Below, one piece after another: positions 1 through 64,000 of a DNA stretch of 64,000 nt. Origin of the DNA: Methylosinus sp. Sm6 (GTDB lineage: Bacteria; Pseudomonadota; Alphaproteobacteria; Rhizobiales; Beijerinckiaceae); contig NZ_JAINDZ010000006.1 in NCBI RefSeq assembly GCF_019802345.1, positions 1-64,000 of the forward strand, read 5' to 3'. Below the pieces are notes generated by a model. The model was not told the origin of the DNA. It worked only from the letters and a program-made list of their open reading frames with translations, and searched no databases. Within the stretch, counting starts at the first letter, position 1; every line of letters starts with the position of its first letter. The translations under genes and the position numbers were made by a program.

Positions 1-170
1 CGGGAATCGAATCGCAGAGGCATCATCGCCACCGCCGCAGCGCCGGCGAGGGGGCACTGGTCAGTACCCCGGCTAACGAGCTGTTAACCAAAACGCAGCA
101 AGTAGGATTTGCTCTCGCCCGCCGAGGCGGGCCGCGCCATACTGGCTCGGGAGCGAACGGGGCGGAAAAC

Positions 171-1526
171 ATGGGCTGGACGAGACCGACGGGGACCGTC
201 GTCGAGCGCGACGGCGCACGGCGAGGGCGCGGTTTCGTCTTTGCCCTCGCCTCCCTGCTGTCGCTCGACCTTTCGGTCCTGGCCGCGCCGGCGAGTCCCA
301 GCCGCGACACGGCGCCGGATCATTCGACAGCAGCGACGAAATCCCCCGCGGTCGAGGCCATAGCGGCCCGGCTCGAGCAGAAAAAGGGGCGCGCTCGGCT
401 CGTCTTCGAGACGACAGCTGCGGTCGCCGCCACGGCCTTTCCGGTCGCCGACCCGCCCCGCATCGTCGTCGATCTGCCCGAGGTCGCCTTTCGTATCGAT
501 CCCGGCGCCGGCCAGCCCGCCCCGCGTCGCGGCGCGTCAGCGGCGGAGCCGGACGGATTGGTGCGGTCCTTCCGCTTCGGGCTTTTCGCGCCCGGCCGCT
601 CGCGCATCGTCCTCGATCTCGCCGGGCCGGCGAAAATCCTGCGCGCGGAGAGCGAAGCCGATCAGAAAGAGCCGCGCCTCGTCGTCGAGCTCGAGCGGAC
701 CGACGCGGCGAGCTTCGCGGCCGCCGCCGCCGCCCATGCTCGGCCCGTCGCGCCGACGGCCGAGGCGGCGGCCCCGCCGCAGCCGGGCGACAAGCCGGTG
801 CTCGTCATCGATCCGGGACATGGCGGCGTCGACGTCGGCGCGACCGGCGCCCATGGCGAGCAGGAGAAGGCTATCGTCCTCGATTTCGCCCGCACGCTGA
901 AAGCCAGGCTCGAGGCGACGGGCAGGCTGCGCGTGGTGCTGACGCGCGAGGAGGACGTCTTCGTCGCTCTGGACGAGCGCGTTCGCGTCGCGCGTCGCGC
1001 GGGCGCAGAGCTGTTTCTCTCGATCCATGCGGACACTCTGGCCGAGACCAACGTCGAGGGCGCGACCGTCTATACCGCGTCGGGGCGCGCCTCGGACGCC
1101 GCGGCCGCCAAGACGGCGGAGAAGGAGAATCTCGCCGACCGCGCCGCGGGCCTCGACGCCGCGGCGGAGGAGGACGCGGCCGGCGTCGGCGACATTCTCT
1201 ACGATCTCGCGCGCCGCGAAACGCGGGCGTACAGCCGCGTCTTCGCCCGCACGCTGGTCGCCTATTGGCGGACGTTCGGCCATCTCAACAAGAATCCCGA
1301 CCGCTCCGCCGGATTTGTCGTGCTCAAGGCCTTCGACGTGCCTTCGGCTCTGCTCGAGCTCGGCTATCTGTCGAGCGCGAGCGATCTCGCGCGGCTGACC
1401 TCGGCCGAATGGCGGGAGCGCGCCGCGGATTCGACCGCGCAGGCGATCGACAGCTATTTCGCCGAACGAGACGAGCCGAAGACGGAGCCGGCCAAGGCGG
1501 TCGCCGCCAGCGCGCGCCCACAATAA
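171..1526 (+). CDS. amiC: N-acetylmuramoyl-L-alanine amidase (AmiC type)
   Basis: Periplasmic zinc amidase that cleaves the bond between N-acetylmuramic acid and the stem peptide, typically for daughter-cell separation. The 451-residue product has a basic start and a hydrophobic signal segment (about residues 20-40), an AMIN-like beta-rich domain (about 60-175), an Ala/Pro linker, then an Amidase_3 domain. Zinc-site motifs are visible: IDPGHGG (His217), QEK (Glu232), SIHAD (His287), and the catalytic Glu397 in LLELGY. The ATG follows GGCGGAAAAC. The next gene on the same strand is mrcA, the usual alphaproteobacterial neighbour. The 170 bases before it hold no gene I can support. Confidence 0.93.
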   Translation: MGWTRPTGTVVERDGARRGRGFVFALASLLSLDLSVLAAPASPSRDTAPDHSTAATKSPAVEAIAARLEQKKGRARLVFETTAAVAATAFPVADPPRIVVDLPEVAFRIDPGAGQPAPRRGASAAEPDGLVRSFRFGLFAPGRSRIVLDLAGPAKILRAESEADQKEPRLVVELERTDAASFAAAAAAHARPVAPTAEAAAPPQPGDKPVLVIDPGHGGVDVGATGAHGEQEKAIVLDFARTLKARLEATGRLRVVLTREEDVFVALDERVRVARRAGAELFLSIHADTLAETNVEGATVYTASGRASDAAAAKTAEKENLADRAAGLDAAAEEDAAGVGDILYDLARRETRAYSRVFARTLVAYWRTFGHLNKNPDRSAGFVVLKAFDVPSALLELGYLSSASDLARLTSAEWRERAADSTAQAIDSYFAERDEPKTEPAKAVAASARPQ

Positions 1527-1678
1527 AACATAAAACGCGCCGATAAGCCGCGGCGGCGGCCAAAGCGAACGATTCGCCGAACGGCTTGCCGCGGCGGCGA
1601 AATATGCTCTACACGGGACGCCGGCGGCGCGGCGCGCGCCAGATAATGTTGCGGCGTGTCCCTCAAGGATGAACATTC

Positions 1679-4099
1679 ATGCGGCTGTTCGCCCGGTTTC
1701 TCGGATTCCTCTTCGCGACCGGCGCCATCGTCTTCCTGATCGGCGTGACGGCGGCTGCGGGCATAGTCTACATCTTCTCCAAGGACCTGCCGGACACGGC
1801 GCAATTGCGCAATTACGAGCCGCCGGTGACGACCCGCGTCCACGCCAATGACGGGTCGATCCTCGCCGAATATTCGCACGAGCGCCGCCTGTTCCTGCCG
1901 AGCGCCTCGATTCCGCCGCTGGTCAAGCAGGCCTTCATCTCGGCCGAGGACAAGAATTTCTACACGCATAATGGCGTCGACTTCGAGGGCATCGCCCGCG
2001 CCGTGTCGATCCTCGCCCAGGGCGGACGCCATATGCAGGGCGCCTCGACCATCACCCAGCAGGTGGCCAAGAACTTCCTCGTCGGCAATGAGCGCTCGAT
2101 GGAGCGCAAGATCCGCGAGGCGCTGATCTCCTTCCGCATCGAGGCGGCCTATTCCAAGGACCGCATCCTCGAGCTCTATCTCAACGAGATCTATCTCGGC
2201 CTCGGCAATTACGGGGTCGCGGCGGCGGCGCTCAACTATTTCAACAAGTCGGTCTATGAGCTGACCGTCGCCGAGGCGGCCTATCTCGCCGCGCTCCCCA
2301 AGGCGCCGAACAACTATCACCCCTTCCTGCATCGCGAGCGGGCGATCGAGCGGCGCAACTATGTCATCGACCGCATGGTCGCCGACGGCGTCATCGCGCA
2401 GGCGGACGGCGACAAGGCGAAGACCGAGCCGCTCGGCGTCAATCCGCGCGTCACGTCGCCCAACACTTATGTCGCCGGATTTTTCGCCGAGGAAGTGCGC
2501 CGCGAGCTCTTGGAAAAATACGGGGACAAGAAGCTCTATGAGGGCGGGCTGTCGGTGCGCTCGACGCTCGACCCGAAGATGCAGGCGATCACCCGCAAGG
2601 CGCTCGCGGACGGCCTCGTTCGCTTCGACGAGGCGCATGGCTTCCGCGGGCCGATGCGCCATATCGACATCTCCTATGATTGGGGGCTGCCGCTCGCCGA
2701 GATTCCCGCGCTCGGCGATGTGAAGCCGTGGCGTCTCGCCGTGGTGCTCGAAACCTATGACGCCTATGCGCGCGTCGGCCTGCAGCCGGGACGCGAGAAG
2801 TCCGGCGAGGTGGCGCGCGAGCGCGAGACCGGCCAGCTGACGCAGGAAGGCATGCGCTGGGCCGGCCGCAGCGTCCGCGCGGCGCTCACGCCGGGCGATG
2901 TGGTCTATGTCGAGCCGCTGGCCGGCAAGCCGGGGCAGTTCCGCCTGCGGCAGATTCCGGAAATCTCCGGCGCCATGGTGGCGATGGACCCCTATACGGG
3001 CCGCGTCTTCTCCATGGTCGGCGGCTTCTCCTACGACCAGTCGGAGTTCAATCGCGCGACGCAGGCGCTGCGCCAGCCGGGCTCCTCGTTCAAGCCCTTC
3101 GTCTACGCCACGGCGCTCGACAATGGCTACACGCCGTCGTCGTCGATCCTCGACGAGCCGATCACCATCGTTCAGGCCAATGGCGAGAGCTGGACGCCGG
3201 AGAATTTCGAGGGCGGCCACGGCACGGGCGCGCACCCGCTGCGCTATGGCGTCGAGCATTCGAAGAACATGATGACGGTGCGCCTCGCCAAGGACGTCGG
3301 CATGCCGCTCATCGCCGAATACGCGAAGCGCTTCGGCATCTATGACGACATGCCGCTCTATCTGCCGATGGCGCTCGGCGCCGGCGAGACCACGGTGTTG
3401 CGCATGGTCACCGCCTATTCGATGCTGTGCAACGGCGGCAAGCGCATCAAGGCGACGCTGATCGACCGCATTCAGGACCGCTGGGGCCACACGCTCTACA
3501 AGCACGACGAGCGCCAGTGCCTCGGCTGCGACGCGCCCAAATGGGAAAACCAGAACGAGCCGAAGCTGATCGACAAGCGCGAGCAGGTGCTCGATCCGCT
3601 CACCGCTTATCAGATCACCTCGATCATGGAGGGGGTGATCGAGCGCGGCACCGGCCAGTCGATCAAGGCGGTCGGCAAGCATCTCGCCGGCAAGACCGGC
3701 ACCACCAACGACGCCAAGGACCTGTGGTTCGTGGGCTTCTCGCCCGATCTCGCGGTCGGCGTCTATATCGGCTACGACCGGCCGCGTCCGGTCGGCGAGG
3801 GCAAGAGCGCGCAGGCGGCGACCTATGCGGCGCCGATCTTCCGCGACTTCATGACGGTGGCGCTGAAGGACAAGCCCGACGTGCCGTTCCGCGTGCCCCC
3901 GGGCATCAAGCTGATCTCGGTCGATGCGCATTCGGGCCTGCGCAGCAAGGGCCAGGGCTCGATCCTGGAGGCGTTCAAGCCGGGAACGGCCCCGCCCGAT
4001 TCCTATTCGGCGGCCGGCTCCGACGGCGGGCTGCGCTCCGGCGGCGCGCAGGATGTCGACACGCAGCTCGGCGGCAGCGGGACCGGCGGACTGTATTGA
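1679..4099 (+). CDS. mrcA: Penicillin-binding protein 1A (bifunctional class A PBP)
   Basis: Inner-membrane enzyme that polymerises lipid II into glycan strands and cross-links the peptides. The 806 residues begin with a short cytoplasmic tail and one membrane anchor (about 5-33). A GT51 glycosyltransferase domain follows, with catalytic Glu90 in SAEDKNFYTHNG and the GASTITQQVAKN motif (121-132). The transpeptidase domain has its SxxK nucleophile at Ser469-Lys472 (SSFK), an SKN motif, and KTGTT at 672-676. The insert between the two domains is typical of alphaproteobacterial PBP1A. It lies 152 bases after amiC. prfB, often the next gene in this class, is absent; a palindromic repeat pair and convergent ccmB follow. 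Confidence 0.96.
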   Translation: MRLFARFLGFLFATGAIVFLIGVTAAAGIVYIFSKDLPDTAQLRNYEPPVTTRVHANDGSILAEYSHERRLFLPSASIPPLVKQAFISAEDKNFYTHNGVDFEGIARAVSILAQGGRHMQGASTITQQVAKNFLVGNERSMERKIREALISFRIEAAYSKDRILELYLNEIYLGLGNYGVAAAALNYFNKSVYELTVAEAAYLAALPKAPNNYHPFLHRERAIERRNYVIDRMVADGVIAQADGDKAKTEPLGVNPRVTSPNTYVAGFFAEEVRRELLEKYGDKKLYEGGLSVRSTLDPKMQAITRKALADGLVRFDEAHGFRGPMRHIDISYDWGLPLAEIPALGDVKPWRLAVVLETYDAYARVGLQPGREKSGEVARERETGQLTQEGMRWAGRSVRAALTPGDVVYVEPLAGKPGQFRLRQIPEISGAMVAMDPYTGRVFSMVGGFSYDQSEFNRATQALRQPGSSFKPFVYATALDNGYTPSSSILDEPITIVQANGESWTPENFEGGHGTGAHPLRYGVEHSKNMMTVRLAKDVGMPLIAEYAKRFGIYDDMPLYLPMALGAGETTVLRMVTAYSMLCNGGKRIKATLIDRIQDRWGHTLYKHDERQCLGCDAPKWENQNEPKLIDKREQVLDPLTAYQITSIMEGVIERGTGQSIKAVGKHLAGKTGTTNDAKDLWFVGFSPDLAVGVYIGYDRPRPVGEGKSAQAATYAAPIFRDFMTVALKDKPDVPFRVPPGIKLISVDAHSGLRSKGQGSILEAFKPGTAPPDSYSAAGSDGGLRSGGAQDVDTQLGGSGTGGLY

Positions 4100-4153
4100 G
4101 CGGGGGCGGGAGGGGATAAGGGGAAAAGCGCCACGGCGCAGATCGCGCTCTTC

Positions 4154-4355
4154 CTTCCTCCCACTTTGTGGGAGGAAGGTGGTCCGGCGCAGCCGGGTCG
4201 GGATGAGGGCGCCTCGGGTCTGCGCCTTCTTCTGAAGCGGCCGACTTTCTTTCGTATGCACTTTTGAAAATTCTGCGCGTTTCCGCGGACCCTCATCCGA
4301 CCCGACTTCGTCGGGCCACCTTCTCCCGCGAGCGGGAGAAGGGAGCGCGCGTCGA
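4154..4355. repeat. Head-to-head palindromic repeat pair (BIME-like), copy 1
   Basis: The first unit (about 4154-4214) has a perfect 11-bp hairpin (CTTCCTCCCAC-TTT-GTGGGAGGAAG), a second C/G hairpin, and the trailer GGATGAGGGCGCC. The second unit (about 4290-4355) is the same element inverted, starting CCCTCATCCGACCCGAC and ending in the CTTCTCCCGC hairpin. The pair fills the gap between the convergent mrcA and ccmB genes, so it may also act as a bidirectional terminator. Related pairs occur near 20.3 kb and 61.0 kb. Confidence 0.85.
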
Positions 4356-4364
4356 GATTCCGCT

Positions 4365-5036
4365 CTACTCCCCCAAATGCCGCAAGGCCGCCGCCGCGGC
4401 GAAGGGGCAGAGGGCGAGCGACGCCAGGGTGATCGCGCAGAGAATGGCGAAGGGCGCGGCGAAGGGCACGGTTCCGCCGGAGGCCGCTCCGGCCGCAGAC
4501 ACGCCGAAAATCAGCACCGGGATCATCAAGGGCAGCGCCAGCAGCGCCATCAGCAGGCCGCCGCGCCGCAGCGTCACCGTCGCCGCCGCGCCGATCGCGC
4601 CGATCAGCGTCAGCGCCGGCGTGCCGGCGAGCAGCGTCGCCGTCACCGCGGCCAGCGCCGTCTCGTCCTGCTGCAGCATCAGGCCGAGCGCCGGCGCGGC
4701 CAGCGTCAGCGGCAGTCCGGTCGTCACCCAATGAGCCGCGCATTTGACCAGAACCACCAGCTCGAGCGGCGTCGCCGCGAGCGGGAAGAGGTCGAGCGAC
4801 CCATCCTCCATATCGGCCTGGAACAGACGGTCGAGGCAGAGCAGGCTGGCGAGCAGAGCGGCGATCCACAGAATCGCCGGGCCGATGCGCGCCAGCAGAT
4901 TGGGGTCCGGGCCGATGGCGAAAGGGACGATGGTCACCATCACCAGGAAGAACACGACCCCCATGGTCGTAGAGCCGCCGATGCGACGGGCGACGGCGAG
5001 ATCGCGCAGGAACAGCGCCGGCAGAGGAGAATTCAC
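4365..5036 (-). CDS. ccmB: Heme exporter/ABC permease CcmB
   Basis: Membrane subunit of the CcmAB(C) ABC complex used in system I cytochrome c maturation, which releases heme-loaded CcmE. The 223 residues form about six hydrophobic segments. The family signature near residues 60-85 is visible (LDRLFQADMEDGSLDLF), as are the Pro/Leu-rich LPLMIPVLIFG segment and the amphipathic ends. Its start overlaps the ccmA stop by four bases (ATGA), indicating translational coupling. No ccmC, ccmD or ccmG follows; the operon ends at a palindromic repeat and the end of mrcA. Confidence 0.93.
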   Translation of the reverse strand: MNSPLPALFLRDLAVARRIGGSTTMGVVFFLVMVTIVPFAIGPDPNLLARIGPAILWIAALLASLLCLDRLFQADMEDGSLDLFPLAATPLELVVLVKCAAHWVTTGLPLTLAAPALGLMLQQDETALAAVTATLLAGTPALTLIGAIGAAATVTLRRGGLLMALLALPLMIPVLIFGVSAAGAASGGTVPFAAPFAILCAITLASLALCPFAAAAALRHLGE

Positions 5037-5686
5037 GGCTTGCCTCCCAGCGCCAGCTCGTTCGCCCCGGCAAGGCCGAGCGGCTCATGGGTGGCGGCGA
5101 CGATCATTCCGCCCTCGGCGAGATGCGCGCGCATCGCCTCGGCGAGCCGCTCGCGGGAGGCGCGATCGAGCGCGCTGGTCGGCTCGTCGAGCAGCCACAG
5201 CGGGCGGAAGGCGACGAGCAGGCGCGCGAGCGCGATGCGTCGCTTCTGGCCCGCCGACAGAATGGCGACGGGCGCGGCGCCGAGATGGGCGAGCCCGACC
5301 CGTTCCAGCGCCTGCGCCGGCGCGAGGCCGCGGCGGCCGTCGCCGCCGCCGAGAAAGCGCCCCCAGAACGCGAGATTTTCCAGCGCGGTAAGCGGCGCTT
5401 TCAGGCCGTCGGCATGGGCCAGGTAGTGAAGATGGGCGGCCGGCTCGTCCTCGCGCGTCCCGACGACCTCGATGCGCCCGCGGCGTATCGGCAGCAAGCC
5501 GGCGATGGCGCGCAAAAGCGTCGATTTGCCGGCGCCGTTGCGCCCGGTGACGACGAGCGCCTCGCCGCTCGTGAGCGAGAAGCCGAGGCCGTCGATGACC
5601 GGCCGGCCGCCGCGCTCGACGCAGAGATCCGTGACCCGCAAGCGCAGCGGCTGTGAATCGGGGGACGGGTCGGCGCTCATGGGCAA
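5033..5686 (-). CDS. ccmA: Heme exporter ATP-binding protein CcmA
   Basis: ATPase of the Ccm ABC complex; ATP hydrolysis drives release of holo-CcmE during cytochrome c maturation. The 217 residues carry Walker A GRNGAGKST (48-56), the ABC signature LSAGQ (143-147), Walker B LLDEPTSALD (165-174) and the switch histidine H200. The signature reads LSAGQKRR, as is usual for CcmA. An in-frame start two codons later (MSADPS) is also possible. It is the first gene of a two-gene ccmA-ccmB unit. The 91 bases between it and the upstream SpeE-like gene on the same strand show no clear promoter. Confidence 0.94.
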   Translation of the reverse strand: MPMSADPSPDSQPLRLRVTDLCVERGGRPVIDGLGFSLTSGEALVVTGRNGAGKSTLLRAIAGLLPIRRGRIEVVGTREDEPAAHLHYLAHADGLKAPLTALENLAFWGRFLGGGDGRRGLAPAQALERVGLAHLGAAPVAILSAGQKRRIALARLLVAFRPLWLLDEPTSALDRASRERLAEAMRAHLAEGGMIVAATHEPLGLAGANELALGGKP

Positions 5687-5777
5687 GGCAATAGGCCAAA
5701 TCGCGTCGTGATGGAAAGAGCCCCCCTCGAGCCTTCATTCAGATGACGCAGACCAGCAGCTTCCGGGGCCGGGCGGC

Positions 5778-6803
5778 TCAAGTCCGGCGAAACGGGCCCG
5801 GAAGCTTCTGCGGCGCCGCGATCCGCAATTGCTTGTTGACGTTCATGCGGCCGAACACCACCTCGATCGCCGATGGCGGGACGCCGAATTCGCCAGCGAG
5901 AAAGCGCACCATATGATCGGTCGCCCGGCCTCGGCGCGGCGCCGTGGTCACGCTGACCTCAAGCTGATGGCCCCGGGGCTTGCCGATGGCGTCGCGGCTG
6001 GCGGCCGGGCGGCCCAGAATATTGACCACCAGCGTCTCGCCGTCCCACCAGAAAAACGGCCCGTCCTCCGCCGATTTGCGCGTCACGGATCGGCTCGGCC
6101 GCGTCCGCGGCGGCGAATCGGCGCGCGTTCCGAGCCAGATCACATGCCGCGCGCCGCCGCCGCGTCCATTGGCGCGCGCTCCGACCTCCTCCACGCCAAA
6201 GCCGGCCTTGCGCAACCGCGCGGAAAACGCCCGATCCGGCGCGCAGGACCACACGGACAGCACGCCGCCCGGGCGCAGCGCGGCGCGCGCCGCCCGCAAT
6301 CCGTCGAGGCCATAAAGCCCGTCATTGGCGTCGCGCGTCAGGCCCTCGGGGCCATTGTCGACATCGAGGAGAATGGCGTCATAGCCGCCGCGGCCGGCGC
6401 GGATCAGCCGTCCGACATCCTCCACCTCTATGCGGACGCGCGGATCGCCGAGGCTATCGCCGAAAACCTCCGCCATCGGCCCCCGCGCCCAGGCCACGAC
6501 GGCGGGCGCGAGCTCGGCGACGATGATCCACGCCCGCGGGCCGAGAGCGCCGAGCGCGGCGCGCAGGGTGAATCCCATGCCGAGCCCGCCGATGAGCACG
6601 CGGGGCTGCGCCCGCTCCGCGATTTTCGTGCAGGAGAGCGTGGCCAGCGCCTCCTCCGAGCCGCTGAGGCGGCTGTTCATCAGCTCGTTGGCCCCGAGCA
6701 TGATGGAAAATTCCGCGCCTCGCCGCTTGAGCCGCAATTCTCCGTCGCCGCCGGGCACGGGAGCCGTATCGATGAGGGTCCAGGGGATCAAGAGACGGCT
6801 CAT
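5778..6803 (-). CDS. SpeE-like methyltransferase-fold protein fused to a DUF167 (YggU) domain
   Basis: The 341-residue product has two parts. Residues 1 to about 225 look like a spermidine-synthase/SAM-methyltransferase fold: a glycine-rich loop (VLIGGLGMGFTLRA), an acidic residue after the next strand (VAELAP), and DAILLDVDNGPEG. Residues about 245-335 match the small DUF167/YggU family, with conserved LVVNILGRPAASRDAIG, the QLEVSVTTAPRRGRATDHM stretch and FGRMNVNKQLRI. YggU is normally a separate protein of about 100 residues. A GTG codon near the joint (VTRKSAEDG) could start a separate product, but no stop codon splits the frame. Substrate is unknown; true polyamine synthase activity is doubtful because the active-site context is weak. 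Confidence 0.75.
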   Translation of the reverse strand: MSRLLIPWTLIDTAPVPGGDGELRLKRRGAEFSIMLGANELMNSRLSGSEEALATLSCTKIAERAQPRVLIGGLGMGFTLRAALGALGPRAWIIVAELAPAVVAWARGPMAEVFGDSLGDPRVRIEVEDVGRLIRAGRGGYDAILLDVDNGPEGLTRDANDGLYGLDGLRAARAALRPGGVLSVWSCAPDRAFSARLRKAGFGVEEVGARANGRGGGARHVIWLGTRADSPPRTRPSRSVTRKSAEDGPFFWWDGETLVVNILGRPAASRDAIGKPRGHQLEVSVTTAPRRGRATDHMVRFLAGEFGVPPSAIEVVFGRMNVNKQLRIAAPQKLPGPFRRT

Positions 6804-6972
6804 TCCTCGGAGGCTAAGCGCTCGTCGCGTGATAGCCCGAGGCGCGCTTCCGCGTCCAGCCGGCGGGGCAATGGGGCGAGTGCCGACGCCTCGCCCGCGC
6901 AGAGGAAGGGGGAGGGGCTTGCGAGGCTCGGGGCGGCGCAGGGCGATCGGGTGAAGGACAAAAATCCCGGAA

Positions 6973-7092
6973 CCCTCGTCCTGAGGAGCCGCCGCAGGCG
7001 GCGTCTCGAAGGACGGCCGCAGCGCGAATTCAAAGGCTTCTCCCGATTGCCGCCCTTCGAGACGCCCGCTTCGCGGGCTCCTCAGGACGAGG
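6973..7092. repeat. Inverted pair of 43-bp palindromic repeats (second REP family)
   Basis: Unit 1 (6973-7015) begins CCCTCGTCCTGAGGAGC, contains the GCCGCCGCAGGCGGC palindrome and ends TCGAAGGACGG. Unit 2 (7050-7092) is its inverse, from CCGCCCTTCGAGACG to CTCCTCAGGACGAGG, with a different central hairpin. The element sits in the 478-base gene-free stretch 6804-7281, between the divergent SpeE-like gene and the sphingolipid-like operon. I see no gene in the rest of that stretch, which must contain both promoters. Confidence 0.85.
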
Positions 7093-7281
7093 ACTCTGAG
7101 TCATTCTCCCTTCACCCGATCGCCCTGCGGGGCGGCGACGGATCGCTGGCGCTCCGAGGCCGAAGAATGCTAAGCCTGCGGGTCTGTGCGGGCGCCGTCG
7201 AGCAATCGGGCGCCCGCTCATCGTGAGGCGGCCGCTCGCCCGAAGGCGCGCGCGGCGACACAATCGGGACGGCGCATCAAG

Positions 7282-8523
7282 GTGGCGAAGCACAACAGCC
7301 TTTCGGATTACGCATCGAGACGATTTCGGTTCGCCGGCAATGCGCTCCTGCAATTCCACGATCCCTTCTTCGCCGAGATCGATCGGATGAGGAGCGAGTT
7401 CGAGGCGAGGGGAACGCATTTCGTCAGCTTCGCCAATTATGATTATCTCGGCCTCGCCAATCATCCCAAGATCGTCGAGGAGGCCGATCGCGAGCTGCAT
7501 CGGCTCGGCGTCGGCGCGCTCGCGTCGCGCCTCGTCGGCGGCGAGCGCTCGACGCACAAGCCGTTCGAGGCCGAGATCGCCGAGTTTCTGGGCATGGAGA
7601 GCGCGCTGACGCTGGTCTCCGGCTATCTCGCCAATGTCACCACCATCTCCTGGCTGCTCGGCAAGCGCGACGCGCTGTTCATCGACGAGCTCGCCCATAA
7701 CAGCATCGTCGCCGGCTGCGAGGGCTCGCCGGCCGAGACGATCAAGTTCCGCCACAACGACTTCGATCATTTGGAGCAGCTGCTGCGCGAGCGGCGCGAG
7801 GAGTTCCGCCATGCGCTGATCGTCGTCGAGGGCATCTACAGCATGGACGGCGACACCGCCGACCTGCCGCGGCTCGTCGAGATCAAGGAGAGGCATGACG
7901 CCTGGCTGATGGTCGACGAGGCGCATTCGCTCGGCGTGCTGGGCGAGACCGGGCGCGGCCTCGCCGAATTGCAGGGCGTCGATCCCAATCGATTGGATCT
8001 CGTCGTCGGCACCATGTCGAAGACGCTCGCCTCCTGCGGCGGCTTCGTCTGCGCGAAGAAGCCGGTCATCGACTGGTTCCGCTACACGCTGCCTGGCTTC
8101 GTCTACTCCGTCGGCCTCTCGCCGGTGATCCTCGCCTCGGCGCGCACGGCGCTGCGGCTGATGCAGGAGGAGAATTGGCGCGTCGGCAAGCTCGCGCGCA
8201 ACGCCGAATTCTTCCGCGATCACGCGCACGCCAATGGGCTGAGCACCGGCCCCGCGATCGGGCGCGGCGTGGTGCCGATCCTGTTCCAGGACAGCGTCGA
8301 GACCATGTGGGCCTCGCAGCATCTTTTGGAGAAGGGATTCTACGTGCCGCCGATCGTGCAGATCGGCGTGCCCAAGGACCAGCCGCGGCTGCGCTTCTTC
8401 CTTTCCGCCAGTCATTCGGAGGAGGAGATTCGCGGCGTCGTGGAGGCGCTGCGCGATCTGCCGCCGGTCGCCGCGGAAGCGCATGAATTGGTGAGAAAGG
8501 CGATGGCGGGGGCCGCAGGGTGA
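7282..8523 (+). CDS. Serine palmitoyltransferase-like alpha-oxoamine synthase
   Basis: PLP enzyme of the family that condenses an amino acid with an acyl thioester (SPT, KBL, ALAS, BioF). Counting from the GTG at 7282 (413 residues), PLP-site features are His139 (AHNSIVAG, ring stacking), Asp212 and His215 (VDEAHSLG), and Schiff-base Lys247 (GTMSKTLASCGG). The core resembles bacterial serine palmitoyltransferase (NYDYLGL, VEGIYSMDGD, FRHND). An upstream GTG at 7186 would add 32 low-complexity residues. With the ceramide-synthase-like, desaturase and hydroxylase genes downstream, the likely reaction is serine + acyl-CoA or acyl-ACP to 3-ketosphinganine. Another oxoamine synthase activity cannot be excluded from sequence alone. 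Confidence 0.82.
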   Translation: MAKHNSLSDYASRRFRFAGNALLQFHDPFFAEIDRMRSEFEARGTHFVSFANYDYLGLANHPKIVEEADRELHRLGVGALASRLVGGERSTHKPFEAEIAEFLGMESALTLVSGYLANVTTISWLLGKRDALFIDELAHNSIVAGCEGSPAETIKFRHNDFDHLEQLLRERREEFRHALIVVEGIYSMDGDTADLPRLVEIKERHDAWLMVDEAHSLGVLGETGRGLAELQGVDPNRLDLVVGTMSKTLASCGGFVCAKKPVIDWFRYTLPGFVYSVGLSPVILASARTALRLMQEENWRVGKLARNAEFFRDHAHANGLSTGPAIGRGVVPILFQDSVETMWASQHLLEKGFYVPPIVQIGVPKDQPRLRFFLSASHSEEEIRGVVEALRDLPPVAAEAHELVRKAMAGAAG

Positions 8524-8525
8524 AA

Positions 8526-8587
8526 GCGAATAGAGAGTAGCGAATAGCGAATAGCCCCTACTCGCTATTCGCTATTTCGCTACTCGC
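8526..8587. repeat. Palindromic cluster of GCGAATA-type heptamers
   Basis: The left arm carries GAGTAGCGAATAGCGAATAG (8535-8554) and the right arm its near-exact inverse, CTATTCGCTATTTCGCTACTC (about 8564-8584). RNA across it would form a stem of about 20 bp with one bulge. It lies directly after the SPT-like stop codon and before the next gene of the operon. A second, larger copy of the same repeat lies between secA and pfp near 35.4 kb. Confidence 0.85.
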
Positions 8588-8646
8588 CTTTCTCCGCGTC
8601 GTTTTGCCCGCTTTCGCCCGCCTCACAGGCTCGATAGGTGTTTCAC

Positions 8647-9834
8647 ATGGCCGGCATCGAGATTCTTCCCGTCGATAGCCTCTCGAGGTTTCTGACCTTC
8701 TGCAAGCTGCCGCGCCTTCTCTACAAGGGCGAGAAGGGTTTCGCGCCTCCGCTCGACGCCGAGCGCTGGACGGTCTACGGCCATAAGCTCAATCCGCATT
8801 TCAAGCTGGTCGAGGCGCAGGAGTTTCTGGCGCGGCGCAACGGACAATGGGTCGGCCGCATCGCGGCACAGATCTACAAGCCGCCGATAGAGCCGGTCGG
8901 CGCCTCGCGCGCGCAATGGGGCACGCTCGACGCGATCGACGATCTCGAGGTGGTGCGCGCGCTGACCGAGGCGGCGGAAGCCTGGCTCGGCGCGCGCGGG
9001 GCCGAGCGGATCAACGGCCCCTTCTCGCCGTCGATCAATGCGGAACTGGGCATGCTGGTCGAGGGGTTCGACGCGACGCCCATGATCTTGATGCCCTGGC
9101 ATCCCCGCTATCTCTCGCGCCACGTCGAGGCGCTCGGCTATACGAAGGCGCGCGATCTCATCTCTTATCGCTACATCACGGCGGAGCAGGATTTCCGCGA
9201 TAATCTGCGCATCGCCGAGCGGCGCGAGTGGCGCAACCGGCTGAAGATCCGTCAGCTCGATCTCGAACGGCTGAAGAAGGGCGAGACGGCGTTGATGGCG
9301 GAGCTGTTCAACGACGGCTGGCGCGACAATTGGGGTTTCGTCCCCTTCCTCAAGGAAGAGTTCGACGCCTCGGCCGATGTGCTGAAATATATCATGCCGC
9401 CGGAGTTCGGCATCGTCGTCGAGCTCGACGGCGTTCCGCAATCCTTCGCCGTCACCCTTCCCAATCTGCACGAGATCACCGCCGATTTCGACGGCCGGCT
9501 GCTGCCGTTCAACCTGCCGCGGCTGATCTCGCGTTTCCGCAAGCACAAGTTCCGCACCGCGCGCCTCGCTCTGCTCGGCACGCGCAAGACGCTGCAGAAC
9601 AGCGCCACCGGCGGCGCCATTCTCCTCGCGATGATCGAGGAGATGCGCCAGCGCGGACGCAATGCGCAGATCGTCCAATTCGAGGCCGGCTGGGTGCTCG
9701 AGGACAATATGGGCATGCGCAAGCCGATCGAGATGTTCGGCGGCCAGATCGACAAGATTCACCGCATCTATGAGAAGCATTTGCCGGGCGGCGCGGGAGC
9801 GCCCGCGCCGGTCACGCAAGAGGCGACGCCATGA
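8647..9834 (+). CDS. GNAT-fold N-acyltransferase, bacterial ceramide synthase-like
   Basis: A 395-residue protein of the family often mislabelled dATP pyrophosphohydrolase, which includes bacterial ceramide synthase (bCerS) of Caulobacter. Family hallmarks are an N-terminal LPRLLYKGEKGFAPPL segment, NPHFKLVEAQEFLARRNGQ followed by VGRIAAQI, and in the C-terminal half FNLPRLI and ARLALLGTRK, then an amphipathic helix and GWVLEDNMGM. The expected reaction is acylation of the amine of a sphingoid base. The ATG at 8647 is preferred over the GTG at 8638 because AGG at 8636-8638 is well spaced. Its stop overlaps the desaturase start (ATGA at 9831), so the two are co-translated. Function rests on family and context. 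Confidence 0.78.
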   Translation: MAGIEILPVDSLSRFLTFCKLPRLLYKGEKGFAPPLDAERWTVYGHKLNPHFKLVEAQEFLARRNGQWVGRIAAQIYKPPIEPVGASRAQWGTLDAIDDLEVVRALTEAAEAWLGARGAERINGPFSPSINAELGMLVEGFDATPMILMPWHPRYLSRHVEALGYTKARDLISYRYITAEQDFRDNLRIAERREWRNRLKIRQLDLERLKKGETALMAELFNDGWRDNWGFVPFLKEEFDASADVLKYIMPPEFGIVVELDGVPQSFAVTLPNLHEITADFDGRLLPFNLPRLISRFRKHKFRTARLALLGTRKTLQNSATGGAILLAMIEEMRQRGRNAQIVQFEAGWVLEDNMGMRKPIEMFGGQIDKIHRIYEKHLPGGAGAPAPVTQEATP

Positions 9835-10826
9835 ATGTCATCTCTATTTCCGCGACATCCTCGGCCGACCGCTCGCATGTGGAGCGGCGGCGGCTCATCC
9901 TCGAGGCGCATCCCGAAGTGAAAAGCCTCTTCGGCAAGGACGACGTCACCTTCAAGATCACCGCGGCGATTTTCGCCGGGCAATTGCTGATCGCCGCCAT
10001 TCTCGGATGGCTCGGCCTCGCCTATTGGCCGCTCGCCCTGCTGCTGGCGATCTCTATCGGGGCCTTCGCCAATCACGCCAATTTCGTCGTCATTCACGAC
10101 GCGATTCATAATTGCGTGTTCGAGAGCACCTTCGCCAACAAGCTTACGGCGCTGCTCGCCGATCTCCCCAACGCCTTTCCGACGGCGATGGGGTTTCGCT
10201 GCTATCACATCAAGCATCATTCGCATCTCTCGGCCTATGATTACGACGCCGATATTCCGAGCCGCTGGGAGGCGGATTGGGTCGGAAGCAGCACATGGCG
10301 CAAGGCGGCGTGGCTGTTCTTCTTCCCGGCCGTGCAGCTCGCGCGCCTGTCGCGGCTCAAGGGCACGGTGCCGATCATGGGCCTCTGGACCTATGTGAAC
10401 ATCGCCGTCATCGCCGCCTTCGACGTCTTCGTGCTGTGGGCTTTCGGCCCCAATGCGCTGCTCTATTTGTTCCTGTCCTTCTGGTTCTCGGTCGGCGGGC
10501 TGCATCCGTTGAGCGCGCGCTGGGTGCAGGAGCATTTCGCCTTCGGCCCGAACCAGGGCACGTTCGACTATTACGGCCCGCTCAACACGCTCGCGCTCAA
10601 CATCGGCTATCACAACGAGCATCATGATTTTCACGAGATCCCGTGGCGGCGCCTGCCCGAGCTCACCAAAATGGCGCCCGAGTTCTACGAGCCGCTCGCT
10701 TGTCACCGCTCCTGGTTCGCTCTGCTCGTGACTTTCGTGTTCGATCCGCGCTACTCGCTGCGGACGCGCTCGGCCAATGTGGAGCTCGCCAGCGCCTCTC
10801 AGGCGATTCCCGTCCCCGCAGAATAG
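9831..10826 (+). CDS. DES-type sphingolipid (dihydroceramide) desaturase homologue
   Basis: A 331-residue membrane di-iron desaturase. Histidine boxes are HDAIH (89-93), HIKHH (126-130) and HNEHH (261-265), the last within GYHNEHHDF. Unlike ordinary acyl desaturases it begins with a segment (about 14-35: HVERRRLILEAHPEVKSL) matching the N-terminal Lipid_DES region of eukaryotic dihydroceramide desaturases. It also shares GLHPLS, EHFAF and YYGPLN with them. I recognise the similarity to animal DEGS1 by eye across nearly the whole length. Two to four hydrophobic segments lie between the boxes. The predicted role is introduction of a 4,5 double bond or hydroxyl into a ceramide-like lipid; position and substrate are untested. 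The next gene starts 8 bases later. Confidence 0.85.
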   Translation: MNVISISATSSADRSHVERRRLILEAHPEVKSLFGKDDVTFKITAAIFAGQLLIAAILGWLGLAYWPLALLLAISIGAFANHANFVVIHDAIHNCVFESTFANKLTALLADLPNAFPTAMGFRCYHIKHHSHLSAYDYDADIPSRWEADWVGSSTWRKAAWLFFFPAVQLARLSRLKGTVPIMGLWTYVNIAVIAAFDVFVLWAFGPNALLYLFLSFWFSVGGLHPLSARWVQEHFAFGPNQGTFDYYGPLNTLALNIGYHNEHHDFHEIPWRRLPELTKMAPEFYEPLACHRSWFALLVTFVFDPRYSLRTRSANVELASASQAIPVPAE

Positions 10827-10834
10827 TGGAAACG

Positions 10835-11479
10835 ATGACAGCGACCGAACACGATGCGCTCGCGGCCTCGCCGCGCCTCTTCGAGAGCGATGTTCTCGAC
10901 AAGCTCTCGCGCGTCCACCATCTGACCCCGCCGCTCGTCTACGGCCCGATCATTCTCTGGCTGCTCGCCTACGCCAGCGGCTATGCGGGCGCGGGCGAGA
11001 TCACGCTCGCCTTCGTCGTCGGCTATCTGGCGTGGACGCTCACCGAATATTTCGGCCATCGCTTCCTCTTCCACACCGTGTTCTCGCTGCCCTTCGGGCT
11101 CGGACCGCGCTTCCAATTTCTCATTCACGGCGTGCATCACATCTATCCGAACGATCCGCTGCGGCTGGTCATGCCGCCGCTGCTGTCGGCCCCGATCATG
11201 CTGATCGCGCTGACGCTGATCCGGCTCGTGTTCGGTGGCGCTTTCGCCTGGCCGACGCTCGCCGGCTTCATCGCCGGCTATGTGCTGTACGACTGCGTGC
11301 ACTATTGGACGCATCACGGCCAGCCGAAGTCCGAGCTCGGGCGCCTGGTGCGCCGGCTGCATATGCTGCATCATTTCCGCGATCCGGAGCGCGGCTTCGG
11401 CGTTCACGCCATCTGGTGGGATTATGCCTTCGGCACCGCTTACGAGAAGGGCCAGACGCCGGGAACGCACGCCGTGTGA
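10835..11479 (+). CDS. FA2H/Scs7-type fatty acid hydroxylase (sterol desaturase family)
   Basis: Membrane di-iron hydroxylase of 214 residues. The histidine motifs match the FA2H/Scs7 pattern: HRFLFH (75-80), HGVHH (98-102) followed by YPNDPLRLVMPP, YDCVHYWTHH (152-161), HMLHH (176-180) and a C-terminal WWDYAFGTAY. The cytochrome b5 domain of eukaryotic FA2H is absent, as in bacterial homologues. Four hydrophobic segments are visible. In eukaryotes these enzymes 2-hydroxylate the N-acyl chain of ceramides. Placement eight bases after the DES-like gene supports a sphingolipid role here. The start is the ATG at 10835, after GTGGAAACG. A carotenoid or other lipid hydroxylase remains possible. 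Confidence 0.84.
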   Translation: MTATEHDALAASPRLFESDVLDKLSRVHHLTPPLVYGPIILWLLAYASGYAGAGEITLAFVVGYLAWTLTEYFGHRFLFHTVFSLPFGLGPRFQFLIHGVHHIYPNDPLRLVMPPLLSAPIMLIALTLIRLVFGGAFAWPTLAGFIAGYVLYDCVHYWTHHGQPKSELGRLVRRLHMLHHFRDPERGFGVHAIWWDYAFGTAYEKGQTPGTHAV

Positions 11480-11599
11480 GCGCGCGCGTTTTCGCGTCGA
11501 ATCCGCGCACTACAAGAATCCCCGACGCGGTCATAAATGAGCCGTGGGGAAGGGGAATGCTGAAGGCGCGGCGCAGGCTGCGGCGGTCGGACCGCTCAC

Positions 11600-13207
11600 A
11601 TGTCTCATGTCCGAGGATCGGAAAGCTCCGTGGCGGCGCATCCGAAGATCCTGAGGGAAGGGGCCGGCGGCGTCCGCGCCCTCGTCTCCGCATTCGCGGG
11701 CCGGCTGGCGACGCTGTATCATTCGCCGCTGTCCTGGCGCATCGCCCTCGGCGCCGCGGCGGCGCTCGTCGGCGTCGTGTGGCGGCTGCTCGTCGGCGGC
11801 GACGTCAGCCGCTACCCTTACGTTACCTTCTACCTGCCGGTGCTCTTTGCTTCCTTCGCCGGCGGCGCCGTGTCCGGTTCGCTGGCGCTGCTGCTCGGCG
11901 CTTTGGCGGCGCTGCTCTGGTTCACGACAATGGCGGGCGCGCAGGACGCGCTGGCGCTGCTCATCTTCCTCGGCGCCAATGCCGTCATCGTCTTCGTCGG
12001 CGAAGCCTTTCAGCGCACCTTGACGCATGTCGACAATCTGGAGACTCGCCACGCCGTCGAGCGGCTCGCGGCGCAAAATGCGATGCTGGTCGAGCAATTC
12101 GGCGCTGTGGCGCTGGCGGCGCCCGGCGTCGTCTTCTCCTTCCGGCTGGACGCTTCCGGCCGGGGCTCCTGCCCCTATCTCGCCGAGAATGTGCGGACCG
12201 TCTTCGGCGTCGCGCCCGACGACATCATGGGCGACGCCGCGCCCATGCTCCGCCGCATCGATCCGCAGGATGCGGAGCGCATGCGCGCGAGCTTCGCGCG
12301 CTCGGCCGCGCAGATGACGCTGCTGCGCGAGGAATTCCGCTTCGAGCATCCGACGAAAGGGCGGATCTGGCTGGAGACGCAGGCGCAGCCGGTGCGTCAG
12401 GCGGATGGGGCCATGATCTGGCACGGCTACGCCCAGGACGTCACCGAGCGCAAGCTCGAGGAAGCGGCGCGGCGCGCCGCCGAGCAGGCGCTCGAACAGC
12501 GCATCGTCGAGCTCGAGCGCGCCAATGAGCGCCTCGCGCGCTTCGCTTATGTCGCCTCGCATGATCTGCAGGAGCCGCTGCGCAAGATCGTCGCCTTCTC
12601 GCAAATGCTCGACGCCGCCATCGCCGCGACGGATTACGCGGATGTCGGGCACGCGGGCGAGGTGATGCGCCGCTCGGCGCTGCGCGCGCGCGAGCTCGTC
12701 GACGATCTGCTGGTCTATTCGCGGCTGACCGACGCGCCGCTGAAGCTGCAGCGGCGCGATCTGCGCGTCGAGATCCAGTCCGCCCTGACGGATCTCTCGG
12801 AGCTGATCGAGGAATCGAAAGCGGATATTCATCTCGACGCGCCGAATGTGGAGTTCTCGGTCGACCCTCCGCAATTCGCGCGGCTCATGCATAATCTCGT
12901 CAGCAATGCGATCAAGTTTCGTCGCCCGGGCGAGACGCCGCGCATCGCCATTTCGGCGCGCGTCGAGAAGGACGTTCTGCGCCTGCGCGTCTGCGACGAG
13001 GGCGTCGGCTTCGAGGCGAAATATGCGAAGGCGATTTTCGAGCCGTTCAAGCGGCTGCACAGCAAGGCGCAATATCCCGGCACCGGCATCGGCCTCGCCA
13101 TCTGCAGGACCATCGCCGAGCGCCACGGCTGGACGCTGACCGCCTGCTCGCAGCCCCAGCAGGGCGCGACCTTCGAGCTGGCGATGCCGATCGACAGTCC
13201 CGCGTGA
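11600..13207 (+). CDS. Membrane PAS sensor histidine kinase (HisKA class)
   Basis: Two-component sensor kinase of 535 residues. The N-terminal half has about four membrane segments resembling a DUF4118/MASE-type module (residues 45-140). A PAS/PAC-like domain follows (about 165-285, ending WHGYAQDVTERKLEE), then a coiled linker, a HisKA domain with phospho-acceptor His in VASHDLQEPLRK, and a HATPase domain with N-box NLVSNAIKF, DEGVGF and GTGIGLAI. The motif order is intact, so it should be active. A GTG start at 11630 after GGAAAG is a plausible alternative. No response regulator is adjacent; the second kinase follows directly. The signal is unknown. Confidence 0.9.
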   Translation: MSHVRGSESSVAAHPKILREGAGGVRALVSAFAGRLATLYHSPLSWRIALGAAAALVGVVWRLLVGGDVSRYPYVTFYLPVLFASFAGGAVSGSLALLLGALAALLWFTTMAGAQDALALLIFLGANAVIVFVGEAFQRTLTHVDNLETRHAVERLAAQNAMLVEQFGAVALAAPGVVFSFRLDASGRGSCPYLAENVRTVFGVAPDDIMGDAAPMLRRIDPQDAERMRASFARSAAQMTLLREEFRFEHPTKGRIWLETQAQPVRQADGAMIWHGYAQDVTERKLEEAARRAAEQALEQRIVELERANERLARFAYVASHDLQEPLRKIVAFSQMLDAAIAATDYADVGHAGEVMRRSALRARELVDDLLVYSRLTDAPLKLQRRDLRVEIQSALTDLSELIEESKADIHLDAPNVEFSVDPPQFARLMHNLVSNAIKFRRPGETPRIAISARVEKDVLRLRVCDEGVGFEAKYAKAIFEPFKRLHSKAQYPGTGIGLAICRTIAERHGWTLTACSQPQQGATFELAMPIDSPA

Positions 13208-13248
13208 CGCGCGAAAGCCGCGCGTCAGGCGCAGGAGGAGGAACGACC

Positions 13249-14268
13249 ATGCTCCTCGCCGCGGCGAAGCGAAGCCGCGCTTGGCCCAAATGGATGCGCT
13301 ATGCCGGCGCCACAGCGCTCGCGTTGCTCGCTTTTCTCGTCCAGCTGCTGCTCCGTCAGGATTTTCCGCCGCATCTCTTCTTCGCGCTCGCGCTTCCGGC
13401 CGTCCTCTTCTCCGTCACGCTGTTCGGCGGCAATCCGGCGGCCTGGTCGGTCGCGGTGAGCGCCTCCCTGACTGGCTATTTTCTGCTGGATCCTCCCGGC
13501 TTCGCGATTGCCGGCCCGGTCGACGCCATGGCGCTGGTGCTGTTCATCGGCATGTCGTCGCTGCTGATCTTCGTCGTCGAGGATCTCGTTCGGGAACTCG
13601 ATCGGGCGACGCTCGACGCCACCGCCGCGAAAGGCGCGCTAAACAGCCTCTCCGAAGCGGACCGGCTGAAGGATCTGCTTCTGCAGGAAATGGCGCACCG
13701 GACCAAGAATGATCTGCAGTTTTTGTCCTCCATGCTCCAGATCGAGGGCCGCGCGCTCGAGGAGGGGAGAGGCAGGGCCTCGCTGCTCGCGGCGGCGAGC
13801 CGCATGTCAGTGGTGGGTCGCGTCCACTCGCTCCTGCAGCGCGGCGGCTGCGCTCGGGTGGACATGCAGCCGCTCATCGACGATCTCTGCGCCGATCTGC
13901 GCGTCTCGCTCGTCGGCCTGCGGCCGATCGCGCTCAGGGCCGAAGTCGAATGGGGGCTTCTGCCGGTCGATGCGGCGCGCTCGATCGCGCTGATCGTCAA
14001 TGAGCTGGTCACCAACGCGCTCAAGCACGCCTTCCCCGACGACCGCCTGGGAACGGTGATCGTCCGCCTGAGGCGCGACGAGGACATGCTGCATTTGCTC
14101 GTCGAGGACGATGGAGTCGGCCTTTCCGCCACCGGACCGACATCGAAGGACGTCGCCTTGGGACAAAAGCTCGTGCGCTCGCTCGCCCAGCAGCTCGGCG
14201 GCGTCCTCCGCATCGCCCCCGCGGAGAAGGGAATGCGCTGCGAGCTGCGCCTTGCCGCGCCGGCGTGA
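13249..14268 (+). CDS. Membrane histidine kinase of the HisKA_2/HWE-like class
   Basis: A 339-residue kinase with four N-terminal membrane segments (DUF4118-like, about 20-110), a short coiled linker, a HisKA_2 dimerisation domain with acceptor His in EMAHRTKNDLQFL, and a HATPase domain (NELVTNALKHAF, EDDGVGL, LGQKLV). The ATG at 13249 is chosen because AGGAGGAGG sits at about 13233-13241. An upstream GTG overlapping the previous stop at 13204 would add 15 residues. HisKA_2 kinases often signal to PhyR-type or single-domain regulators, but none is encoded nearby. The matching sensor type and tight spacing suggest the two kinases work together. Confidence 0.88.
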   Translation: MLLAAAKRSRAWPKWMRYAGATALALLAFLVQLLLRQDFPPHLFFALALPAVLFSVTLFGGNPAAWSVAVSASLTGYFLLDPPGFAIAGPVDAMALVLFIGMSSLLIFVVEDLVRELDRATLDATAAKGALNSLSEADRLKDLLLQEMAHRTKNDLQFLSSMLQIEGRALEEGRGRASLLAAASRMSVVGRVHSLLQRGGCARVDMQPLIDDLCADLRVSLVGLRPIALRAEVEWGLLPVDAARSIALIVNELVTNALKHAFPDDRLGTVIVRLRRDEDMLHLLVEDDGVGLSATGPTSKDVALGQKLVRSLAQQLGGVLRIAPAEKGMRCELRLAAPA

Positions 14269-14276
14269 AACGAAGC

Positions 14277-14699
14277 TCACCCGGCCCGCTGCTCGATCTC
14301 CTCGATGTCCTCGTCCGAGAGGCCGAAATGATGGCCGATCTCATGCACGAGGACGTGCGTCACGACCTCCTGCAGCGTATCCTCGCCGTCCGCCCAATAG
14401 TCGAGGATCGGGCGGCGGTAGAGCCAGATCATGTTGGGCGGCTCGCCGGTGCGCGACACGGCCTCGCGCTGCGCGAGACCCTGGCCGCGAAACAGCCCCA
14501 GGAGATCGAACTCCGTCTCGCATTCCATCTCCTCGAGGATCTCCTCGTCCGGAAAATCCTCGACATGGATCACGAGCCCTTCGCACAGGCGCGTGAAGCG
14601 CGACGGCAGCGCAGCGAAAGCGGCGTCGGCCAGCACCTCGAGGTCCTCGAGAGTGGGCGCCCGCAGCTGGGCGAGAGCGCTGTCGTCGAGCGGGGCCAT
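14277..14699 (-). CDS. Zincin-like metallopeptidase family protein (DUF1025 type)
   Basis: A small cytoplasmic protein of 140 residues with the HExxH zinc motif in THVLVHEIGHHFGLSDEDI near the C terminus, followed by the conserved acidic tail of the minimal metallopeptidase family. The PNMIWLYRRPI segment and upstream acidic stretch (PDEEILEEM) fit the same family. Its cellular substrate is not known. The ATG at 14699 is preferred, with GGAGA about eight bases upstream; an ATG at 14723 would overlap leuC. It starts four bases after the leuC stop on the same strand, so it is the second gene of a leuC operon. The 3' end lies close to the convergent kinase gene. Confidence 0.85.
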   Translation of the reverse strand: MAPLDDSALAQLRAPTLEDLEVLADAAFAALPSRFTRLCEGLVIHVEDFPDEEILEEMECETEFDLLGLFRGQGLAQREAVSRTGEPPNMIWLYRRPILDYWADGEDTLQEVVTHVLVHEIGHHFGLSDEDIEEIEQRAG

Positions 14700-14703
14700 G
14701 GCG

Positions 14704-16113
14704 CTATCTCCAGCTGCGCACATCCACGAAGCGGCCGGCGATCGCCGCCGCCGCCGCCATGGCGGGCGAAACGAGATGCGTGCGGCCCTTATAGCCCTGG
14801 CGGCCCTCGAAATTGCGGTTCGAGGTCGAGGCGCAGCGCTCGCCGGGCGCGAGGCGATCGGGATTCATCGCGAGGCACATGGAGCAGCCGGGCTCGCGCC
14901 ATTCGAAGCCGGCGGCGACGAAGACCTTGTCCAGCCCTTCGGCCTCGGCCTGCGCCTTCACGAGGCCGGAGCCCGGAACGACAATGGCGTTTACCCGCGG
15001 GTTGATGGATTTGCCGGCGATCATCGCCGCGGCGGCGCGCAGATCCTCGATGCGGCCATTGGTGCACGAGCCGATGAAGACGCGGTCGATGGCGATGTCG
15101 CTGGCCTTCTCGCCGCCCTTCAGGCCCATATAGTCGAGCGCCCGCGCGATGGCCGCGCGCTTGGCCGGATTGGCGACGCTGTCCGGCGTCGGCACCAGGC
15201 CGGTGATCGGCATCACGTCCTCGGGCGAGGTGCCCCAGGTCAGCGTCGGCGGCAGGCTCGCCGCATCCAGCACGATCACGCGATCATAATGCGCGCCCTC
15301 GTCGCTGCGCAGCGTGTCCCAGTAGCGGCAGGCGGCCTCGAAAGCCTCCTCCTTCGGGGCTTTCGGCCGGCCGCGCAGATAGTCGTAGGTCTTCTCGTCC
15401 GGAGCGACGAGGCCGGCGCGGGCGCCGCCCTCGATCGACATGTTGCAGACGGTCATGCGGCCCTCGATCGAAAGATCGCGGATCGCCTCGCCCGCATATT
15501 CGATCACATGTCCGGTGCCGCCGGCCGTGCCGATCTCGCCGATGATGGCCAGGATGATGTCCTTCGCGGTCGCGCCCTCGGCCAGCTTGCCGTCGACGCG
15601 CACCAGCATATTGGCGGCCTTCTTCTGGATCAGCGTCTGCGTCGCCAGGACATGCTCGACTTCCGAGGTGCCGATGCCATGGGCGAGCGCGCCGAAGGCG
15701 CCATGCGTCGAGGTGTGGCTGTCGCCGCAGACGATGGTCGAGCCCGGCAGCGTGAAGCCCTGCTCCGGCCCGACGATATGGACGACGCCCTGACGCGCGT
15801 CATGCTCGTTGTAATATTCGACGCCGAATTCGGCGGCGTTGATGGCGAGCTGCTCGACCTGCGCCTTGCTCTCGGGGTCCTCGATCGGCTTGGAGCGGTC
15901 GGTGGTCGGCACATTATGGTCGACGACGGCGAGCGTGCGCTCGGGCGCGCGGAGCTTGCGCCCCGCGGCGCGCAGCCCCTCGAAGGCTTGCGGGCTCGTC
16001 ACCTCATGGACGAGATGGCGGTCGATATAGATGAGGCACGCCCCGTCCTCCTGCTGCTGGACGAGGTGATCGTCCCAGATCTTGTCGTAGAGGGTGCGCG
16101 GGCCTGCTGACAT
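14704..16113 (-). CDS. leuC: 3-isopropylmalate dehydratase large subunit
   Basis: Aconitase-family subunit that, with LeuD, isomerises 2-isopropylmalate to 3-isopropylmalate in leucine synthesis. At 469 residues it has the normal length. The three [4Fe-4S] ligands fall at Cys350 (GSCTNGR), Cys410 and Cys413 (EPGCSMC), matching the family spacing. [18 protein letters not shown] and [10 protein letters not shown] are also present. The start at [11 protein letters not shown] is chosen by family alignment; upstream reading frame is a repeat region. leuD is not in the window, and the downstream partner here is a metallopeptidase gene. Confidence 0.97.
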
Positions 16114-16170
16114 TTTTCTGTTCCTCGACGACGCGTGACTCTCGAGAAGGCGCTCGGGAGGGAGTGAATC

Positions 16171-16242
16171 CCCCGAGTCTCGGGGAACACCCCACCCCGT
16201 CCGGCTTCGCCGGCCGACCCTCCCCCTCGAGGGGAGGGTGGG
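16171..16242. repeat. Single diverged palindromic element upstream of leuC
   Basis: Three small palindromes occur in a row: CCCCGAG-TCT-CGGGG (16171-16185), CCGGC-TTCG-CCGG, and CCCTCCCC-TCGA-GGGGAGGG. The last two have the arrangement of the BIME-like units seen at 4.2, 20.3 and 61.0 kb but differ in sequence. It lies between the divergent leuC and Rsm22-like genes, on leuC's leader side, so it may influence leuC mRNA folding. Confidence 0.7.
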
Positions 16243-16360
16243 ACGTCTCCGTTCCGACCTCACGCGAAAATTTGCCTATTGTCGGGTCCGGTTCTACCCG
16301 CAACAGAGGCGGCTTGGAATATCTAATCTCGGCGCCGCCGAAGCGGGAGGCTCATCCGAC

Positions 16361-17365
16361 GTGACGCGATTTTCCACGACGCCGCCGGCCGATCTCACGG
16401 CGGCGGTCGCACGCCTGCTGGAAGAACGCTCGCGGCGGGAGCTGGCCGAGCGCGCGGCGCGCATCTCGGCCATTTATCGGGCGCAGGGCCGCACCGCCGA
16501 CGCGATCGCCGACGAGGCCGACGCGCTCGCCTATGCGCTGACGCGGCTGCCGGCGACCTATGCCGCGACCATCGACGCATTCGGCCGGCTGGCCGAGCAG
16601 GCGCCGCAGTTTTGTCCGCGCCGCATGCTCGATCTCGGCGCCGGACTCGGGACGGCGAGCCTTGCGGCGGCCGAGGCCTGGCCTGAGATCGAGGCCGTCA
16701 CGCTGCTCGACCGCAGCCGCGCCTTTCTCGACACGGCGCGGCGGCTCGCCGGCTGCGGCGTCGGCGCGCTCGCGCGGGCGCGGCTCGTCGAGGGCGATGT
16801 GCTCGCTCCGCCCGCGGAGCGCTTCGACCTCGTCGTCGCGAGCTATGCTTTGACCGAGATCGCCGAGGCTTCGCTCGCCGCCGCCGTGGACGCCGCCTGG
16901 GCCGCCTGCGACGGCGCGCTGGTCTTCGTCGAGCCGGGGACGCCGCGCGATCATGGGCGGCTGATGGCCGCGCGGGCGCGGCTCATTGCGGCCGGCGCGC
17001 GCATTCTCGCGCCTTGTCCGCACCATGCGCCTTGCCCGATCGCGCCGCCCGACTGGTGCCATTTCTGCGTGCGGCTCGCCCGCTCGCGCGATCACAAGCT
17101 GGCGAAAGGCGCCGACGCGCCCTTCGAAGACGAGAAATTCGCCTATCTCGTCGCCGCCCGCGAGAGCCTCGACGCGGCTCCCGCCGCCGCGCGGGTTCTG
17201 GCGCGGCCTGCGATCCTCAAGCACGGATTAAGGATAAAGCTTTGCATGCGGGCGGGAATCGCGGAAGCTACGTTCGAAAAGCGCGATAAGCGGACATTCG
17301 GTCCTATAAAGAAGAAGGCCTGGGGCGATGCGCTCGCCCTCGAGGAAACGCCAGCGAAACCATGA
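16361..17365 (+). CDS. Rsm22-like small-ribosomal-subunit methyltransferase family protein
   Basis: A 334-residue SAM-dependent methyltransferase-fold protein of the Rsm22/METTL17 family. The SAM loop LDLGAGLGTAS and the acidic VTLLDRS strand end are clear. The C-terminal half carries the family cysteine cluster in CPHHAPCPIAPPDWCHF, followed by RLARSRDHKLAKG, a suspected Fe-S site as described for mitochondrial homologues. In mitochondria the protein assists small-subunit assembly; the bacterial role is less clear. The GTG at 16361 has GGGAGG ten bases upstream. The stop overlaps the next start (ATGA at 17362). Family call is strong; catalytic activity is uncertain. Confidence 0.85.
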   Translation: MTRFSTTPPADLTAAVARLLEERSRRELAERAARISAIYRAQGRTADAIADEADALAYALTRLPATYAATIDAFGRLAEQAPQFCPRRMLDLGAGLGTASLAAAEAWPEIEAVTLLDRSRAFLDTARRLAGCGVGALARARLVEGDVLAPPAERFDLVVASYALTEIAEASLAAAVDAAWAACDGALVFVEPGTPRDHGRLMAARARLIAAGARILAPCPHHAPCPIAPPDWCHFCVRLARSRDHKLAKGADAPFEDEKFAYLVAARESLDAAPAAARVLARPAILKHGLRIKLCMRAGIAEATFEKRDKRTFGPIKKKAWGDALALEETPAKP

Positions 17366-17787
17366 CCATGCAGCGTCCGAGGGTCGCTCCCTATCTCACC
17401 GTCACGCCGGCCGCCGGCGCGATCGCGTTCTACACGGCCGCCTTCGGCGCGCAGCAGCGCGCGCTGATGCCGTCGGTCGACGGGTTGCGCATCGCCCATT
17501 GCGAGCTCGCCATCAATGGCGGCTCGGTGATGCTCGCCGATGTTTTTCCCGAGCTCGGCCACGCCCGCCCGCCTTTGCCGGGCGAGCAGGTGACGGTCTC
17601 GGTCAGCCTCGAATATGACCGGGCCAAGGAGGTCGACGAGATCGTCGCGCGCGCCGGGCAGCTCGGCGCCAAGATCGAGACGCAGCCGACCAACTCCTTC
17701 TGGGGCACGCGCTACGCCGCGCTGCGCGATCCGTTCGGCCACCGATGGATCTTGAACGCGCCGCTCGACGGCTCGCCGATGAGCTGA
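17362..17787 (+). CDS. VOC (glyoxalase/PhnB-like) family protein
   Basis: A 141-residue protein of the vicinal-oxygen-chelate superfamily, closest by eye to the PhnB/3-demethylubiquinone-9 methyltransferase-like group. It starts PYLTVTPAAGAIAFYTAAFGA, carries a central SVMLADVFPE strand and ends ALRDPFGHRWILN, the usual C-terminal glyoxalase repeat. Several family metal ligands are not obvious, so no reaction is assigned. Its ATG overlaps the stop of the Rsm22-like gene, so the two are translated as a unit. It could be a resistance or catabolic VOC enzyme; context does not decide. Confidence 0.82.
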   Translation: MTMQRPRVAPYLTVTPAAGAIAFYTAAFGAQQRALMPSVDGLRIAHCELAINGGSVMLADVFPELGHARPPLPGEQVTVSVSLEYDRAKEVDEIVARAGQLGAKIETQPTNSFWGTRYAALRDPFGHRWILNAPLDGSPMS

Positions 17788-17839
17788 CGATAGAGCGAGC
17801 CTTCAGGCTCGCTTTCTCGAAACACCGCAGGCGACTCTC

Positions 17840-18280
17840 GTGACCGATCCGCTCACCGCCGCCTTCGACGCCGCCCGCGCCGCCTTCGCGGCCGACGAGG
17901 TGCCGGTCGGCGCGGCGGTCGTCCGCAATGGCGCGATCGTCGCCGTCGCCGGCAATCGCACGCTGCGCGACTGCGATCCCACCGCCCACGCCGAAATGCT
18001 CGCCATCCGCGCCGCCTGCGCGACGCTCGCAACCGAGCGGCTCGCCGATTGCGATCTCTATGTCACGCTCGAGCCCTGCGCCATGTGCGCGGCGGCGATC
18101 TCCTTCGCGCGCATCCGCCGGCTCTATTTTTCCGCCGAGGATCCCAAAGGCGGCGGCGTCGAGCACGGCGCGAGATTCTTTTCACAAAAGACCTGCCATC
18201 ACGCTCCGGAGGTCTATGGCGGCTTGCGCGAGCGCGAGGCGGCGGAGCTGCTGCGCGCCTTCTTTCAGGCGAGGCGCTGA
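17840..18280 (+). CDS. tadA: tRNA(Arg) adenosine-34 deaminase
   Basis: Zinc deaminase that converts adenosine to inosine at the wobble position of tRNA-Arg(ACG), essential for reading CGC and CGA codons. The 146-residue protein has the zinc ligand and proton shuttle His50-Ala-Glu52 (HAEM) and Cys80 and Cys83 in PCAMC, plus the tRNA-type ARIRRLYF and PKGGG segments. It starts with GTG. The 3' end overlaps the convergent patatin gene by 16 bases, so antisense transcripts may meet here. A general nucleoside deaminase is less likely given the length and the PCAMCAAAI context. Confidence 0.93.
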   Translation: MTDPLTAAFDAARAAFAADEVPVGAAVVRNGAIVAVAGNRTLRDCDPTAHAEMLAIRAACATLATERLADCDLYVTLEPCAMCAAAISFARIRRLYFSAEDPKGGGVEHGARFFSQKTCHHAPEVYGGLREREAAELLRAFFQARR

Positions 18281-19137
18281 AGAGAAAGCCGCGCCGACGC
18301 GCGCCGCAGCCCGTCCGCGACCTGCACGCGGCAGTCGTCGCCGGCGGCGAAAATCTGCTTGGCCTTGAACAGATCGAGCGCGAGATATTGGGTGACGGCG
18401 GGCGAGACCAGCACGTCGGGCGGCTGCTCGGCGAGCATGCGCGCGCTGATGGCGTTCATCATGATCTGGCTCGCGACGATGATGGTTTCGAACGGCGAGG
18501 GCGGCCGCCCGCGCGCGCGTCCATTGCTCGAGCCCGAGACGTCGACGGCGACGATGATGTCGGCGCGCCCGACGAGATGATTATAGGGAAGCGGATTCAC
18601 GAGGCCGCCGTCGAGGAGATAGCTGTCGCCATGCGCCACCGGCCGCACGAGGCCCGGAATCGCCATGGAGCCGGCGACCGCCGGCCGCAGCGGGCCGGAC
18701 GAGAGAACGACTTCACGCCGCAGGCGGAAATCCGTCGCGACGGCGAAAAAGGGGATCGTCAGCTCCTCGAAGCTCGCCGGAACGCCCTGTGGCCAGAAGG
18801 CGTCGAGAAACCGCTCTGCGTCCACCAGCGCCGGATGGGCGAAATCCGAGAAGGTGCGCGCGCGCCGCCGCGCGCGCGAACGCAGCAGACGGCGCGCGAG
18901 CCGCATGCGGTTGCGGAACAGCTCTTCGGCATGGGCGCGCATCTCGGCGCCGGAAAAGCCCGCGGCATAGGCCGCGCCGACAATGGCCCCGATCGACGTG
19001 CCCGCGATGGCGCAAGGGCGCACGCCCAATTCGTCCAGCGCCTCCAGCACCGCAATATGGGCGAGACCGCGCGCGCCGCCGCCGCCGAGCGCCACCGCGA
19101 CGCTGAAGCCGAAAGCGTTTCCCGTCTTTTGTTCCAT
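18265..19137 (-). CDS. Patatin-like phospholipase (RssA type)
   Basis: Ser-Asp dyad lipid hydrolase of 290 residues. The oxyanion loop GGGGARG (18-24), nucleophile elbow GTSIG with Ser48, and the catalytic Asp in LLDGGLVNPLP are all present. An alpha/beta patatin core with an Arg-rich insert (RARRRARTF) fits the bacterial cytoplasmic or peripheral-membrane RssA/NTE-like group. The ATG at 19137 is chosen because the reading frame upstream runs through a 15-bp tandem repeat and Irr-box-like DNA. No good ribosome binding site is visible. It diverges from bfd, with which it shares the upstream region. Confidence 0.9.
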   Translation of the reverse strand: MEQKTGNAFGFSVAVALGGGGARGLAHIAVLEALDELGVRPCAIAGTSIGAIVGAAYAAGFSGAEMRAHAEELFRNRMRLARRLLRSRARRRARTFSDFAHPALVDAERFLDAFWPQGVPASFEELTIPFFAVATDFRLRREVVLSSGPLRPAVAGSMAIPGLVRPVAHGDSYLLDGGLVNPLPYNHLVGRADIIVAVDVSGSSNGRARGRPPSPFETIIVASQIMMNAISARMLAEQPPDVLVSPAVTQYLALDLFKAKQIFAAGDDCRVQVADGLRRASARLSLQRLA

Positions 19138-19182
19138 GAGAGAGGATGAACAATAATCTTCGGGCGAGCGCAATCTCCGACG

Positions 19183-19227
19183 TGGCGCGATCCGGCCTGG
19201 CGCGATTCTGCCTGGCGCGATCCGGCG
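19183..19227. repeat. Three tandem 15-bp repeats
   Basis: The unit TGGCGCGATCCGGCC occurs three times head to tail (19183-19197, 19198-19212, 19213-19227), with two changes in the middle copy and one in the last. It lies in the 320-base gene-free stretch 19138-19457 between the divergent patatin and bfd genes. It could bind a regulator or be simple slippage DNA. The rest of that stretch holds the two Irr-box-like sites listed separately. Confidence 0.8.
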
Positions 19228-19271
19228 CGGCGGCGGGAGCGCGGGCGCTCTCGGTGCGCCGGGGGGCTTGT

Positions 19272-19288
19272 TTTGGAAACTTTCCACA
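19272..19288. promoter_or_regulatory. Irr-box (ICE)-like palindrome, distal site
   Basis: TTTGGAAACTTTCCACA matches the alphaproteobacterial iron-control element TTTAGAA-N3-TTCTAAA at 11 of 14 defined positions. Its core TGGAAA-C-TTTCCA is a perfect palindrome. It lies about 170 bases before bfd. Irr is the haem-responsive iron regulator of Rhizobiales, and bacterioferritin genes are among its known targets. Confidence 0.5.
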
Positions 19289-19427
19289 GTATTTAAGAGG
19301 CAAAATGGAGAGGTGGTGGCGCGTGATTTGCGTCGTCTCCGCGCAACGGCGCCTGGTGTCGGCAAGCCGACAACGAGGCGCTGGAAAAATTGGATCTGGT
19401 CAGGTAAGCTACTGAAATCACAGCTAG

Positions 19428-19444
19428 TTTACAACCTTTCCAAA
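19428..19444. promoter_or_regulatory. Irr-box (ICE)-like site, proximal to bfd
   Basis: TTTACAACCTTTCCAAA matches the ICE consensus at 12 of 14 positions. It is embedded in a perfect 7-bp inverted repeat (CTAGTTT at 19424-19430, AAACTAG at 19442-19448). It lies 13 bases before the bfd ATG, where a bound repressor would block transcription or initiation. Confidence 0.55.
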
Positions 19445-19457
19445 CTAGGTGCGGAAG

Positions 19458-19694
19458 ATGATCGTCTGCTCTTGCAACGTGCTCTCGGATGGGCAAGTCC
19501 GCGAGCTCCTCGGAAGAAGATCGGATCGGCCCAGCGTCGGAGCGGTCTTTCGCCATATGGGATGCGAGCCGCGCTGCGGCCGATGCGCGCGCAACATCAG
19601 CGCGCTCGTCGATCAGCACGCGTCGTCGCCGTCGGATCATTGCAGCGGCGCCGGCGAGTGCGATAATTGTCGCGCGGACGAATTAGCGGCGTGA
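19458..19694 (+). CDS. bfd: Bacterioferritin-associated ferredoxin with a Cys-rich tail
   Basis: A small [2Fe-2S] protein that reduces the ferric core of bacterioferritin so iron can be released. Counting from the ATG at 19458 (78 residues), ligands are Cys4 and Cys6 (CSCN) and Cys40 and Cys43 (CGRC), the family pattern. An extra Cys36 and a tail with three more cysteines (HCSGAGECDNC) are unusual. AGG lies eight bases before the ATG; a GTG three codons upstream is possible. It is followed 35 bases later by bfr, so the pair form an iron-storage unit, probably controlled by the Irr-like boxes upstream. Confidence 0.9.
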   Translation: MIVCSCNVLSDGQVRELLGRRSDRPSVGAVFRHMGCEPRCGRCARNISALVDQHASSPSDHCSGAGECDNCRADELAA

Positions 19695-19729
19695 CCTGAA
19701 AGCGCCGCGACGATGGGAAAGGGGCGCTT

Positions 19730-20206
19730 ATGCGCGGCGACGCAAAACTGATCGAATATCTCAATCGCGGCGTTCGGGCCGAGTTGACCGCGATCAATCA
19801 GTACTGGCTGCATTATCGCATTCTCGACAATTGGGGCTTCAAGGAGCTCGGCAAGAAGTGGCGCGCCGAATCCATCGAGGAGATGGAGCACGCCGACCAG
19901 TTCGTGCATCGCATCCTCTTCCTCGAGGGCTTTCCGAACATGCAGAGCCTCGATCCGCTGCGCATCGGCCAGTCGGTCGAGGAGATCATCCGTCTCGATC
20001 TCGCCACCGAGGTCGACGCTCGCGCCCTCTATCTCGAGGCGGCCGCCTATGCGCTCTCGATCAATGATCGCATCAGCCAGAACCTGTTCGAGGATGTGGT
20101 GAAGAGCGAGGAGCGTCACATCGATTTCCTGGAGACGCAGCTCGAGCTCATCAAGCAGCTCGGCGTCCAGCTCTATTCGCAAAAGCACATCGGCGATCTG
20201 TCCTGA
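19730..20206 (+). CDS. bfr: Bacterioferritin
   Basis: Haem-containing iron-storage protein that assembles into a 24-mer shell. The 158 residues keep every expected ligand: ferroxidase Glu18, Glu51, His54, Glu94, Glu127 and His130, and haem-axial Met52 (EEMEHAD). The length is standard. It follows bfd closely on the same strand. This gives the classic store-and-release pair. A palindromic repeat pair begins about 50 bases after the stop and probably ends the transcript. Confidence 0.97.
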   Translation: MRGDAKLIEYLNRGVRAELTAINQYWLHYRILDNWGFKELGKKWRAESIEEMEHADQFVHRILFLEGFPNMQSLDPLRIGQSVEEIIRLDLATEVDARALYLEAAAYALSINDRISQNLFEDVVKSEERHIDFLETQLELIKQLGVQLYSQKHIGDLS

Positions 20207-20256
20207 GCGGACCCGATCGGCTATGTCCTCCATTAGCCGACTCTCGAGGCGCGATC

Positions 20257-20420
20257 CTTCTCCCACTCGTGGGAGAAGCGACCCTCGCGTCAGCGAGGGT
20301 CGGATGAGGGCGCCTCCGGATGGCGGCGGCAGATTTGACCTGAAGAGGGTTTTCGGCCGGGACCCTCATCCGGCCCGGCTTCGCCGGGCCACCTTCTCCC
20401 GCCAAGCGGGAGAAAGGGAG
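20257..20420. repeat. Head-to-head palindromic repeat pair (BIME-like), copy 2
   Basis: The first unit (20257-20310) opens with CTTCTCCCAC-TC-GTGGGAGAAG, then a GACCCTCGCGTCAGCGAGGGTC hairpin and GGATGAGGGCGCC. The inverted unit (20361-20420) starts GACCCTCATCCGGCCCGG and ends in CTTCTCCCGCCAAGCGGGAG. Layout and sequence match the pairs at 4.2 and 61.0 kb. It separates bfr from the convergent MFS gene. Confidence 0.88.
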
Positions 20421-20458
20421 CGCCCTATTTTGGAGTTCTGGGGGCGGGCTCGCTTATG

Positions 20459-21721
20459 TCAGGTCGCGCCGCTGTGCTGCGGCTCCGGCGGGACGAGATG
20501 CGTCGCGGCGCGCCACTGGTCCGCGAGCTTGGCCACGCCGAAGGACAGCGCCGTTCCCGCGAGGGCAAAACCCGCCATCGCCAGATAGGCGTGCTCACCC
20601 ATCACCGTGTAGAGCGGTCCCGACAGCAGTGTGAACAGGCCATTGCCGCCGGCGATCGCCGCGGCGAGCCACGCCTGGGCCTGCGCCTGGCGCTCCCTGC
20701 CGCCGAGCGCGGCCAGCAGATAGGCCGGCCCGATCTGCACCGCCGCGCATGAGGCGCCGTGCAGCGCCTGGGCGAAGAAAATTCCCACAGGCTCGAGGTC
20801 GAACGACATCAGCATCCAGCGGATCACCGCCGCGACTCCGCCGACCACGAGGAAGGTCGCGGCGCGCGCTTCGCCGCCGAACCAGCGTCCGGCCATCAGA
20901 AAGGCCGCGACCTCGGTCGCGAGCGCGACGACCCAGGCGAAGGCGACAAAAGTGTCGCTGTGGCCCATTTGCTTCCAATGCAGCGCGCCGAAGGCGTTGA
21001 CCATCGAATGCGAGCTCTGGATGAGCGTCGCTGCGGCGATCAGCAGAATGACGAGGCCCGGCCGCTCGACCGGCGCGCCGCGGCGCAAGGCGCAGCTCGG
21101 CGCCGCATGGCCGAGCCCGATCAGCGCGCCGAGGCTCCAAAGGCAGGAGAGCGCGCCGACGCCGGCGAGCAGCCAGATGATGTCCTCGGACGGAAGCGCG
21201 CCGGCGATCGGCCCGCTGGCGGCGAGAAAGACGAGGATCGACACCGAGCCCCAGCCGCGCACCCAGGAATAATGCATTTGCGGCAGGCCGAGATCGCGGC
21301 GCCGACGCGCTTGCTCGAAGCTGATGCCGTCGGCGAGCGGCGCGATCGGCCCTTGCGCGAGCGCGACCATGGCGACCGCGCAGAGTATGGCGGCAAAGCC
21401 GTGCGAGAGGCCGGTGACGGCGTAGCCGGCCGCGATCGCCGCCGCGCAGGCGACGAGCAGCGGGCCGTGATCGCCGTGGCGATCCGCCCGGCGCGAGGCG
21501 AGCAAGGTCGAGCCGATGCGGATCACCGGCTGCACGGCGAGAATGGCGGCGATCTGCAGAGCGTCGAGCCCGCGCCCCGACAGCCAGATCGAGAAGAACG
21601 GCAGCTGCACGCCGACGATGGCGTAAATCGCCGCGAACAACAAGGAGAGACGCAGCTCCGCATGGCGATCGTCCACACGCTCGATCGTCGCCGCGGCCTC
21701 GCGGCGTGGCATTCCCGACAA
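20459..21721 (-). CDS. MFS transporter (MFS_1-like, HcaT-type)
   Basis: A 420-residue polytopic membrane protein with about twelve hydrophobic segments. The N-terminal FAAIYAIVGVQLPFFSIWLSGRGL and the central HYSWVRGWGSVSILVFL resemble the HcaT/3-phenylpropionate permease subfamily of the major facilitator superfamily. Substrate cannot be read from the sequence. A TTG start at 21721 has GGAG well spaced within the end of the regulator gene; an ATG three codons on is the alternative. It directly follows the XRE-cupin gene, which probably controls it. Confidence 0.87.
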   Translation of the reverse strand: MSGMPRREAAATIERVDDRHAELRLSLLFAAIYAIVGVQLPFFSIWLSGRGLDALQIAAILAVQPVIRIGSTLLASRRADRHGDHGPLLVACAAAIAAGYAVTGLSHGFAAILCAVAMVALAQGPIAPLADGISFEQARRRRDLGLPQMHYSWVRGWGSVSILVFLAASGPIAGALPSEDIIWLLAGVGALSCLWSLGALIGLGHAAPSCALRRGAPVERPGLVILLIAAATLIQSSHSMVNAFGALHWKQMGHSDTFVAFAWVVALATEVAAFLMAGRWFGGEARAATFLVVGGVAAVIRWMLMSFDLEPVGIFFAQALHGASCAAVQIGPAYLLAALGGRERQAQAQAWLAAAIAGGNGLFTLLSGPLYTVMGEHAYLAMAGFALAGTALSFGVAKLADQWRAATHLVPPEPQHSGAT

Positions 21722-21724
21722 AAC

Positions 21725-22342
21725 TCACTCCATTGCCGCTGCTTTGAGGATGACGACCATGGTCGCCTGGGCCATGGTCGCGCCGATGTTGCGAATCACA
21801 TGCGGACGGTCGCAGCGATAGCGCAAGGTTTCGCCCGCGCGCACAATGGCTCGCGCGCCCGCCACCTCGACCTCGAGCTCGCCCTCGCGCGAGGACAGGC
21901 TCTCGACCGAGCCGCGCTGATGCGCCTCCGATTCCAGCACGCCGCCGGGATCGGCGGAGAACTCATAACATTGCAGCCATTCTACGGTTTTTATCCAGCC
22001 GATGATGGCCAGGCGACATTTTCCGTCGTCGGAGACGAGGATCGGCGTGTCCGATTTGCTCGTCTTTTCCAAAAAGGGCTCGTCCTCCGTCATTTGCAGG
22101 ACGCCTTCGATCGAGACGTCGAGCGCCTGGGCGAGGCGCCAAATGGTCGCGAGCGTCGGATTGGTCTCGTTGCGCTCGATCTGGCTGATGATCGATTTGG
22201 CCACTCCCGACTGCTGCGAGAGTTCGGACAGCGAGAGATTATAGGCCTTGCGCAGCCGCTGGACAGTCGCGCCGAGCTGGCCCGTCAACGCCAGAGCTCC
22301 GGCTTCCAAGATTTTCTGCCTGTCGCGACCCTCGACGCCCAT
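21725..22342 (-). CDS. XRE-family regulator with C-terminal cupin domain
   Basis: A 205-residue transcription factor. Residues about 24-80 form an HTH_3 domain (LRKAYNLSLSELSQQSGVAK, then SQIERNETNPTLATIWRLAQAL), and about 110-200 a cupin barrel for a small ligand. PuuR/SutR-type members use the cupin to sense metabolites and often control an adjacent transporter or catabolic gene. Here the MFS gene begins three bases after the stop. A TTCGAA-rich inverted repeat upstream is a likely self-operator. The ligand is unknown. It diverges from the LpxH-like gene. Confidence 0.92.
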   Translation of the reverse strand: MGVEGRDRQKILEAGALALTGQLGATVQRLRKAYNLSLSELSQQSGVAKSIISQIERNETNPTLATIWRLAQALDVSIEGVLQMTEDEPFLEKTSKSDTPILVSDDGKCRLAIIGWIKTVEWLQCYEFSADPGGVLESEAHQRGSVESLSSREGELEVEVAGARAIVRAGETLRYRCDRPHVIRNIGATMAQATMVVILKAAAME

Positions 22343-22373
22343 GCGCTCTCCCCGGCGAATTTCGATCGGAAAG

Positions 22374-22402
22374 ATATTCGAAGGCGTTCGAAATATCGAA
22401 CG
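22374..22402. promoter_or_regulatory. TTCGAA inverted-repeat operator candidate
   Basis: ATATTCGAA-GGCG-TTCGAAATAT followed by CGAAC gives two exact TTCGAA sites (22377-22382 and 22387-22392), ten bases apart, and a partial third. It is A/T-rich against its surroundings and lies just upstream of the XRE-cupin gene, in the 181-base divergent gap. It is the best candidate for autoregulation by that protein. Confidence 0.45.
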
Positions 22403-22523
22403 AGAAATTCAGCCTTCGCGGCGCCCGACGACGCGACCGAGGCGATTGTCATCGTCGCGCAATATGAATCTGGTGGGAAGTCGTGGCGGCAAAGGGCGGC
22501 ACTAGAAGAGGCGACGCGTCGAA

Positions 22524-23360
22524 ATGACCGCAACGGATCCATCGGCCGACTCCCAAGAGGCCCGGCGCTTCCGGACCTTGTTCCTGTCGGACCTTCACCT
22601 CGGCACGCGCGGGCTGCAGGCCGAGCTCCTGCTCGATTTCCTCAGGCATCACGACGCCGAGACGATCTATCTCGTCGGCGATATCGTCGACGGCTGGCGG
22701 CTGAAGAACGGCTGGTATTGGCCGCAATCGCACAATGACGTGGTGCAGAAGCTGCTGCGCAAGGCGCGCAAGGGCGCGCGCGTGATCTATGTGCCGGGAA
22801 ATCATGACGAATTCGCTCGCGACTATGCCGGCATGGTGTTCGGCGGCGTCGAGGTGACCGAGACCGACGTCCATGAGACCGCCGACGGCAAGAAGATGCT
22901 CGTCATTCATGGCGATCAATTCGACATCGTCGTGCGCCACGCCCGCTGGCTCGCCTTCCTCGGCGATTGGGCCTATGAGCTGGCGCTGTTCCTCAACATC
23001 TGGAACAATCGCATCCGCCGCTTGTTCGGCGTCGGCTATTGGTCCTTCTCCGCCTGGGCGAAGCTGAAGGTGAAGAAAGCGGTGAATTTCATCGGCGATT
23101 TCGAGGAGACTCTGGCCGCCGAGGCGGCGCGTCGCGGCGTGGATGGCGTCGTCTGCGGCCATATCCATCATGCGACCATTCGCAGGATCGGCGACATGCT
23201 CTATGTGAACACGGGCGATTTCGTCGAGAGCTGCACCGCTGTCGCCGAGCATTCCGACGGCCGCTTCGAGATCCTGCATTGGCGGACGACGGCGCAGGAG
23301 CGCGTGGCCGCAGCGCAGGAAGACACGGGCGCGGCCGCGCCGGCGAGGGCCGCCGCCTGA
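22524..23360 (+). CDS. UDP-2,3-diacylglucosamine diphosphatase-like metallophosphatase
   Basis: Calcineurin-type phosphatase of 278 residues related to LpxH, which cuts UDP-diacylglucosamine during lipid A synthesis. The metal motifs are SDLHLG (Asp23, His25), GDIVD (Asp53), GNHDE (93-95), HGDQFD and GHIHHA. It has the long insert after residue 140 (WAYELALFLNIWNN) seen in the alphaproteobacterial branch, in which LpxI is the usual lipid A enzyme, so the true substrate may differ. Its stop overlaps the start of a glycosyltransferase gene (TGATG), suggesting a coupled step on a lipid-linked substrate. Confidence 0.85.
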   Translation: MTATDPSADSQEARRFRTLFLSDLHLGTRGLQAELLLDFLRHHDAETIYLVGDIVDGWRLKNGWYWPQSHNDVVQKLLRKARKGARVIYVPGNHDEFARDYAGMVFGGVEVTETDVHETADGKKMLVIHGDQFDIVVRHARWLAFLGDWAYELALFLNIWNNRIRRLFGVGYWSFSAWAKLKVKKAVNFIGDFEETLAAEAARRGVDGVVCGHIHHATIRRIGDMLYVNTGDFVESCTAVAEHSDGRFEILHWRTTAQERVAAAQEDTGAAAPARAAA

Positions 23361-24439
23361 TGCGAATACTGATCGCGACGGACGCCTGGCGTCCGCAAGT
23401 CAATGGCGTCGTGCGTTCCCTCGAGTCGATGGCGGGCGCGGCGAGCGCGCTCGGAGCGACCATCGAATTCCTGACGCCGCAGGACTTCGCCTCCTTTCCG
23501 ATGCCGACCTATCCGGAAATCCAGCTCGCTCTGGCGTGGCCCGGGGCGGTGTCGCGCCGGCTCGCGCAAGGCTATGAGCATGTCCACATCGCGACCGAGG
23601 GACCCGTCGGGCTCGCGACGCGCGCCTGCTGCCGGCGCCAGGGCCGTCGCTTCACGACGAGCTATCACACGCGCTTCCCCGAATATATTCACGCCCGCTC
23701 GCGCCTGCCGGTCAGCGTGACCTATGCGCTGCTGCGGCGCTTCCACAATAGCGGCTGCGGCACGATGGTTTCGACGCAGACCTTGGCGCAGGAGCTCGCG
23801 GGGCGCGGCTTCCGCCGGCTGATGCGCTGGTCGCGCGGCGTCGACCATGGCCTGTTCCAGCCCGGCGCCGCGATCGATCTCGGCCTGCCGCGGCCGATCT
23901 TCCTCTATGCAGGGCGCCTCGCCGTCGAGAAGAATGTCGAGGCTTTCCTCTCGCTCGATCTGCCGGGGACGAAGCTGGTCGTCGGCGACGGGCCGGCGCG
24001 CTCCGCGCTGGAGGCGCGCTTTCCGCAGGCGCGTTTCGTCGGCGTCAAGACCAGCGCGGAGCTGGCGACGCTCTATGCGAGCTCCGACGTGTTCGTCTTT
24101 CCGAGCCGCACCGACACATTCGGCATGGTGCTGCTCGAGGCGATGGCTTGCGGCCTGCCGGTTGCGGCGTTTCCGGTCGCCGGCCCGCTCGATGTCGTCG
24201 GCGGCAGCGGCGCCGGCGTTCTGAGCGAGGATCTGCAAGCTGCCTGCCTCGCGGCGACCGAGGTCCCCCGCGCCGTTCCGCGCGACCATGCGCTGACCTT
24301 CACCTGGGAGGCGAGCGCGCGGCAGTTCCTCGACAATGTGGCCGCCGCCCATCAGGCCGGCGAGTCGGCCGCCTCCGGCAAGGCCGCCTCAGCCGAACAG
24401 CCGAAGCTTTTCGTGCAGGGAGAGATGATCAAGCCGTGA
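23360..24439 (+). CDS. GT4-family glycosyltransferase
   Basis: A 359-residue GT-B glycosyltransferase. N-terminal ATDAWRPQVNGVVRSL is typical of the MgtA/alpha-mannosyltransferase-like GT4 group. The C-terminal domain contains FLYAGRLAVEKN, VVGDGPARSALE, SSDVFVFPSRTDTFGMVLLEA and MACGLPVAA, the nucleotide-sugar site. The ATG overlaps the upstream stop by one base. A diacylglycerol or other lipid acceptor is likely from family and neighbour, but donor and acceptor are not defined. The 3' end overlaps the convergent hypothetical gene by 51 bases. Confidence 0.88.
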   Translation: MRILIATDAWRPQVNGVVRSLESMAGAASALGATIEFLTPQDFASFPMPTYPEIQLALAWPGAVSRRLAQGYEHVHIATEGPVGLATRACCRRQGRRFTTSYHTRFPEYIHARSRLPVSVTYALLRRFHNSGCGTMVSTQTLAQELAGRGFRRLMRWSRGVDHGLFQPGAAIDLGLPRPIFLYAGRLAVEKNVEAFLSLDLPGTKLVVGDGPARSALEARFPQARFVGVKTSAELATLYASSDVFVFPSRTDTFGMVLLEAMACGLPVAAFPVAGPLDVVGGSGAGVLSEDLQAACLAATEVPRAVPRDHALTFTWEASARQFLDNVAAAHQAGESAASGKAASAEQPKLFVQGEMIKP

Positions 24440-25015
24440 CAGCGCGGCGAGACGCGGGTCGACGACGATCGGCTTCGCCTTTGCCGGCTCCGGCGGCTCG
24501 GCGTGTTCGACCGCCTGCGCTTCCGCGGCGATGTCCTCGGACCATTCCGCCTCGTCATGGGCGAGGTCCGTGGCGAAGACTTCCGGCGCGCCCACGATCT
24601 CGACAATGATCCCGCTCTCCGGCTCGACGGGCGACGGCGCGGCTTCGCGCGCAGCGGCCGCGGCGTAAGCGGCGAATTGCTCCGCGAGGGCGTCGGCCTG
24701 GGCGCAGAAACTTTCATCGAGTCCGCTGGCGCGCAGGGTGTGCGCGAATTCGCGCGCCCGCTCGGCGAGGCGCTGCGGCAGCCGCCAGTCGCGGGCGGGC
24801 TCCGCCTCGGGCGTCTCTCGCTGGTCTTCGACGCGCGTGGCCACATAGCGCTCCAGCCGGTCGACCGCCTGCACCAGCCGCTCGGTCTCGGCGGCGCGCT
24901 GACGGCGTGCATATTCGAGCAGGAACCAGCGGCCGCGCACGGTTTCCATCACCGCGGCTTCGATTCTGTCATAATCTTCCGGGTAGAGCCCGGTGGGCGG
25001 AGCCGGTAAATTCAT
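24389..25015 (-). CDS. Conserved-looking hypothetical protein
   Basis: I do not recognise this 208-residue protein. It has an ordered N-terminal helical part (about 8-70: GLYPEDYDRIEAAVMETVRG then WFLLEYARRQRAAETERL), an acidic, Ala/Glu-rich middle (about 110-175) with low complexity, and a short conserved-looking C-terminal motif (PRLAALSRLDHLSLHEKLRLFG). No membrane segment or signal is visible. The start at MNLPAPPTG fits the codon pattern; the open frame upstream runs into antisense of the moeB region. The C-terminal 17 codons overlap the end of the glycosyltransferase gene on the other strand. The termini look like docking motifs, which is inference. Confidence 0.7.
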   Translation of the reverse strand: MNLPAPPTGLYPEDYDRIEAAVMETVRGRWFLLEYARRQRAAETERLVQAVDRLERYVATRVEDQRETPEAEPARDWRLPQRLAERAREFAHTLRASGLDESFCAQADALAEQFAAYAAAAAREAAPSPVEPESGIIVEIVGAPEVFATDLAHDEAEWSEDIAAEAQAVEHAEPPEPAKAKPIVVDPRLAALSRLDHLSLHEKLRLFG

Positions 25016-25147
25016 GAACCAGTCCTCGCGAAGCCGGCGCCGCGAATCGGCGCATGCCCAGCAAAAGCGCGGTTCGCGTCTTATGCAAGTCTTATTGACG
25101 GAATGGAGGCGGGACCGTGCCGCCGTCGGAGGAAAAGGAGCGGAGCA

Positions 25148-25930
25148 ATGACCTTTTCGGCGGAAGAGATCGAGCGCTATGCGCGGCATATCGTGCTGCG
25201 CGATGTGGGCGGGCCCGGTCAGCAGCGGCTGAAGGCGGCGCGCGTGCTCGTCATCGGCGCCGGCGGGCTCGGCGCGCCGCTGCTGCAATATCTCGCCGCC
25301 GCCGGCGTCGGCGCGCTCGGCGTCGCCGACGACGACGAGGTCTCGCTGTCCAATCTGCAGCGGCAGGTGATCCATGGATCGATGGATGTCGGCCGGCTGA
25401 AGGTCGAGAGCGCGCAGGACGCGCTGCAGCGGCTCAATCCGCATGTCCATGTCGAGGCGCATGCGCTGCGCGTCACCAGGCAGGACGCACGCGCGCTCGT
25501 CGCCGACTACGACATCGTCGCCGACGGCTCCGATAATTTCGCGACGCGCTACATCGTGTCCGACGCCTGCTTTTACGAAAAGAAGCCGCTCGTCACCGCC
25601 GCGGTCGGCGGCTTCGACGCCTCGCTGACGACGCTGCGGCCTTTCGAGACCGGGCCGGACGGAACGCCCAACCCGACCTATCGCTGCCTCTTCCCCGCGC
25701 CGCCGCCGCCCGGCGCCGTGCCGAGCTGCGAGGAAGCGGGCGTGCTCGGCGCCCTCACCGGAATCGTCGGCGCGATGATGGCGCTCGAGGTGATCCGCGA
25801 GATCGTCGGATTCGGCGAGGGGCTGGTCGGGCGGCTCGTGCTGTTCGACGCGCGCGCCATGCGCTTCGAGACCCTGCGCTACGCCTATGATCCCGACAAT
25901 CCGCTATCGGGCGTCACAGCGCCGCGATGA
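25148..25930 (+). CDS. moeB: MoeB/ThiF/HesA-family adenylyltransferase
   Basis: E1-like enzyme that adenylates the C-terminal glycine of a ubiquitin-like sulfur carrier (MoaD or ThiS). The 260 residues show the nucleotide loop GAGGLG (37-42), the DDDEVSLSNLQRQ motif (61-73), DGSDNFATRY and the C-terminal SCEEAGVLG with the expected cysteine. The zinc CxxC motifs of E. coli MoeB are degenerate here (YRCLFP only), and there is no rhodanese domain. AAGGAG lies about ten bases before the ATG. MoeB and ThiF cannot be told apart with certainty. The 3' end overlaps convergent ridA by 17 bases. Confidence 0.88.
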   Translation: MTFSAEEIERYARHIVLRDVGGPGQQRLKAARVLVIGAGGLGAPLLQYLAAAGVGALGVADDDEVSLSNLQRQVIHGSMDVGRLKVESAQDALQRLNPHVHVEAHALRVTRQDARALVADYDIVADGSDNFATRYIVSDACFYEKKPLVTAAVGGFDASLTTLRPFETGPDGTPNPTYRCLFPAPPPPGAVPSCEEAGVLGALTGIVGAMMALEVIREIVGFGEGLVGRLVLFDARAMRFETLRYAYDPDNPLSGVTAPR

Positions 25931-26264
25931 CGGCGATCTCGACCTTGTAGGCCGGGGCGACGAGCTTCGCTTCGACCGTGGCGCGCGCCGGCGGGTCGTT
26001 CTTGTCCACCCAGACGTCCCAAACGGAATTCATTTCGGCGAAGGTGGCGATGTCGGCGAGATAGATGGTCGCCGACAGAATCTTGGCCTTCTCGCTGCCC
26101 GCCTCGTCGAGGATCGTGTCGATGAGACCGAGAATCTCGCGCGTCTGTTCGGCGACCGAGCCGCCCTTGGTCGCCTCGGCCACCTGGCCGGCGGTGTAGA
26201 TCACGCCGCCATGGACGACGGCCTTGCTCATGCGCGCGCCGGCGCCGATCCGCTTGATGGACAT
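25914..26264 (-). CDS. RidA-family reactive imine deaminase
   Basis: A 116-residue trimeric enzyme of the YjgF/YER057c/UK114 family, which hydrolyses reactive 2-aminoacrylate and other imines. The conserved arginine lies in PPARATVEA, with GGVIYTAGQVA and LADIATFAEMN in the usual places. It is slightly shorter than RidA itself and closer to the Rid1-7 subgroups, so it may act on a different imine. It ends 17 bases inside the moeB gene on the other strand. A 493-base non-coding stretch lies upstream. Confidence 0.92.
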   Translation of the reverse strand: MSIKRIGAGARMSKAVVHGGVIYTAGQVAEATKGGSVAEQTREILGLIDTILDEAGSEKAKILSATIYLADIATFAEMNSVWDVWVDKNDPPARATVEAKLVAPAYKVEIAVIAAL

Positions 26265-26757
26265 TGTCGCTCCCTTATCTCGATGCGGCGAGGCATAGGC
26301 CGAGGCGGCGAGACGAGCAACAGGAACGTCCCGTTCTGCGGCGCGTCCTATCGATCGAAAGGAAAACTCTATCGCGGCTCTACATACACAAAGAGCGGGG
26401 ACGGCCCGTGCCTTTCCCCACTCTTTGGTACCCGTCCTTTGACCGGAAGATTCGATGCGGCCTCGGCGGGCCGCTGCGCGGACATTGGTGTGGAGCGTCT
26501 CGCGGATCGAAATAGCTTCCGGCGTCCTCCCCGACTTGGACCTCAGCCAGCGACTCGTCGAACGCCTTTGGCGCTCTTATGTTTTTTCCTGCCAGCTCGG
26601 CGTGGAGGACATTATGACAGGCCGAGGTGTTTGTCATCTGAAAAGGGCGCAGGATGAAAAGAAATTGTGCGGCGGGCGCCTTCGCTGACGGCATTTTTTG
26701 CTGCGCCGCCGCGCTCGTCGAGACCGGGCGGCGCAGAGCCCCGCCCGGTCGGATAGG
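26265..26757. other. Non-coding, A/T-richer stretch between ridA and pccB
   Basis: This 493-base gap is visibly richer in A/T than its neighbours. It holds ridA's upstream region, a hairpin at 26390-26426 (AAAGAGCGGGG pairing with CCCCACTCTTT, one mismatch, 15-base loop), and the hairpin after pccB. Two short open frames (26455-26688 plus, 26380-26694 minus) lack ribosome binding sites and natural codon use. I see no gene here. The composition suggests remnant or recently acquired DNA. Confidence 0.5.
26723..26749 (-). terminator. Hairpin after pccB
   Basis: A perfect 9-bp stem (ACCGGGCGG / CCGCCCGGT) with a 9-base loop lies directly after the pccB stop codon. No T-tract follows, so termination may need Rho, or the hairpin may simply protect the 3' end. 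Confidence 0.5.
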
Positions 26758-28293
<1,536 letters not shown>

Positions 28294-28341
28294 GGAACGC
28301 TGACCTTTGTTGGAGCGGCTGCGAGGCCGTTCGTTCTTCTT

Positions 28342-28998
28342 TTACAGGTTGGGCGTGCCGAGACGCCAGCGGGAGATTTCGGCCGATGTGAGCAGATGCA
28401 CGCGATCGGGCGAGGTGCGCTCGGCGAGCGCGATGAGGTCGCGGCTCACCCCCATGGAGGCGCTGTAGCGGGAGAGCGCTTTGCGCATCCCGCCATCGGC
28501 GTAGCGGCGCTCGCGCAGCGTCTCGCCGCTCATCGGATCGACGCCGTCGACATAATTGAACATGCGGTGGACGCCGACCCGGCTCTGGCGCGGGATGACG
28601 CGCTTCAGCCCGCCCATCAGCGCATAGACGCAGGCGGAATAGCAGCGGCCGGACACCAGTGGGCCGCCCTCGGCGGCGATGCGGGCGACGACGACCGCCA
28701 TGCCGAGCTTGCGCAGTTCTTGGCCGAGCTCCATCGAGGCGACCACTTTGCCGCCGGGCGAATCGATCAGCAGAATGCCGCGCAGCGGCTCGCGGCTCGC
28801 GCGCATGCGCAGAAAGCGCAGAAAGGCGTCGGGCGTCTGCTCGACGATCTCGCCTTCCGCGGCGACCACCTGCGGGCAGCTGCCGCCGCAATGGGAATCC
28901 GCCAGCGTCACCAGACGAAACGACATTTCGTCCGCGCGGGCCGCCGGGGCCGCGGCGATCGCCACGGAGGCGACGAGAGACGCATAAAGGATGTTCAT
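28342..28998 (-). CDS. Secreted ClpP/crotonase-fold protein (COG3904-like)
   Basis: A 218-residue protein with a signal peptide (MNILYASLVASVAIAAAPAA, cleavage near ARA-DE). The mature part has a ClpP/SppA-type fold: GILLIDSPGGKVVASMELG followed by GRCYSACVYALMGG, where the serine of YSAC is the likely nucleophile, and then RVGVHRMF. Its position in the periplasm is predicted from the signal peptide. The start chosen excludes an open frame running back through the tRNA gene. It lies downstream of tRNA-Val, and pccB begins 48 bases after its stop. Function is unknown; it may be a membrane-linked serine protease. Confidence 0.8.
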   Translation of the reverse strand: MNILYASLVASVAIAAAPAARADEMSFRLVTLADSHCGGSCPQVVAAEGEIVEQTPDAFLRFLRMRASREPLRGILLIDSPGGKVVASMELGQELRKLGMAVVVARIAAEGGPLVSGRCYSACVYALMGGLKRVIPRQSRVGVHRMFNYVDGVDPMSGETLRERRYADGGMRKALSRYSASMGVSRDLIALAERTSPDRVHLLTSAEISRWRLGTPNL

Positions 28999-29039
28999 TC
29001 GATGCCGCTCGGCGCTCCGCTGCGTCGATTGCGCTGGAC

Positions 29040-29115
29040 TGGTGGGCGGTGACGGACTCGAACCGCCGACCCTCTCGGTGTAAACGAGACGCTCTACCAA
29101 CTGAGCTAACCGCCC
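29040..29115 (-). tRNA. tRNA-Val (anticodon TAC)
   Basis: Read on the minus strand, the 76-base gene folds into a complete cloverleaf: acceptor GGGCGGT pairing with ACCGCCC, D-arm TAGCTCAGTTGGTAGAGC, anticodon loop TTTACAC with anticodon TAC, and T-arm GGTTCGAGTCC. The discriminator is A and the 3' CCA is encoded. It lies between hupB and the ClpP-fold gene. Confidence 0.97.
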
Positions 29116-29284
29116 CGTGCGTCCGGCGCAGCCGAAAGACGCGGCATAGATTTACGGGACAGGGGCCCTTCGGCGCAAGATGGCGCCGGGCGCATGCAGC
29201 CGCCGGCGAGGGTCGCGCCCCGACGGCGAGCGGACGCTTGCTCCGCTCTTCGAACGAGCGGCGCGCGAGCGCGCGGCGTTTTCC

Positions 29285-29569
29285 TCACTTCGCCTTGTTG
29301 AGCGCGGCCTTCAGCGTTGCGCCGGGCTTGAAACGGGCGCTGTTGGACGCGGGAATCTTGATCTCTTCGCCCGTGGCCGGATTGCGGCCCACGCCGGCGG
29401 CGCGCTTCTTGACGGAAAATGTGCCGAAGCCGACGAGCCGGACTTCGTCGCCCTTTTTCAGGGCCATGGTGATGCCTTCCAGCACGGCGTCGATAGCGGC
29501 GGCAGCGGCGGCTTTCGACGTGTCGGTGGCTTCCGCGACGTGCTCGACCAGCTCCAGTTTATTGACCAT
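29285..29569 (-). CDS. hupB: DNA-binding protein HU-beta
   Basis: Nucleoid protein of 94 residues that bends DNA as a dimer. The DNA-intercalating arm tip Arg62-Asn63-Pro64 (GRNPATGEEI) and the core GFGTFSV are conserved. The length is standard. It follows lon on the same strand, the normal alphaproteobacterial order, with its own promoter candidate in the 253-base gap. An IHF subunit is excluded by the sequence of the arm and helices. Confidence 0.96.
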   Translation of the reverse strand: MVNKLELVEHVAEATDTSKAAAAAAIDAVLEGITMALKKGDEVRLVGFGTFSVKKRAAGVGRNPATGEEIKIPASNSARFKPGATLKAALNKAK

Positions 29570-29668
29570 GGTCCAATCCCTTCTCTTCTCCGCCGGGGAG
29601 CCGGGCGTCGAAAGGGCGAGCGGCCACGAATCGTCGAACCCGGCGTCCGAGAGTGATGTGCCGGAATC

Positions 29669-29696
29669 TCAGTAAAAGCAAGGGTTGGAACGTCAA
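29669..29696 (-). promoter_or_regulatory. hupB promoter candidate
   Basis: On the minus strand TTGACG (29691-29696) and TACTGA (29669-29674) are separated by 16 bases. They lie about 100 bases before the hupB ATG. The -35 element is strong and the -10 weak, as is common in this class. Confidence 0.4.
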
Positions 29697-29781
29697 GGAC
29701 CGCCGCAATCCCTGGGAAACGGGGACGGCGGACGCAGATCGACGCGCAAAGGCCCGAAATTCCGGGCGGGGGCGGGGAAGA

Positions 29782-29806
29782 CCCGCGCCGCTCTGCGCGG
29801 CGCGGG
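29782..29806 (-). terminator. Hairpin after lon
   Basis: A perfect 10-bp stem (CCCGCGCCGC / GCGGCGCGGG) with a 5-base loop lies 17 bases after the lon stop codon. On the minus strand only a weak TCTTCC tract follows, so it is a partial intrinsic terminator or an mRNA 3' end stabiliser. Confidence 0.55.
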
Positions 29807-29822
29807 CCTCGAGCTCGGGCGG

Positions 29823-32246
<2,424 letters not shown>

Positions 32247-32392
32247 TTCGTGTTTCCTGTTCCGTTTCGCCCTTCGCCCCGGGCGGGTCGAGGCGGGGCT
32301 ATGACGCTTGGAGGCAAGCAAGTTCTGGGCTAGACGCCGTCGATTGAAAGAGCCGCCTTCTTCGCACATATGCTTTGAAGGCGTTACGCAAC

Positions 32393-32421
32393 AAATGGGC
32401 CTGACGGCCGCGCTATTCAAG
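32393..32421 (-). promoter_or_regulatory. RpoH (sigma-32) type promoter of lon
   Basis: On the minus strand CTTGAA (32416-32421) and CCCATTT (32393-32399) are separated by 16 bases, so CTTG-N18-CCCATTT. This fits the alphaproteobacterial heat-shock promoter pattern (CTTG-N17/18-CYTATNT) with one change. It lies about 140 bases before the lon ATG, in the 256-base gap behind clpX, which suggests lon has its own heat-inducible start. Confidence 0.5.
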
Positions 32422-32502
32422 AACTCTTGAAAAACAACCATCTGCGACCAATTCGCGAGCGGGGGCGGCGCTATCTAGAGGCCGCTCCTGCCGAAATTCG
32501 CG

Positions 32503-33765
32503 TCACGCGCTGGCTCCGCTCTTCTCGCTGCGCTCGGCATAGATATAGAGCGGCCGCGCTTTGCCTTCGACGACCTCGGGACCGATGACGACCTGCTCGA
32601 CGCCTTCGAGGCCCGGCAGCTCGAACATCGTGTCGAGCAATATGCCTTCCATGATCGAGCGCAGGCCGCGCGCGCCGGTGTGGCGCTCGATCGCCTTGCG
32701 TGCGACGGAGGAGAGCGCCTCGTCCTGGAAGGTGAGCTCGGTGCTCTCCATCTCGAACAGGCGCTGATACTGCTTGACCAGCGCATTCTTCGGCTCGGTG
32801 AGGATGCGCTTCAGCGCCTCCTCGTCGAGATCCTCGAGCGTCGCGATCACCGGCAGGCGGCCGACGAATTCGGGGATGAGGCCGAACTTCAGCAGATCCT
32901 CCGGCTGCACATGGCGGAAGATGTCGCCGGTGCGGCGCTCGTCCGGCGCCTGCACGGTGGCGCCGAAGCCGATGGAGGTGCCCCGTCCGCGCGAGGAGAT
33001 GATCTTCTCGAGGCCGGCGAAGGCGCCGCCGCAGATGAAGAGAATATTGGTCGTGTCGACCTGCAGGAATTCCTGCTGCGGATGCTTGCGCCCGCCCTGC
33101 GGCGGCACGGAGGCGATCGTGCCTTCCATGATCTTCAGCAGCGCCTGCTGCACGCCTTCGCCCGACACGTCGCGGGTGATCGAAGGATTGTCCGACTTGC
33201 GGGAGATCTTGTCGATCTCGTCGACATAGACGATGCCGCGCTGCGCGCGCTCGACATTATAGTCGGAGGCCTGCAGCAGCTTCAGAATGATGTTCTCGAC
33301 ATCCTCGCCGACATAGCCCGCCTCGGTCAGCGTCGTCGCGTCCGCCATGGTGAAGGGCACGTCGAGAATGCGCGCGAGCGTCTGCGCCAGCATGGTCTTG
33401 CCGACGCCGGTCGGGCCGATGAGCAGAATGTTCGATTTGGCGAGCTCGACGTCGCCGTGCTTGGTCGCGTGATTGAGCCGCTTGTAGTGATTGTGCACCG
33501 CGACCGACAGCACGCGTTTCGCCTGCGCCTGGCCGATCACATAATCGTCCAGCACCTTGCAGATTTCGCGCGGCGTCGGAATGCCGTCGCGCTGCTTGAC
33601 GATGGACTTGTTCTCCTCGCGGATGATGTCCATGCACAGCTCGACGCATTCGTCGCAGATGAACACCGTCGGCCCAGCGATGAGCTTGCGCACCTCGTGC
33701 TGGCTCTTGCCGCAAAAGGAGCAGTAGAGCGTGTTCTTCGAATCGCTGCTGCCGACCTTGCTCAT
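32503..33765 (-). CDS. clpX: ClpX ATPase, specificity subunit of Clp protease
   Basis: AAA+ unfoldase that recognises substrates and threads them into ClpP. The 420 residues begin with the zinc-binding domain (Cys15, Cys18, Cys37, Cys40) followed by the AAA+ core with Walker A GPTGVGKT (117-124), the [11 protein letters not shown] sensor region and the IGF loop (RGTSIGFGA) that docks on ClpP. In most alphaproteobacteria clpP lies directly upstream; here the upstream gene is pfp and no clpP is in the window. Confidence 0.97.
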
Positions 33766-34101
33766 GTCTCAGTCTCCTGACGGATCGGCCCGCAGATGCG
33801 AATCGAACCAACCTCACTCGATATCAGCGTCGACCTAACAAAACGTGCAGGCGGCGCCCGCCCGTCGCTTCCCGGGATCCGCGACGCTTCGGCGTCGTGC
33901 TCGGACCTCAGTCTATAAGTCTCGACGCGCTATGCAACCACGACGCCCGGCTATAAATCAAGCAAGAATCGAGCCTTGGGTAGAGGCGAATGGAAATTTC
34001 CGGTCAACAAACCATTTCCGACATGGAAAGAATTTCTAAATCAGCAGGTTGAGCTCGTGTTGGGCAGCCGGCGGCGCCCGCGCCCGCCGGCTGTGCGTCT
34101 G
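33766..34101. other. Gene-free stretch between pfp and clpX
   Basis: These 336 bases carry the pfp 3' hairpin (listed separately), an A/T-richer part (about 33940-34045) with a GGAAATTTCC palindrome, and a small stem-loop at 33882-33897 (CGACGC-TTCG-GCGTCG) that would lie in the clpX leader. The clpX promoter must be here, but I cannot pick one -35/-10 pair with confidence. No coding potential is visible, and no remnant of clpP. Confidence 0.6.
34066..34092 (-). terminator. Hairpin after pfp
   Basis: A perfect 9-bp stem (AGCCGGCGG / CCGCCGGCT) with a 9-base loop starts ten bases after the pfp stop codon. No T-tract follows on the minus strand. Confidence 0.5.
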
Positions 34102-35322
34102 TCACTTTTTCAAGATTTTAGCGACATGATTGTGTCGCAAACGATAGGCGTCGGGCATCCCGCTGCCGAGCAGGGGACGCAGATAGAGCCGGAAGGCGTC
34201 GGTCACATCGGTCCCGCTCTCGCTGATGAATGCGTCGGGCATCACCTTGGTCTTGCCGGCGACCGCCTCGAGCGGCGTGAGCTGATAGTCGACCGAGTAG
34301 AAGCCCGTGCGGTGAATTGTCACGGAGCCGTTCTTGTCGCCCCACAGCGCGAACTGCACCGCCTTCTCGCCCACCTCGCGCGCCTCGCGCTGATCCACAT
34401 CGGAGACGCAGCCGACGAAGCTCCGCTGCACATAGCCGAAGGTGTCGGCGCGCACGCGCTTATAGCCGAGCCTCTTCTTGATGAGCTCCGTCAGCATGTC
34501 GGCGAGCGCGCCGCCGCCGAGATGCACATTGCCATGCGCGTCCTTCTCCACCTGCTCGGCGAGCTTGGCGGCGATCGGCGTGTGATTCTCATCGGCGATT
34601 CCTTCCGACACGGCGATGACGCAGCGGCCGTATTTGTCCATCGTCGCCATCACATCGGCGAGGAAGCGCTCGGTGTCGAACGCGCGCTCGGGCACATAGA
34701 TGAGATGCGGGCCATCATCCGGGAACTTCTTGCCGAGCGCCGAGGCCGCAGTCAGGAAGCCCGCATGGCGGCCCATGACCACGCCGATATAGACGCCGGG
34801 CAGCGCCCAATTGTCGAGATTGGCGCCGGCGAAGGCCTGCGCGACCCAGCGCGCCGCGGAGGGAAAGCCGGGGGTGTGGTCGTTGACCATCAGATCATTG
34901 TCGATGGTCTTGGGGATATGCACCACGCGCAGCGGATAGCCGGCTCTGGCGGCTTCGTCGGAGACGATGCGCACCGTGTCGGAGCTGTCGTTGCCGCCGA
35001 CGTAAAAGAAGCAGCCGACGCCATGCGCGCGCAGCACCTCGAAGATCTCGTGACAATATTTGAGGTCCGGCTTGTCGCGCGTGGAGCCCAGCGCCGAGGA
35101 CGGCGTGCCGGCGACCATCTCGAGATTATGCGTCGTCTCCTGCGTCAGATCGACGAAGTCCTCATTGACGATGCCGCGCACGCCGTGCAGCGCGCCATAG
35201 ACGCGCTCCACGCAGCGGAACTTGCGCGACTCGAGAATGGCGCCGACGAGCGATTGATTGATGACGGCGGTCGGCCCGCCCCCTTGCGCGATGAGGACTT
35301 TGGAGAAGTCGATGTCGGACAC
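34102..35322 (-). CDS. pfp: Pyrophosphate-dependent 6-phosphofructokinase
   Basis: Reversible PPi-linked phosphorylation of fructose 6-phosphate. The 406-residue product has the phosphate-donor loop YVGGNDSSD (about 108-115); the Asp after Asn replaces the Gly of ATP enzymes and is the usual PPi marker. PKTIDNDL and MGRHAGFLTAA support this, as does the 400-residue length. GTG at 35322 is chosen because GGAG lies seven bases upstream; a TTG at 35352 has none. PPi-PFK is well known in methanotrophs. A large palindromic heptamer cluster separates it from secA, so co-transcription is uncertain. Confidence 0.93.
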   Translation of the reverse strand: MSDIDFSKVLIAQGGGPTAVINQSLVGAILESRKFRCVERVYGALHGVRGIVNEDFVDLTQETTHNLEMVAGTPSSALGSTRDKPDLKYCHEIFEVLRAHGVGCFFYVGGNDSSDTVRIVSDEAARAGYPLRVVHIPKTIDNDLMVNDHTPGFPSAARWVAQAFAGANLDNWALPGVYIGVVMGRHAGFLTAASALGKKFPDDGPHLIYVPERAFDTERFLADVMATMDKYGRCVIAVSEGIADENHTPIAAKLAEQVEKDAHGNVHLGGGALADMLTELIKKRLGYKRVRADTFGYVQRSFVGCVSDVDQREAREVGEKAVQFALWGDKNGSVTIHRTGFYSVDYQLTPLEAVAGKTKVMPDAFISESGTDVTDAFRLYLRPLLGSGMPDAYRLRHNHVAKILKK

Positions 35323-35354
35323 GGATAGGCTCCAGTAGCAGCGGCGTTTCAAAG

Positions 35355-35435
35355 GCGAATAGCGAGTAGCGAATAGCGAGTGGTTCAGTCACGCTCGCTA
35401 TTCGCTATTCGCTATTCGCTATTCGCTACTCGCTC
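35355..35435. repeat. Large palindromic cluster of GCGAATA-type heptamers
   Basis: The left arm (about 35355-35382) holds GCGAATAGCGAGTAGCGAAT and the right arm (about 35393-35435) five inverted copies of CGCTATT, beginning CGCTCGCTATTCGCTATT. It lies in the 111 bases between the secA stop and the pfp start. The arms can pair in several registers because the unit is a 7-mer. A smaller copy lies at 8.5 kb. Confidence 0.88.
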
Positions 35436-38250
35436 ACACGAGCGCGCCGTGGCAGTGCTTGAATTTCTTGCCCGAGCCGCAAGGGCAGGGCTCGTTGCGG
35501 CCGACCTTGCCCCAGCCCGCCGGATTGTCCGGATCGCGAGCCTGCGCTTCGGCGACGGCGCCCATCGCCTGCGGCGAGAAATCGGCCGCGGCGAGCCGCG
35601 CGTTGAGTTCAGCGAGCGCGCTCTCTCCGCCGCCCGCCGCATTCGGGTCCGGATGCACATATTCCATCGGCGGCAGCTCGGTGGGCGCCGGCGGCGCCTC
35701 GAAGGAGACCTCGACGCGCATCAGCTGCGAGGTGACGGCCTCGTCCCAATGCGTCATCAGGCTGCGGAACAGCTCCAGCGCCTCGGACTTGTATTCGTTG
35801 AGCGGGTCGCGCTGCGCCATGCCGCGCCAGCCGATCACCTGACGCAGATGGTCGAGCACCACGAGATGATCGCGCCACAGCTGATCGAGCGCCTGCAGCA
35901 CCACCTGCTTCTCGATCATGCGCGAGAGCTGCGCCGTATTGCGCTCGACGCGCGCGGCGTAGGACTCATTGGCCGCATTGAGCAGACGCTCCTTGATCTC
36001 CTCGTCGGCGATGCCCTCCTCCTTCGCCCAATCCTCGATCGGCAGATCGAGATTGAGCTTGGCGCGCGCTTCGTCGGCGAGGACCTCGACATCCCAGGAC
36101 TCGGCATAGGCGTCATGCGGAATATGCTCCGCGACGAGCTGCGCGACGACGTCCTCGCGCATCTCGTTCACCGTCTCCTCGACGCTCTCCTCCGCCATGA
36201 TCTCGCGCCGGCGCTCGAAGATCACCTTGCGCTGGTCGTTCATGACGTTGTCGAACTTGAGGATGTTCTTGCGGATGTCGAAATTGCGCGCCTCGACCTT
36301 GTGCTGCGCCTTCTCGAGCGCCTTGTTGATCCAGGGATGGACGATCGCCTCGCCCTCCTGCAGGCCGAGGCTGACCAGCATCTTGTCCATGCGCTCGGAA
36401 CCGAAGATGCGCATCAGATCGTCCTGCAGCGACAGGAAGAATTTCGAGCGGCCGGGGTCGCCCTGGCGGCCGGAGCGGCCGCGCAGCTGATTGTCGATGC
36501 GGCGGCTCTCGTGACGCTCCGTGCCGATGATGAAGAGGCCGCCGGCGGCGATCGCCTTCTCCTTGAACTCGGCGACCTCGGCGCGGATCGCGGCTTCCTT
36601 GGCTTCGCGCGCGGCGCCCTCCAGCGCGGCGCATTCCTGCGCGACGCGCATCTCGACATTGCCGCCGAGCTGAATGTCGGTGCCGCGGCCGGCCATATTG
36701 GTGGCGATGGTGATCGCGCCGGGCACGCCCGCCTCGGCGACGATATAGGCCTCCTGCTCGTGGAAGCGTGCGTTGAGAACGGCGAACAGCCGCGACGGCT
36801 TGCCGGAATGCGCCGCCTCATAGAGCTTGCCGAGCGCCTTGGTCGGGTCGGAGAAGTCGATTTGCTTATAGCCCTTGGAGGCCAGGAACTCGGCGAGCTG
36901 CTCGGATTTCTCGATCGAGGTCGTGCCGACCAGCAGCGGCTGCATCTTGGCGCTCGCCTCCTCGATCTCGGCGGCGATGGCGTCGAGCTTCTCCTTGCCG
37001 GTGCGATAGACCTCGTCGTCCTCGTCGATGCGCTGCACCGGACGATTGGTTGGAATCTCGACGACGTCGAGCCGGTAGATCTCGGCGAACTCCTCCGATT
37101 CCGTCGAGGCCGTGCCGGTCATGCCGGCGAGCTTCTCGTAGAGGCGGAAATAGTTCTGGAAGGTGATCGAGGCGAGCGTCACATTCTCCGGCTGGACGGT
37201 CACGCGCTCCTTGGCCTCTAGCGCCTGATGCAGCCCTTCCGAGTAGCGGCGGCCCGGCATCATGCGGCCGGTGAACTCGTCGATGATCACCACCTCGCCC
37301 TTGCGGACGATGTAATCCTTGTCGCGCTGAAACAGCTTGTGCGCACGCAGCGCCTGATTGACATGGTGGACGAGCGTGACGTTCTGCGCCTCGTAGAGCG
37401 CGCCCTCGACGAGCACGCCGGACTCGGCCAGCAGCTCCTCCATATGCTCGTTGCCGGCCTCGGTCAGATTGACGGTGCGCTGTTTCTCGTCGAGCTCGAA
37501 ATCGTCCTTGTCGAGCTTCGGAATGAGCTTGTCGATGGCGTTGTAGAGGTCGGACTTGTCGTCCGAATGGCCGGAGATGATGAGCGGCGTGCGCGCTTCG
37601 TCCACCAAAATGGAGTCGACCTCGTCGACGATGGCGAAGACATGCGCGCGCTGCACCATCTGCGCCAGCTCATATTTCATATTGTCGCGCAGATAGTCGA
37701 AGCCGAATTCGTTGTTGGTGCCATAGGTGATGTCGCTGGCGTAGGCCGCGGCGCGGTCCTCGTCGGAAATATCGTGGACGATGACGCCGACGCTCATGCC
37801 GAGGAAGCGATAGACGCGGCCCATCCATTCGGCGTCGCGGCGGGCGAGATAGTCGTTGACGGTGACGACATGGACGCCGCGCCCGGCGAGCGCGTTGAGA
37901 TAGACGGCGAGCGTCGCCACCAGCGTCTTGCCCTCGCCGGTGCGCATCTCGGCGATGGCGCCCTCGTGCAGCACCATGCCGCCGATCAGCTGCACGTCGA
38001 AATGCCTCTGGCCGAGCACGCGCTTGGCCGCCTCGCGCACAGTGGCGAAGGCGGGGACGAGCAGATCGTCGAGCTTGCGGCCGTTCTCCAGCTGTTCGCG
38101 GAACTGCTGCGTGCGGGCGCGCAGGTCGTCATCCGAAAGAGCGGCGAGCTCATCCTCCAAGCCGTTGATCGCCTTGACCTTCGGCTGATAGGTCTTGAGA
38201 CGGCGGTCGTTGGCCGAGCCGAAAATCTTCTTGGCGATGGCGCCGAGCAT
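35434..38250 (-). CDS. secA: Preprotein translocase ATPase SecA
   Basis: Motor ATPase that drives secretory proteins through SecYEG. The 938 residues are full length: NBD1 with Walker A MRTGEGKT (102-109), the preprotein cross-linking domain, NBD2, helical scaffold, and a C-terminal zinc motif [12 protein letters not shown] for SecB and phospholipid binding. The DEAD-type [17 protein letters not shown] is intact. It diverges from the rimP operon across a 382-base gap. No other sec gene is linked. Confidence 0.98.
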
Positions 38251-38484
38251 TGCGGGGACCCTTCCAGATGAGCTGCCGGCGGAGGCCGGAGCTGGCCGCC
38301 TTTTCGCACAACTTCCTTTCGATTTGGAAATCTATTTTCGAAAGGCGGCGGGGCGCGACAGCGCGGCCGCGCCTCAGAAAGGCCGGCGCTGCGATGACGC
38401 GCGAGAGATAAGAGCCGCTCGAGCCCTTGTCAATCAATCCGGCGGCGGCGTCCGACCGGCCGAGCCGACGCTCCTGGCTTTTAC

Positions 38485-38514
38485 TTGCCTCCGGGGCCAG
38501 CCGTGGTGTATAAG
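38485..38514 (+). promoter_or_regulatory. Promoter of the rimP-nusA-infB operon
   Basis: TTGCCT (38485-38490) and TATAAG (38509-38514) with an 18-base spacer fit a housekeeping promoter. Transcription would begin about 38521 and run into the terminator-like hairpin at 38565. It lies in the 382-base gap 38251-38632 between divergent secA and rimP. The secA side of that gap holds no other feature I can support. Confidence 0.55.
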
Positions 38515-38564
38515 CGCGCCCAGTTTCCATCTCATAACGGTCACGCCGTCGTGATCGCTGCTTG

Positions 38565-38597
38565 AGAGTGGGGCCCGGCCGGGACCCGCTCTTTTTT
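38565..38597 (+). terminator. Terminator-like hairpin in the rimP leader (attenuator candidate)
   Basis: AGAGTGGG-G-CCC, loop GGCC, GGG-A-CCCGCTCT forms a 28-base stem-loop (one G-T pair and one mismatch), followed at once by TTTTTT. This is a textbook intrinsic terminator, but it stands 36 bases before the rimP start and after the operon promoter. That position fits transcription attenuation of the nusA-infB operon, whose product NusA itself affects termination. Confidence 0.65.
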
Positions 38598-38632
38598 GTT
38601 TGCGCCGGCCCGTGAGGCTTCGAAACCCGAGG

Positions 38633-39409
38633 ATGAGCCGCTTGGCAGAAACGCCCGCCGCCGGCGCCGACAGCGCGCCCACTCCGCTCGACGAGCCGCG
38701 TCTCAGCGGCGAAACGGGTGTCGCGGCGCGCGTCGCGCATATCGCCGAGCCGGTGCTGGCGCAGCTCGGCTATCGCCTGGTGCGCGTGCGCATCCTCTCG
38801 CAGAATGGCGTCATTCTGCAGATCATGATCGAGCGGCCCGACGGGACCCTGGCCATCGAGGATTGCGAGGCCGCGAGCCAGGCGCTCTCGCCCGAGCTCG
38901 ATGTCGAGGATGTGATCGCCGAGGCCTATCGGCTCGAGCTGTCCTCGCCCGGCATCGACCGGCCGCTGGTGCGCGTCTCGGATTTTCGCCGAGCCATCGG
39001 CCAGGAGGCGAAAATCGAGCTGACGCTGCCGCTGGCGTCTGGCCGCAAGCGATTTCGAGGCGATATCATCGCCGTCGAGGGCGAAGGACGCGAGGCGGTG
39101 GCGACGCTCGAGCGCAAGGATGCGCCGCCGGACGAAGAGAAGACTGTGCGCCTGCCTCTGCGCGACCTCGACGAGGCCAAGCTGATGTTGACCGAGGCGC
39201 TGATCCGTGAATCGCTGCGCGCCGGCAAGGCCGACGCCGAGCAAGACCAAGACCAAGAACAAGAGGAGGCCGGCGCGGCGCAGGAGCGTCCGCGCCGCGG
39301 TCCGGGCCGTTTCGCCGCCGCGGCGAAGCAAAAGGCCAAGCCGCTGGTTCCAGCCGGAATTCAGGCGGGGTTGAAAAAAGGAGGCGGGCCCGGTCGCACG
39401 CGCGTCTGA
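38633..39409 (+). CDS. rimP: Ribosome maturation factor RimP
   Basis: 30S subunit assembly factor. From the ATG at 38633 it has 258 residues. The N-terminal domain (about 30-115: [19 protein letters not shown], then [13 protein letters not shown] and [12 protein letters not shown]) and SH3-like C domain are clear. The last 60 residues form an acidic stretch ([10 protein letters not shown]) then a Lys/Arg-rich tail, longer than E. coli RimP and common in Rhizobiales. TTG at 38600 and GTG at 38612 are alternative starts. First gene of the nusA operon. Confidence 0.94.
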
Positions 39410-39448
39410 CGCGCCGCTCCGGAGCCGGCTCTTATTGAGGAGCGACAG

Positions 39449-41068
39449 ATGGCCGTCAGCGCCAACAGGTTGGAAATCCTGCAGATCGCCGATGCGGTCG
39501 CGCGCGAGAAATCGATCGACCGCTCGATCGTGATCGCCTCCATGGAGGACGCGCTGCAAAAGGCGGCGCGCTCGCGCTATGGGCAGGAGACCGAGGTGCG
39601 CGCCGAGATCAATCCGAAGAGCGGCGAGGTGCGCTTCTCGCGCCTGCTGCTCGTCGTCGATCTGGTCGACAACGACGCGACGCAGATTTCCATCGAGGAC
39701 GCGCGCAAGCGCAATCCGGCGGCGCAGGTCGGCGACTGGATCTCCGAGACGCTGCCGCCCTTCGACTTCGGCCGCATCGCCGCGCAATCGGCCAAGCAGA
39801 TCATCGTGCAGAAAGTGCGCGAGGCCGAACGCGATCGCCAATATGAGGAATTCAAGGACCGCATCGGCGAGATCGTCAACGGCGTCGTCAAGCGCGTCGA
39901 ATATGGCAATGTGATCATCGATCTCGGCCGCGGCGAGGCGATCATCCGCCGCGACGAGATGATCCCGCGCGAGACCTTTCGCCCCGGCGACCGCGTGCGC
40001 GCCTATGTCTATGACGTGCGCCGCGAGCAGCGCGGGCCGCAGATCTTTCTCTCCCGGACGCATCCGCAATTCATGGCCAAGCTGTTCCGCCAGGAGGTGC
40101 CGGAGATCTACGACAATGTCATCGAGGTGAAGTCGGTCGCCCGCGACCCCGGCTCGCGCGCCAAGATCGCCGTCATCTCGCGCGATTCCTCGATCGATCC
40201 GGTGGGCGCCTGCGTCGGCATGCGCGGCTCGCGCGTGCAGGCCGTCGTCGGCGAATTGCAGGGCGAGCGCATCGACATCATTCCCTGGTCTGCGGACGCG
40301 GCGACCTTCATCGTCAATGCGCTGCAGCCGGCTGAGGTGGTCAAGGTGGTGCTCGACGAGGATACGGCGCGCATCGAGGTGGTGGTGCCGGACGATCAAT
40401 TGTCGCTCGCCATCGGCCGGCGCGGCCAGAATGTGCGGCTCGCCTCGCAGCTCACCGGCTGGGACATCGACATTCTGACCGAGGCCGAGGAATCGGAGCG
40501 CCGGCAGAGGGAGTTCATCGAGCGCACCAAGGTGTTCATGAACGCCATCGACGTCGACGAGGTGGTCGGCCGCCTGCTGGCGTCGGAAGGCTTCACATCG
40601 GTCGAGGATCTCGCTTTTGTCGACCTCGCCGAGCTGGCGACGATCGAGGGCTTCGACGAGGATACGGCGGGCGAGATCCAGATGCGCGCGCGCAACTATC
40701 TGGAAAGGGTGGAAGCCGAGAACGAGGCTCGCCGCAAGGAGCTCGGCGTGCTCGACGAGCTGAAGGAGATCGACGGGATCACCACCGCCATGATGGTCAA
40801 GCTCGGCGAGAACGATGTGAAGTCGATCGAGGATCTCGCAGGCTGCGTCCCCGACGATCTCGTCGGCTGGACCGAGAAGAAGGGCGGCGAGACGGTCAAG
40901 CAGGCCGGCTTCCTCGAAGGCGTCGATCTTTCGCGCGAGGAGGCCGAGGCGCTGATCATGGCCGCGCGCGTGCGCGCCGGCTGGATCGAGGCGCCGCAGC
41001 CTGCCGAGGAAGAGGCCGAGGGCGACGAGGAGACGCAGGCGCAATCGGCGGATGGGGCCGCGGAGTAA
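39449..41068 (+). CDS. nusA: Transcription elongation/termination factor NusA
   Basis: Binds RNA polymerase and nascent RNA to control pausing, termination and antitermination. The 539 residues have the N-terminal polymerase-binding domain, an S1 domain (about 135-200), KH1 with GACVGMRGSRVQAV, KH2 with LAIGRRGQNVRLA, and two C-terminal helix-hairpin-helix repeats (about 365-510) with an acidic tail. It sits between rimP and ylxR in the normal order. Confidence 0.97.
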   Translation: MAVSANRLEILQIADAVAREKSIDRSIVIASMEDALQKAARSRYGQETEVRAEINPKSGEVRFSRLLLVVDLVDNDATQISIEDARKRNPAAQVGDWISETLPPFDFGRIAAQSAKQIIVQKVREAERDRQYEEFKDRIGEIVNGVVKRVEYGNVIIDLGRGEAIIRRDEMIPRETFRPGDRVRAYVYDVRREQRGPQIFLSRTHPQFMAKLFRQEVPEIYDNVIEVKSVARDPGSRAKIAVISRDSSIDPVGACVGMRGSRVQAVVGELQGERIDIIPWSADAATFIVNALQPAEVVKVVLDEDTARIEVVVPDDQLSLAIGRRGQNVRLASQLTGWDIDILTEAEESERRQREFIERTKVFMNAIDVDEVVGRLLASEGFTSVEDLAFVDLAELATIEGFDEDTAGEIQMRARNYLERVEAENEARRKELGVLDELKEIDGITTAMMVKLGENDVKSIEDLAGCVPDDLVGWTEKKGGETVKQAGFLEGVDLSREEAEALIMAARVRAGWIEAPQPAEEEAEGDEETQAQSADGAAE

Positions 41069-41083
41069 GGAGCAGAGAGCCGG

Positions 41084-41792
41084 GTGAGAGACGTGGAGGC
41101 CAGCGAGCGGATGTGCATCGTGACGCGACGGCGCGACGCGCCGGAGGCGATGATCCGCTTCGTGCGCGCGCCGGACGGCGTCCTGACGCCGGACATCAGG
41201 GAGCGCCTGCCCGGCCGCGGAGCCTGGGTGACGGCGCGCGCCGATCTCGTCGCCGAGGCCTTGAAGAAGCGCGCTTTCGCCCGTCAATTGAAGGCCGAGG
41301 TCTCCGCCTCGCCGACGCTGCCTCAGGATGTGGATCGCCTGCTCGAGGCCGACTGCCTGCAGTCGCTCGCTCTCGCCAACAAGGCCGGCGCGGTGACGAC
41401 CGGCTTCGGCAAGGTCTGCGACGCGCTCGAGAAGCGCGCGGTCGCCGCGCTGCTCGAGGCGCGCGACGGCTCTGCGGAAGGCCGGCGCAAGCTCGCGCAG
41501 GCGGCGCGGCGCGCGGCGGCGGCGACGGAACGAGACGCCGAGCCGCCCGCGACGATTGCTCTCTTCGATTCGTCGCAATTGGATTTGGCTTTGGGCCGCA
41601 CAAATGTGATACATGCAGCCCTCGCGCCGGGCGGACCGACGCAGGCCTTTTTGACGCGCTGCCGCCGTCTCTCCGCCTATCGAGGCGAAAACGCTCGGAA
41701 TCAAGCGGAAGAGAGCGGCGGCGACGACGCGAACACCGTCGGCCCGACGGCCGACGCCAACGAACCGGCGCAGCCCGAGGATCGGAAACTGG

Positions 41793-41800
<8 letters not shown>
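41084..41800 (+). CDS. YlxR (DUF448) RNA-binding protein with L7Ae-like C domain
   Basis: A 238-residue protein with a YlxR domain ([20 protein letters not shown], then [11 protein letters not shown]) and a second part like the ribosomal L7Ae/YlxQ family ([18 protein letters not shown]). The fusion of the two modules is typical of alphaproteobacteria. YlxR is linked with RNase P and ribosome assembly in other bacteria. A low-complexity acidic tail ends inside the start of infB (8-base overlap). Start is GTG at 41084. Confidence 0.9.
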
Positions 41801-44477
<2,677 letters not shown>

Positions 44478-44503
44478 GGGCGTTGCCGACCAGGAGAGTT
44501 CCG

Positions 44504-44986
44504 ATGGGCGATACGCAGGAACGGAAGCTTGCGTCGCAGCAAGTCGCGATCGACGTTCGTAAGCAGGGCGGGTCTGCCGCCTTCGATGGCAATGATGAGC
44601 TTTGGAGCACGCTGGGGAGGAGACTCGCCGCAGCGTCTGGGCGCATGGATAGCGACGCTATGGAGTCCGCGCTGACGCGTGGCGACATCGACGGCGCTAT
44701 CCTCGCAATGCTGGGCCGCGTGGGATTCTCGAGCAAGGCCCCTGCGGAATCGGAAGGCTCACTCGTGACTGCGCAGGAAATGCTTGAAGAATTTTGCGCT
44801 TCCGATCCTCCTCTGGCATTCGATCTTGCTCTCGCTTCGCTGAAGCGTTCGGCTGACATGATGGCGGAAATCGTCGATGAAACGCGCCGCGACCTCATCG
44901 AGATCGAGATTCGACGAAAGCAGATCGATCGGACGCAAGCGCGAACTCGCGAAATTCTCGAAGAGCTTATCGGGGAATCGCGATGA
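44504..44986 (+). CDS. Uncharacterised protein inserted between infB and rbfA
   Basis: I do not recognise this 160-residue protein. It has no signal or membrane segment and looks largely helical, with a C-terminal coiled-coil-like part (ETRRDLIEIEIRRKQIDRTQ, then ARTREILEELI). AGGAGAG lies five bases before the ATG, a strong ribosome binding site. Codon use is less GC-biased than infB and rbfA on either side. Its stop overlaps the next start (ATGA), so the pair is translationally coupled. infB and rbfA are normally neighbours, so this pair is an insertion or lineage-specific addition to the operon. Confidence 0.75.
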   Translation: MGDTQERKLASQQVAIDVRKQGGSAAFDGNDELWSTLGRRLAAASGRMDSDAMESALTRGDIDGAILAMLGRVGFSSKAPAESEGSLVTAQEMLEEFCASDPPLAFDLALASLKRSADMMAEIVDETRRDLIEIEIRRKQIDRTQARTREILEELIGESR

Positions 44987-45323
44987 CGGATGAGCGCGAG
45001 GCTGGAGGGCCGAAGCCATCCGGCCAGACGTCCGACCGTGGCGGATGGAAACTGACATGGAGCCGATTCTTCGAGTTCGGCAAGAATATTCTCGAACTCG
45101 AGCACTCCGTCTCGGCGTTGAAGGCCGAGAACAAGGATCTCCGTAGAGAGCTACGCGACACCCAACGCCAGCTCGATGAGTTGAGCGGGGAAGTGAAAGC
45201 CTATCCAGGTTCGTCGGCAATGCTATGGATGACAAGATCGACGCGAAGGTCGAGAAAGCGGAAGTCCGCGCCTTCGAGCGACTGCTCTCCATGGTGCGCG
45301 GATCGACGCGCGAAATCGAATAA
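44983..45323 (+). pseudogene. Frameshifted coiled-coil protein, second inserted gene
   Basis: The first 76 codons (MTDEREAGG to about KAYPG, near 45210) read as a protein with a leucine-zipper-like coiled coil (FGKNILELEHSVSALKAENK). After that the frame turns to Arg/Ser-rich nonsense and stops at 45333. Moving back one base at about 45210 restores a natural sequence (FVGNAMDDKIDAKVEKAEV, then RAFERLLSMVRGSTREIE) that stops at 45323. One base has probably been lost, in the genome or in the sequence read. A programmed -1 shift is less likely, as there is no slippery heptamer. Intact length would be about 113 residues. It is coupled to the previous gene by ATGA. Confidence 0.7.
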
Positions 45324-45345
45324 CATTCGATAAAGAAAAAAGCCC

Positions 45346-45780
45346 ATGTCCAGAACCCATCACGCCCACGGGGCGGAGCCGTCGCAGCGCATGTTGCGCG
45401 TCGCCGAGCTCGTCCGCCACTCCATCGCCCAGATGCTCTCGCGCGGCGAGATCGTCGATCCCGTGCTGGAGACGCATGTCGTCACCGTCTCGCGGGTGAC
45501 GATGAGTCCCGATCTGAAGCTCGCCACCGTCTATGTGATGCCGCTCGGCGGCAAGGACGGCGAGGAGGTGGTGCGCGCCTTCGAGCGGCACAAGAAATTC
45601 CTGCGCGGCGAGATCGCGCATCACGTCAATCTCAAATTCGCGCCCGAAGTGCGCTTCCGCATCGACGACAGCTTCGACAATGTCGCGCGTATCGACGCGC
45701 TGCTGAATTCCGAGCGCGTGCGCCGCGATTTGGAGCAGCCCTCGGATCAAGACAAAGACGAGAACGGCGCCCGCCAATGA
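45346..45780 (+). CDS. rbfA: Ribosome-binding factor A
   Basis: Cold-adaptation and 30S maturation factor that binds near helix 1 of 16S rRNA. The 144 residues form a single KH-like domain with [38 protein letters not shown] and the [13 protein letters not shown] motif. A short variable tail is rich in Asp/Glu. Its stop overlaps the truB start (ATGA at 45777). The ribosome binding site lies just after the inserted frameshifted gene. Confidence 0.96.
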
Positions 45781-46676
45781 ATGAGAGAAGATCGACCCGC
45801 ACCGTCGTCGACGGCTGGGTGGTGCTCGACAAGCCCGTCGGCATGACCTCGACGCATGCGGTCTCGCGCTTGAAGCGCATCTACAATGGCAAGAAGGCCG
45901 GCCACGCCGGCACGCTCGATCCACTCGCCTCCGGCATATTGCCGATCGCTTTCGGCGAGGCCACCAAGACCGTGCCCTTCGTGCAGGACGGCGAGAAGGC
46001 CTATAGCTTCACCGTGCGCTGGGGCGTCGAGACCGACACCGACGACGCCGACGGCAAGGCGACGCGCGAGAGCGAGGCGCGTCCGACGATCGGCGACATA
46101 GAGGCGCTGCTGCCGCGCTTCACCGGCGACATATTGCAGGTGCCGCCGCAATATTCCGCGATCAAGATCGCTGGCGAGCGCGCCTATGATCTCGCCCGCG
46201 ACGGTGAGACGGTGGAGCTGAAGCCGCGTCCCGTCACCATTCATCGCCTCTCCATCGTCGATGCGACGGAAGAGGAGACCAGGCTGGTCATGGAATGCGG
46301 CAAGGGCGCCTATGTGCGCTCGATCGCGCGCGATCTCGGCCGGCTGCTCGGCTGCTTCGGCCATGTGAGCGCGTTGCGCCGCACGCGCGTCGGGCCATTC
46401 TATGAGGAAGACTCCTACACGCTCGACGAGATCGAGGGCGGCGAGGCCGGCAATGCGCTGCTCTCCGTCGAGGCCGGCCTCACCGAACTGCCCTGCGTGA
46501 TCGTCGATCGCGATGCGGCGGCGCGGCTGCGGCGCGGCGGCTCGCTGATCCTGCGCGGGCGCGACGCACCGGCCGGCGGCATCGTCTATGCGGCCTGCGG
46601 CGGCGTGCCGGTCGCTTTCGGGCCGGTGGTGGAAGGCGCGCTCGAGCCTTCGCGCGTGTTCAACCTGCCGTTTTGA
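45777..46676 (+). CDS. truB: tRNA pseudouridine(55) synthase
   Basis: Makes pseudouridine 55 in the T-loop of tRNAs. The 299-residue protein has the catalytic Asp48 in [12 protein letters not shown], and the TruB family blocks [20 protein letters not shown] and [15 protein letters not shown]. Length and termini are normal. Last gene of the rimP-truB operon. In many alphaproteobacteria rpsO follows; here murI does. Confidence 0.97.
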
Positions 46677-46749
46677 ATTGCAATCGGTCGGCGAACCGCT
46701 TTCTATTGTGGGGACGTCGGCGTTGGGGCGGTCGGAAGTAGCATCGGGG

Positions 46750-46782
46750 CCGACTGCCTATTGCCGACTGCCCAATGCCGAC
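46750..46782. repeat. CCGACTGCC-type repeat before murI
   Basis: CCGACTGCCTATTGCCGAC is followed immediately by an overlapping second unit, CCGACTGCCCAATGCCGAC. The same motif appears inverted at 48412-48448 after the RNase P RNA gene, so the murI-rnpB block lies between an inverted pair about 1.65 kb apart. Confidence 0.75.
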
Positions 46783-46798
46783 AGATAGCTCACTGCCC

Positions 46799-47605
46799 AT
46801 GTTTCCCGCGCCAAAAATCCTCGTTTTCGACTCCGGCCTCGGTGGCCTCACTGTCTTTGTGGAGGTCGCGAAGCTGCGACCTCATGCGACCCTCGTCTAT
46901 TGCGCCGACGACGCGGGCTTCCCCTACGGGCCGCTTTCGAACGAGGCGCTGGTCGCGCGCGTCATGCTCGTCATGGAGCGGCTCGTTGCCGAGCATTCGC
47001 CAGATCTCGTGGTCATCGCCTGCAACACGGCCTCTACGCTCGCTCTGCCGCATCTGCGCGCCCGCTGGCCGCAAATTCCATTCGTCGGCACCGTGCCGGC
47101 GATAAAGCCCGCCGCCGAGCGCTCCCGCTCGCGCCTCATCTCCGTGCTGGCGACGCCCGGCACGGTGGCGCGCGATTACACGCGCACGCTCATCGCGAGC
47201 TTCGCCGAGGGCTGCGAGGTGACATTGGTCGGCTCGATGCGCCTCGCCCCCATCGCCGAGGATTTTTTGCGCGGCGTCGAGGTCTCGGAGGCGGAGATCG
47301 CCGGCGAGATCGCGCCTTGCTTCGTCCGGCGCGCCGATGGCGCGTGGACGGATGCGATCGTGCTCGCCTGCACGCATTATCCGCTGCTGCTGGAAATATT
47401 CCGGCGCCTCGCGCCCTGGCCGGTCGAGTGGATCGATCCGGCGCCCGCCATCGCCCGCCAGGCGGACCGCCTGCTGGACCAGCGCTTCGGCCCCGATCGC
47501 GTCGCCGCGCCGGCGCCGCGCCGCGCGATCTTCACGAGCGGCGCGCGCCCGGCGCCGCCTTTGGCCGCCGCTCTGGCGCGCCTCGGATTTGAAGAAGCGG
47601 AATGA
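46799..47605 (+). CDS. murI: Glutamate racemase
   Basis: Supplies D-glutamate for the peptidoglycan stem. From the ATG at 46799 it has 268 residues. Both catalytic cysteines are present: Cys75 in VIACNTAST and the second in VLACTHYPLL; FDSGLGGLTV and YCADDAGFPYG are the N-terminal motifs. An ATG eight codons upstream lies in a repeat and is less likely. It stands alone between the truB operon and rnpB, with a hairpin after the stop. Confidence 0.94.
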   Translation: MFPAPKILVFDSGLGGLTVFVEVAKLRPHATLVYCADDAGFPYGPLSNEALVARVMLVMERLVAEHSPDLVVIACNTASTLALPHLRARWPQIPFVGTVPAIKPAAERSRSRLISVLATPGTVARDYTRTLIASFAEGCEVTLVGSMRLAPIAEDFLRGVEVSEAEIAGEIAPCFVRRADGAWTDAIVLACTHYPLLLEIFRRLAPWPVEWIDPAPAIARQADRLLDQRFGPDRVAAPAPRRAIFTSGARPAPPLAAALARLGFEEAE

Positions 47606-47625
47606 GTTCCCGGCTCGGCCCGAGC

Positions 47626-47664
47626 GGGGGCGAGACGCGCCGCTAGCGGCATCGCCTCGCCCCC
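47626..47664 (+). terminator. Hairpin after murI
   Basis: A perfect 9-bp inverted repeat (GGGGGCGAG / CTCGCCCCC) with a 21-base spacer starts 20 bases after the murI stop. No T-tract follows. The remaining bases to 47991 (part of the 421-base gap 47606-48026) show only an 8-bp inverted repeat (CCCGGCTC at 47762, GAGCCGGG at 47801) and no coding signal. Confidence 0.45.
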
Positions 47665-47991
47665 GTGGCTTGAAAAACGCTGGGAACCGCCCCTGCGCCA
47701 AGCCGCTTGGCGCCGAACAGCATCGAGAATGCGCGCGATGACGCGGAATCCCCTGTTGCCCCCCGGCTCAAAAAAGCATCTTGGAAAAGGACGCGTCGCA
47801 GAGCCGGGCAAAGCGCCCGCATTTGAATAGAGCCGCGAATATCGCGCCTCCTGCGGGGTTCCGCGAGCGAAAGACCCTTAGCACGGACAGAATTTCCTGA
47901 GCATTTCCCAACTCTCGGTCGGCCGATCGTTTCTCCCCCGGCGGGCCAATGGCGCCTCACCCGATCGCCCTCGTCCTGCGGGCCAATTCTC

Positions 47992-48020
47992 TTGACCTTC
48001 CCGATCGCGACGCCTATCGC
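47992..48020 (+). promoter_or_regulatory. rnpB promoter
   Basis: TTGACC (47992-47997) and TATCGC (48015-48020) are separated by 17 bases. The predicted start of transcription, six to eight bases on, falls at the first base of the RNase P RNA (48027). Confidence 0.65.
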
Positions 48021-48026
48021 TCAAGG

Positions 48027-48409
<383 letters not shown>

Positions 48410-48411
48410 CC

Positions 48412-48448
48412 CTGTCGGGGCAGTGGGCGGTCGGCAATGGGCAGTCGG
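48412..48448. repeat. CCGACTGCC-type repeat after rnpB, inverted copy
   Basis: GTCGGGGCAGTGGGCGGTCGG runs on into GGCAATGGGCAGTCGGGG. Its complement CCGACTGCCCATTGCCGAC matches the unit at 46750 in 18 of 19 bases. It starts two bases after the RNase P RNA and may end or stabilise its transcript. Confidence 0.75.
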
Positions 48449-48708
48449 GGCCGGCATGGCGAGCGACCCGCCCATCGCCGGCCGCCCCCCGCCTCCCCGC
48501 CCTCCTCGTCGACGCTCTCTCGTCAACGCTCCCTTAACCCTGAGGTTGTCTTAATGGAGCATCGGCGCTTTGCCGCTTTTTCGCTCGCCGCGCCGATTTC
48601 GACGCCTCTCGGTTCTCCATGCTCTCCGTATGTGTTCGATACGATGATGCTTCCGGATGCTCGGCGGGACGGTCCTTCGCGCGCCGGCGCCCGGGGCGGA
48701 GCGCCGTC

Positions 48709-49737
48709 ATGACGTCGAGCGGCCGGACGCGCCCGGACGAGCCCGCGCGCCACATTCCCGTTCTGCTCGAGGAAGCGATCGCAGCGCTTGCGCCGCATGC
48801 TGGCGCCGTCTATCTCGACGCCACCTTCGGCGCTGGCGGCTACACGCGCGCGCTTCTCGCGTGCGAAAACACGCGCGTGCTCGCTCTCGATCGCGACCCG
48901 CGCGCGATCCGCGACGGCGCGGCCCTGGTCGACGCCGCCGGCGGGCGGCTCATGCTGGTCGAAGCGCGCTTCTCCGAGCTGGCGCTGATCGCCGAGCGAG
49001 CCGGTCTGGCGCCGCTCGACGGAATCGTCGCCGACATCGGCGTCTCGTCCATGCAGTTCGACGAGGCCGAGCGCGGCTTCTCCATCCGCAATGACGGCCC
49101 GCTCGACATGCGCATGGAGGGTCGCGGCCGCAGCGCCGCCGACATCGTCGCCGAGGCGGACGAGGAGACGCTCGCCGATATTTTCTATCACTATGGCGAG
49201 GAGCGCGCGTCGCGGCGCATCGCCCGCGCCATCGTCCATGCGCGCAACGAGGCGCCCATCGTCACGACCCACGCGCTGGCCGCGCTCATCCAGCGCGCCG
49301 CGCCGGGGCGGCCGGGCGACATCCATCCGGCGACGAAGAGCTTTCAGGCGTTGCGCATCGCCGTCAATGACGAGCTCGGCGAGCTGGTCGCCGCGCTCGT
49401 CGGCGCAGAGCGCGTGCTGAAGCCGGGCGGCAAGCTCGTCATTGTCTCGTTCCATTCGCTCGAGGACCGCATCGTGAAGCAGTTCCTCGCCGAGCGCTCG
49501 GGGCGCGGCGAGACGCGCTCGCGCCGCCTGCCGGGCGAGCCGGTCCCGCCGCCGCCGACCTTTATCGTCGAGGATTTCAAGCCTGTGGCGCCGTCCGACC
49601 GGGAGATCGCCGCAAATCCGCGCTCACGCTCGGCAAGGCTGCGCGTCGCGACACGGACCGACGCGCCGCCGCGGCCGATGGGCGAGGCGCTCGCGCGCCT
49701 GTCGCGTCTTCCCGAACGCGTTCCGAGGAGACGCTGA
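48709..49737 (+). CDS. rsmH: 16S rRNA (cytosine-1402-N4)-methyltransferase RsmH
   Basis: Methylates N4 of C1402 in the ribosomal P site. The 342 residues have [10 protein letters not shown], the SAM loop [27 protein letters not shown] and [15 protein letters not shown]. The ATG at 48709 has CGGAG seven bases before it. First gene of the division/cell-wall cluster; the usual mraZ before it is absent. Its stop overlaps the ftsL start (TGATG). Confidence 0.96.
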
Positions 49738-50126
49738 TGCTGCGCTTTCTCAATATCGTCGTCATTCTCGCGCTGATCGGCTCGGCGGTCTACGCCTATT
49801 CGATCAAATATCAGACGATCCTGCGCGCCGAGCAGATCACCAAGCTGAAGCACAAGGTGAAGGCCGAGCAGGACGCCATCGCCGTGCTGCGCGCCGAATG
49901 GTCGTTTCTGACGCGCCCCGAGCGCGTGCAGGAGCTCGCCGACAAATATCTCGAGCTCGAGGCGCTCGGCGTCGGCAAGATCGTGACGGCTCAGTCCTTG
50001 CCCGAAAAGCCGGAGCGGATCGATTCGATCGGCCGCAAGCTCGATGCGCTCGGGCTCGGCGGCGCGGCGACCACGCCCGCCGCCAGCGAGCCGGCGCCGA
50101 CCACCCCGAAAGGAAAAGCGCGATGA
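49737..50126 (+). CDS. ftsL: Cell division protein FtsL
   Basis: Small bitopic divisome protein that works with FtsB and FtsQ to activate FtsWI. The 129 residues have a membrane segment at 4-22 (FLNIVVILALIGSAVYAYS) followed by a periplasmic coiled coil (about 25-60) with a conserved LRAEWSFLTRPERVQELA block. The sequence is divergent but length, topology and place between rsmH and ftsI identify it. Overlaps both neighbours. Confidence 0.9.
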   Translation: MLRFLNIVVILALIGSAVYAYSIKYQTILRAEQITKLKHKVKAEQDAIAVLRAEWSFLTRPERVQELADKYLELEALGVGKIVTAQSLPEKPERIDSIGRKLDALGLGGAATTPAASEPAPTTPKGKAR

Positions 50127-51874
50127 CGACGCCGCACCCCCCTGCGCCGAAGCCGCTCGGGCGCTTTCTCGCGGCGCTCTTTTCCATCTCGCTCGACAAG
50201 AGCGGCGCGCGCATGCGCTTCGTCGCGGGCTGCTTTCTCTGCCTCTATCTCGGCATTGGCGCGCGTCTCGCCTATCTCGGCTTCAAGCCGGAGCCGCCGA
50301 CCGTGCGCCGCGCCGCAGCCGACGCCGTCGCCGCCGCGCGTCCCGACGTGCTCGACCGCAATGGCGAGATTCTCGCGACCGATGTGAAGACCATGTCGGT
50401 GTTCGCCGAGCCGCGCCGCATCATCGACAAGGACGAGGCGACCGAGCTTCTCACCGCCGTGCTGCCCAATGTCGACCCGCGCGAGCTGCGCGAGCGCTTA
50501 GGGTCGCGCAAGGGCTTCGTGTGGGTGAAGCGCGAGGTGACGCCGCATCAGCGCGACGAGGTGTTCCATCTCGGCCTGCCGGGCGTCGGGCTGCTGCCGG
50601 AGAACCGGCGCGTCTATCCCGCCGGGCCGATCGCGGCGCATGTGCTCGGCTATGTGAACATCGACAATGCCGGCATCGCCGGAATCGAGAAATATATCGA
50701 CGGCCAGGGCCTCGCCGACCTGCATGGCTTCGGCTTCAGCGTGACGCCCGAGGATCTGCGGCCGATCTCGCTCTCCGTCGACATCAGGGCGACTCATGCG
50801 CTGCGCGACGAGCTGGAGCGCGGCGTCGAGCATTTCAAGGCCAAGGCCGGCGCCGCGGCGATTCTCGACGTCAACACCGGGGAGGTGGTCGCGCTCGCCT
50901 CGCTCCCCGACTATGATCCGAACAAGCCGCCGGACATGCGCGACCAGACCTATATCAACCGCATGAATGTCGGCGTCTATGAGATGGGCTCGACCTTCAA
51001 GGCGTTGACCATCGCCATGGCGCTCGATTCCGGCAAGGTCAATCTCAACTCGCGGCTCGACGCGCGCGGCGCCTTGAGCTTCGGCCGCTTCCGCATTCAC
51101 GATTATCACGCGCAGAACCGCGCGCTGACCGTGCCGGAGGTGTTCACCTATTCTTCCAACATCGGCACCGCGCGCATGGCGCTCGGCCAGGGCGTCGAGC
51201 GGCACAAGACTTTTCTGCGCAAGATGGGCCAGCTCACGCGCATGCGCACCGAGCTGCCCGAGAGCGCCGAGCCGATCGTGCCGAGGAGCTGGGGCGAGCT
51301 CAACACCATGACCATCGCATTCGGCCATGGTCTCGCCGTCGCGCCGCTGCAGGCGATGATGGCGGTCGGCGCGCTCATGAACGGCGGCTATCTCATCACG
51401 CCGACATTCCTGAAGCGCAGCGAAGCCGAAGCCAAGAAGGACGCGCCGCAAGTGGTGAAGGCCGAGACCAGCGAGGCCATGCGCTATCTGATGCGGCTCA
51501 ACGCCGAGATCGGCACGGCCAAGAAGGTCGACGTCGAGGGCTATTATGTCGGCGGCAAGACCGGCACGGCGGAAAAAGTCGTCGGTAAGCATTATTCCAA
51601 GAATCGTCTGTTCACCACATTCATGGCCGTGGCCCCGTCCGACAAGCCGAAATATCTGTTCCTCACCATCATGGACGAGCCGCAGGGGCTGCCCGAGACG
51701 CATGGCTACGCCACCGCCGCCTATAACGCCGGCGCGGTGACCGCGCAGATCATCGAGCGCGCGGGGCCGATCCTCGGCCTGCCGCCGCGCTTCGAACGGC
51801 CGCAGCTGCCGTTCCCGCTGCTTTCCAAGCTCTACCCCCAGGCCAATGTGACGGCGGGCGGAGGAGGACATTGA
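50123..51874 (+). CDS. ftsI: Septal peptidoglycan transpeptidase FtsI (PBP3)
   Basis: Class B penicillin-binding protein that cross-links septal peptidoglycan with FtsW. The 583 residues have a cytoplasmic tail, a membrane anchor (about 32-53), the PBP dimer domain, and a transpeptidase domain with nucleophile Ser290 in SxxK (STFK, 290-293), the SxN motif (YSSNIG) and KTGTAE. The start overlaps the ftsL stop (ATGA). The stop overlaps murE (TGATG). Confidence 0.96.
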   Translation: MTTPHPPAPKPLGRFLAALFSISLDKSGARMRFVAGCFLCLYLGIGARLAYLGFKPEPPTVRRAAADAVAAARPDVLDRNGEILATDVKTMSVFAEPRRIIDKDEATELLTAVLPNVDPRELRERLGSRKGFVWVKREVTPHQRDEVFHLGLPGVGLLPENRRVYPAGPIAAHVLGYVNIDNAGIAGIEKYIDGQGLADLHGFGFSVTPEDLRPISLSVDIRATHALRDELERGVEHFKAKAGAAAILDVNTGEVVALASLPDYDPNKPPDMRDQTYINRMNVGVYEMGSTFKALTIAMALDSGKVNLNSRLDARGALSFGRFRIHDYHAQNRALTVPEVFTYSSNIGTARMALGQGVERHKTFLRKMGQLTRMRTELPESAEPIVPRSWGELNTMTIAFGHGLAVAPLQAMMAVGALMNGGYLITPTFLKRSEAEAKKDAPQVVKAETSEAMRYLMRLNAEIGTAKKVDVEGYYVGGKTGTAEKVVGKHYSKNRLFTTFMAVAPSDKPKYLFLTIMDEPQGLPETHGYATAAYNAGAVTAQIIERAGPILGLPPRFERPQLPFPLLSKLYPQANVTAGGGGH

Positions 51875-53325
51875 TGAAGCTCTCGCAGCTTCTCGGCGCG
51901 GCCGCCGCCGCCGGGCTCGGCGATCTCGACATCGCCGGCGTCACGGCCGACAGCCGCGAGGCCCGTGACGGCTACGCCTTCTTCGCCGTGCCGGGACACG
52001 CCGGCGACGGCCTCGCTTTCGCCGAAGACGCGCGGGCGCGCGGCGCGAGCGTCGTCGTCGCGCCGCGCGCGGCGGAGATCGGCCTGCCGCTGGTCGTCGT
52101 TCCCGACGTGCGCGCCGCGCTCGCCCATGCGGCGGCGAAATTCTATCCGCGCCAGCCGCAGATCGTCGCCGCCGTCACCGGCACCAGCGGCAAGAGCTCG
52201 GTCGTCGATTTCCTGCGCCAGATCTGGATTGCGCTCGGCCGTGAGGCGGCGTCGCTCGGCACCATCGGCGTCATCGACAAGACTGGCGCGCATTACGGCG
52301 CGCTGACGACGCCGGGACCCGTCGCGCTGCACCAGACCCTCGACGATCTTTGCGCGCGCGGCGTCTCGCATCTCGCCATGGAGGCGTCCTCGCTCGGCGT
52401 CGACCAGCGCCGGCTCGACGGCATGCGGCTCTCGGTCGGCGCCTTCACCAATTTCTCGCGCGACCATCTCGATCATCATCACGACCTCGAGGAGTATTTT
52501 TCCGCGAAGATGCGCCTCTTCGACACGCTGCTGCAAAAGGGACAGACCGCGGTGATCGACGCCGACAGCGCTGTCGCCGCGCGAGTCGCGGCGGTTTGCG
52601 CCGCGCGCGGCCTCGTTCTCTTCGACGTCGGCGCGAAGGGCCGCGCGATCGAGCTGCTTTCGGTCGCGCCGAGCGCGCTCGCGACGCGCATGAGTCTGCG
52701 TCACGCGGGCGAAACCTATGACGTCGCGCTGCCGCTCGCCGGCGGCTTTCAAGTCTCCAACGCGCTCGTCGCGGCCGGCATGGCGATCGCGAGCGGCGAA
52801 GCGCCCGCCCGCGTCTTCGCCGCGCTCGAGAATTTGCGCGGCGCGCCGGGGCGGCTCGAATTGATCGGCGCGCGCGACGGCGCGCCGGTGTTCGTCGATT
52901 ATGCGCATAAGCCCGACGCGCTCGACAAGGTGCTCGCCACTGTGCGCGAGCTGGCGAAGGGCCGGCTCGTCGTCGTCTTCGGCGCCGGCGGCGACCGCGA
53001 CAAGGGCAAGCGTCCCTTGATGGGCGAGATCGCCGCGCGCACGGCCGATGTCGTCGTCGTCACCGACGACAATCCGCGCAGCGAGGAGCCGTCTTCGATC
53101 CGCGCCGCCATTCTCGACGCCGCGCGCGCCGGCGGCGGCGCCGAAATTCACGAGATCGGCGATCGCCGCGCGGCGATCGAGACGGCGATCTCCTGGCTGC
53201 GCGACGGCGACGCCTTGATCGTCGCCGGCAAGGGCCATGAATCGGGCCAGATCATCGGCGATCAGGTCCTCCCCTTTTCGGATCGGGCCGTCGTCGAGGC
53301 GGCGTTGCGAGGCAGGGCCGGATGA
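51874..53325 (+). CDS. murE: UDP-MurNAc-tripeptide synthetase MurE
   Basis: Adds the third stem-peptide residue to UDP-MurNAc-L-Ala-D-Glu. The 483 residues have the ATP loop TGTSGKSS (102-109) and Mur ligase domains. The DNPR motif (399-402) marks specificity for meso-diaminopimelate, as expected in Gram-negatives. The ATG at 51874 has GGAGGAGG just upstream; it overlaps the ftsI stop by one base. The stop overlaps murF. Confidence 0.96.
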   Translation: MKLSQLLGAAAAAGLGDLDIAGVTADSREARDGYAFFAVPGHAGDGLAFAEDARARGASVVVAPRAAEIGLPLVVVPDVRAALAHAAAKFYPRQPQIVAAVTGTSGKSSVVDFLRQIWIALGREAASLGTIGVIDKTGAHYGALTTPGPVALHQTLDDLCARGVSHLAMEASSLGVDQRRLDGMRLSVGAFTNFSRDHLDHHHDLEEYFSAKMRLFDTLLQKGQTAVIDADSAVAARVAAVCAARGLVLFDVGAKGRAIELLSVAPSALATRMSLRHAGETYDVALPLAGGFQVSNALVAAGMAIASGEAPARVFAALENLRGAPGRLELIGARDGAPVFVDYAHKPDALDKVLATVRELAKGRLVVVFGAGGDRDKGKRPLMGEIAARTADVVVVTDDNPRSEEPSSIRAAILDAARAGGGAEIHEIGDRRAAIETAISWLRDGDALIVAGKGHESGQIIGDQVLPFSDRAVVEAALRGRAG

Positions 53326-54743
53326 AAGCAGAACCGCTATGGTCGGGGCTCGGACTGGTCGGAGCGCTGCGCGCGCGCGTCAGCGGCGGCCTGCCGCGCG
53401 ACGTCTCTGGAATCTCGATCGACACGCGCACGCTCGCGCCGGGCGATCTCTTCTTTGCGATCAAGGGCGAAGCGCGCGACGGACATGAGTTTGTCGCCGG
53501 CGCCTTCGAGCGCGGCGCCGCCGGCGCCGTCGTCGACGAGGCGCATGCTGGCGCGCTCGCCGGCCTCGCGCCGCTCTATGTCGTCAAGGATGTGCAGGAG
53601 GCGCTGGAGCGGCTCGGCGCGCGCGCGCGTGAACGCTCCAATGCTTATGTCGTCGGCGTCACCGGCTCCGTCGGCAAGACCTCGACGAAGGAGATGGCCG
53701 CCGCCGTGCTGTCGCGCTTCGGCGCGACGCATGCCTCGGCGGCGTCCTACAATAATCAATGGGGCGTGCCGCTGTCGCTCTCGCGCATGCCGGCCGCGAC
53801 GCGCTTCGGCGTGTTCGAGATCGGCATGAATCATGCCGGCGAGATCGCTTCGCTCGCGCCGCTCGTCGAGCCGCATGTGGCGTTGGTGACGCGCGTCGCG
53901 CCGGTGCATCTCGAGCATTTCGCCTCGCTCGAGGCTATCGCCGACGCCAAGGCGGAGATTTTCTCCGGCGTCGTCGACGGCGGCGTCGCCATTCTCAACC
54001 GCGACGACGAGACCTTCGAGCGGCTGCTCGAAGCCGCGACCGCCTCGAGGGCCGCCCATGTGTTCGGCTTCGGCGTCTCGGAAGGCGCACAGGCGCGGCT
54101 GCTCTCCTATGATCCGCGCGAAAATGTCGTCGAGGCGGATATTTTCGGGCGGCGGCTGCGCTATCGCATCGGCGCGCCGGGGCGCCATTTCGCGCTCAAT
54201 TCGCTCGCCGTGCTGAGCGTCGTCCATGTGCTCGATCTCGATCTCGCGCTGGCCGCGGCGGCGCTCGCCGATTTCGCGCCGCCCAAGGGGCGCGGGCGCC
54301 GCGAGCTGCTGCCGGCCGGCGCGGCGCCGATGACGTTGATCGACGAGAGCTACAACGCCAATCCGACCTCCATGCGCGCGGCGATCGAATTGCTCGGCGC
54401 GGAACGGCCGCTCGGGCGGCGCATCGCCGTGCTCGGCGATATGCTGGAGCTCGGACCGACCGCCGGCGAGCTGCACGCCGAGCTGGCGCGGGATCTCGAG
54501 GCGGCGGGCGTGGATCTTCTGTTCACCGCTGGCCCGCTGATGGCGCGGCTCTTCTACGCCGCGCCCGAGCGAATGCGCGGCGCGCATCGCGCCACGGCGC
54601 GCGAGCTGGAGGAGGCCGTGCTCGATGCGATCGGCTCCGGCGACGTCGTGATGGTCAAAGGCTCGAATGGCTCGCGCATGACGCGGATCGTCGAGTCGAT
54701 AAGGGCGAGATTCGCTCCCGCGCCGGAGGGCGCGGCGGAGTAG
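53322..54743 (+). CDS. murF: UDP-MurNAc-tripeptide:D-Ala-D-Ala ligase MurF
   Basis: Adds D-Ala-D-Ala to complete the pentapeptide precursor. The 473 residues have the N-terminal uridine domain ([18 protein letters not shown]), ATP loop [13 protein letters not shown] (about 112-124), the MNHAGEI motif, and a C domain with [15 protein letters not shown]. The order murE-murF and the ATGA overlap are standard. Confidence 0.96.
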
Positions 54744-54754
54744 AGGAAAATCCG

Positions 54755-55837
54755 ATGCTGACGCTGCTCGCGGACTTCTCCAATCTGTTCAGTCCGCTCA
54801 ATCTCTTCCGCTACATCACCTTCCGCGCCGCCGGCGCGGCGGCGACGGCGCTCGCCTTCGTCTTCTTCTTCGGCCCCGGAATCATCGCGGCGTTGCGCAT
54901 CAAGCAGGGCAAGGGGCAGCCGATCCGCGAGGACGGACCGGCGAGCCATCTGCTCACCAAGAAGGGCACGCCGACCATGGGCGGGCTGATGATCCTCTCG
55001 GGCCTGCTCGTCGCCACATTGCTGTGGGCCAATCTGAAGAATCCTTATGTCTGGATCGTCATCCTCGTCACCGCCTGCTTCGGCGCGATCGGCTTCTACG
55101 ACGATTATCTGAAGGTGACGAAACAGTCGCACAAGGGCTTCTCCGGAAAGGCGCGGCTCGCGCTCGAATTTCTCGTCGCGGCGCTCGCCTGCTATGCGCT
55201 GACGCGCATCGGCGGCGAGAACATGTCGAAGCTCGCTCTGCCGATGGTCAAGGGCTTCGCCTTCTCGCTCGGCTGGTTCTTCCTCGCCTTCGGCGCCTTC
55301 GTCGTCGTCGCGGCGGGCAATTGCGTCAATCTCACCGATGGGCTCGACGGGCTCGCCATCGTGCCCTCGATGATCGCCGCCGGCGCCTTTGCGATCATCG
55401 CCTATCTCGCCGGCAATTCGATCTTCTCGGATTACCTCGGCATCAATCACATCGCCGGCACCGGCGAGCTCACCATCGTCTGCGCCGCAGTGATCGGCGC
55501 CGGGCTCGGCTTCCTGTGGTTCAACGCGCCGCCGGCGCAGATCTTCATGGGCGACACCGGCTCGCTGGCGCTCGGCGGGCTGCTCGGCGCCATTGCGGTG
55601 GCCATCAAGCAGGAGTTCGTGCTCGTCATCATCGGCGGCCTGTTCGTGCTCGAGGGCGCCTCGGTGATCGTGCAGGTCGCATCGTTCAAGCTCACCGGCA
55701 AGCGTGTGTTCCGCATGGCGCCGATCCATCATCATTTCGAGCAGATGGGCTGGACCGAGCCGCAGATCGTTATCCGCTTCTGGATCATCGCCTTCGTGCT
55801 GGCCCTCATCGGCCTCTCGACTCTGAAGCTGAGGTGA
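54755..55837 (+). CDS. mraY: Phospho-MurNAc-pentapeptide transferase MraY
   Basis: Integral membrane enzyme that makes lipid I from UDP-MurNAc-pentapeptide and undecaprenyl phosphate. The 360 residues form ten membrane segments. Catalytic and Mg motifs are [25 protein letters not shown] and HHHFEQMGW. It starts 11 bases after murF and ends three bases before murD. Confidence 0.97.
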
Positions 55838-55840
55838 GCA

Positions 55841-57265
55841 ATGACGCCGGTCACGACATTCGCGCATCGCAGCGTCGCCCTGTTCGGCCTCGGCGGCTCC
55901 GGCCTCTCGACCGCGCGCGCGCTGATCGCCGGCGGCGCGACGGTCGCCGCCTGGGACGATGGCGAGGCGGGCCGCGCCAAGGCGGCGGCGCAGGGGATCG
56001 AGCTCGTCGATTTGTCGAGCGCCGATTGGAGCGGCTTCGACGCGCTGGTGCTGTCGCCCGGCGTGCCGCTCACGCATCCGACGCCGCATTGGACCGTGGA
56101 GCGCGCGCGCGCGGCGGGGATCGAGATCATCGGCGATATCGAGCTGTTTTGTCGCGAGCGCGAGCGCCATGCGCCGGGCGCGATCTTCATCGCCATCACC
56201 GGCACCAATGGCAAATCGACGACGACGGCGCTGATCGCCCATATTCTGCGCCGCGCCGGCAAGGATGTGCAGCTCGGCGGCAATATCGGCACGCCGATCC
56301 TCGATCTCGAGCCGCCGTCGGAGGAGCGCATTCACGTCGTCGAATGCTCCTCCTTCCAGATCGATCTCGCGCCCTCGCTGGCGCCGACGATCGGCACTCT
56401 CATCAATCTGACGCCCGATCACATCGACCGTCATGGGACGATGGAGAATTATGCGGCGGTGAAGGAGCGGCTCGTCGAGGGCGCCGACATCGCGCTCGTC
56501 GGCGTCGACGACGCTTACTCTCATGCGATCGGCGCGAGGCTCATGCAGGCGCATTGCGAAGGCCAGCGCGTCATTCCGGTCTCGGCGACGCGCGCGCTCG
56601 ATTGGGGCTTTTACGTCGAGAACGGCAAGGTGATCTATCGCGAGGCCGGACATGGGCCGGAGGAGGCGGAGACGCTCGGCGACCTCGCCGATGCGCGGGC
56701 GCTGCGCGGCGCGCATAATGCGCAGAACGCCGCTTTCGCCGCCGCCGCCGTCTGGCATTGCGGCCTCTGCTGCGAGGAGATCGCGGGCGGCCTCGCCGAT
56801 TATCCGGGCCTGCCGCATCGGATGGAGGAGGTCGGCCGCCGCGGCCGCGTGCTGTTCGTCAACGACTCCAAGGCGACCAACGCCGACGCCGCCGAGAAGG
56901 CGCTGCTCTCCTTCGACGACATCTTCTGGATCGCCGGCGGCAAGGCCAAGGAAGGCGGCGTCGAGCCGCTGCGTCCGCTGTTTCCGCGCATCCGCAAGGC
57001 CTATCTGATCGGCGCCGCCGCGCAGGATTTCGAGCGCACGCTGCACGGCGCCGTCGAGCTCGAGCAATGTGGAACGCTCGACCGCGCGCTTCGCCGCGCG
57101 GCCGAGGATGCGGCGCTGAGCGATGCGCGCGAGCCGGTCGTGCTGCTGTCGCCGGCCTGCGCCTCCTATGACCAATTCGCCAATTTCGAAGCGCGCGGCG
57201 ACGCCTTTCGGCGCCTCGCGCAGGATATGCATGCGCAATCTCGCGACTCCGGAGAAGCCTCATGA
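55841..57265 (+). CDS. murD: UDP-MurNAc-L-alanine:D-glutamate ligase MurD
   Basis: Adds D-glutamate to UDP-MurNAc-L-Ala. The 474 residues show the nucleotide-binding [11 protein letters not shown], the ATP loop [10 protein letters not shown] (121-130), ECSSFQID and [15 protein letters not shown]. Depends on D-Glu from murI, encoded 8 kb upstream. The stop overlaps the ftsW start (ATGA). Confidence 0.96.
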
Positions 57266-58407
57266 TCTCGCGCGCGGAGCGTACGACCTTTTCCGATTGG
57301 GCCTGGACGATCGACCATTGGCTGCTGGCGAGCATCGCGCTGCTGATCGTCAGCGGTCTCGTGTTCTCGATGGCCGGCAGTCCCGCGGTCGCGGAGCGGC
57401 TGCATCTTTCCACCTTTCACTTCGTCAATCGCCAGGTGATGTATCTCGCGCCGGCGCTCGTCGTGATGATCGGCGTCTCCTTCCTCTCGCCGCGCCATGT
57501 GCGCCGCGCGGCGCTCGTGCTGTGGCTCGTCGCGCTCGCCCTCGTCGTGGCCACCTTGTTCTTCGGCCAGGAGGTGAAGGGCGCGCGCCGCTGGATTTTC
57601 GGCGTGCAGCCCTCCGAATTTCTGAAGCCGGCCTTCGTCATCGTCGCCGCCTGGGCTTTTTCCGAAGGCGCGAAGCGCAAGGATGTTCCGGGCAGCGTGC
57701 TCGCCATCATCCTTCTGCCCGTCACCATCGCGCCGCTGGCGCTGCAGCCCGATATCGGCCAGACCATACTGGTCTCGCTCGTCTGGGCGGGACTGCTGTT
57801 CATGGCCGGCATTCATTGGTTCTGGGTCGTCGGCGTCGGCGGCGCCGGAGCGATGGGGGTGGTCGCGGCCTATAAATTCCTGCCGCATGTTCATGCGCGC
57901 ATCACCCGCTTTCTGGAGCCGCAGGCGACGGGGCAGGGGGTCGCCGACACGTTCCAGGCCGACACCGCGCTCGACAGCTTCATCGGCGGCTCCTGGCTCG
58001 GCAAGGGGCCGGGCGAAGGGACGATGAAGCGCATCCTGCCCGACGCGCATACGGATTTCATTTTCGCCGTCGTCGGCGAGGAGTTCGGCGTCATCGTCTG
58101 CATGGCGCTCGCCTCGGTGTTCGCCTTCATCGTCCTGCGCGGGCTGTCGTCCGCCGCGCGCAACGAAGATGCGTTCTGCGGCTTTGCGACGGCCGGGCTC
58201 GTCATGCTGTTCGGCCTGCAGAGCTGCATCAACATGGCCGTCAATCTGCAATTGATGCCGGCCAAGGGCATGACGCTGCCTTTCGTCTCCTATGGCGGCT
58301 CCTCGCTCATCTCGCTCGCGCTCGGCATGGGCTTTCTGCTCGCGGTCACGCGCAAGCGCCCGAACATCGAAGCGGCGGCCGGCTTCCCGGCGGGAGCGGC
58401 GGCGTGA
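57262..58407 (+). CDS. ftsW: Septal peptidoglycan polymerase FtsW
   Basis: SEDS-family glycosyltransferase that works with FtsI at the septum. The 381 residues form ten membrane segments. Family motifs include [17 protein letters not shown] (polymerase/lipid II path), QPDIGQT, the large periplasmic loop with [21 protein letters not shown] and PFVSYGGSS near the end. Its stop overlaps the GTG of murG. Confidence 0.96.
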
Positions 58408-59507
58408 AGACGAGGCCCGTGCTCCTCGCCGCCGGCGGCACCGGCGGCCATTTGTTCCCCGCCGAGGCGCTGGCCCATGCGCTGCGCGCGCGCGGCGTCG
58501 AGGTCGAGCTCGTCACCGACGAGCGCGCGCTGCGCTACGGCGGCGAATTTCCCGCGCGCGCCATGCATACCATCGCCGCGGCGACGCCGCGCGGCGGCTC
58601 GGCGCTCGACAAGGCGCGCGCCATCGCGCTGCTCGGCTTCGGAACCTTGCAGGCGCTGCGTCATCTGCGCCGCCTGCGCCCGCGCGCCGTGGTCGGCTTC
58701 GGCGGCTATCCGAGCGTGCCGCCGCTGTTCGCCGCGACCTTGCTGCGCGTTCCGACCGTGCTGCACGAAGCCAATGCGGTGATGGGCCGCGCCAACGCCT
58801 TTCTCGCGCGGCGCGTCGACAGCATCGCGGCGGGCTTTCCACTCGCCGGCGTCCCCGATGCGCTCGCGCGCAAGATCACCGTCACCGGCAATCCGCTGCG
58901 GCCGGCCGCGCTGGCGGCCGCACAGCGCCCCTATCCGGATTTCGCCGACGGCAAATTGCGCCTACTCGTCACCGGCGGCTCGCAGGGCGCGCGCATCATG
59001 GCGGACATCGCGCCGCCCGCGCTCGAATCGCTGCGACAAGAGCTGCGCGAGCGCATCGAGCTGACGCAGCAGACGCGCGAGGAAGATCTCGCGCGCGTCG
59101 CCACATCTCACGCGCGCGCAGGGATCGTTGCGCAGATCGCGCCCTTCTTCGCCGATCTTCCCGAGCGCATCGCGCGGGCGCATCTCGTCATCGCCCGCGC
59201 CGGCGCGTCGACCGTCACCGAGCTTTCCGTCATCGGCCGGCCGTCCATTCTCGTGCCGCTGCCGCATGCGCTCGATCAGGATCAGGCGGCCAACGCCGCC
59301 GTTCTCGCGCAGGCGGGCGCGGCGGAGGTCGTGCGCCAAGCGGATTTCACGCCGCAATGGCTCGCGGAGCGCATCGCCGATCTCGCCGCGCGTCCCGATC
59401 TGCTGACCGAACGCGCGCGCGCGGCGAAAGCGGTCGGCGTCGCCGACGCGGCCGAGCGCCTCGCCGATCTCGTGCTCGCCCTGTCCGAGCGAAGGAGCGT
59501 CTCATGA
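58404..59507 (+). CDS. murG: UDP-GlcNAc:lipid I GlcNAc transferase MurG
   Basis: Peripheral membrane glycosyltransferase that converts lipid I to lipid II. The 367 residues have the N-terminal glycine loop [10 protein letters not shown] (11-20), [17 protein letters not shown], and the donor site [11 protein letters not shown] with [16 protein letters not shown] start. Overlaps ftsW and murC by four bases each. Confidence 0.96.
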
Positions 59508-60910
59508 GACTTCCCGCCCGGCTCGGCCCCATTCATTTCATCGGCCTCGGCGGCATCGGCATGTCCGGCGTCGCCGAAATATTGCTCGCGCGCGGCTATG
59601 AGGTGCAGGGCACGGACGCCGCCGACGGCGCCAATCTGCAGCGGCTCGCCGGCAAGGGCGCGCGCGTGCATGTCGGCCATGGCGCGCAATGGCTGGGCGA
59701 AGCCGCCGTCGTCGTGATCTCGAGCGCGATCAAGCGCGACAATCCCGAGCTCGTGGAGGCGCGCCGTCGTCGCCTCCCCGTCGTGAAGCGCGCGGAGATG
59801 CTGGCGGAGCTGATGCGCGACAAGCGCTGCGTCGCCGTCGCCGGCACGCATGGCAAGACGACGACCACCTCGCTCGTCGCGACCTTGCTCGACGCTGGCG
59901 GATGCGATCCGACGGTGGTCAATGGCGGCATCATCAACGCCTATGGAACCAATGCGCGTCCCGGCGCCGGCGAGTGGATGGTGGTCGAAGCCGACGAGAG
60001 CGACGGCACCTTCTTGAAGCTGCCGGCCGAGGTGGCGATCGTCACCAATGTCGATCCCGAGCACCTCGATCATTTCGGCACATTCGAAGCGGTGAAGCAG
60101 GGCTTTCGCAGCTTCATCGAGAACCTGCCCTTCTATGGCTTCGCGGCGGTGTGCATGGATCATCCGACCGCGCGCGAGATCATCGAGGCGATCGAGGACC
60201 GCCGCATCATCGCCTATGGCGAGGACGAGCGCGCCGAGGCGCGTCTGGTCGGCCTCGAGCTGGCGGGGGGCGTCGGACGCTTTTCCGTCGTGATCCGCGA
60301 CCGCGACACGGGCGCTGTGACGCGCATAGACGATCTCGTGCTGCCGGCGGCGGGGCGGCACAATGCGCTCAATGCGACGGCGGCGATTGCGGTCGCGCAT
60401 CGTCTCGGCGTATCGGCCGATCAGATTCGCGCGGGGCTCGCGAGCTTCTCCGGCGTGAAGCGGCGCTTCACCAAGACCGGCGAGTGGAACGGCGTCGCGA
60501 TCTTCGACGATTACGGCCATCACCCGGTCGAGATCGCCGCGGTGCTGCGCGCCGCGCGCGCGTCGACCAAGGGCAGAGTGATCGCGATCATGCAGCCGCA
60601 TCGCTACACGCGGCTGCAATCCCTGTTCGATCAATTCGCCGCCTGCTTCGCCGACGCCGATGTGGCGCTGATCGCCGATGTGTATCCCGCCGGCGAGACG
60701 AAGATCGAGGGCGTCGACGGCGCCGCGCTCGCGCGCGCTGCGCGAGAGCAGGGACATGCGCGAACGTCGGCGCTCGCGTCGCCGAGCGAGCTGCCGAAGA
60801 TCGTGGCCGAGATCGCGGCGCCTGGCGATTATGTCGTGTTTCTCGGCGCCGGGGACATCACGAAATGGGCCTATGCGCTGCCTGCTCAGCTCGAGGAGCT
60901 GTCCCGATGA
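59504..60910 (+). CDS. murC: UDP-MurNAc:L-alanine ligase MurC
   Basis: First amino-acid ligase of the peptidoglycan pathway. The 468 residues have the N-terminal [15 protein letters not shown] loop [10 protein letters not shown] (114-123), EADESDG and the C-domain [10 protein letters not shown] and MQPHRYTR. The start MRLPARLG is taken because upstream frame is antisense-like sequence inside murG. A palindromic repeat pair lies between it and murB. Confidence 0.97.
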
Positions 60911-60943
60911 CGCGCGCGCGCGCTCTCGAGACGCGCGCGCTTC

Positions 60944-61103
60944 CTTCTCCCACTCGTGGGAGAAGGTGGCCCCGCGTAGCGGGGTCGGATGAGGGTCCTC
61001 GCCGTCACGACGATTTCGAAGCGCTTCCAAGACATCACCAACCGCAGCCGCCCTCATCCGACCCGACTGCGTCGGGCCACCTTCTCCCGCAAGTGGGAGA
61101 AGA
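60944..61103. repeat. Head-to-head palindromic repeat pair (BIME-like), copy 3
   Basis: The first unit (60944-60997) has CTTCTCCCAC-TC-GTGGGAGAAG, then GGTGGCCCCGCGTAGCGGGG and TCGGATGAGGGTCC. The inverted unit (61050-61103) starts CCCTCATCCGACCCGAC and ends CTTCTCCCGCAAGTGGGAG. Unlike the copies at 4.2 and 20.3 kb it lies inside an operon, in the 214 bases between murC and murB. Confidence 0.88.
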
Positions 61104-61124
61104 AAGAGAGCACGGAGATTGTGG

Positions 61125-62033
61125 ATGAATTTATCCGGTCTCTCCGCCCTCCTCCCCGATCTTCGCGGCCGCCTCTCCGCCGACGAGCCGCTCGCGCCCT
61201 TCACCTGGTTTCGCGTCGGCGGGCCGGCGCAGTTCTTCTTCTCGCCGGCCGACGAAGCCGATCTTTCCTATTTCCTTTCGCGCCTGCCGCGCGACATTCC
61301 GGTCACGATCATCGGCCTCGGCTCCAATCTCATCATCCGCGACGGCGGAATTCCGGGCGTCGTCATCCGCCTCGGCGCCAAAGGCTTCGGCGAGATCGCG
61401 GTCGAAGCGGGGGAGCGGCTGCGCGTCGGCGCCGCGGTTCCGGATGTGAAGGCCGCGCGCGCCGCCGCCGACGCCGGCCTAGACGGGCTCGCTTTCTATC
61501 GCGGCATTCCCGGCGGCATAGGCGGCGCGCTGCGCATGAACGCCGGCGCCCATGGCGGCGAGACCAAGGATGCGCTGATCGAGGCGCGCGGCGTCGACCG
61601 CTCCGGCGCCGTCCGCGTCTTCTCCAACGCCGATATGGGCTTCTCCTATCGCCACAGCGAGGCGCCCGAGGATGTGATCTTCACGCAGGCGCTGTTCCAG
61701 GGCCGCAAGGGCGATCCGCAAGCCATTCTCGCCGAAATGGAGCGGATCACGCAGGCGCGCGAGGCCTCGCAGCCGATCCGCGAGAAGACCGGCGGCTCGA
61801 CCTTCCAGAACCCGCCCGGACACAAGGCCTGGCAGCTGATCGACGCCGCCGGCTGCCGCGGCCTCACGCTCGGCGACGCGCAGGTCAGCGAGATGCACTG
61901 CAATTTCCTCATCAACCGCGGCAGGGCTGCCGCCGCCGAGATCGAGGGGCTGGGCGAGGAGGTGCGGCGGCGGGTGCAAGCGGCGAGCGGCGTTCTCCTG
62001 CAATGGGAGATCAAGCGGATCGGCGTCCCATGA
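61125..62033 (+). CDS. murB: UDP-N-acetylenolpyruvylglucosamine reductase MurB
   Basis: FAD enzyme that makes UDP-MurNAc. From the ATG at 61125 it has 302 residues, type II (no extra C loop). Motifs are [39 protein letters not shown] and the GGSTFQNP serine. GGAG lies seven bases before the ATG; a TTG two codons earlier is the longer alternative. Its stop overlaps the next gene (ATGA), a membrane protein, where ddl would be expected. Confidence 0.96.
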
Positions 62034-63553
62034 CCGCGCTGGAGAAGAGCGGCACGGTCGAGAGGAGCGGCTCGGCCGCTCCGGACCCGCTCGAGCGCGC
62101 GCTCGGCAGCCCCTGGCTCGGCGCGGGGCTCGCGGTCGCGGCGATCGCCGCGCAGCTCGCCGGCCATATCGATTGCGACGTCTCCTGGTTCCTGACCTTC
62201 GCGGAAAAAACCGTCGACGGCGCGACGCCTTACATCGATGTGACCGATCCCAATCCGCCGGCCTCGTTTCTGTCGCTCGTCCCCGCCGTGCTGCTCGCCC
62301 GCGCGCTGCATGTCGCGCCGGAGGCGAGCGTCGCGGCGCTGGTCTTCGTCTTCGCCGCAGGGGTGATCGGCCTCGCCTTTCACCTGCTGCGGCTCGGCGC
62401 CGTGCGCAGCCGACGCTCCTCGCTGCTGCTGCTCAACGTCATCGTGTTCCTGCTGTTGTTCGCGCCGGCGCTGGTGTTCGCGGAGCGCGAGCACATTGCC
62501 CTGCTCGCGAGCCTGCCGCTGCTCGCCGCGCTCGCCATCGAGCAGCGGCGCCCGGCTCCATCCCGAGCGGCGCGCCTCGTCGCCGGCCTCGGCGGCGGCC
62601 TCGCCATCGCCCTCAAGCCGCATTTCGCGCTCGCCATTGCGCTGCCGGCGCTGGCGAGCGCCTGGCGCGAGCGCCGCCTGCGCGCTCTGTGGCGGGAGGA
62701 GCTCGTCGCGGCCGCTCTCGCCGCGGGCGCTTATGCGGTCGCAGTCGTCCTGCTGTTCCCGGCCTATGTCGAGCGAGCGCTGCCGCTGGCGCTCGAGGTC
62801 TATGGGCCGGCGCGCGACGGTCTCGCGCATCTGATGATCTTCTCGCTCGCGCCCGCCTATCTGGCGCTGCTCGCCGGCCTCCTTTTCGCGTCGCGCGGCG
62901 GGCTCGATCGCGCGACGCTGGTCTTTCTCTGCGCGTCGATCGGCTATTTCGTGGCCTTTCTGGTGCAGGGCAAGGGCTGGATCAATCACGCCTATCCCGC
63001 GCTCGCGCTGATCCTGGCCGCCTTTGCGCTGCTGGCGCTGCGCCGCCACGCGCCGGGCGCCGCGCCATCGACGCTCACCAAGTTTCTGTTCGTCCCCGCG
63101 CTCGTGGCCGCGCCGGCCTGCTTCGGCCTCGCCGAGCTCCTCGCCGACGCAGAGGAGCATCCGGGGCTCACCGAGGCAGTCGCCTCGGTCTCTCCGCCGC
63201 ATCCGCGCGTCGCGACGATCGCACGCCAGCTCGACTTCGGCCATCCGCTCGTGCGTCGGCTGGAGGGCCAATGGATCGGACGGCAGAACGCGCTCTGGGT
63301 GACGGCGCTCGTCGGCCGCCTGCTCCCTTCCGCCGACCCCGAGCGACAGGCGCGGCTCGAGTCCCGGCGCCGCACCGATCTTTCCGACTTCGCCGAGGAT
63401 TTGCGCAGGGGGCGGCCCGATATCGTCGTGGTCGAGGACGAGGCGACCCGCCGCTTCGCGCTGGCCCGCCCCGAGACCGCGGCGGCGCTCGACGGCTATC
63501 GCCTCGCCGCGCGCGCCGGAGAGATCGAAATCTGGCGGCGAGCGGCCGAGTGA
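62030..63553 (+). CDS. Polytopic membrane protein, GT-C glycosyltransferase-like
   Basis: A 507-residue protein of uncertain function. It has about eight to ten membrane segments (for example 100-125, 125-160 and 235-260), an N-terminal loop with acidic residues and NPP (about 45-75: [17 protein letters not shown]) as in GT-C sugar transferases, and a soluble C-terminal domain of about 100 residues ending [10 protein letters not shown]. It is coupled to murB by ATGA. A polyprenyl-phosphate-sugar-dependent transferase is my best guess, not shown. It stands where ddl-ftsQ-ftsA-ftsZ usually follow murB. Confidence 0.75.
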
Positions 63554-63584
63554 GGGGCGCAATTTCAGATCGCGAGAAATTGTG

Positions 63585-63608
63585 GTAAGACTGTAAGACG
63601 GTAAGATG
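63585..63608. repeat. Three 8-bp tandem repeats before the antitoxin gene
   Basis: GTAAGACT, GTAAGACG and GTAAGATG stand head to tail, ending 13 bases before the antitoxin ATG and abutting its GAGGAGG ribosome binding site. Direct repeats in this position are a likely operator for the AbrB-type antitoxin. Confidence 0.6.
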
Positions 63609-63621
63609 AGGAGGTAGGGCC

Positions 63622-63858
63622 ATGACCTCGGCCCCGCGCAAAACGGTCTATTCTAAGGTTTCCGTCAAGAGCCAAACCGTGGTTCCGGCCGAGGTGCGCG
63701 AGCGCCTGCGCATCAAGCCGGGCGACCGGCTCCGATACATCATCGACGATACCGGAGTGCGGATCGAGCGAAGCGCTCCGGGACAGGAGGACGATCCGTT
63801 CGCGACCTTCTCCGAATGGGCGAGCGACGCCGACGACGAAGCCTATGCCGATCTCTGA
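63622..63858 (+). CDS. AbrB/MazE-family antitoxin
   Basis: A 78-residue protein with an N-terminal swapped-hairpin AbrB domain (about 8-50: YSKVSVKSQTVVPAEVRERL, then IKPGDRLRYII) that binds DNA, and an acidic C-terminal tail (about 52-78: EDDPFATFSEW, DADDEAYADL) of the kind that neutralises a toxin. GAGGAGG gives a strong ribosome binding site. Its end overlaps the next gene by 14 bases, the usual arrangement for a toxin-antitoxin pair. Confidence 0.88.
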   Translation: MTSAPRKTVYSKVSVKSQTVVPAEVRERLRIKPGDRLRYIIDDTGVRIERSAPGQEDDPFATFSEWASDADDEAYADL

Positions 63859-64000
63859 GCCGCTCCGCTACCTTGCCGGGGATGTGGTCGTCGTGCCCTT
63901 CCCCTATGCGGACCGCTTCGCGGAAAAGCGGCGGCCGGCGCTCGTCGTCTCGAACGAAGAGCTCCAGGCCGCCGGCTTCATATGGGTGGTCATGATCACG
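63845..64000 (+). CDS. MazF/PemK-family toxin (partial, cut by window end)
   Basis: The first 52 codons are visible: after a short lead (MPISEPLRYL) comes GDVVVVPFPYADRFAEKRRP followed by ALVVSN, the N-terminal signature of the MazF/PemK mRNA interferase fold. The gene runs off the window. Overlap with the AbrB-type antitoxin gene supports a type II toxin-antitoxin pair. Family call rests on this N-terminal motif only. Confidence 0.85.
   Translation, partial: MPISEPLRYLAGDVVVVPFPYADRFAEKRRPALVVSNEELQAAGFIWVVMIT

Follow-up and report, generated by a model that had tools for sequence, protein, structure and literature searches.

A four-gene locus in Methylosinus sp. Sm6 as the probable core of a variant bacterial sphingolipid pathway

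Four open reading frames lie in a row on the + strand of the window (the whole stretch of DNA analysed, 64,000 nucleotides), at the places given in the preliminary description (Table 1). That description also had the last three genes coupled or 8 bases apart, and this agrees with the 4-base overlap between the bCerS stop codon and the DES ATG (9831-9834) and with the spacing of 8 bases between the DES gene and the hydroxylase. At the junction of genes 1 and 2, 114-123 bases with a 17-bp palindrome split the first gene from the rest; because of this gap and palindrome, one four-gene transcript is a candidate only. In the terminator scan the palindrome was terminator-like solely on the - strand, and the promoter/terminator scan returned 3 terminator-like sites against 3.4 expected from shuffles (no excess) and 1 promoter-like site against 0.8 expected.

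Table 1. Coordinates of the genes and the inverted repeat at the locus.
Feature	Positions	Strand	Basis
Alpha-oxoamine synthase (AOS), SPT-like, 413 aa, GTG start; presumed sphingoid-base-forming	7282..8523	+	PF00155; K247, H139
17-bp inverted repeat, 3-nt loop, between genes 1 and 2	8538..8574	.	Palindrome found in intergenic DNA
bCerS-like N-acyltransferase, 395 aa from ATG; alternative GTG at 8638	8647..9834	+	Homology, predicted fold
Sphingolipid Delta4-desaturase (DES)-type membrane enzyme, 331 aa	9831..10826	+	PF08557, PF00487; boxes HDAIH, HIKHH, HNEHH
FA2H/Scs7-type fatty acid hydroxylase, 214 aa	10835..11479	+	PF04116; Scs7 matches in PDB

The assignment of the second gene as bCerS-like was borne out by its distribution and its predicted structure. 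A homologue was found in 15 of the 16 alphaproteobacterial genomes with a canonical-type SPT, at 34-41% identity over most of its length, the comparison being with the single such gene of each genome. The name bCerS is used because of this co-occurrence with canonical-type SPT. The protein matched no Pfam or NCBIfam model, and a sequence search of the PDB gave no relatives. Its model (pLDDT 78.7) shows a predicted tandem GNAT fold, with a best VIA-align match of Z 23.4 (rmsd 3.3 over 302 residues) and with N-myristoyltransferases at Z of about 16-17. At the level of homology and modelled fold, the bCerS call holds.

The third product scored above the cut-offs of PF08557 (Lipid_DES, 32.7 bits against 23), the profile proposed earlier for checking its DES-type identity, and of PF00487 (FA_desaturase, 83 bits against 29.7), and on these Pfam matches the putative DES-type call holds. 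It also carries the three histidine boxes typical of sphingolipid Delta4-desaturases, and has no sequence relatives in the PDB. PF08557 is rare, being present in 2 of 385 alphaproteobacterial genomes, a draw that, like another of 142 genomes, was spread evenly over the class and contained few methanotrophs; three genomes of the same family in the class draw are without it. Besides Alphaproteobacteria, DES-like genes occur in Bacteroidota and in one Spartobacteria genome, which raises the issue of the direction in which they passed between bacteria and eukaryotes. The DES-like protein may instead be a hydroxylase, acting at C4 of the base or on the N-acyl chain and giving a saturated hydroxylated ceramide, an outcome compatible with the pathway proposed below. 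Precedents are DEGS2, bifunctional according to an excerpt of PMC10140171, and the Caulobacter DesA-family protein CC_0202, which hydroxylates the sphingolipid N-acyl chain (excerpt of PMC11324152). We consider this activity unlikely, although it is the strongest of the alternatives, given PF08557 together with the histidine boxes and the lack of PF08557 in all 14 control genomes; as Caulobacter vibrioides is among the 14, DES is not simply CC_0202.

For the fourth gene, the FA2H/Scs7-type identity was supported by PF04116 (59.9 bits against a cut-off of 31), likewise a profile proposed earlier, and by yeast Scs7 (4zr1 and 4zr0, E 1.2e-23 and 2.3e-23), the sole PDB matches up to E 1. Yeast Scs7 and mammalian FA2H have an N-terminal cytochrome b5 domain; in the 214 aa of this protein, PF04116 is the only Pfam domain, and the cytochrome b5 domain is missing. 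Tailoring enzymes of the DES and FA2H types are known mainly from animals, plants and fungi.

The first enzyme is an alpha-oxoamine synthase (PF00155, E 4.4e-49 in Pfam) in which the alignment shows the PLP lysine K247 and the stacking histidine H139 to be conserved, both at the residue numbers of the preliminary description (numbering from the GTG at 7282). To this extent the earlier SPT claim stands, but the protein lies under every NCBIfam SPT cut-off, with 219.8, 313.1 and 282.8 bits for the three matching models against 670, 500 and 640; the AlphaP SPT cut-off is strict, as it is passed by only 1 of the 16 genomes with canonical-type SPT. Its top NCBIfam score is for the BioF model (354.1 bits, under the cut-off of 426.45), and it is under the KBL and ALAS cut-offs as well. 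The PATP-like loop present in the aligned SPT rows (near residues 357-366) is missing, and N140 produces H-N-S, as in the ALAS-like row, where SPT rows have H-A-S or H-A-C. In quick trees the AOS forms its own clade (SH-aLRT 98-100), separate from the rows of SPT, KBL and BioF and from the ALAS-like row, which is a neighbour without support (36.9). L127, the same gene as L110, was left out of both trees, and L081 also of the AU tests, which rejected none of the joint clades with SPT (p-AU 0.589), KBL (0.592) or BioF (0.659). As regards a grouping with KBL or BioF, raised beforehand as a challenge to the SPT assignment, the protein stands outside both sets of rows and a joint clade with either is not rejected, so that this comparison counts neither for nor against the assignment. 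By these sequence comparisons it is a separate alpha-oxoamine-synthase clade, compatible in the AU tests with more than one deep placement. Two identities were rejected. KBL was set aside because the sequences grouped with E. coli Kbl make up a starred clade of their own, though the AU test does not reject the joint clade. The biotin enzyme BioF was set aside because a second AOS of the same genome adjoins bioA/bioD-like genes (gene names read by eye), so that the AOS of the four-gene locus need not be this genome's BioF.

The four-gene set is conserved beyond chance. Among 80 loci, the best 80 of 577 DES matches, 53 hold genes 1 to 3 (SPT-like, bCerS-like, DES-like) in collinear order, and 35 of the 53 have the hydroxylase next. 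Of the 19 loci titled Beijerinckiaceae, only 1 has the hydroxylase within the stretch examined. Leaving L042, L052, L061 and L064 out of the 27 loci that lack the collinear set gave 23 genomes. A bCerS homologue is encoded in 20 of these 23 (21 of 24 including G368), a count that covers DES-bearing genomes only, and a CFB-type SPT scores > 485 bits in 12 of the 23. Four AOS from Phreatobacter or Phreatobacter-like genomes were placed in the canonical SPT clade of the tree, and two Bacteroidota MAGs (G145 and G162) have spt and bCerS side by side.

Another contig of the same genome (C44) carries homologues of an ACP, a KAS, a MaoC-like pair, an SDR and a GT2, plus a member of GT21, the family of ceramide glucosyltransferases; their linkage to DES is seen in relatives only. 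Near DES in the relatives, GT2 was found at 17, KAS at 12 and GT21 at 4 of the 80 loci, and at one locus (L035) all eleven genes lie within about 10.6 kb. In a further genome (G035, locus L127), an SDR 49% identical to the C44 SDR runs into the start of a bCerS gene, with GT21, hydroxylase and SPT-like genes near this pair. The C44 ACP is nearest to the ACPs of its own cluster (117 and 116 bits), followed by E. coli AcpP (28.9), the L192 ACP (24.6) and AcpR (24.6 and 22.7 bits), AcpR being no closer than AcpP. The C44 ketosynthase has ACS, HGT and GHAL, which we take to be catalytic patterns, and the E. coli FabF control matched HGT only. The GT21 matches PF13506 (147.3 bits) and the ceramide glucosyltransferase 26qs/26qf in the PDB (E 8.5e-29, 104 bits). 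The second cluster seems to belong to the ceramide system.

We propose, with a probability of roughly 0.7, that the four genes form the centre of a variant route to sphingolipids in bacteria, one that is conserved across type II methanotrophs and their relatives among the Beijerinckiaceae. This reading draws on family-level gene identity, conservation, linkage in relatives and the lack of close CerR or AasR relatives. The AOS would join an amino acid, most likely serine, to a long acyl chain to give a 3-keto base, which the tandem-GNAT bCerS would N-acylate. DES would then introduce a 4,5 double bond or a C4 hydroxyl into the base, and the Scs7-like enzyme would 2-hydroxylate the N-acyl chain. 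The second cluster may stand in for the canonical AcpR, AasR and CerR, with a dedicated ACP, the ketosynthase and the MaoC-like proteins building the acyl-ACP and the SDR reducing the 3-keto group; GT21 and GT2 may add sugars. The proposed pathway is relevant to whether bacteria reduce the ketone before or after N-acylation because a predicted SDR would take the place expected of the periplasmic CerR. The ceramide-like lipid claimed earlier is supported by gene context as a predicted product, the best reading being a ceramide with either an unsaturation or a C4 hydroxyl, a hydroxylated N-acyl chain and perhaps a sugar. A fuller version is tentative, and we put it at somewhat less than even odds: an eleven-gene route in type II methanotrophs and relatives to a complete lipid of the glucosylceramide kind, with a Delta4-unsaturated base, a 2-hydroxylated N-acyl chain and a sugar as head group. 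In this version the chain would be built on its dedicated carrier by a discrete ACP/ketosynthase/MaoC system, and CerR would be replaced by a KDSR-like SDR.

The lipid class could be the same with another base, if the AOS takes alanine, glycine or another amino acid and the resulting 1-deoxy or other bases are acylated by bCerS and tailored by DES and the hydroxylase. The failure to reach any SPT cut-off and the differences from SPT rows at loop 357-366 and N140 would suit such an enzyme, but bCerS, DES, Scs7-like and GT21, here in one linked set, are families known from serine-derived sphingolipids, which makes this improbable. Re-use of these families for some other N-acylated amino lipid (e.g., hopanoid-, lipid A- or capsule-linked) appears less probable again: the GT21 is nearer to the HpnI (hopanoid) model (166.3 bits, under its cut-off of 310) than to the ceramide enzyme, and the AU tests allow the AOS more than one deep placement, whereas bCerS accompanies SPT in 15 of 16 genomes and an SPT-type AOS with bCerS also occurs in most of the 23 DES-bearing genomes. 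The ordinary canonical rhodobacterial pathway (AasR, CerR, AcpR, SPT, bCerS) with two extra genes was rejected as very improbable, despite the shared bCerS, since the AOS lies outside the canonical SPT clade and, with one query each, neither CerR (best 65-82 bits in 5/5 methanotroph genomes against 180-256 in 3/3 positive controls) nor AasR (54-299 against 558-617 bits) of canonical similarity was found.

The novelty claimed for this gene combination holds in part. FA2H-like 2-hydroxylases tied to sphingolipids are known from myxobacteria (Ring 2009, via an excerpt of PMC10002949 that mentions no DES/bCerS operon) and the DesA-family hydroxylase from Caulobacter (excerpt of PMC11324152), but the literature matches listed, for several searches the best few of many, include none that describes a bacterial DES next to SPT/bCerS. 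Likewise, no report of sphingolipids in type II methanotrophs is among the matches listed. The proposed variant pathway predicts a membrane lipid class for much-studied methane oxidisers. It would also show bacteria tailoring ceramides in a eukaryote-like way with another first enzyme and another source of the chain. If true, the eleven-gene version would be a third sphingolipid route in Proteobacteria, besides the canonical and type I PKS routes.

The eukaryotic glucosylceramide pathway consists of SPT, KDSR, CerS, DES1, FA2H/Scs7 and a GT21 glucosyltransferase. By family, the methanotroph genes share DES, the Scs7-like enzyme, GT21 and an SDR-type reductase with it, and differ in N-acylation by a tandem-GNAT bCerS, a one-gene AOS and an ACP-linked module. 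With the Caulobacter-type pathway (aasR, cerR, acpR, spt, cerS) they have in common a bCerS homologue, an AOS, the alphaproteobacterial setting and probably a dedicated ACP; in contrast, CerR and AasR of canonical similarity were not found here, the AOS is of another clade and DES is present. Furthermore, the spt-like and cerS-like genes are adjacent here, whereas the excerpt of PMC11324152 states that cerS and the de novo genes are always in separate operons. Finally, PfSgaAB(C) of Pseudomonas fluorescens MYb115 is similar in that a dedicated chain-building system feeds a non-canonical AOS and a ketone-reductase homologue is proposed (excerpt of PMC12134224). In that system sphinganines come from an iterative type I PKS, whereas the methanotroph set has discrete ACP, KAS and MaoC-like genes and a bCerS.

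The four consecutive ORFs of the preliminary description are present on the forward strand where it had placed them, and its tight spacing of the last genes also holds: the bCerS-like and DES-like genes (genes 2 and 3) share 4 bases, and 8 bases separate the desaturase from the hydroxylase (gene 4). Residues K247 and H139 of the SPT-like gene (gene 1) are likewise as given there. Since a gap of 114-123 bases with a 17-bp palindrome inside separates genes 1 and 2, a single transcript across the four genes is only possible. Ahead of the operon, on the reverse strand (window 4365-5686), lies a gene pair that we take to be CcmB- and CcmA-like, with homologues in 23 and 26 of the other loci compared.

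Features of the sphingolipid-type locus
Feature	Position	Strand	Remark
Gene 1, SPT-like	7282-8523	+	ORF
Near-perfect 17-bp palindrome, part of small AGCGAATAG repeat	8538-8574		between SPT-like and bCerS-like genes
Gene 2, bCerS-like	8638/8647-9834	+	ORF, alternative starts
Gene 3, DES-like	9831-10826	+	ORF
Gene 4, hydroxylase	10835-11479	+	ORF

The genome of the window comprises 5.13 Mb in 162 contigs (completeness 99.99%), and its gene 3 is 88-90% identical to those of Methylosinus sporium DSM 17706 and Methylosinus sp. Ce-a6. A DES search of the genome collection gave 577 matches, and we compared the 80 best loci. The SPT-like, bCerS-like and DES-like genes are collinear in 53 of these 80, with the hydroxylase following next in 35. 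The three genes are divergent in L052 and scattered in L081 (Spartobacteria), and the remaining 25 loci lack at least one of them within the stretch examined, which ends at a contig end in L042, L061 (bCerS present) and L064. An alpha-oxoamine synthase adjoins DES at L082, and DES is alone in the stretch examined at the Phreatobacter and Bacteroidota loci.

The bCerS-like assignment of gene 2 was borne out by co-occurrence and predicted structure. No Pfam or NCBIfam model matched the protein and no sequence relative was found in the PDB. Of 142 alphaproteobacterial genomes drawn, 16 carried a canonical-type SPT (at least 432 bits to the SerpalmtaseAlphaP model; one above its cut-off), which in L118 and L120 stands behind aasR-, cerR- and acpR-like genes as read by eye. 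Fifteen of these 16 hold one gene 2 homologue each, with 34-41% identity along most of the length, the exception being an 82% complete genome (G071); nine of the matches read through a single stop, in L113, L114 and L121 the one that terminates the gene itself. The predicted structure (pLDDT 78.7, pTM 0.79), also compared by Foldseek, is a tandem GNAT that aligns with 7q3a at Z 23.4 (rmsd 3.3 for 302 residues); N-myristoyltransferases score around Z 16-17. The model fits bCerS, an N-acyltransferase; the name follows PMC11087976 and PMC11324152 and is applied here by co-occurrence with canonical-type SPT. A second bCerS homologue, 62% identical, lies at C107:90393-91533 of the same genome (L090), its match split over two frames near the C-terminus.

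The tailoring enzymes also proved to be of the types proposed. Gene 3 exceeds the cut-offs of both Pfam desaturase models and has the histidine boxes HDAIH, HIKHH and HNEHH. PF08557 was present in two genomes of a draw of 385 from Alphaproteobacteria and in none of 14 controls; three members of the window's own family within that draw are without it. The 16 canonical-type SPT genomes held no good relative of gene 3, only weak matches in three of them (best E 1.2e-8, 28% identity). In the 23 DES-bearing genomes that represent 23 of the 27 loci without the collinear set, a CFB-type SPT above 485 bits was found in 12 (two above cut-off) and bCerS in 20; G368, examined in addition, also has bCerS. 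On these counts within DES-bearing genomes, DES goes with sphingolipid genes in several lineages.

Gene 4 matches PF04116, and yeast Scs7 is the only PDB entry that it hits with an E value of 1 or less. Among 19 loci with Beijerinckiaceae in their title, just one has a hydroxylase within the stretch examined. FA_hydroxylase-like genes also lie beside or near bCerS in L114, L115, L120, L127 and L192, some with canonical-type or CFB-like SPT and one in a DES-bearing genome, and this hints at a general pairing; all these matches except that in L127 are weak (E 3e-10 to 5e-12).

Gene 1, described as an SPT, is an alpha-oxoamine synthase, but it scores below all three NCBIfam SPT cut-offs (313.1/500, 282.8/640 and 219.8/670) and reaches 354.1 bits on the BioF model (cut-off 426.45). 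In a 62-row tree it forms a supported clade with 14 close relatives, L164, L165 and L082/L167. Six rows around E. coli Kbl form a second clade, and a third unites canonical-type alphaproteobacterial SPT with four synthases of Phreatobacter or Phreatobacter-like genomes (three titled Phreatobacter). The preliminary description had set a grouping with KBL or BioF against its SPT reading; gene 1 stands apart from the Kbl rows, and in these quick trees with long branches p-AU was 0.592 for joining its clade with KBL, 0.659 with BioF and 0.589 with SPT, an ALAS-like row being its unsupported neighbour (36.9). None of these deep joins is rejected. By sequence, gene 1 is thus an alpha-oxoamine synthase of a separate lineage, for which we infer SPT activity from gene context. 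Three further full synthases are encoded in this genome: one on C162 beside bioA/bioD-like genes and an ALAS-like one on C105, both named by eye, and one on C86 in a PKS-like cluster. The last (L091) is a separate oxoamine-synthase/PKS-like cluster, where a 747-aa frame, ACP-like at its start as judged by eye and containing a synthase domain, neighbours an AMP-ligase-like protein and an 873-aa ketosynthase-like protein.

Contig C44 of the same genome (L179) carries an ACP, a ketosynthase, two MaoC-like proteins (one reaching Pfam), an SDR, a GT21 and a GT2. Homologues lie near DES in relatives (GT2 in 17, KAS in 12 and GT21 in 4 of the 80 loci compared), and in L035 these genes and genes 1-4, eleven in all, fall within ~10.6 kb. 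No CerR of canonical similarity was found in five of five methanotroph genomes (best 65-82 bits, versus 180-256 in three of three positive controls), and the best AasR matches reached 54 and 65 bits in two of them and 270-299 in three (frames of 632-1068 aa), versus 558-617 in controls. In L127 (G035), an SDR 49% identical to that of C44 runs up to base 3264, at which the bCerS ATG starts; two GT21 genes lie upstream, and a hydroxylase and an SPT-like gene are on the opposite strand. By this arrangement, the SDR is the best candidate for the 3-keto reductase. The C44 GT21 matches a solved ceramide glucosyltransferase but gets a better score, under the cut-off, from the HpnI model, and the ACP shows no greater similarity to AcpR than to E. 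coli AcpP. A second ketosynthase, 71% identical to that of C44, lies at C100:24504-25700 (L180), with no other second-cluster gene matched in the surrounding 19 kb. Another alphaproteobacterium (G368) has ACP-like, KAS, GT2, hydroxylase and bCerS genes near DES (L192) and a second DES at L191.

In the pathway we propose, whose order is inferred, the acyl chain would be built on the dedicated ACP and condensed with an amino acid by gene 1; the SDR would reduce the keto group before or after N-acylation by gene 2, gene 3 would tailor the base, gene 4 would 2-hydroxylate the acyl chain, and glycosylation would come last.

The claim that such an operon was not described appears to hold for the desaturase: a literature search, mostly by titles and listings and covering few subscription papers, turned up neither an account of DES in an operon of this kind nor one of sphingolipids in methanotrophs. 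It holds less well for the hydroxylase, as FA2H-like enzymes are tied to sphingolipids in myxobacteria (PMC10002949) and Caulobacter CC_0202 reportedly hydroxylates the acyl chain (PMC11324152), according to the accessible sections of both. In Rhodobacteria, SPT co-occurs with ACP and an acyl-CoA synthetase gene (PMC9386255), and the main text of that paper contains no word beginning Methylo, Beijerinck or desaturase; the survey also took in PMC11087976, PMC11334938 and PMC11765627. Adjacency of spt and bCerS alone is not unique, because two Bacteroidota MAGs (G145 and G162) share it. From what is accessible of the sources, PfSgaAB, in which a polyketide synthase feeds a non-canonical oxoamine synthase that has SPT activity, offers a precedent for gene 1 (PMC12134224), as does BT_0972, an SDR-type bacterial 3-ketosphinganine reductase, for the SDR (PMC9278070). 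According to the sections available of PMC11324152, cerS never shares an operon with the de novo genes, spt among them, whereas 53 of the 80 loci compared here have an spt-like and a cerS-like gene side by side.
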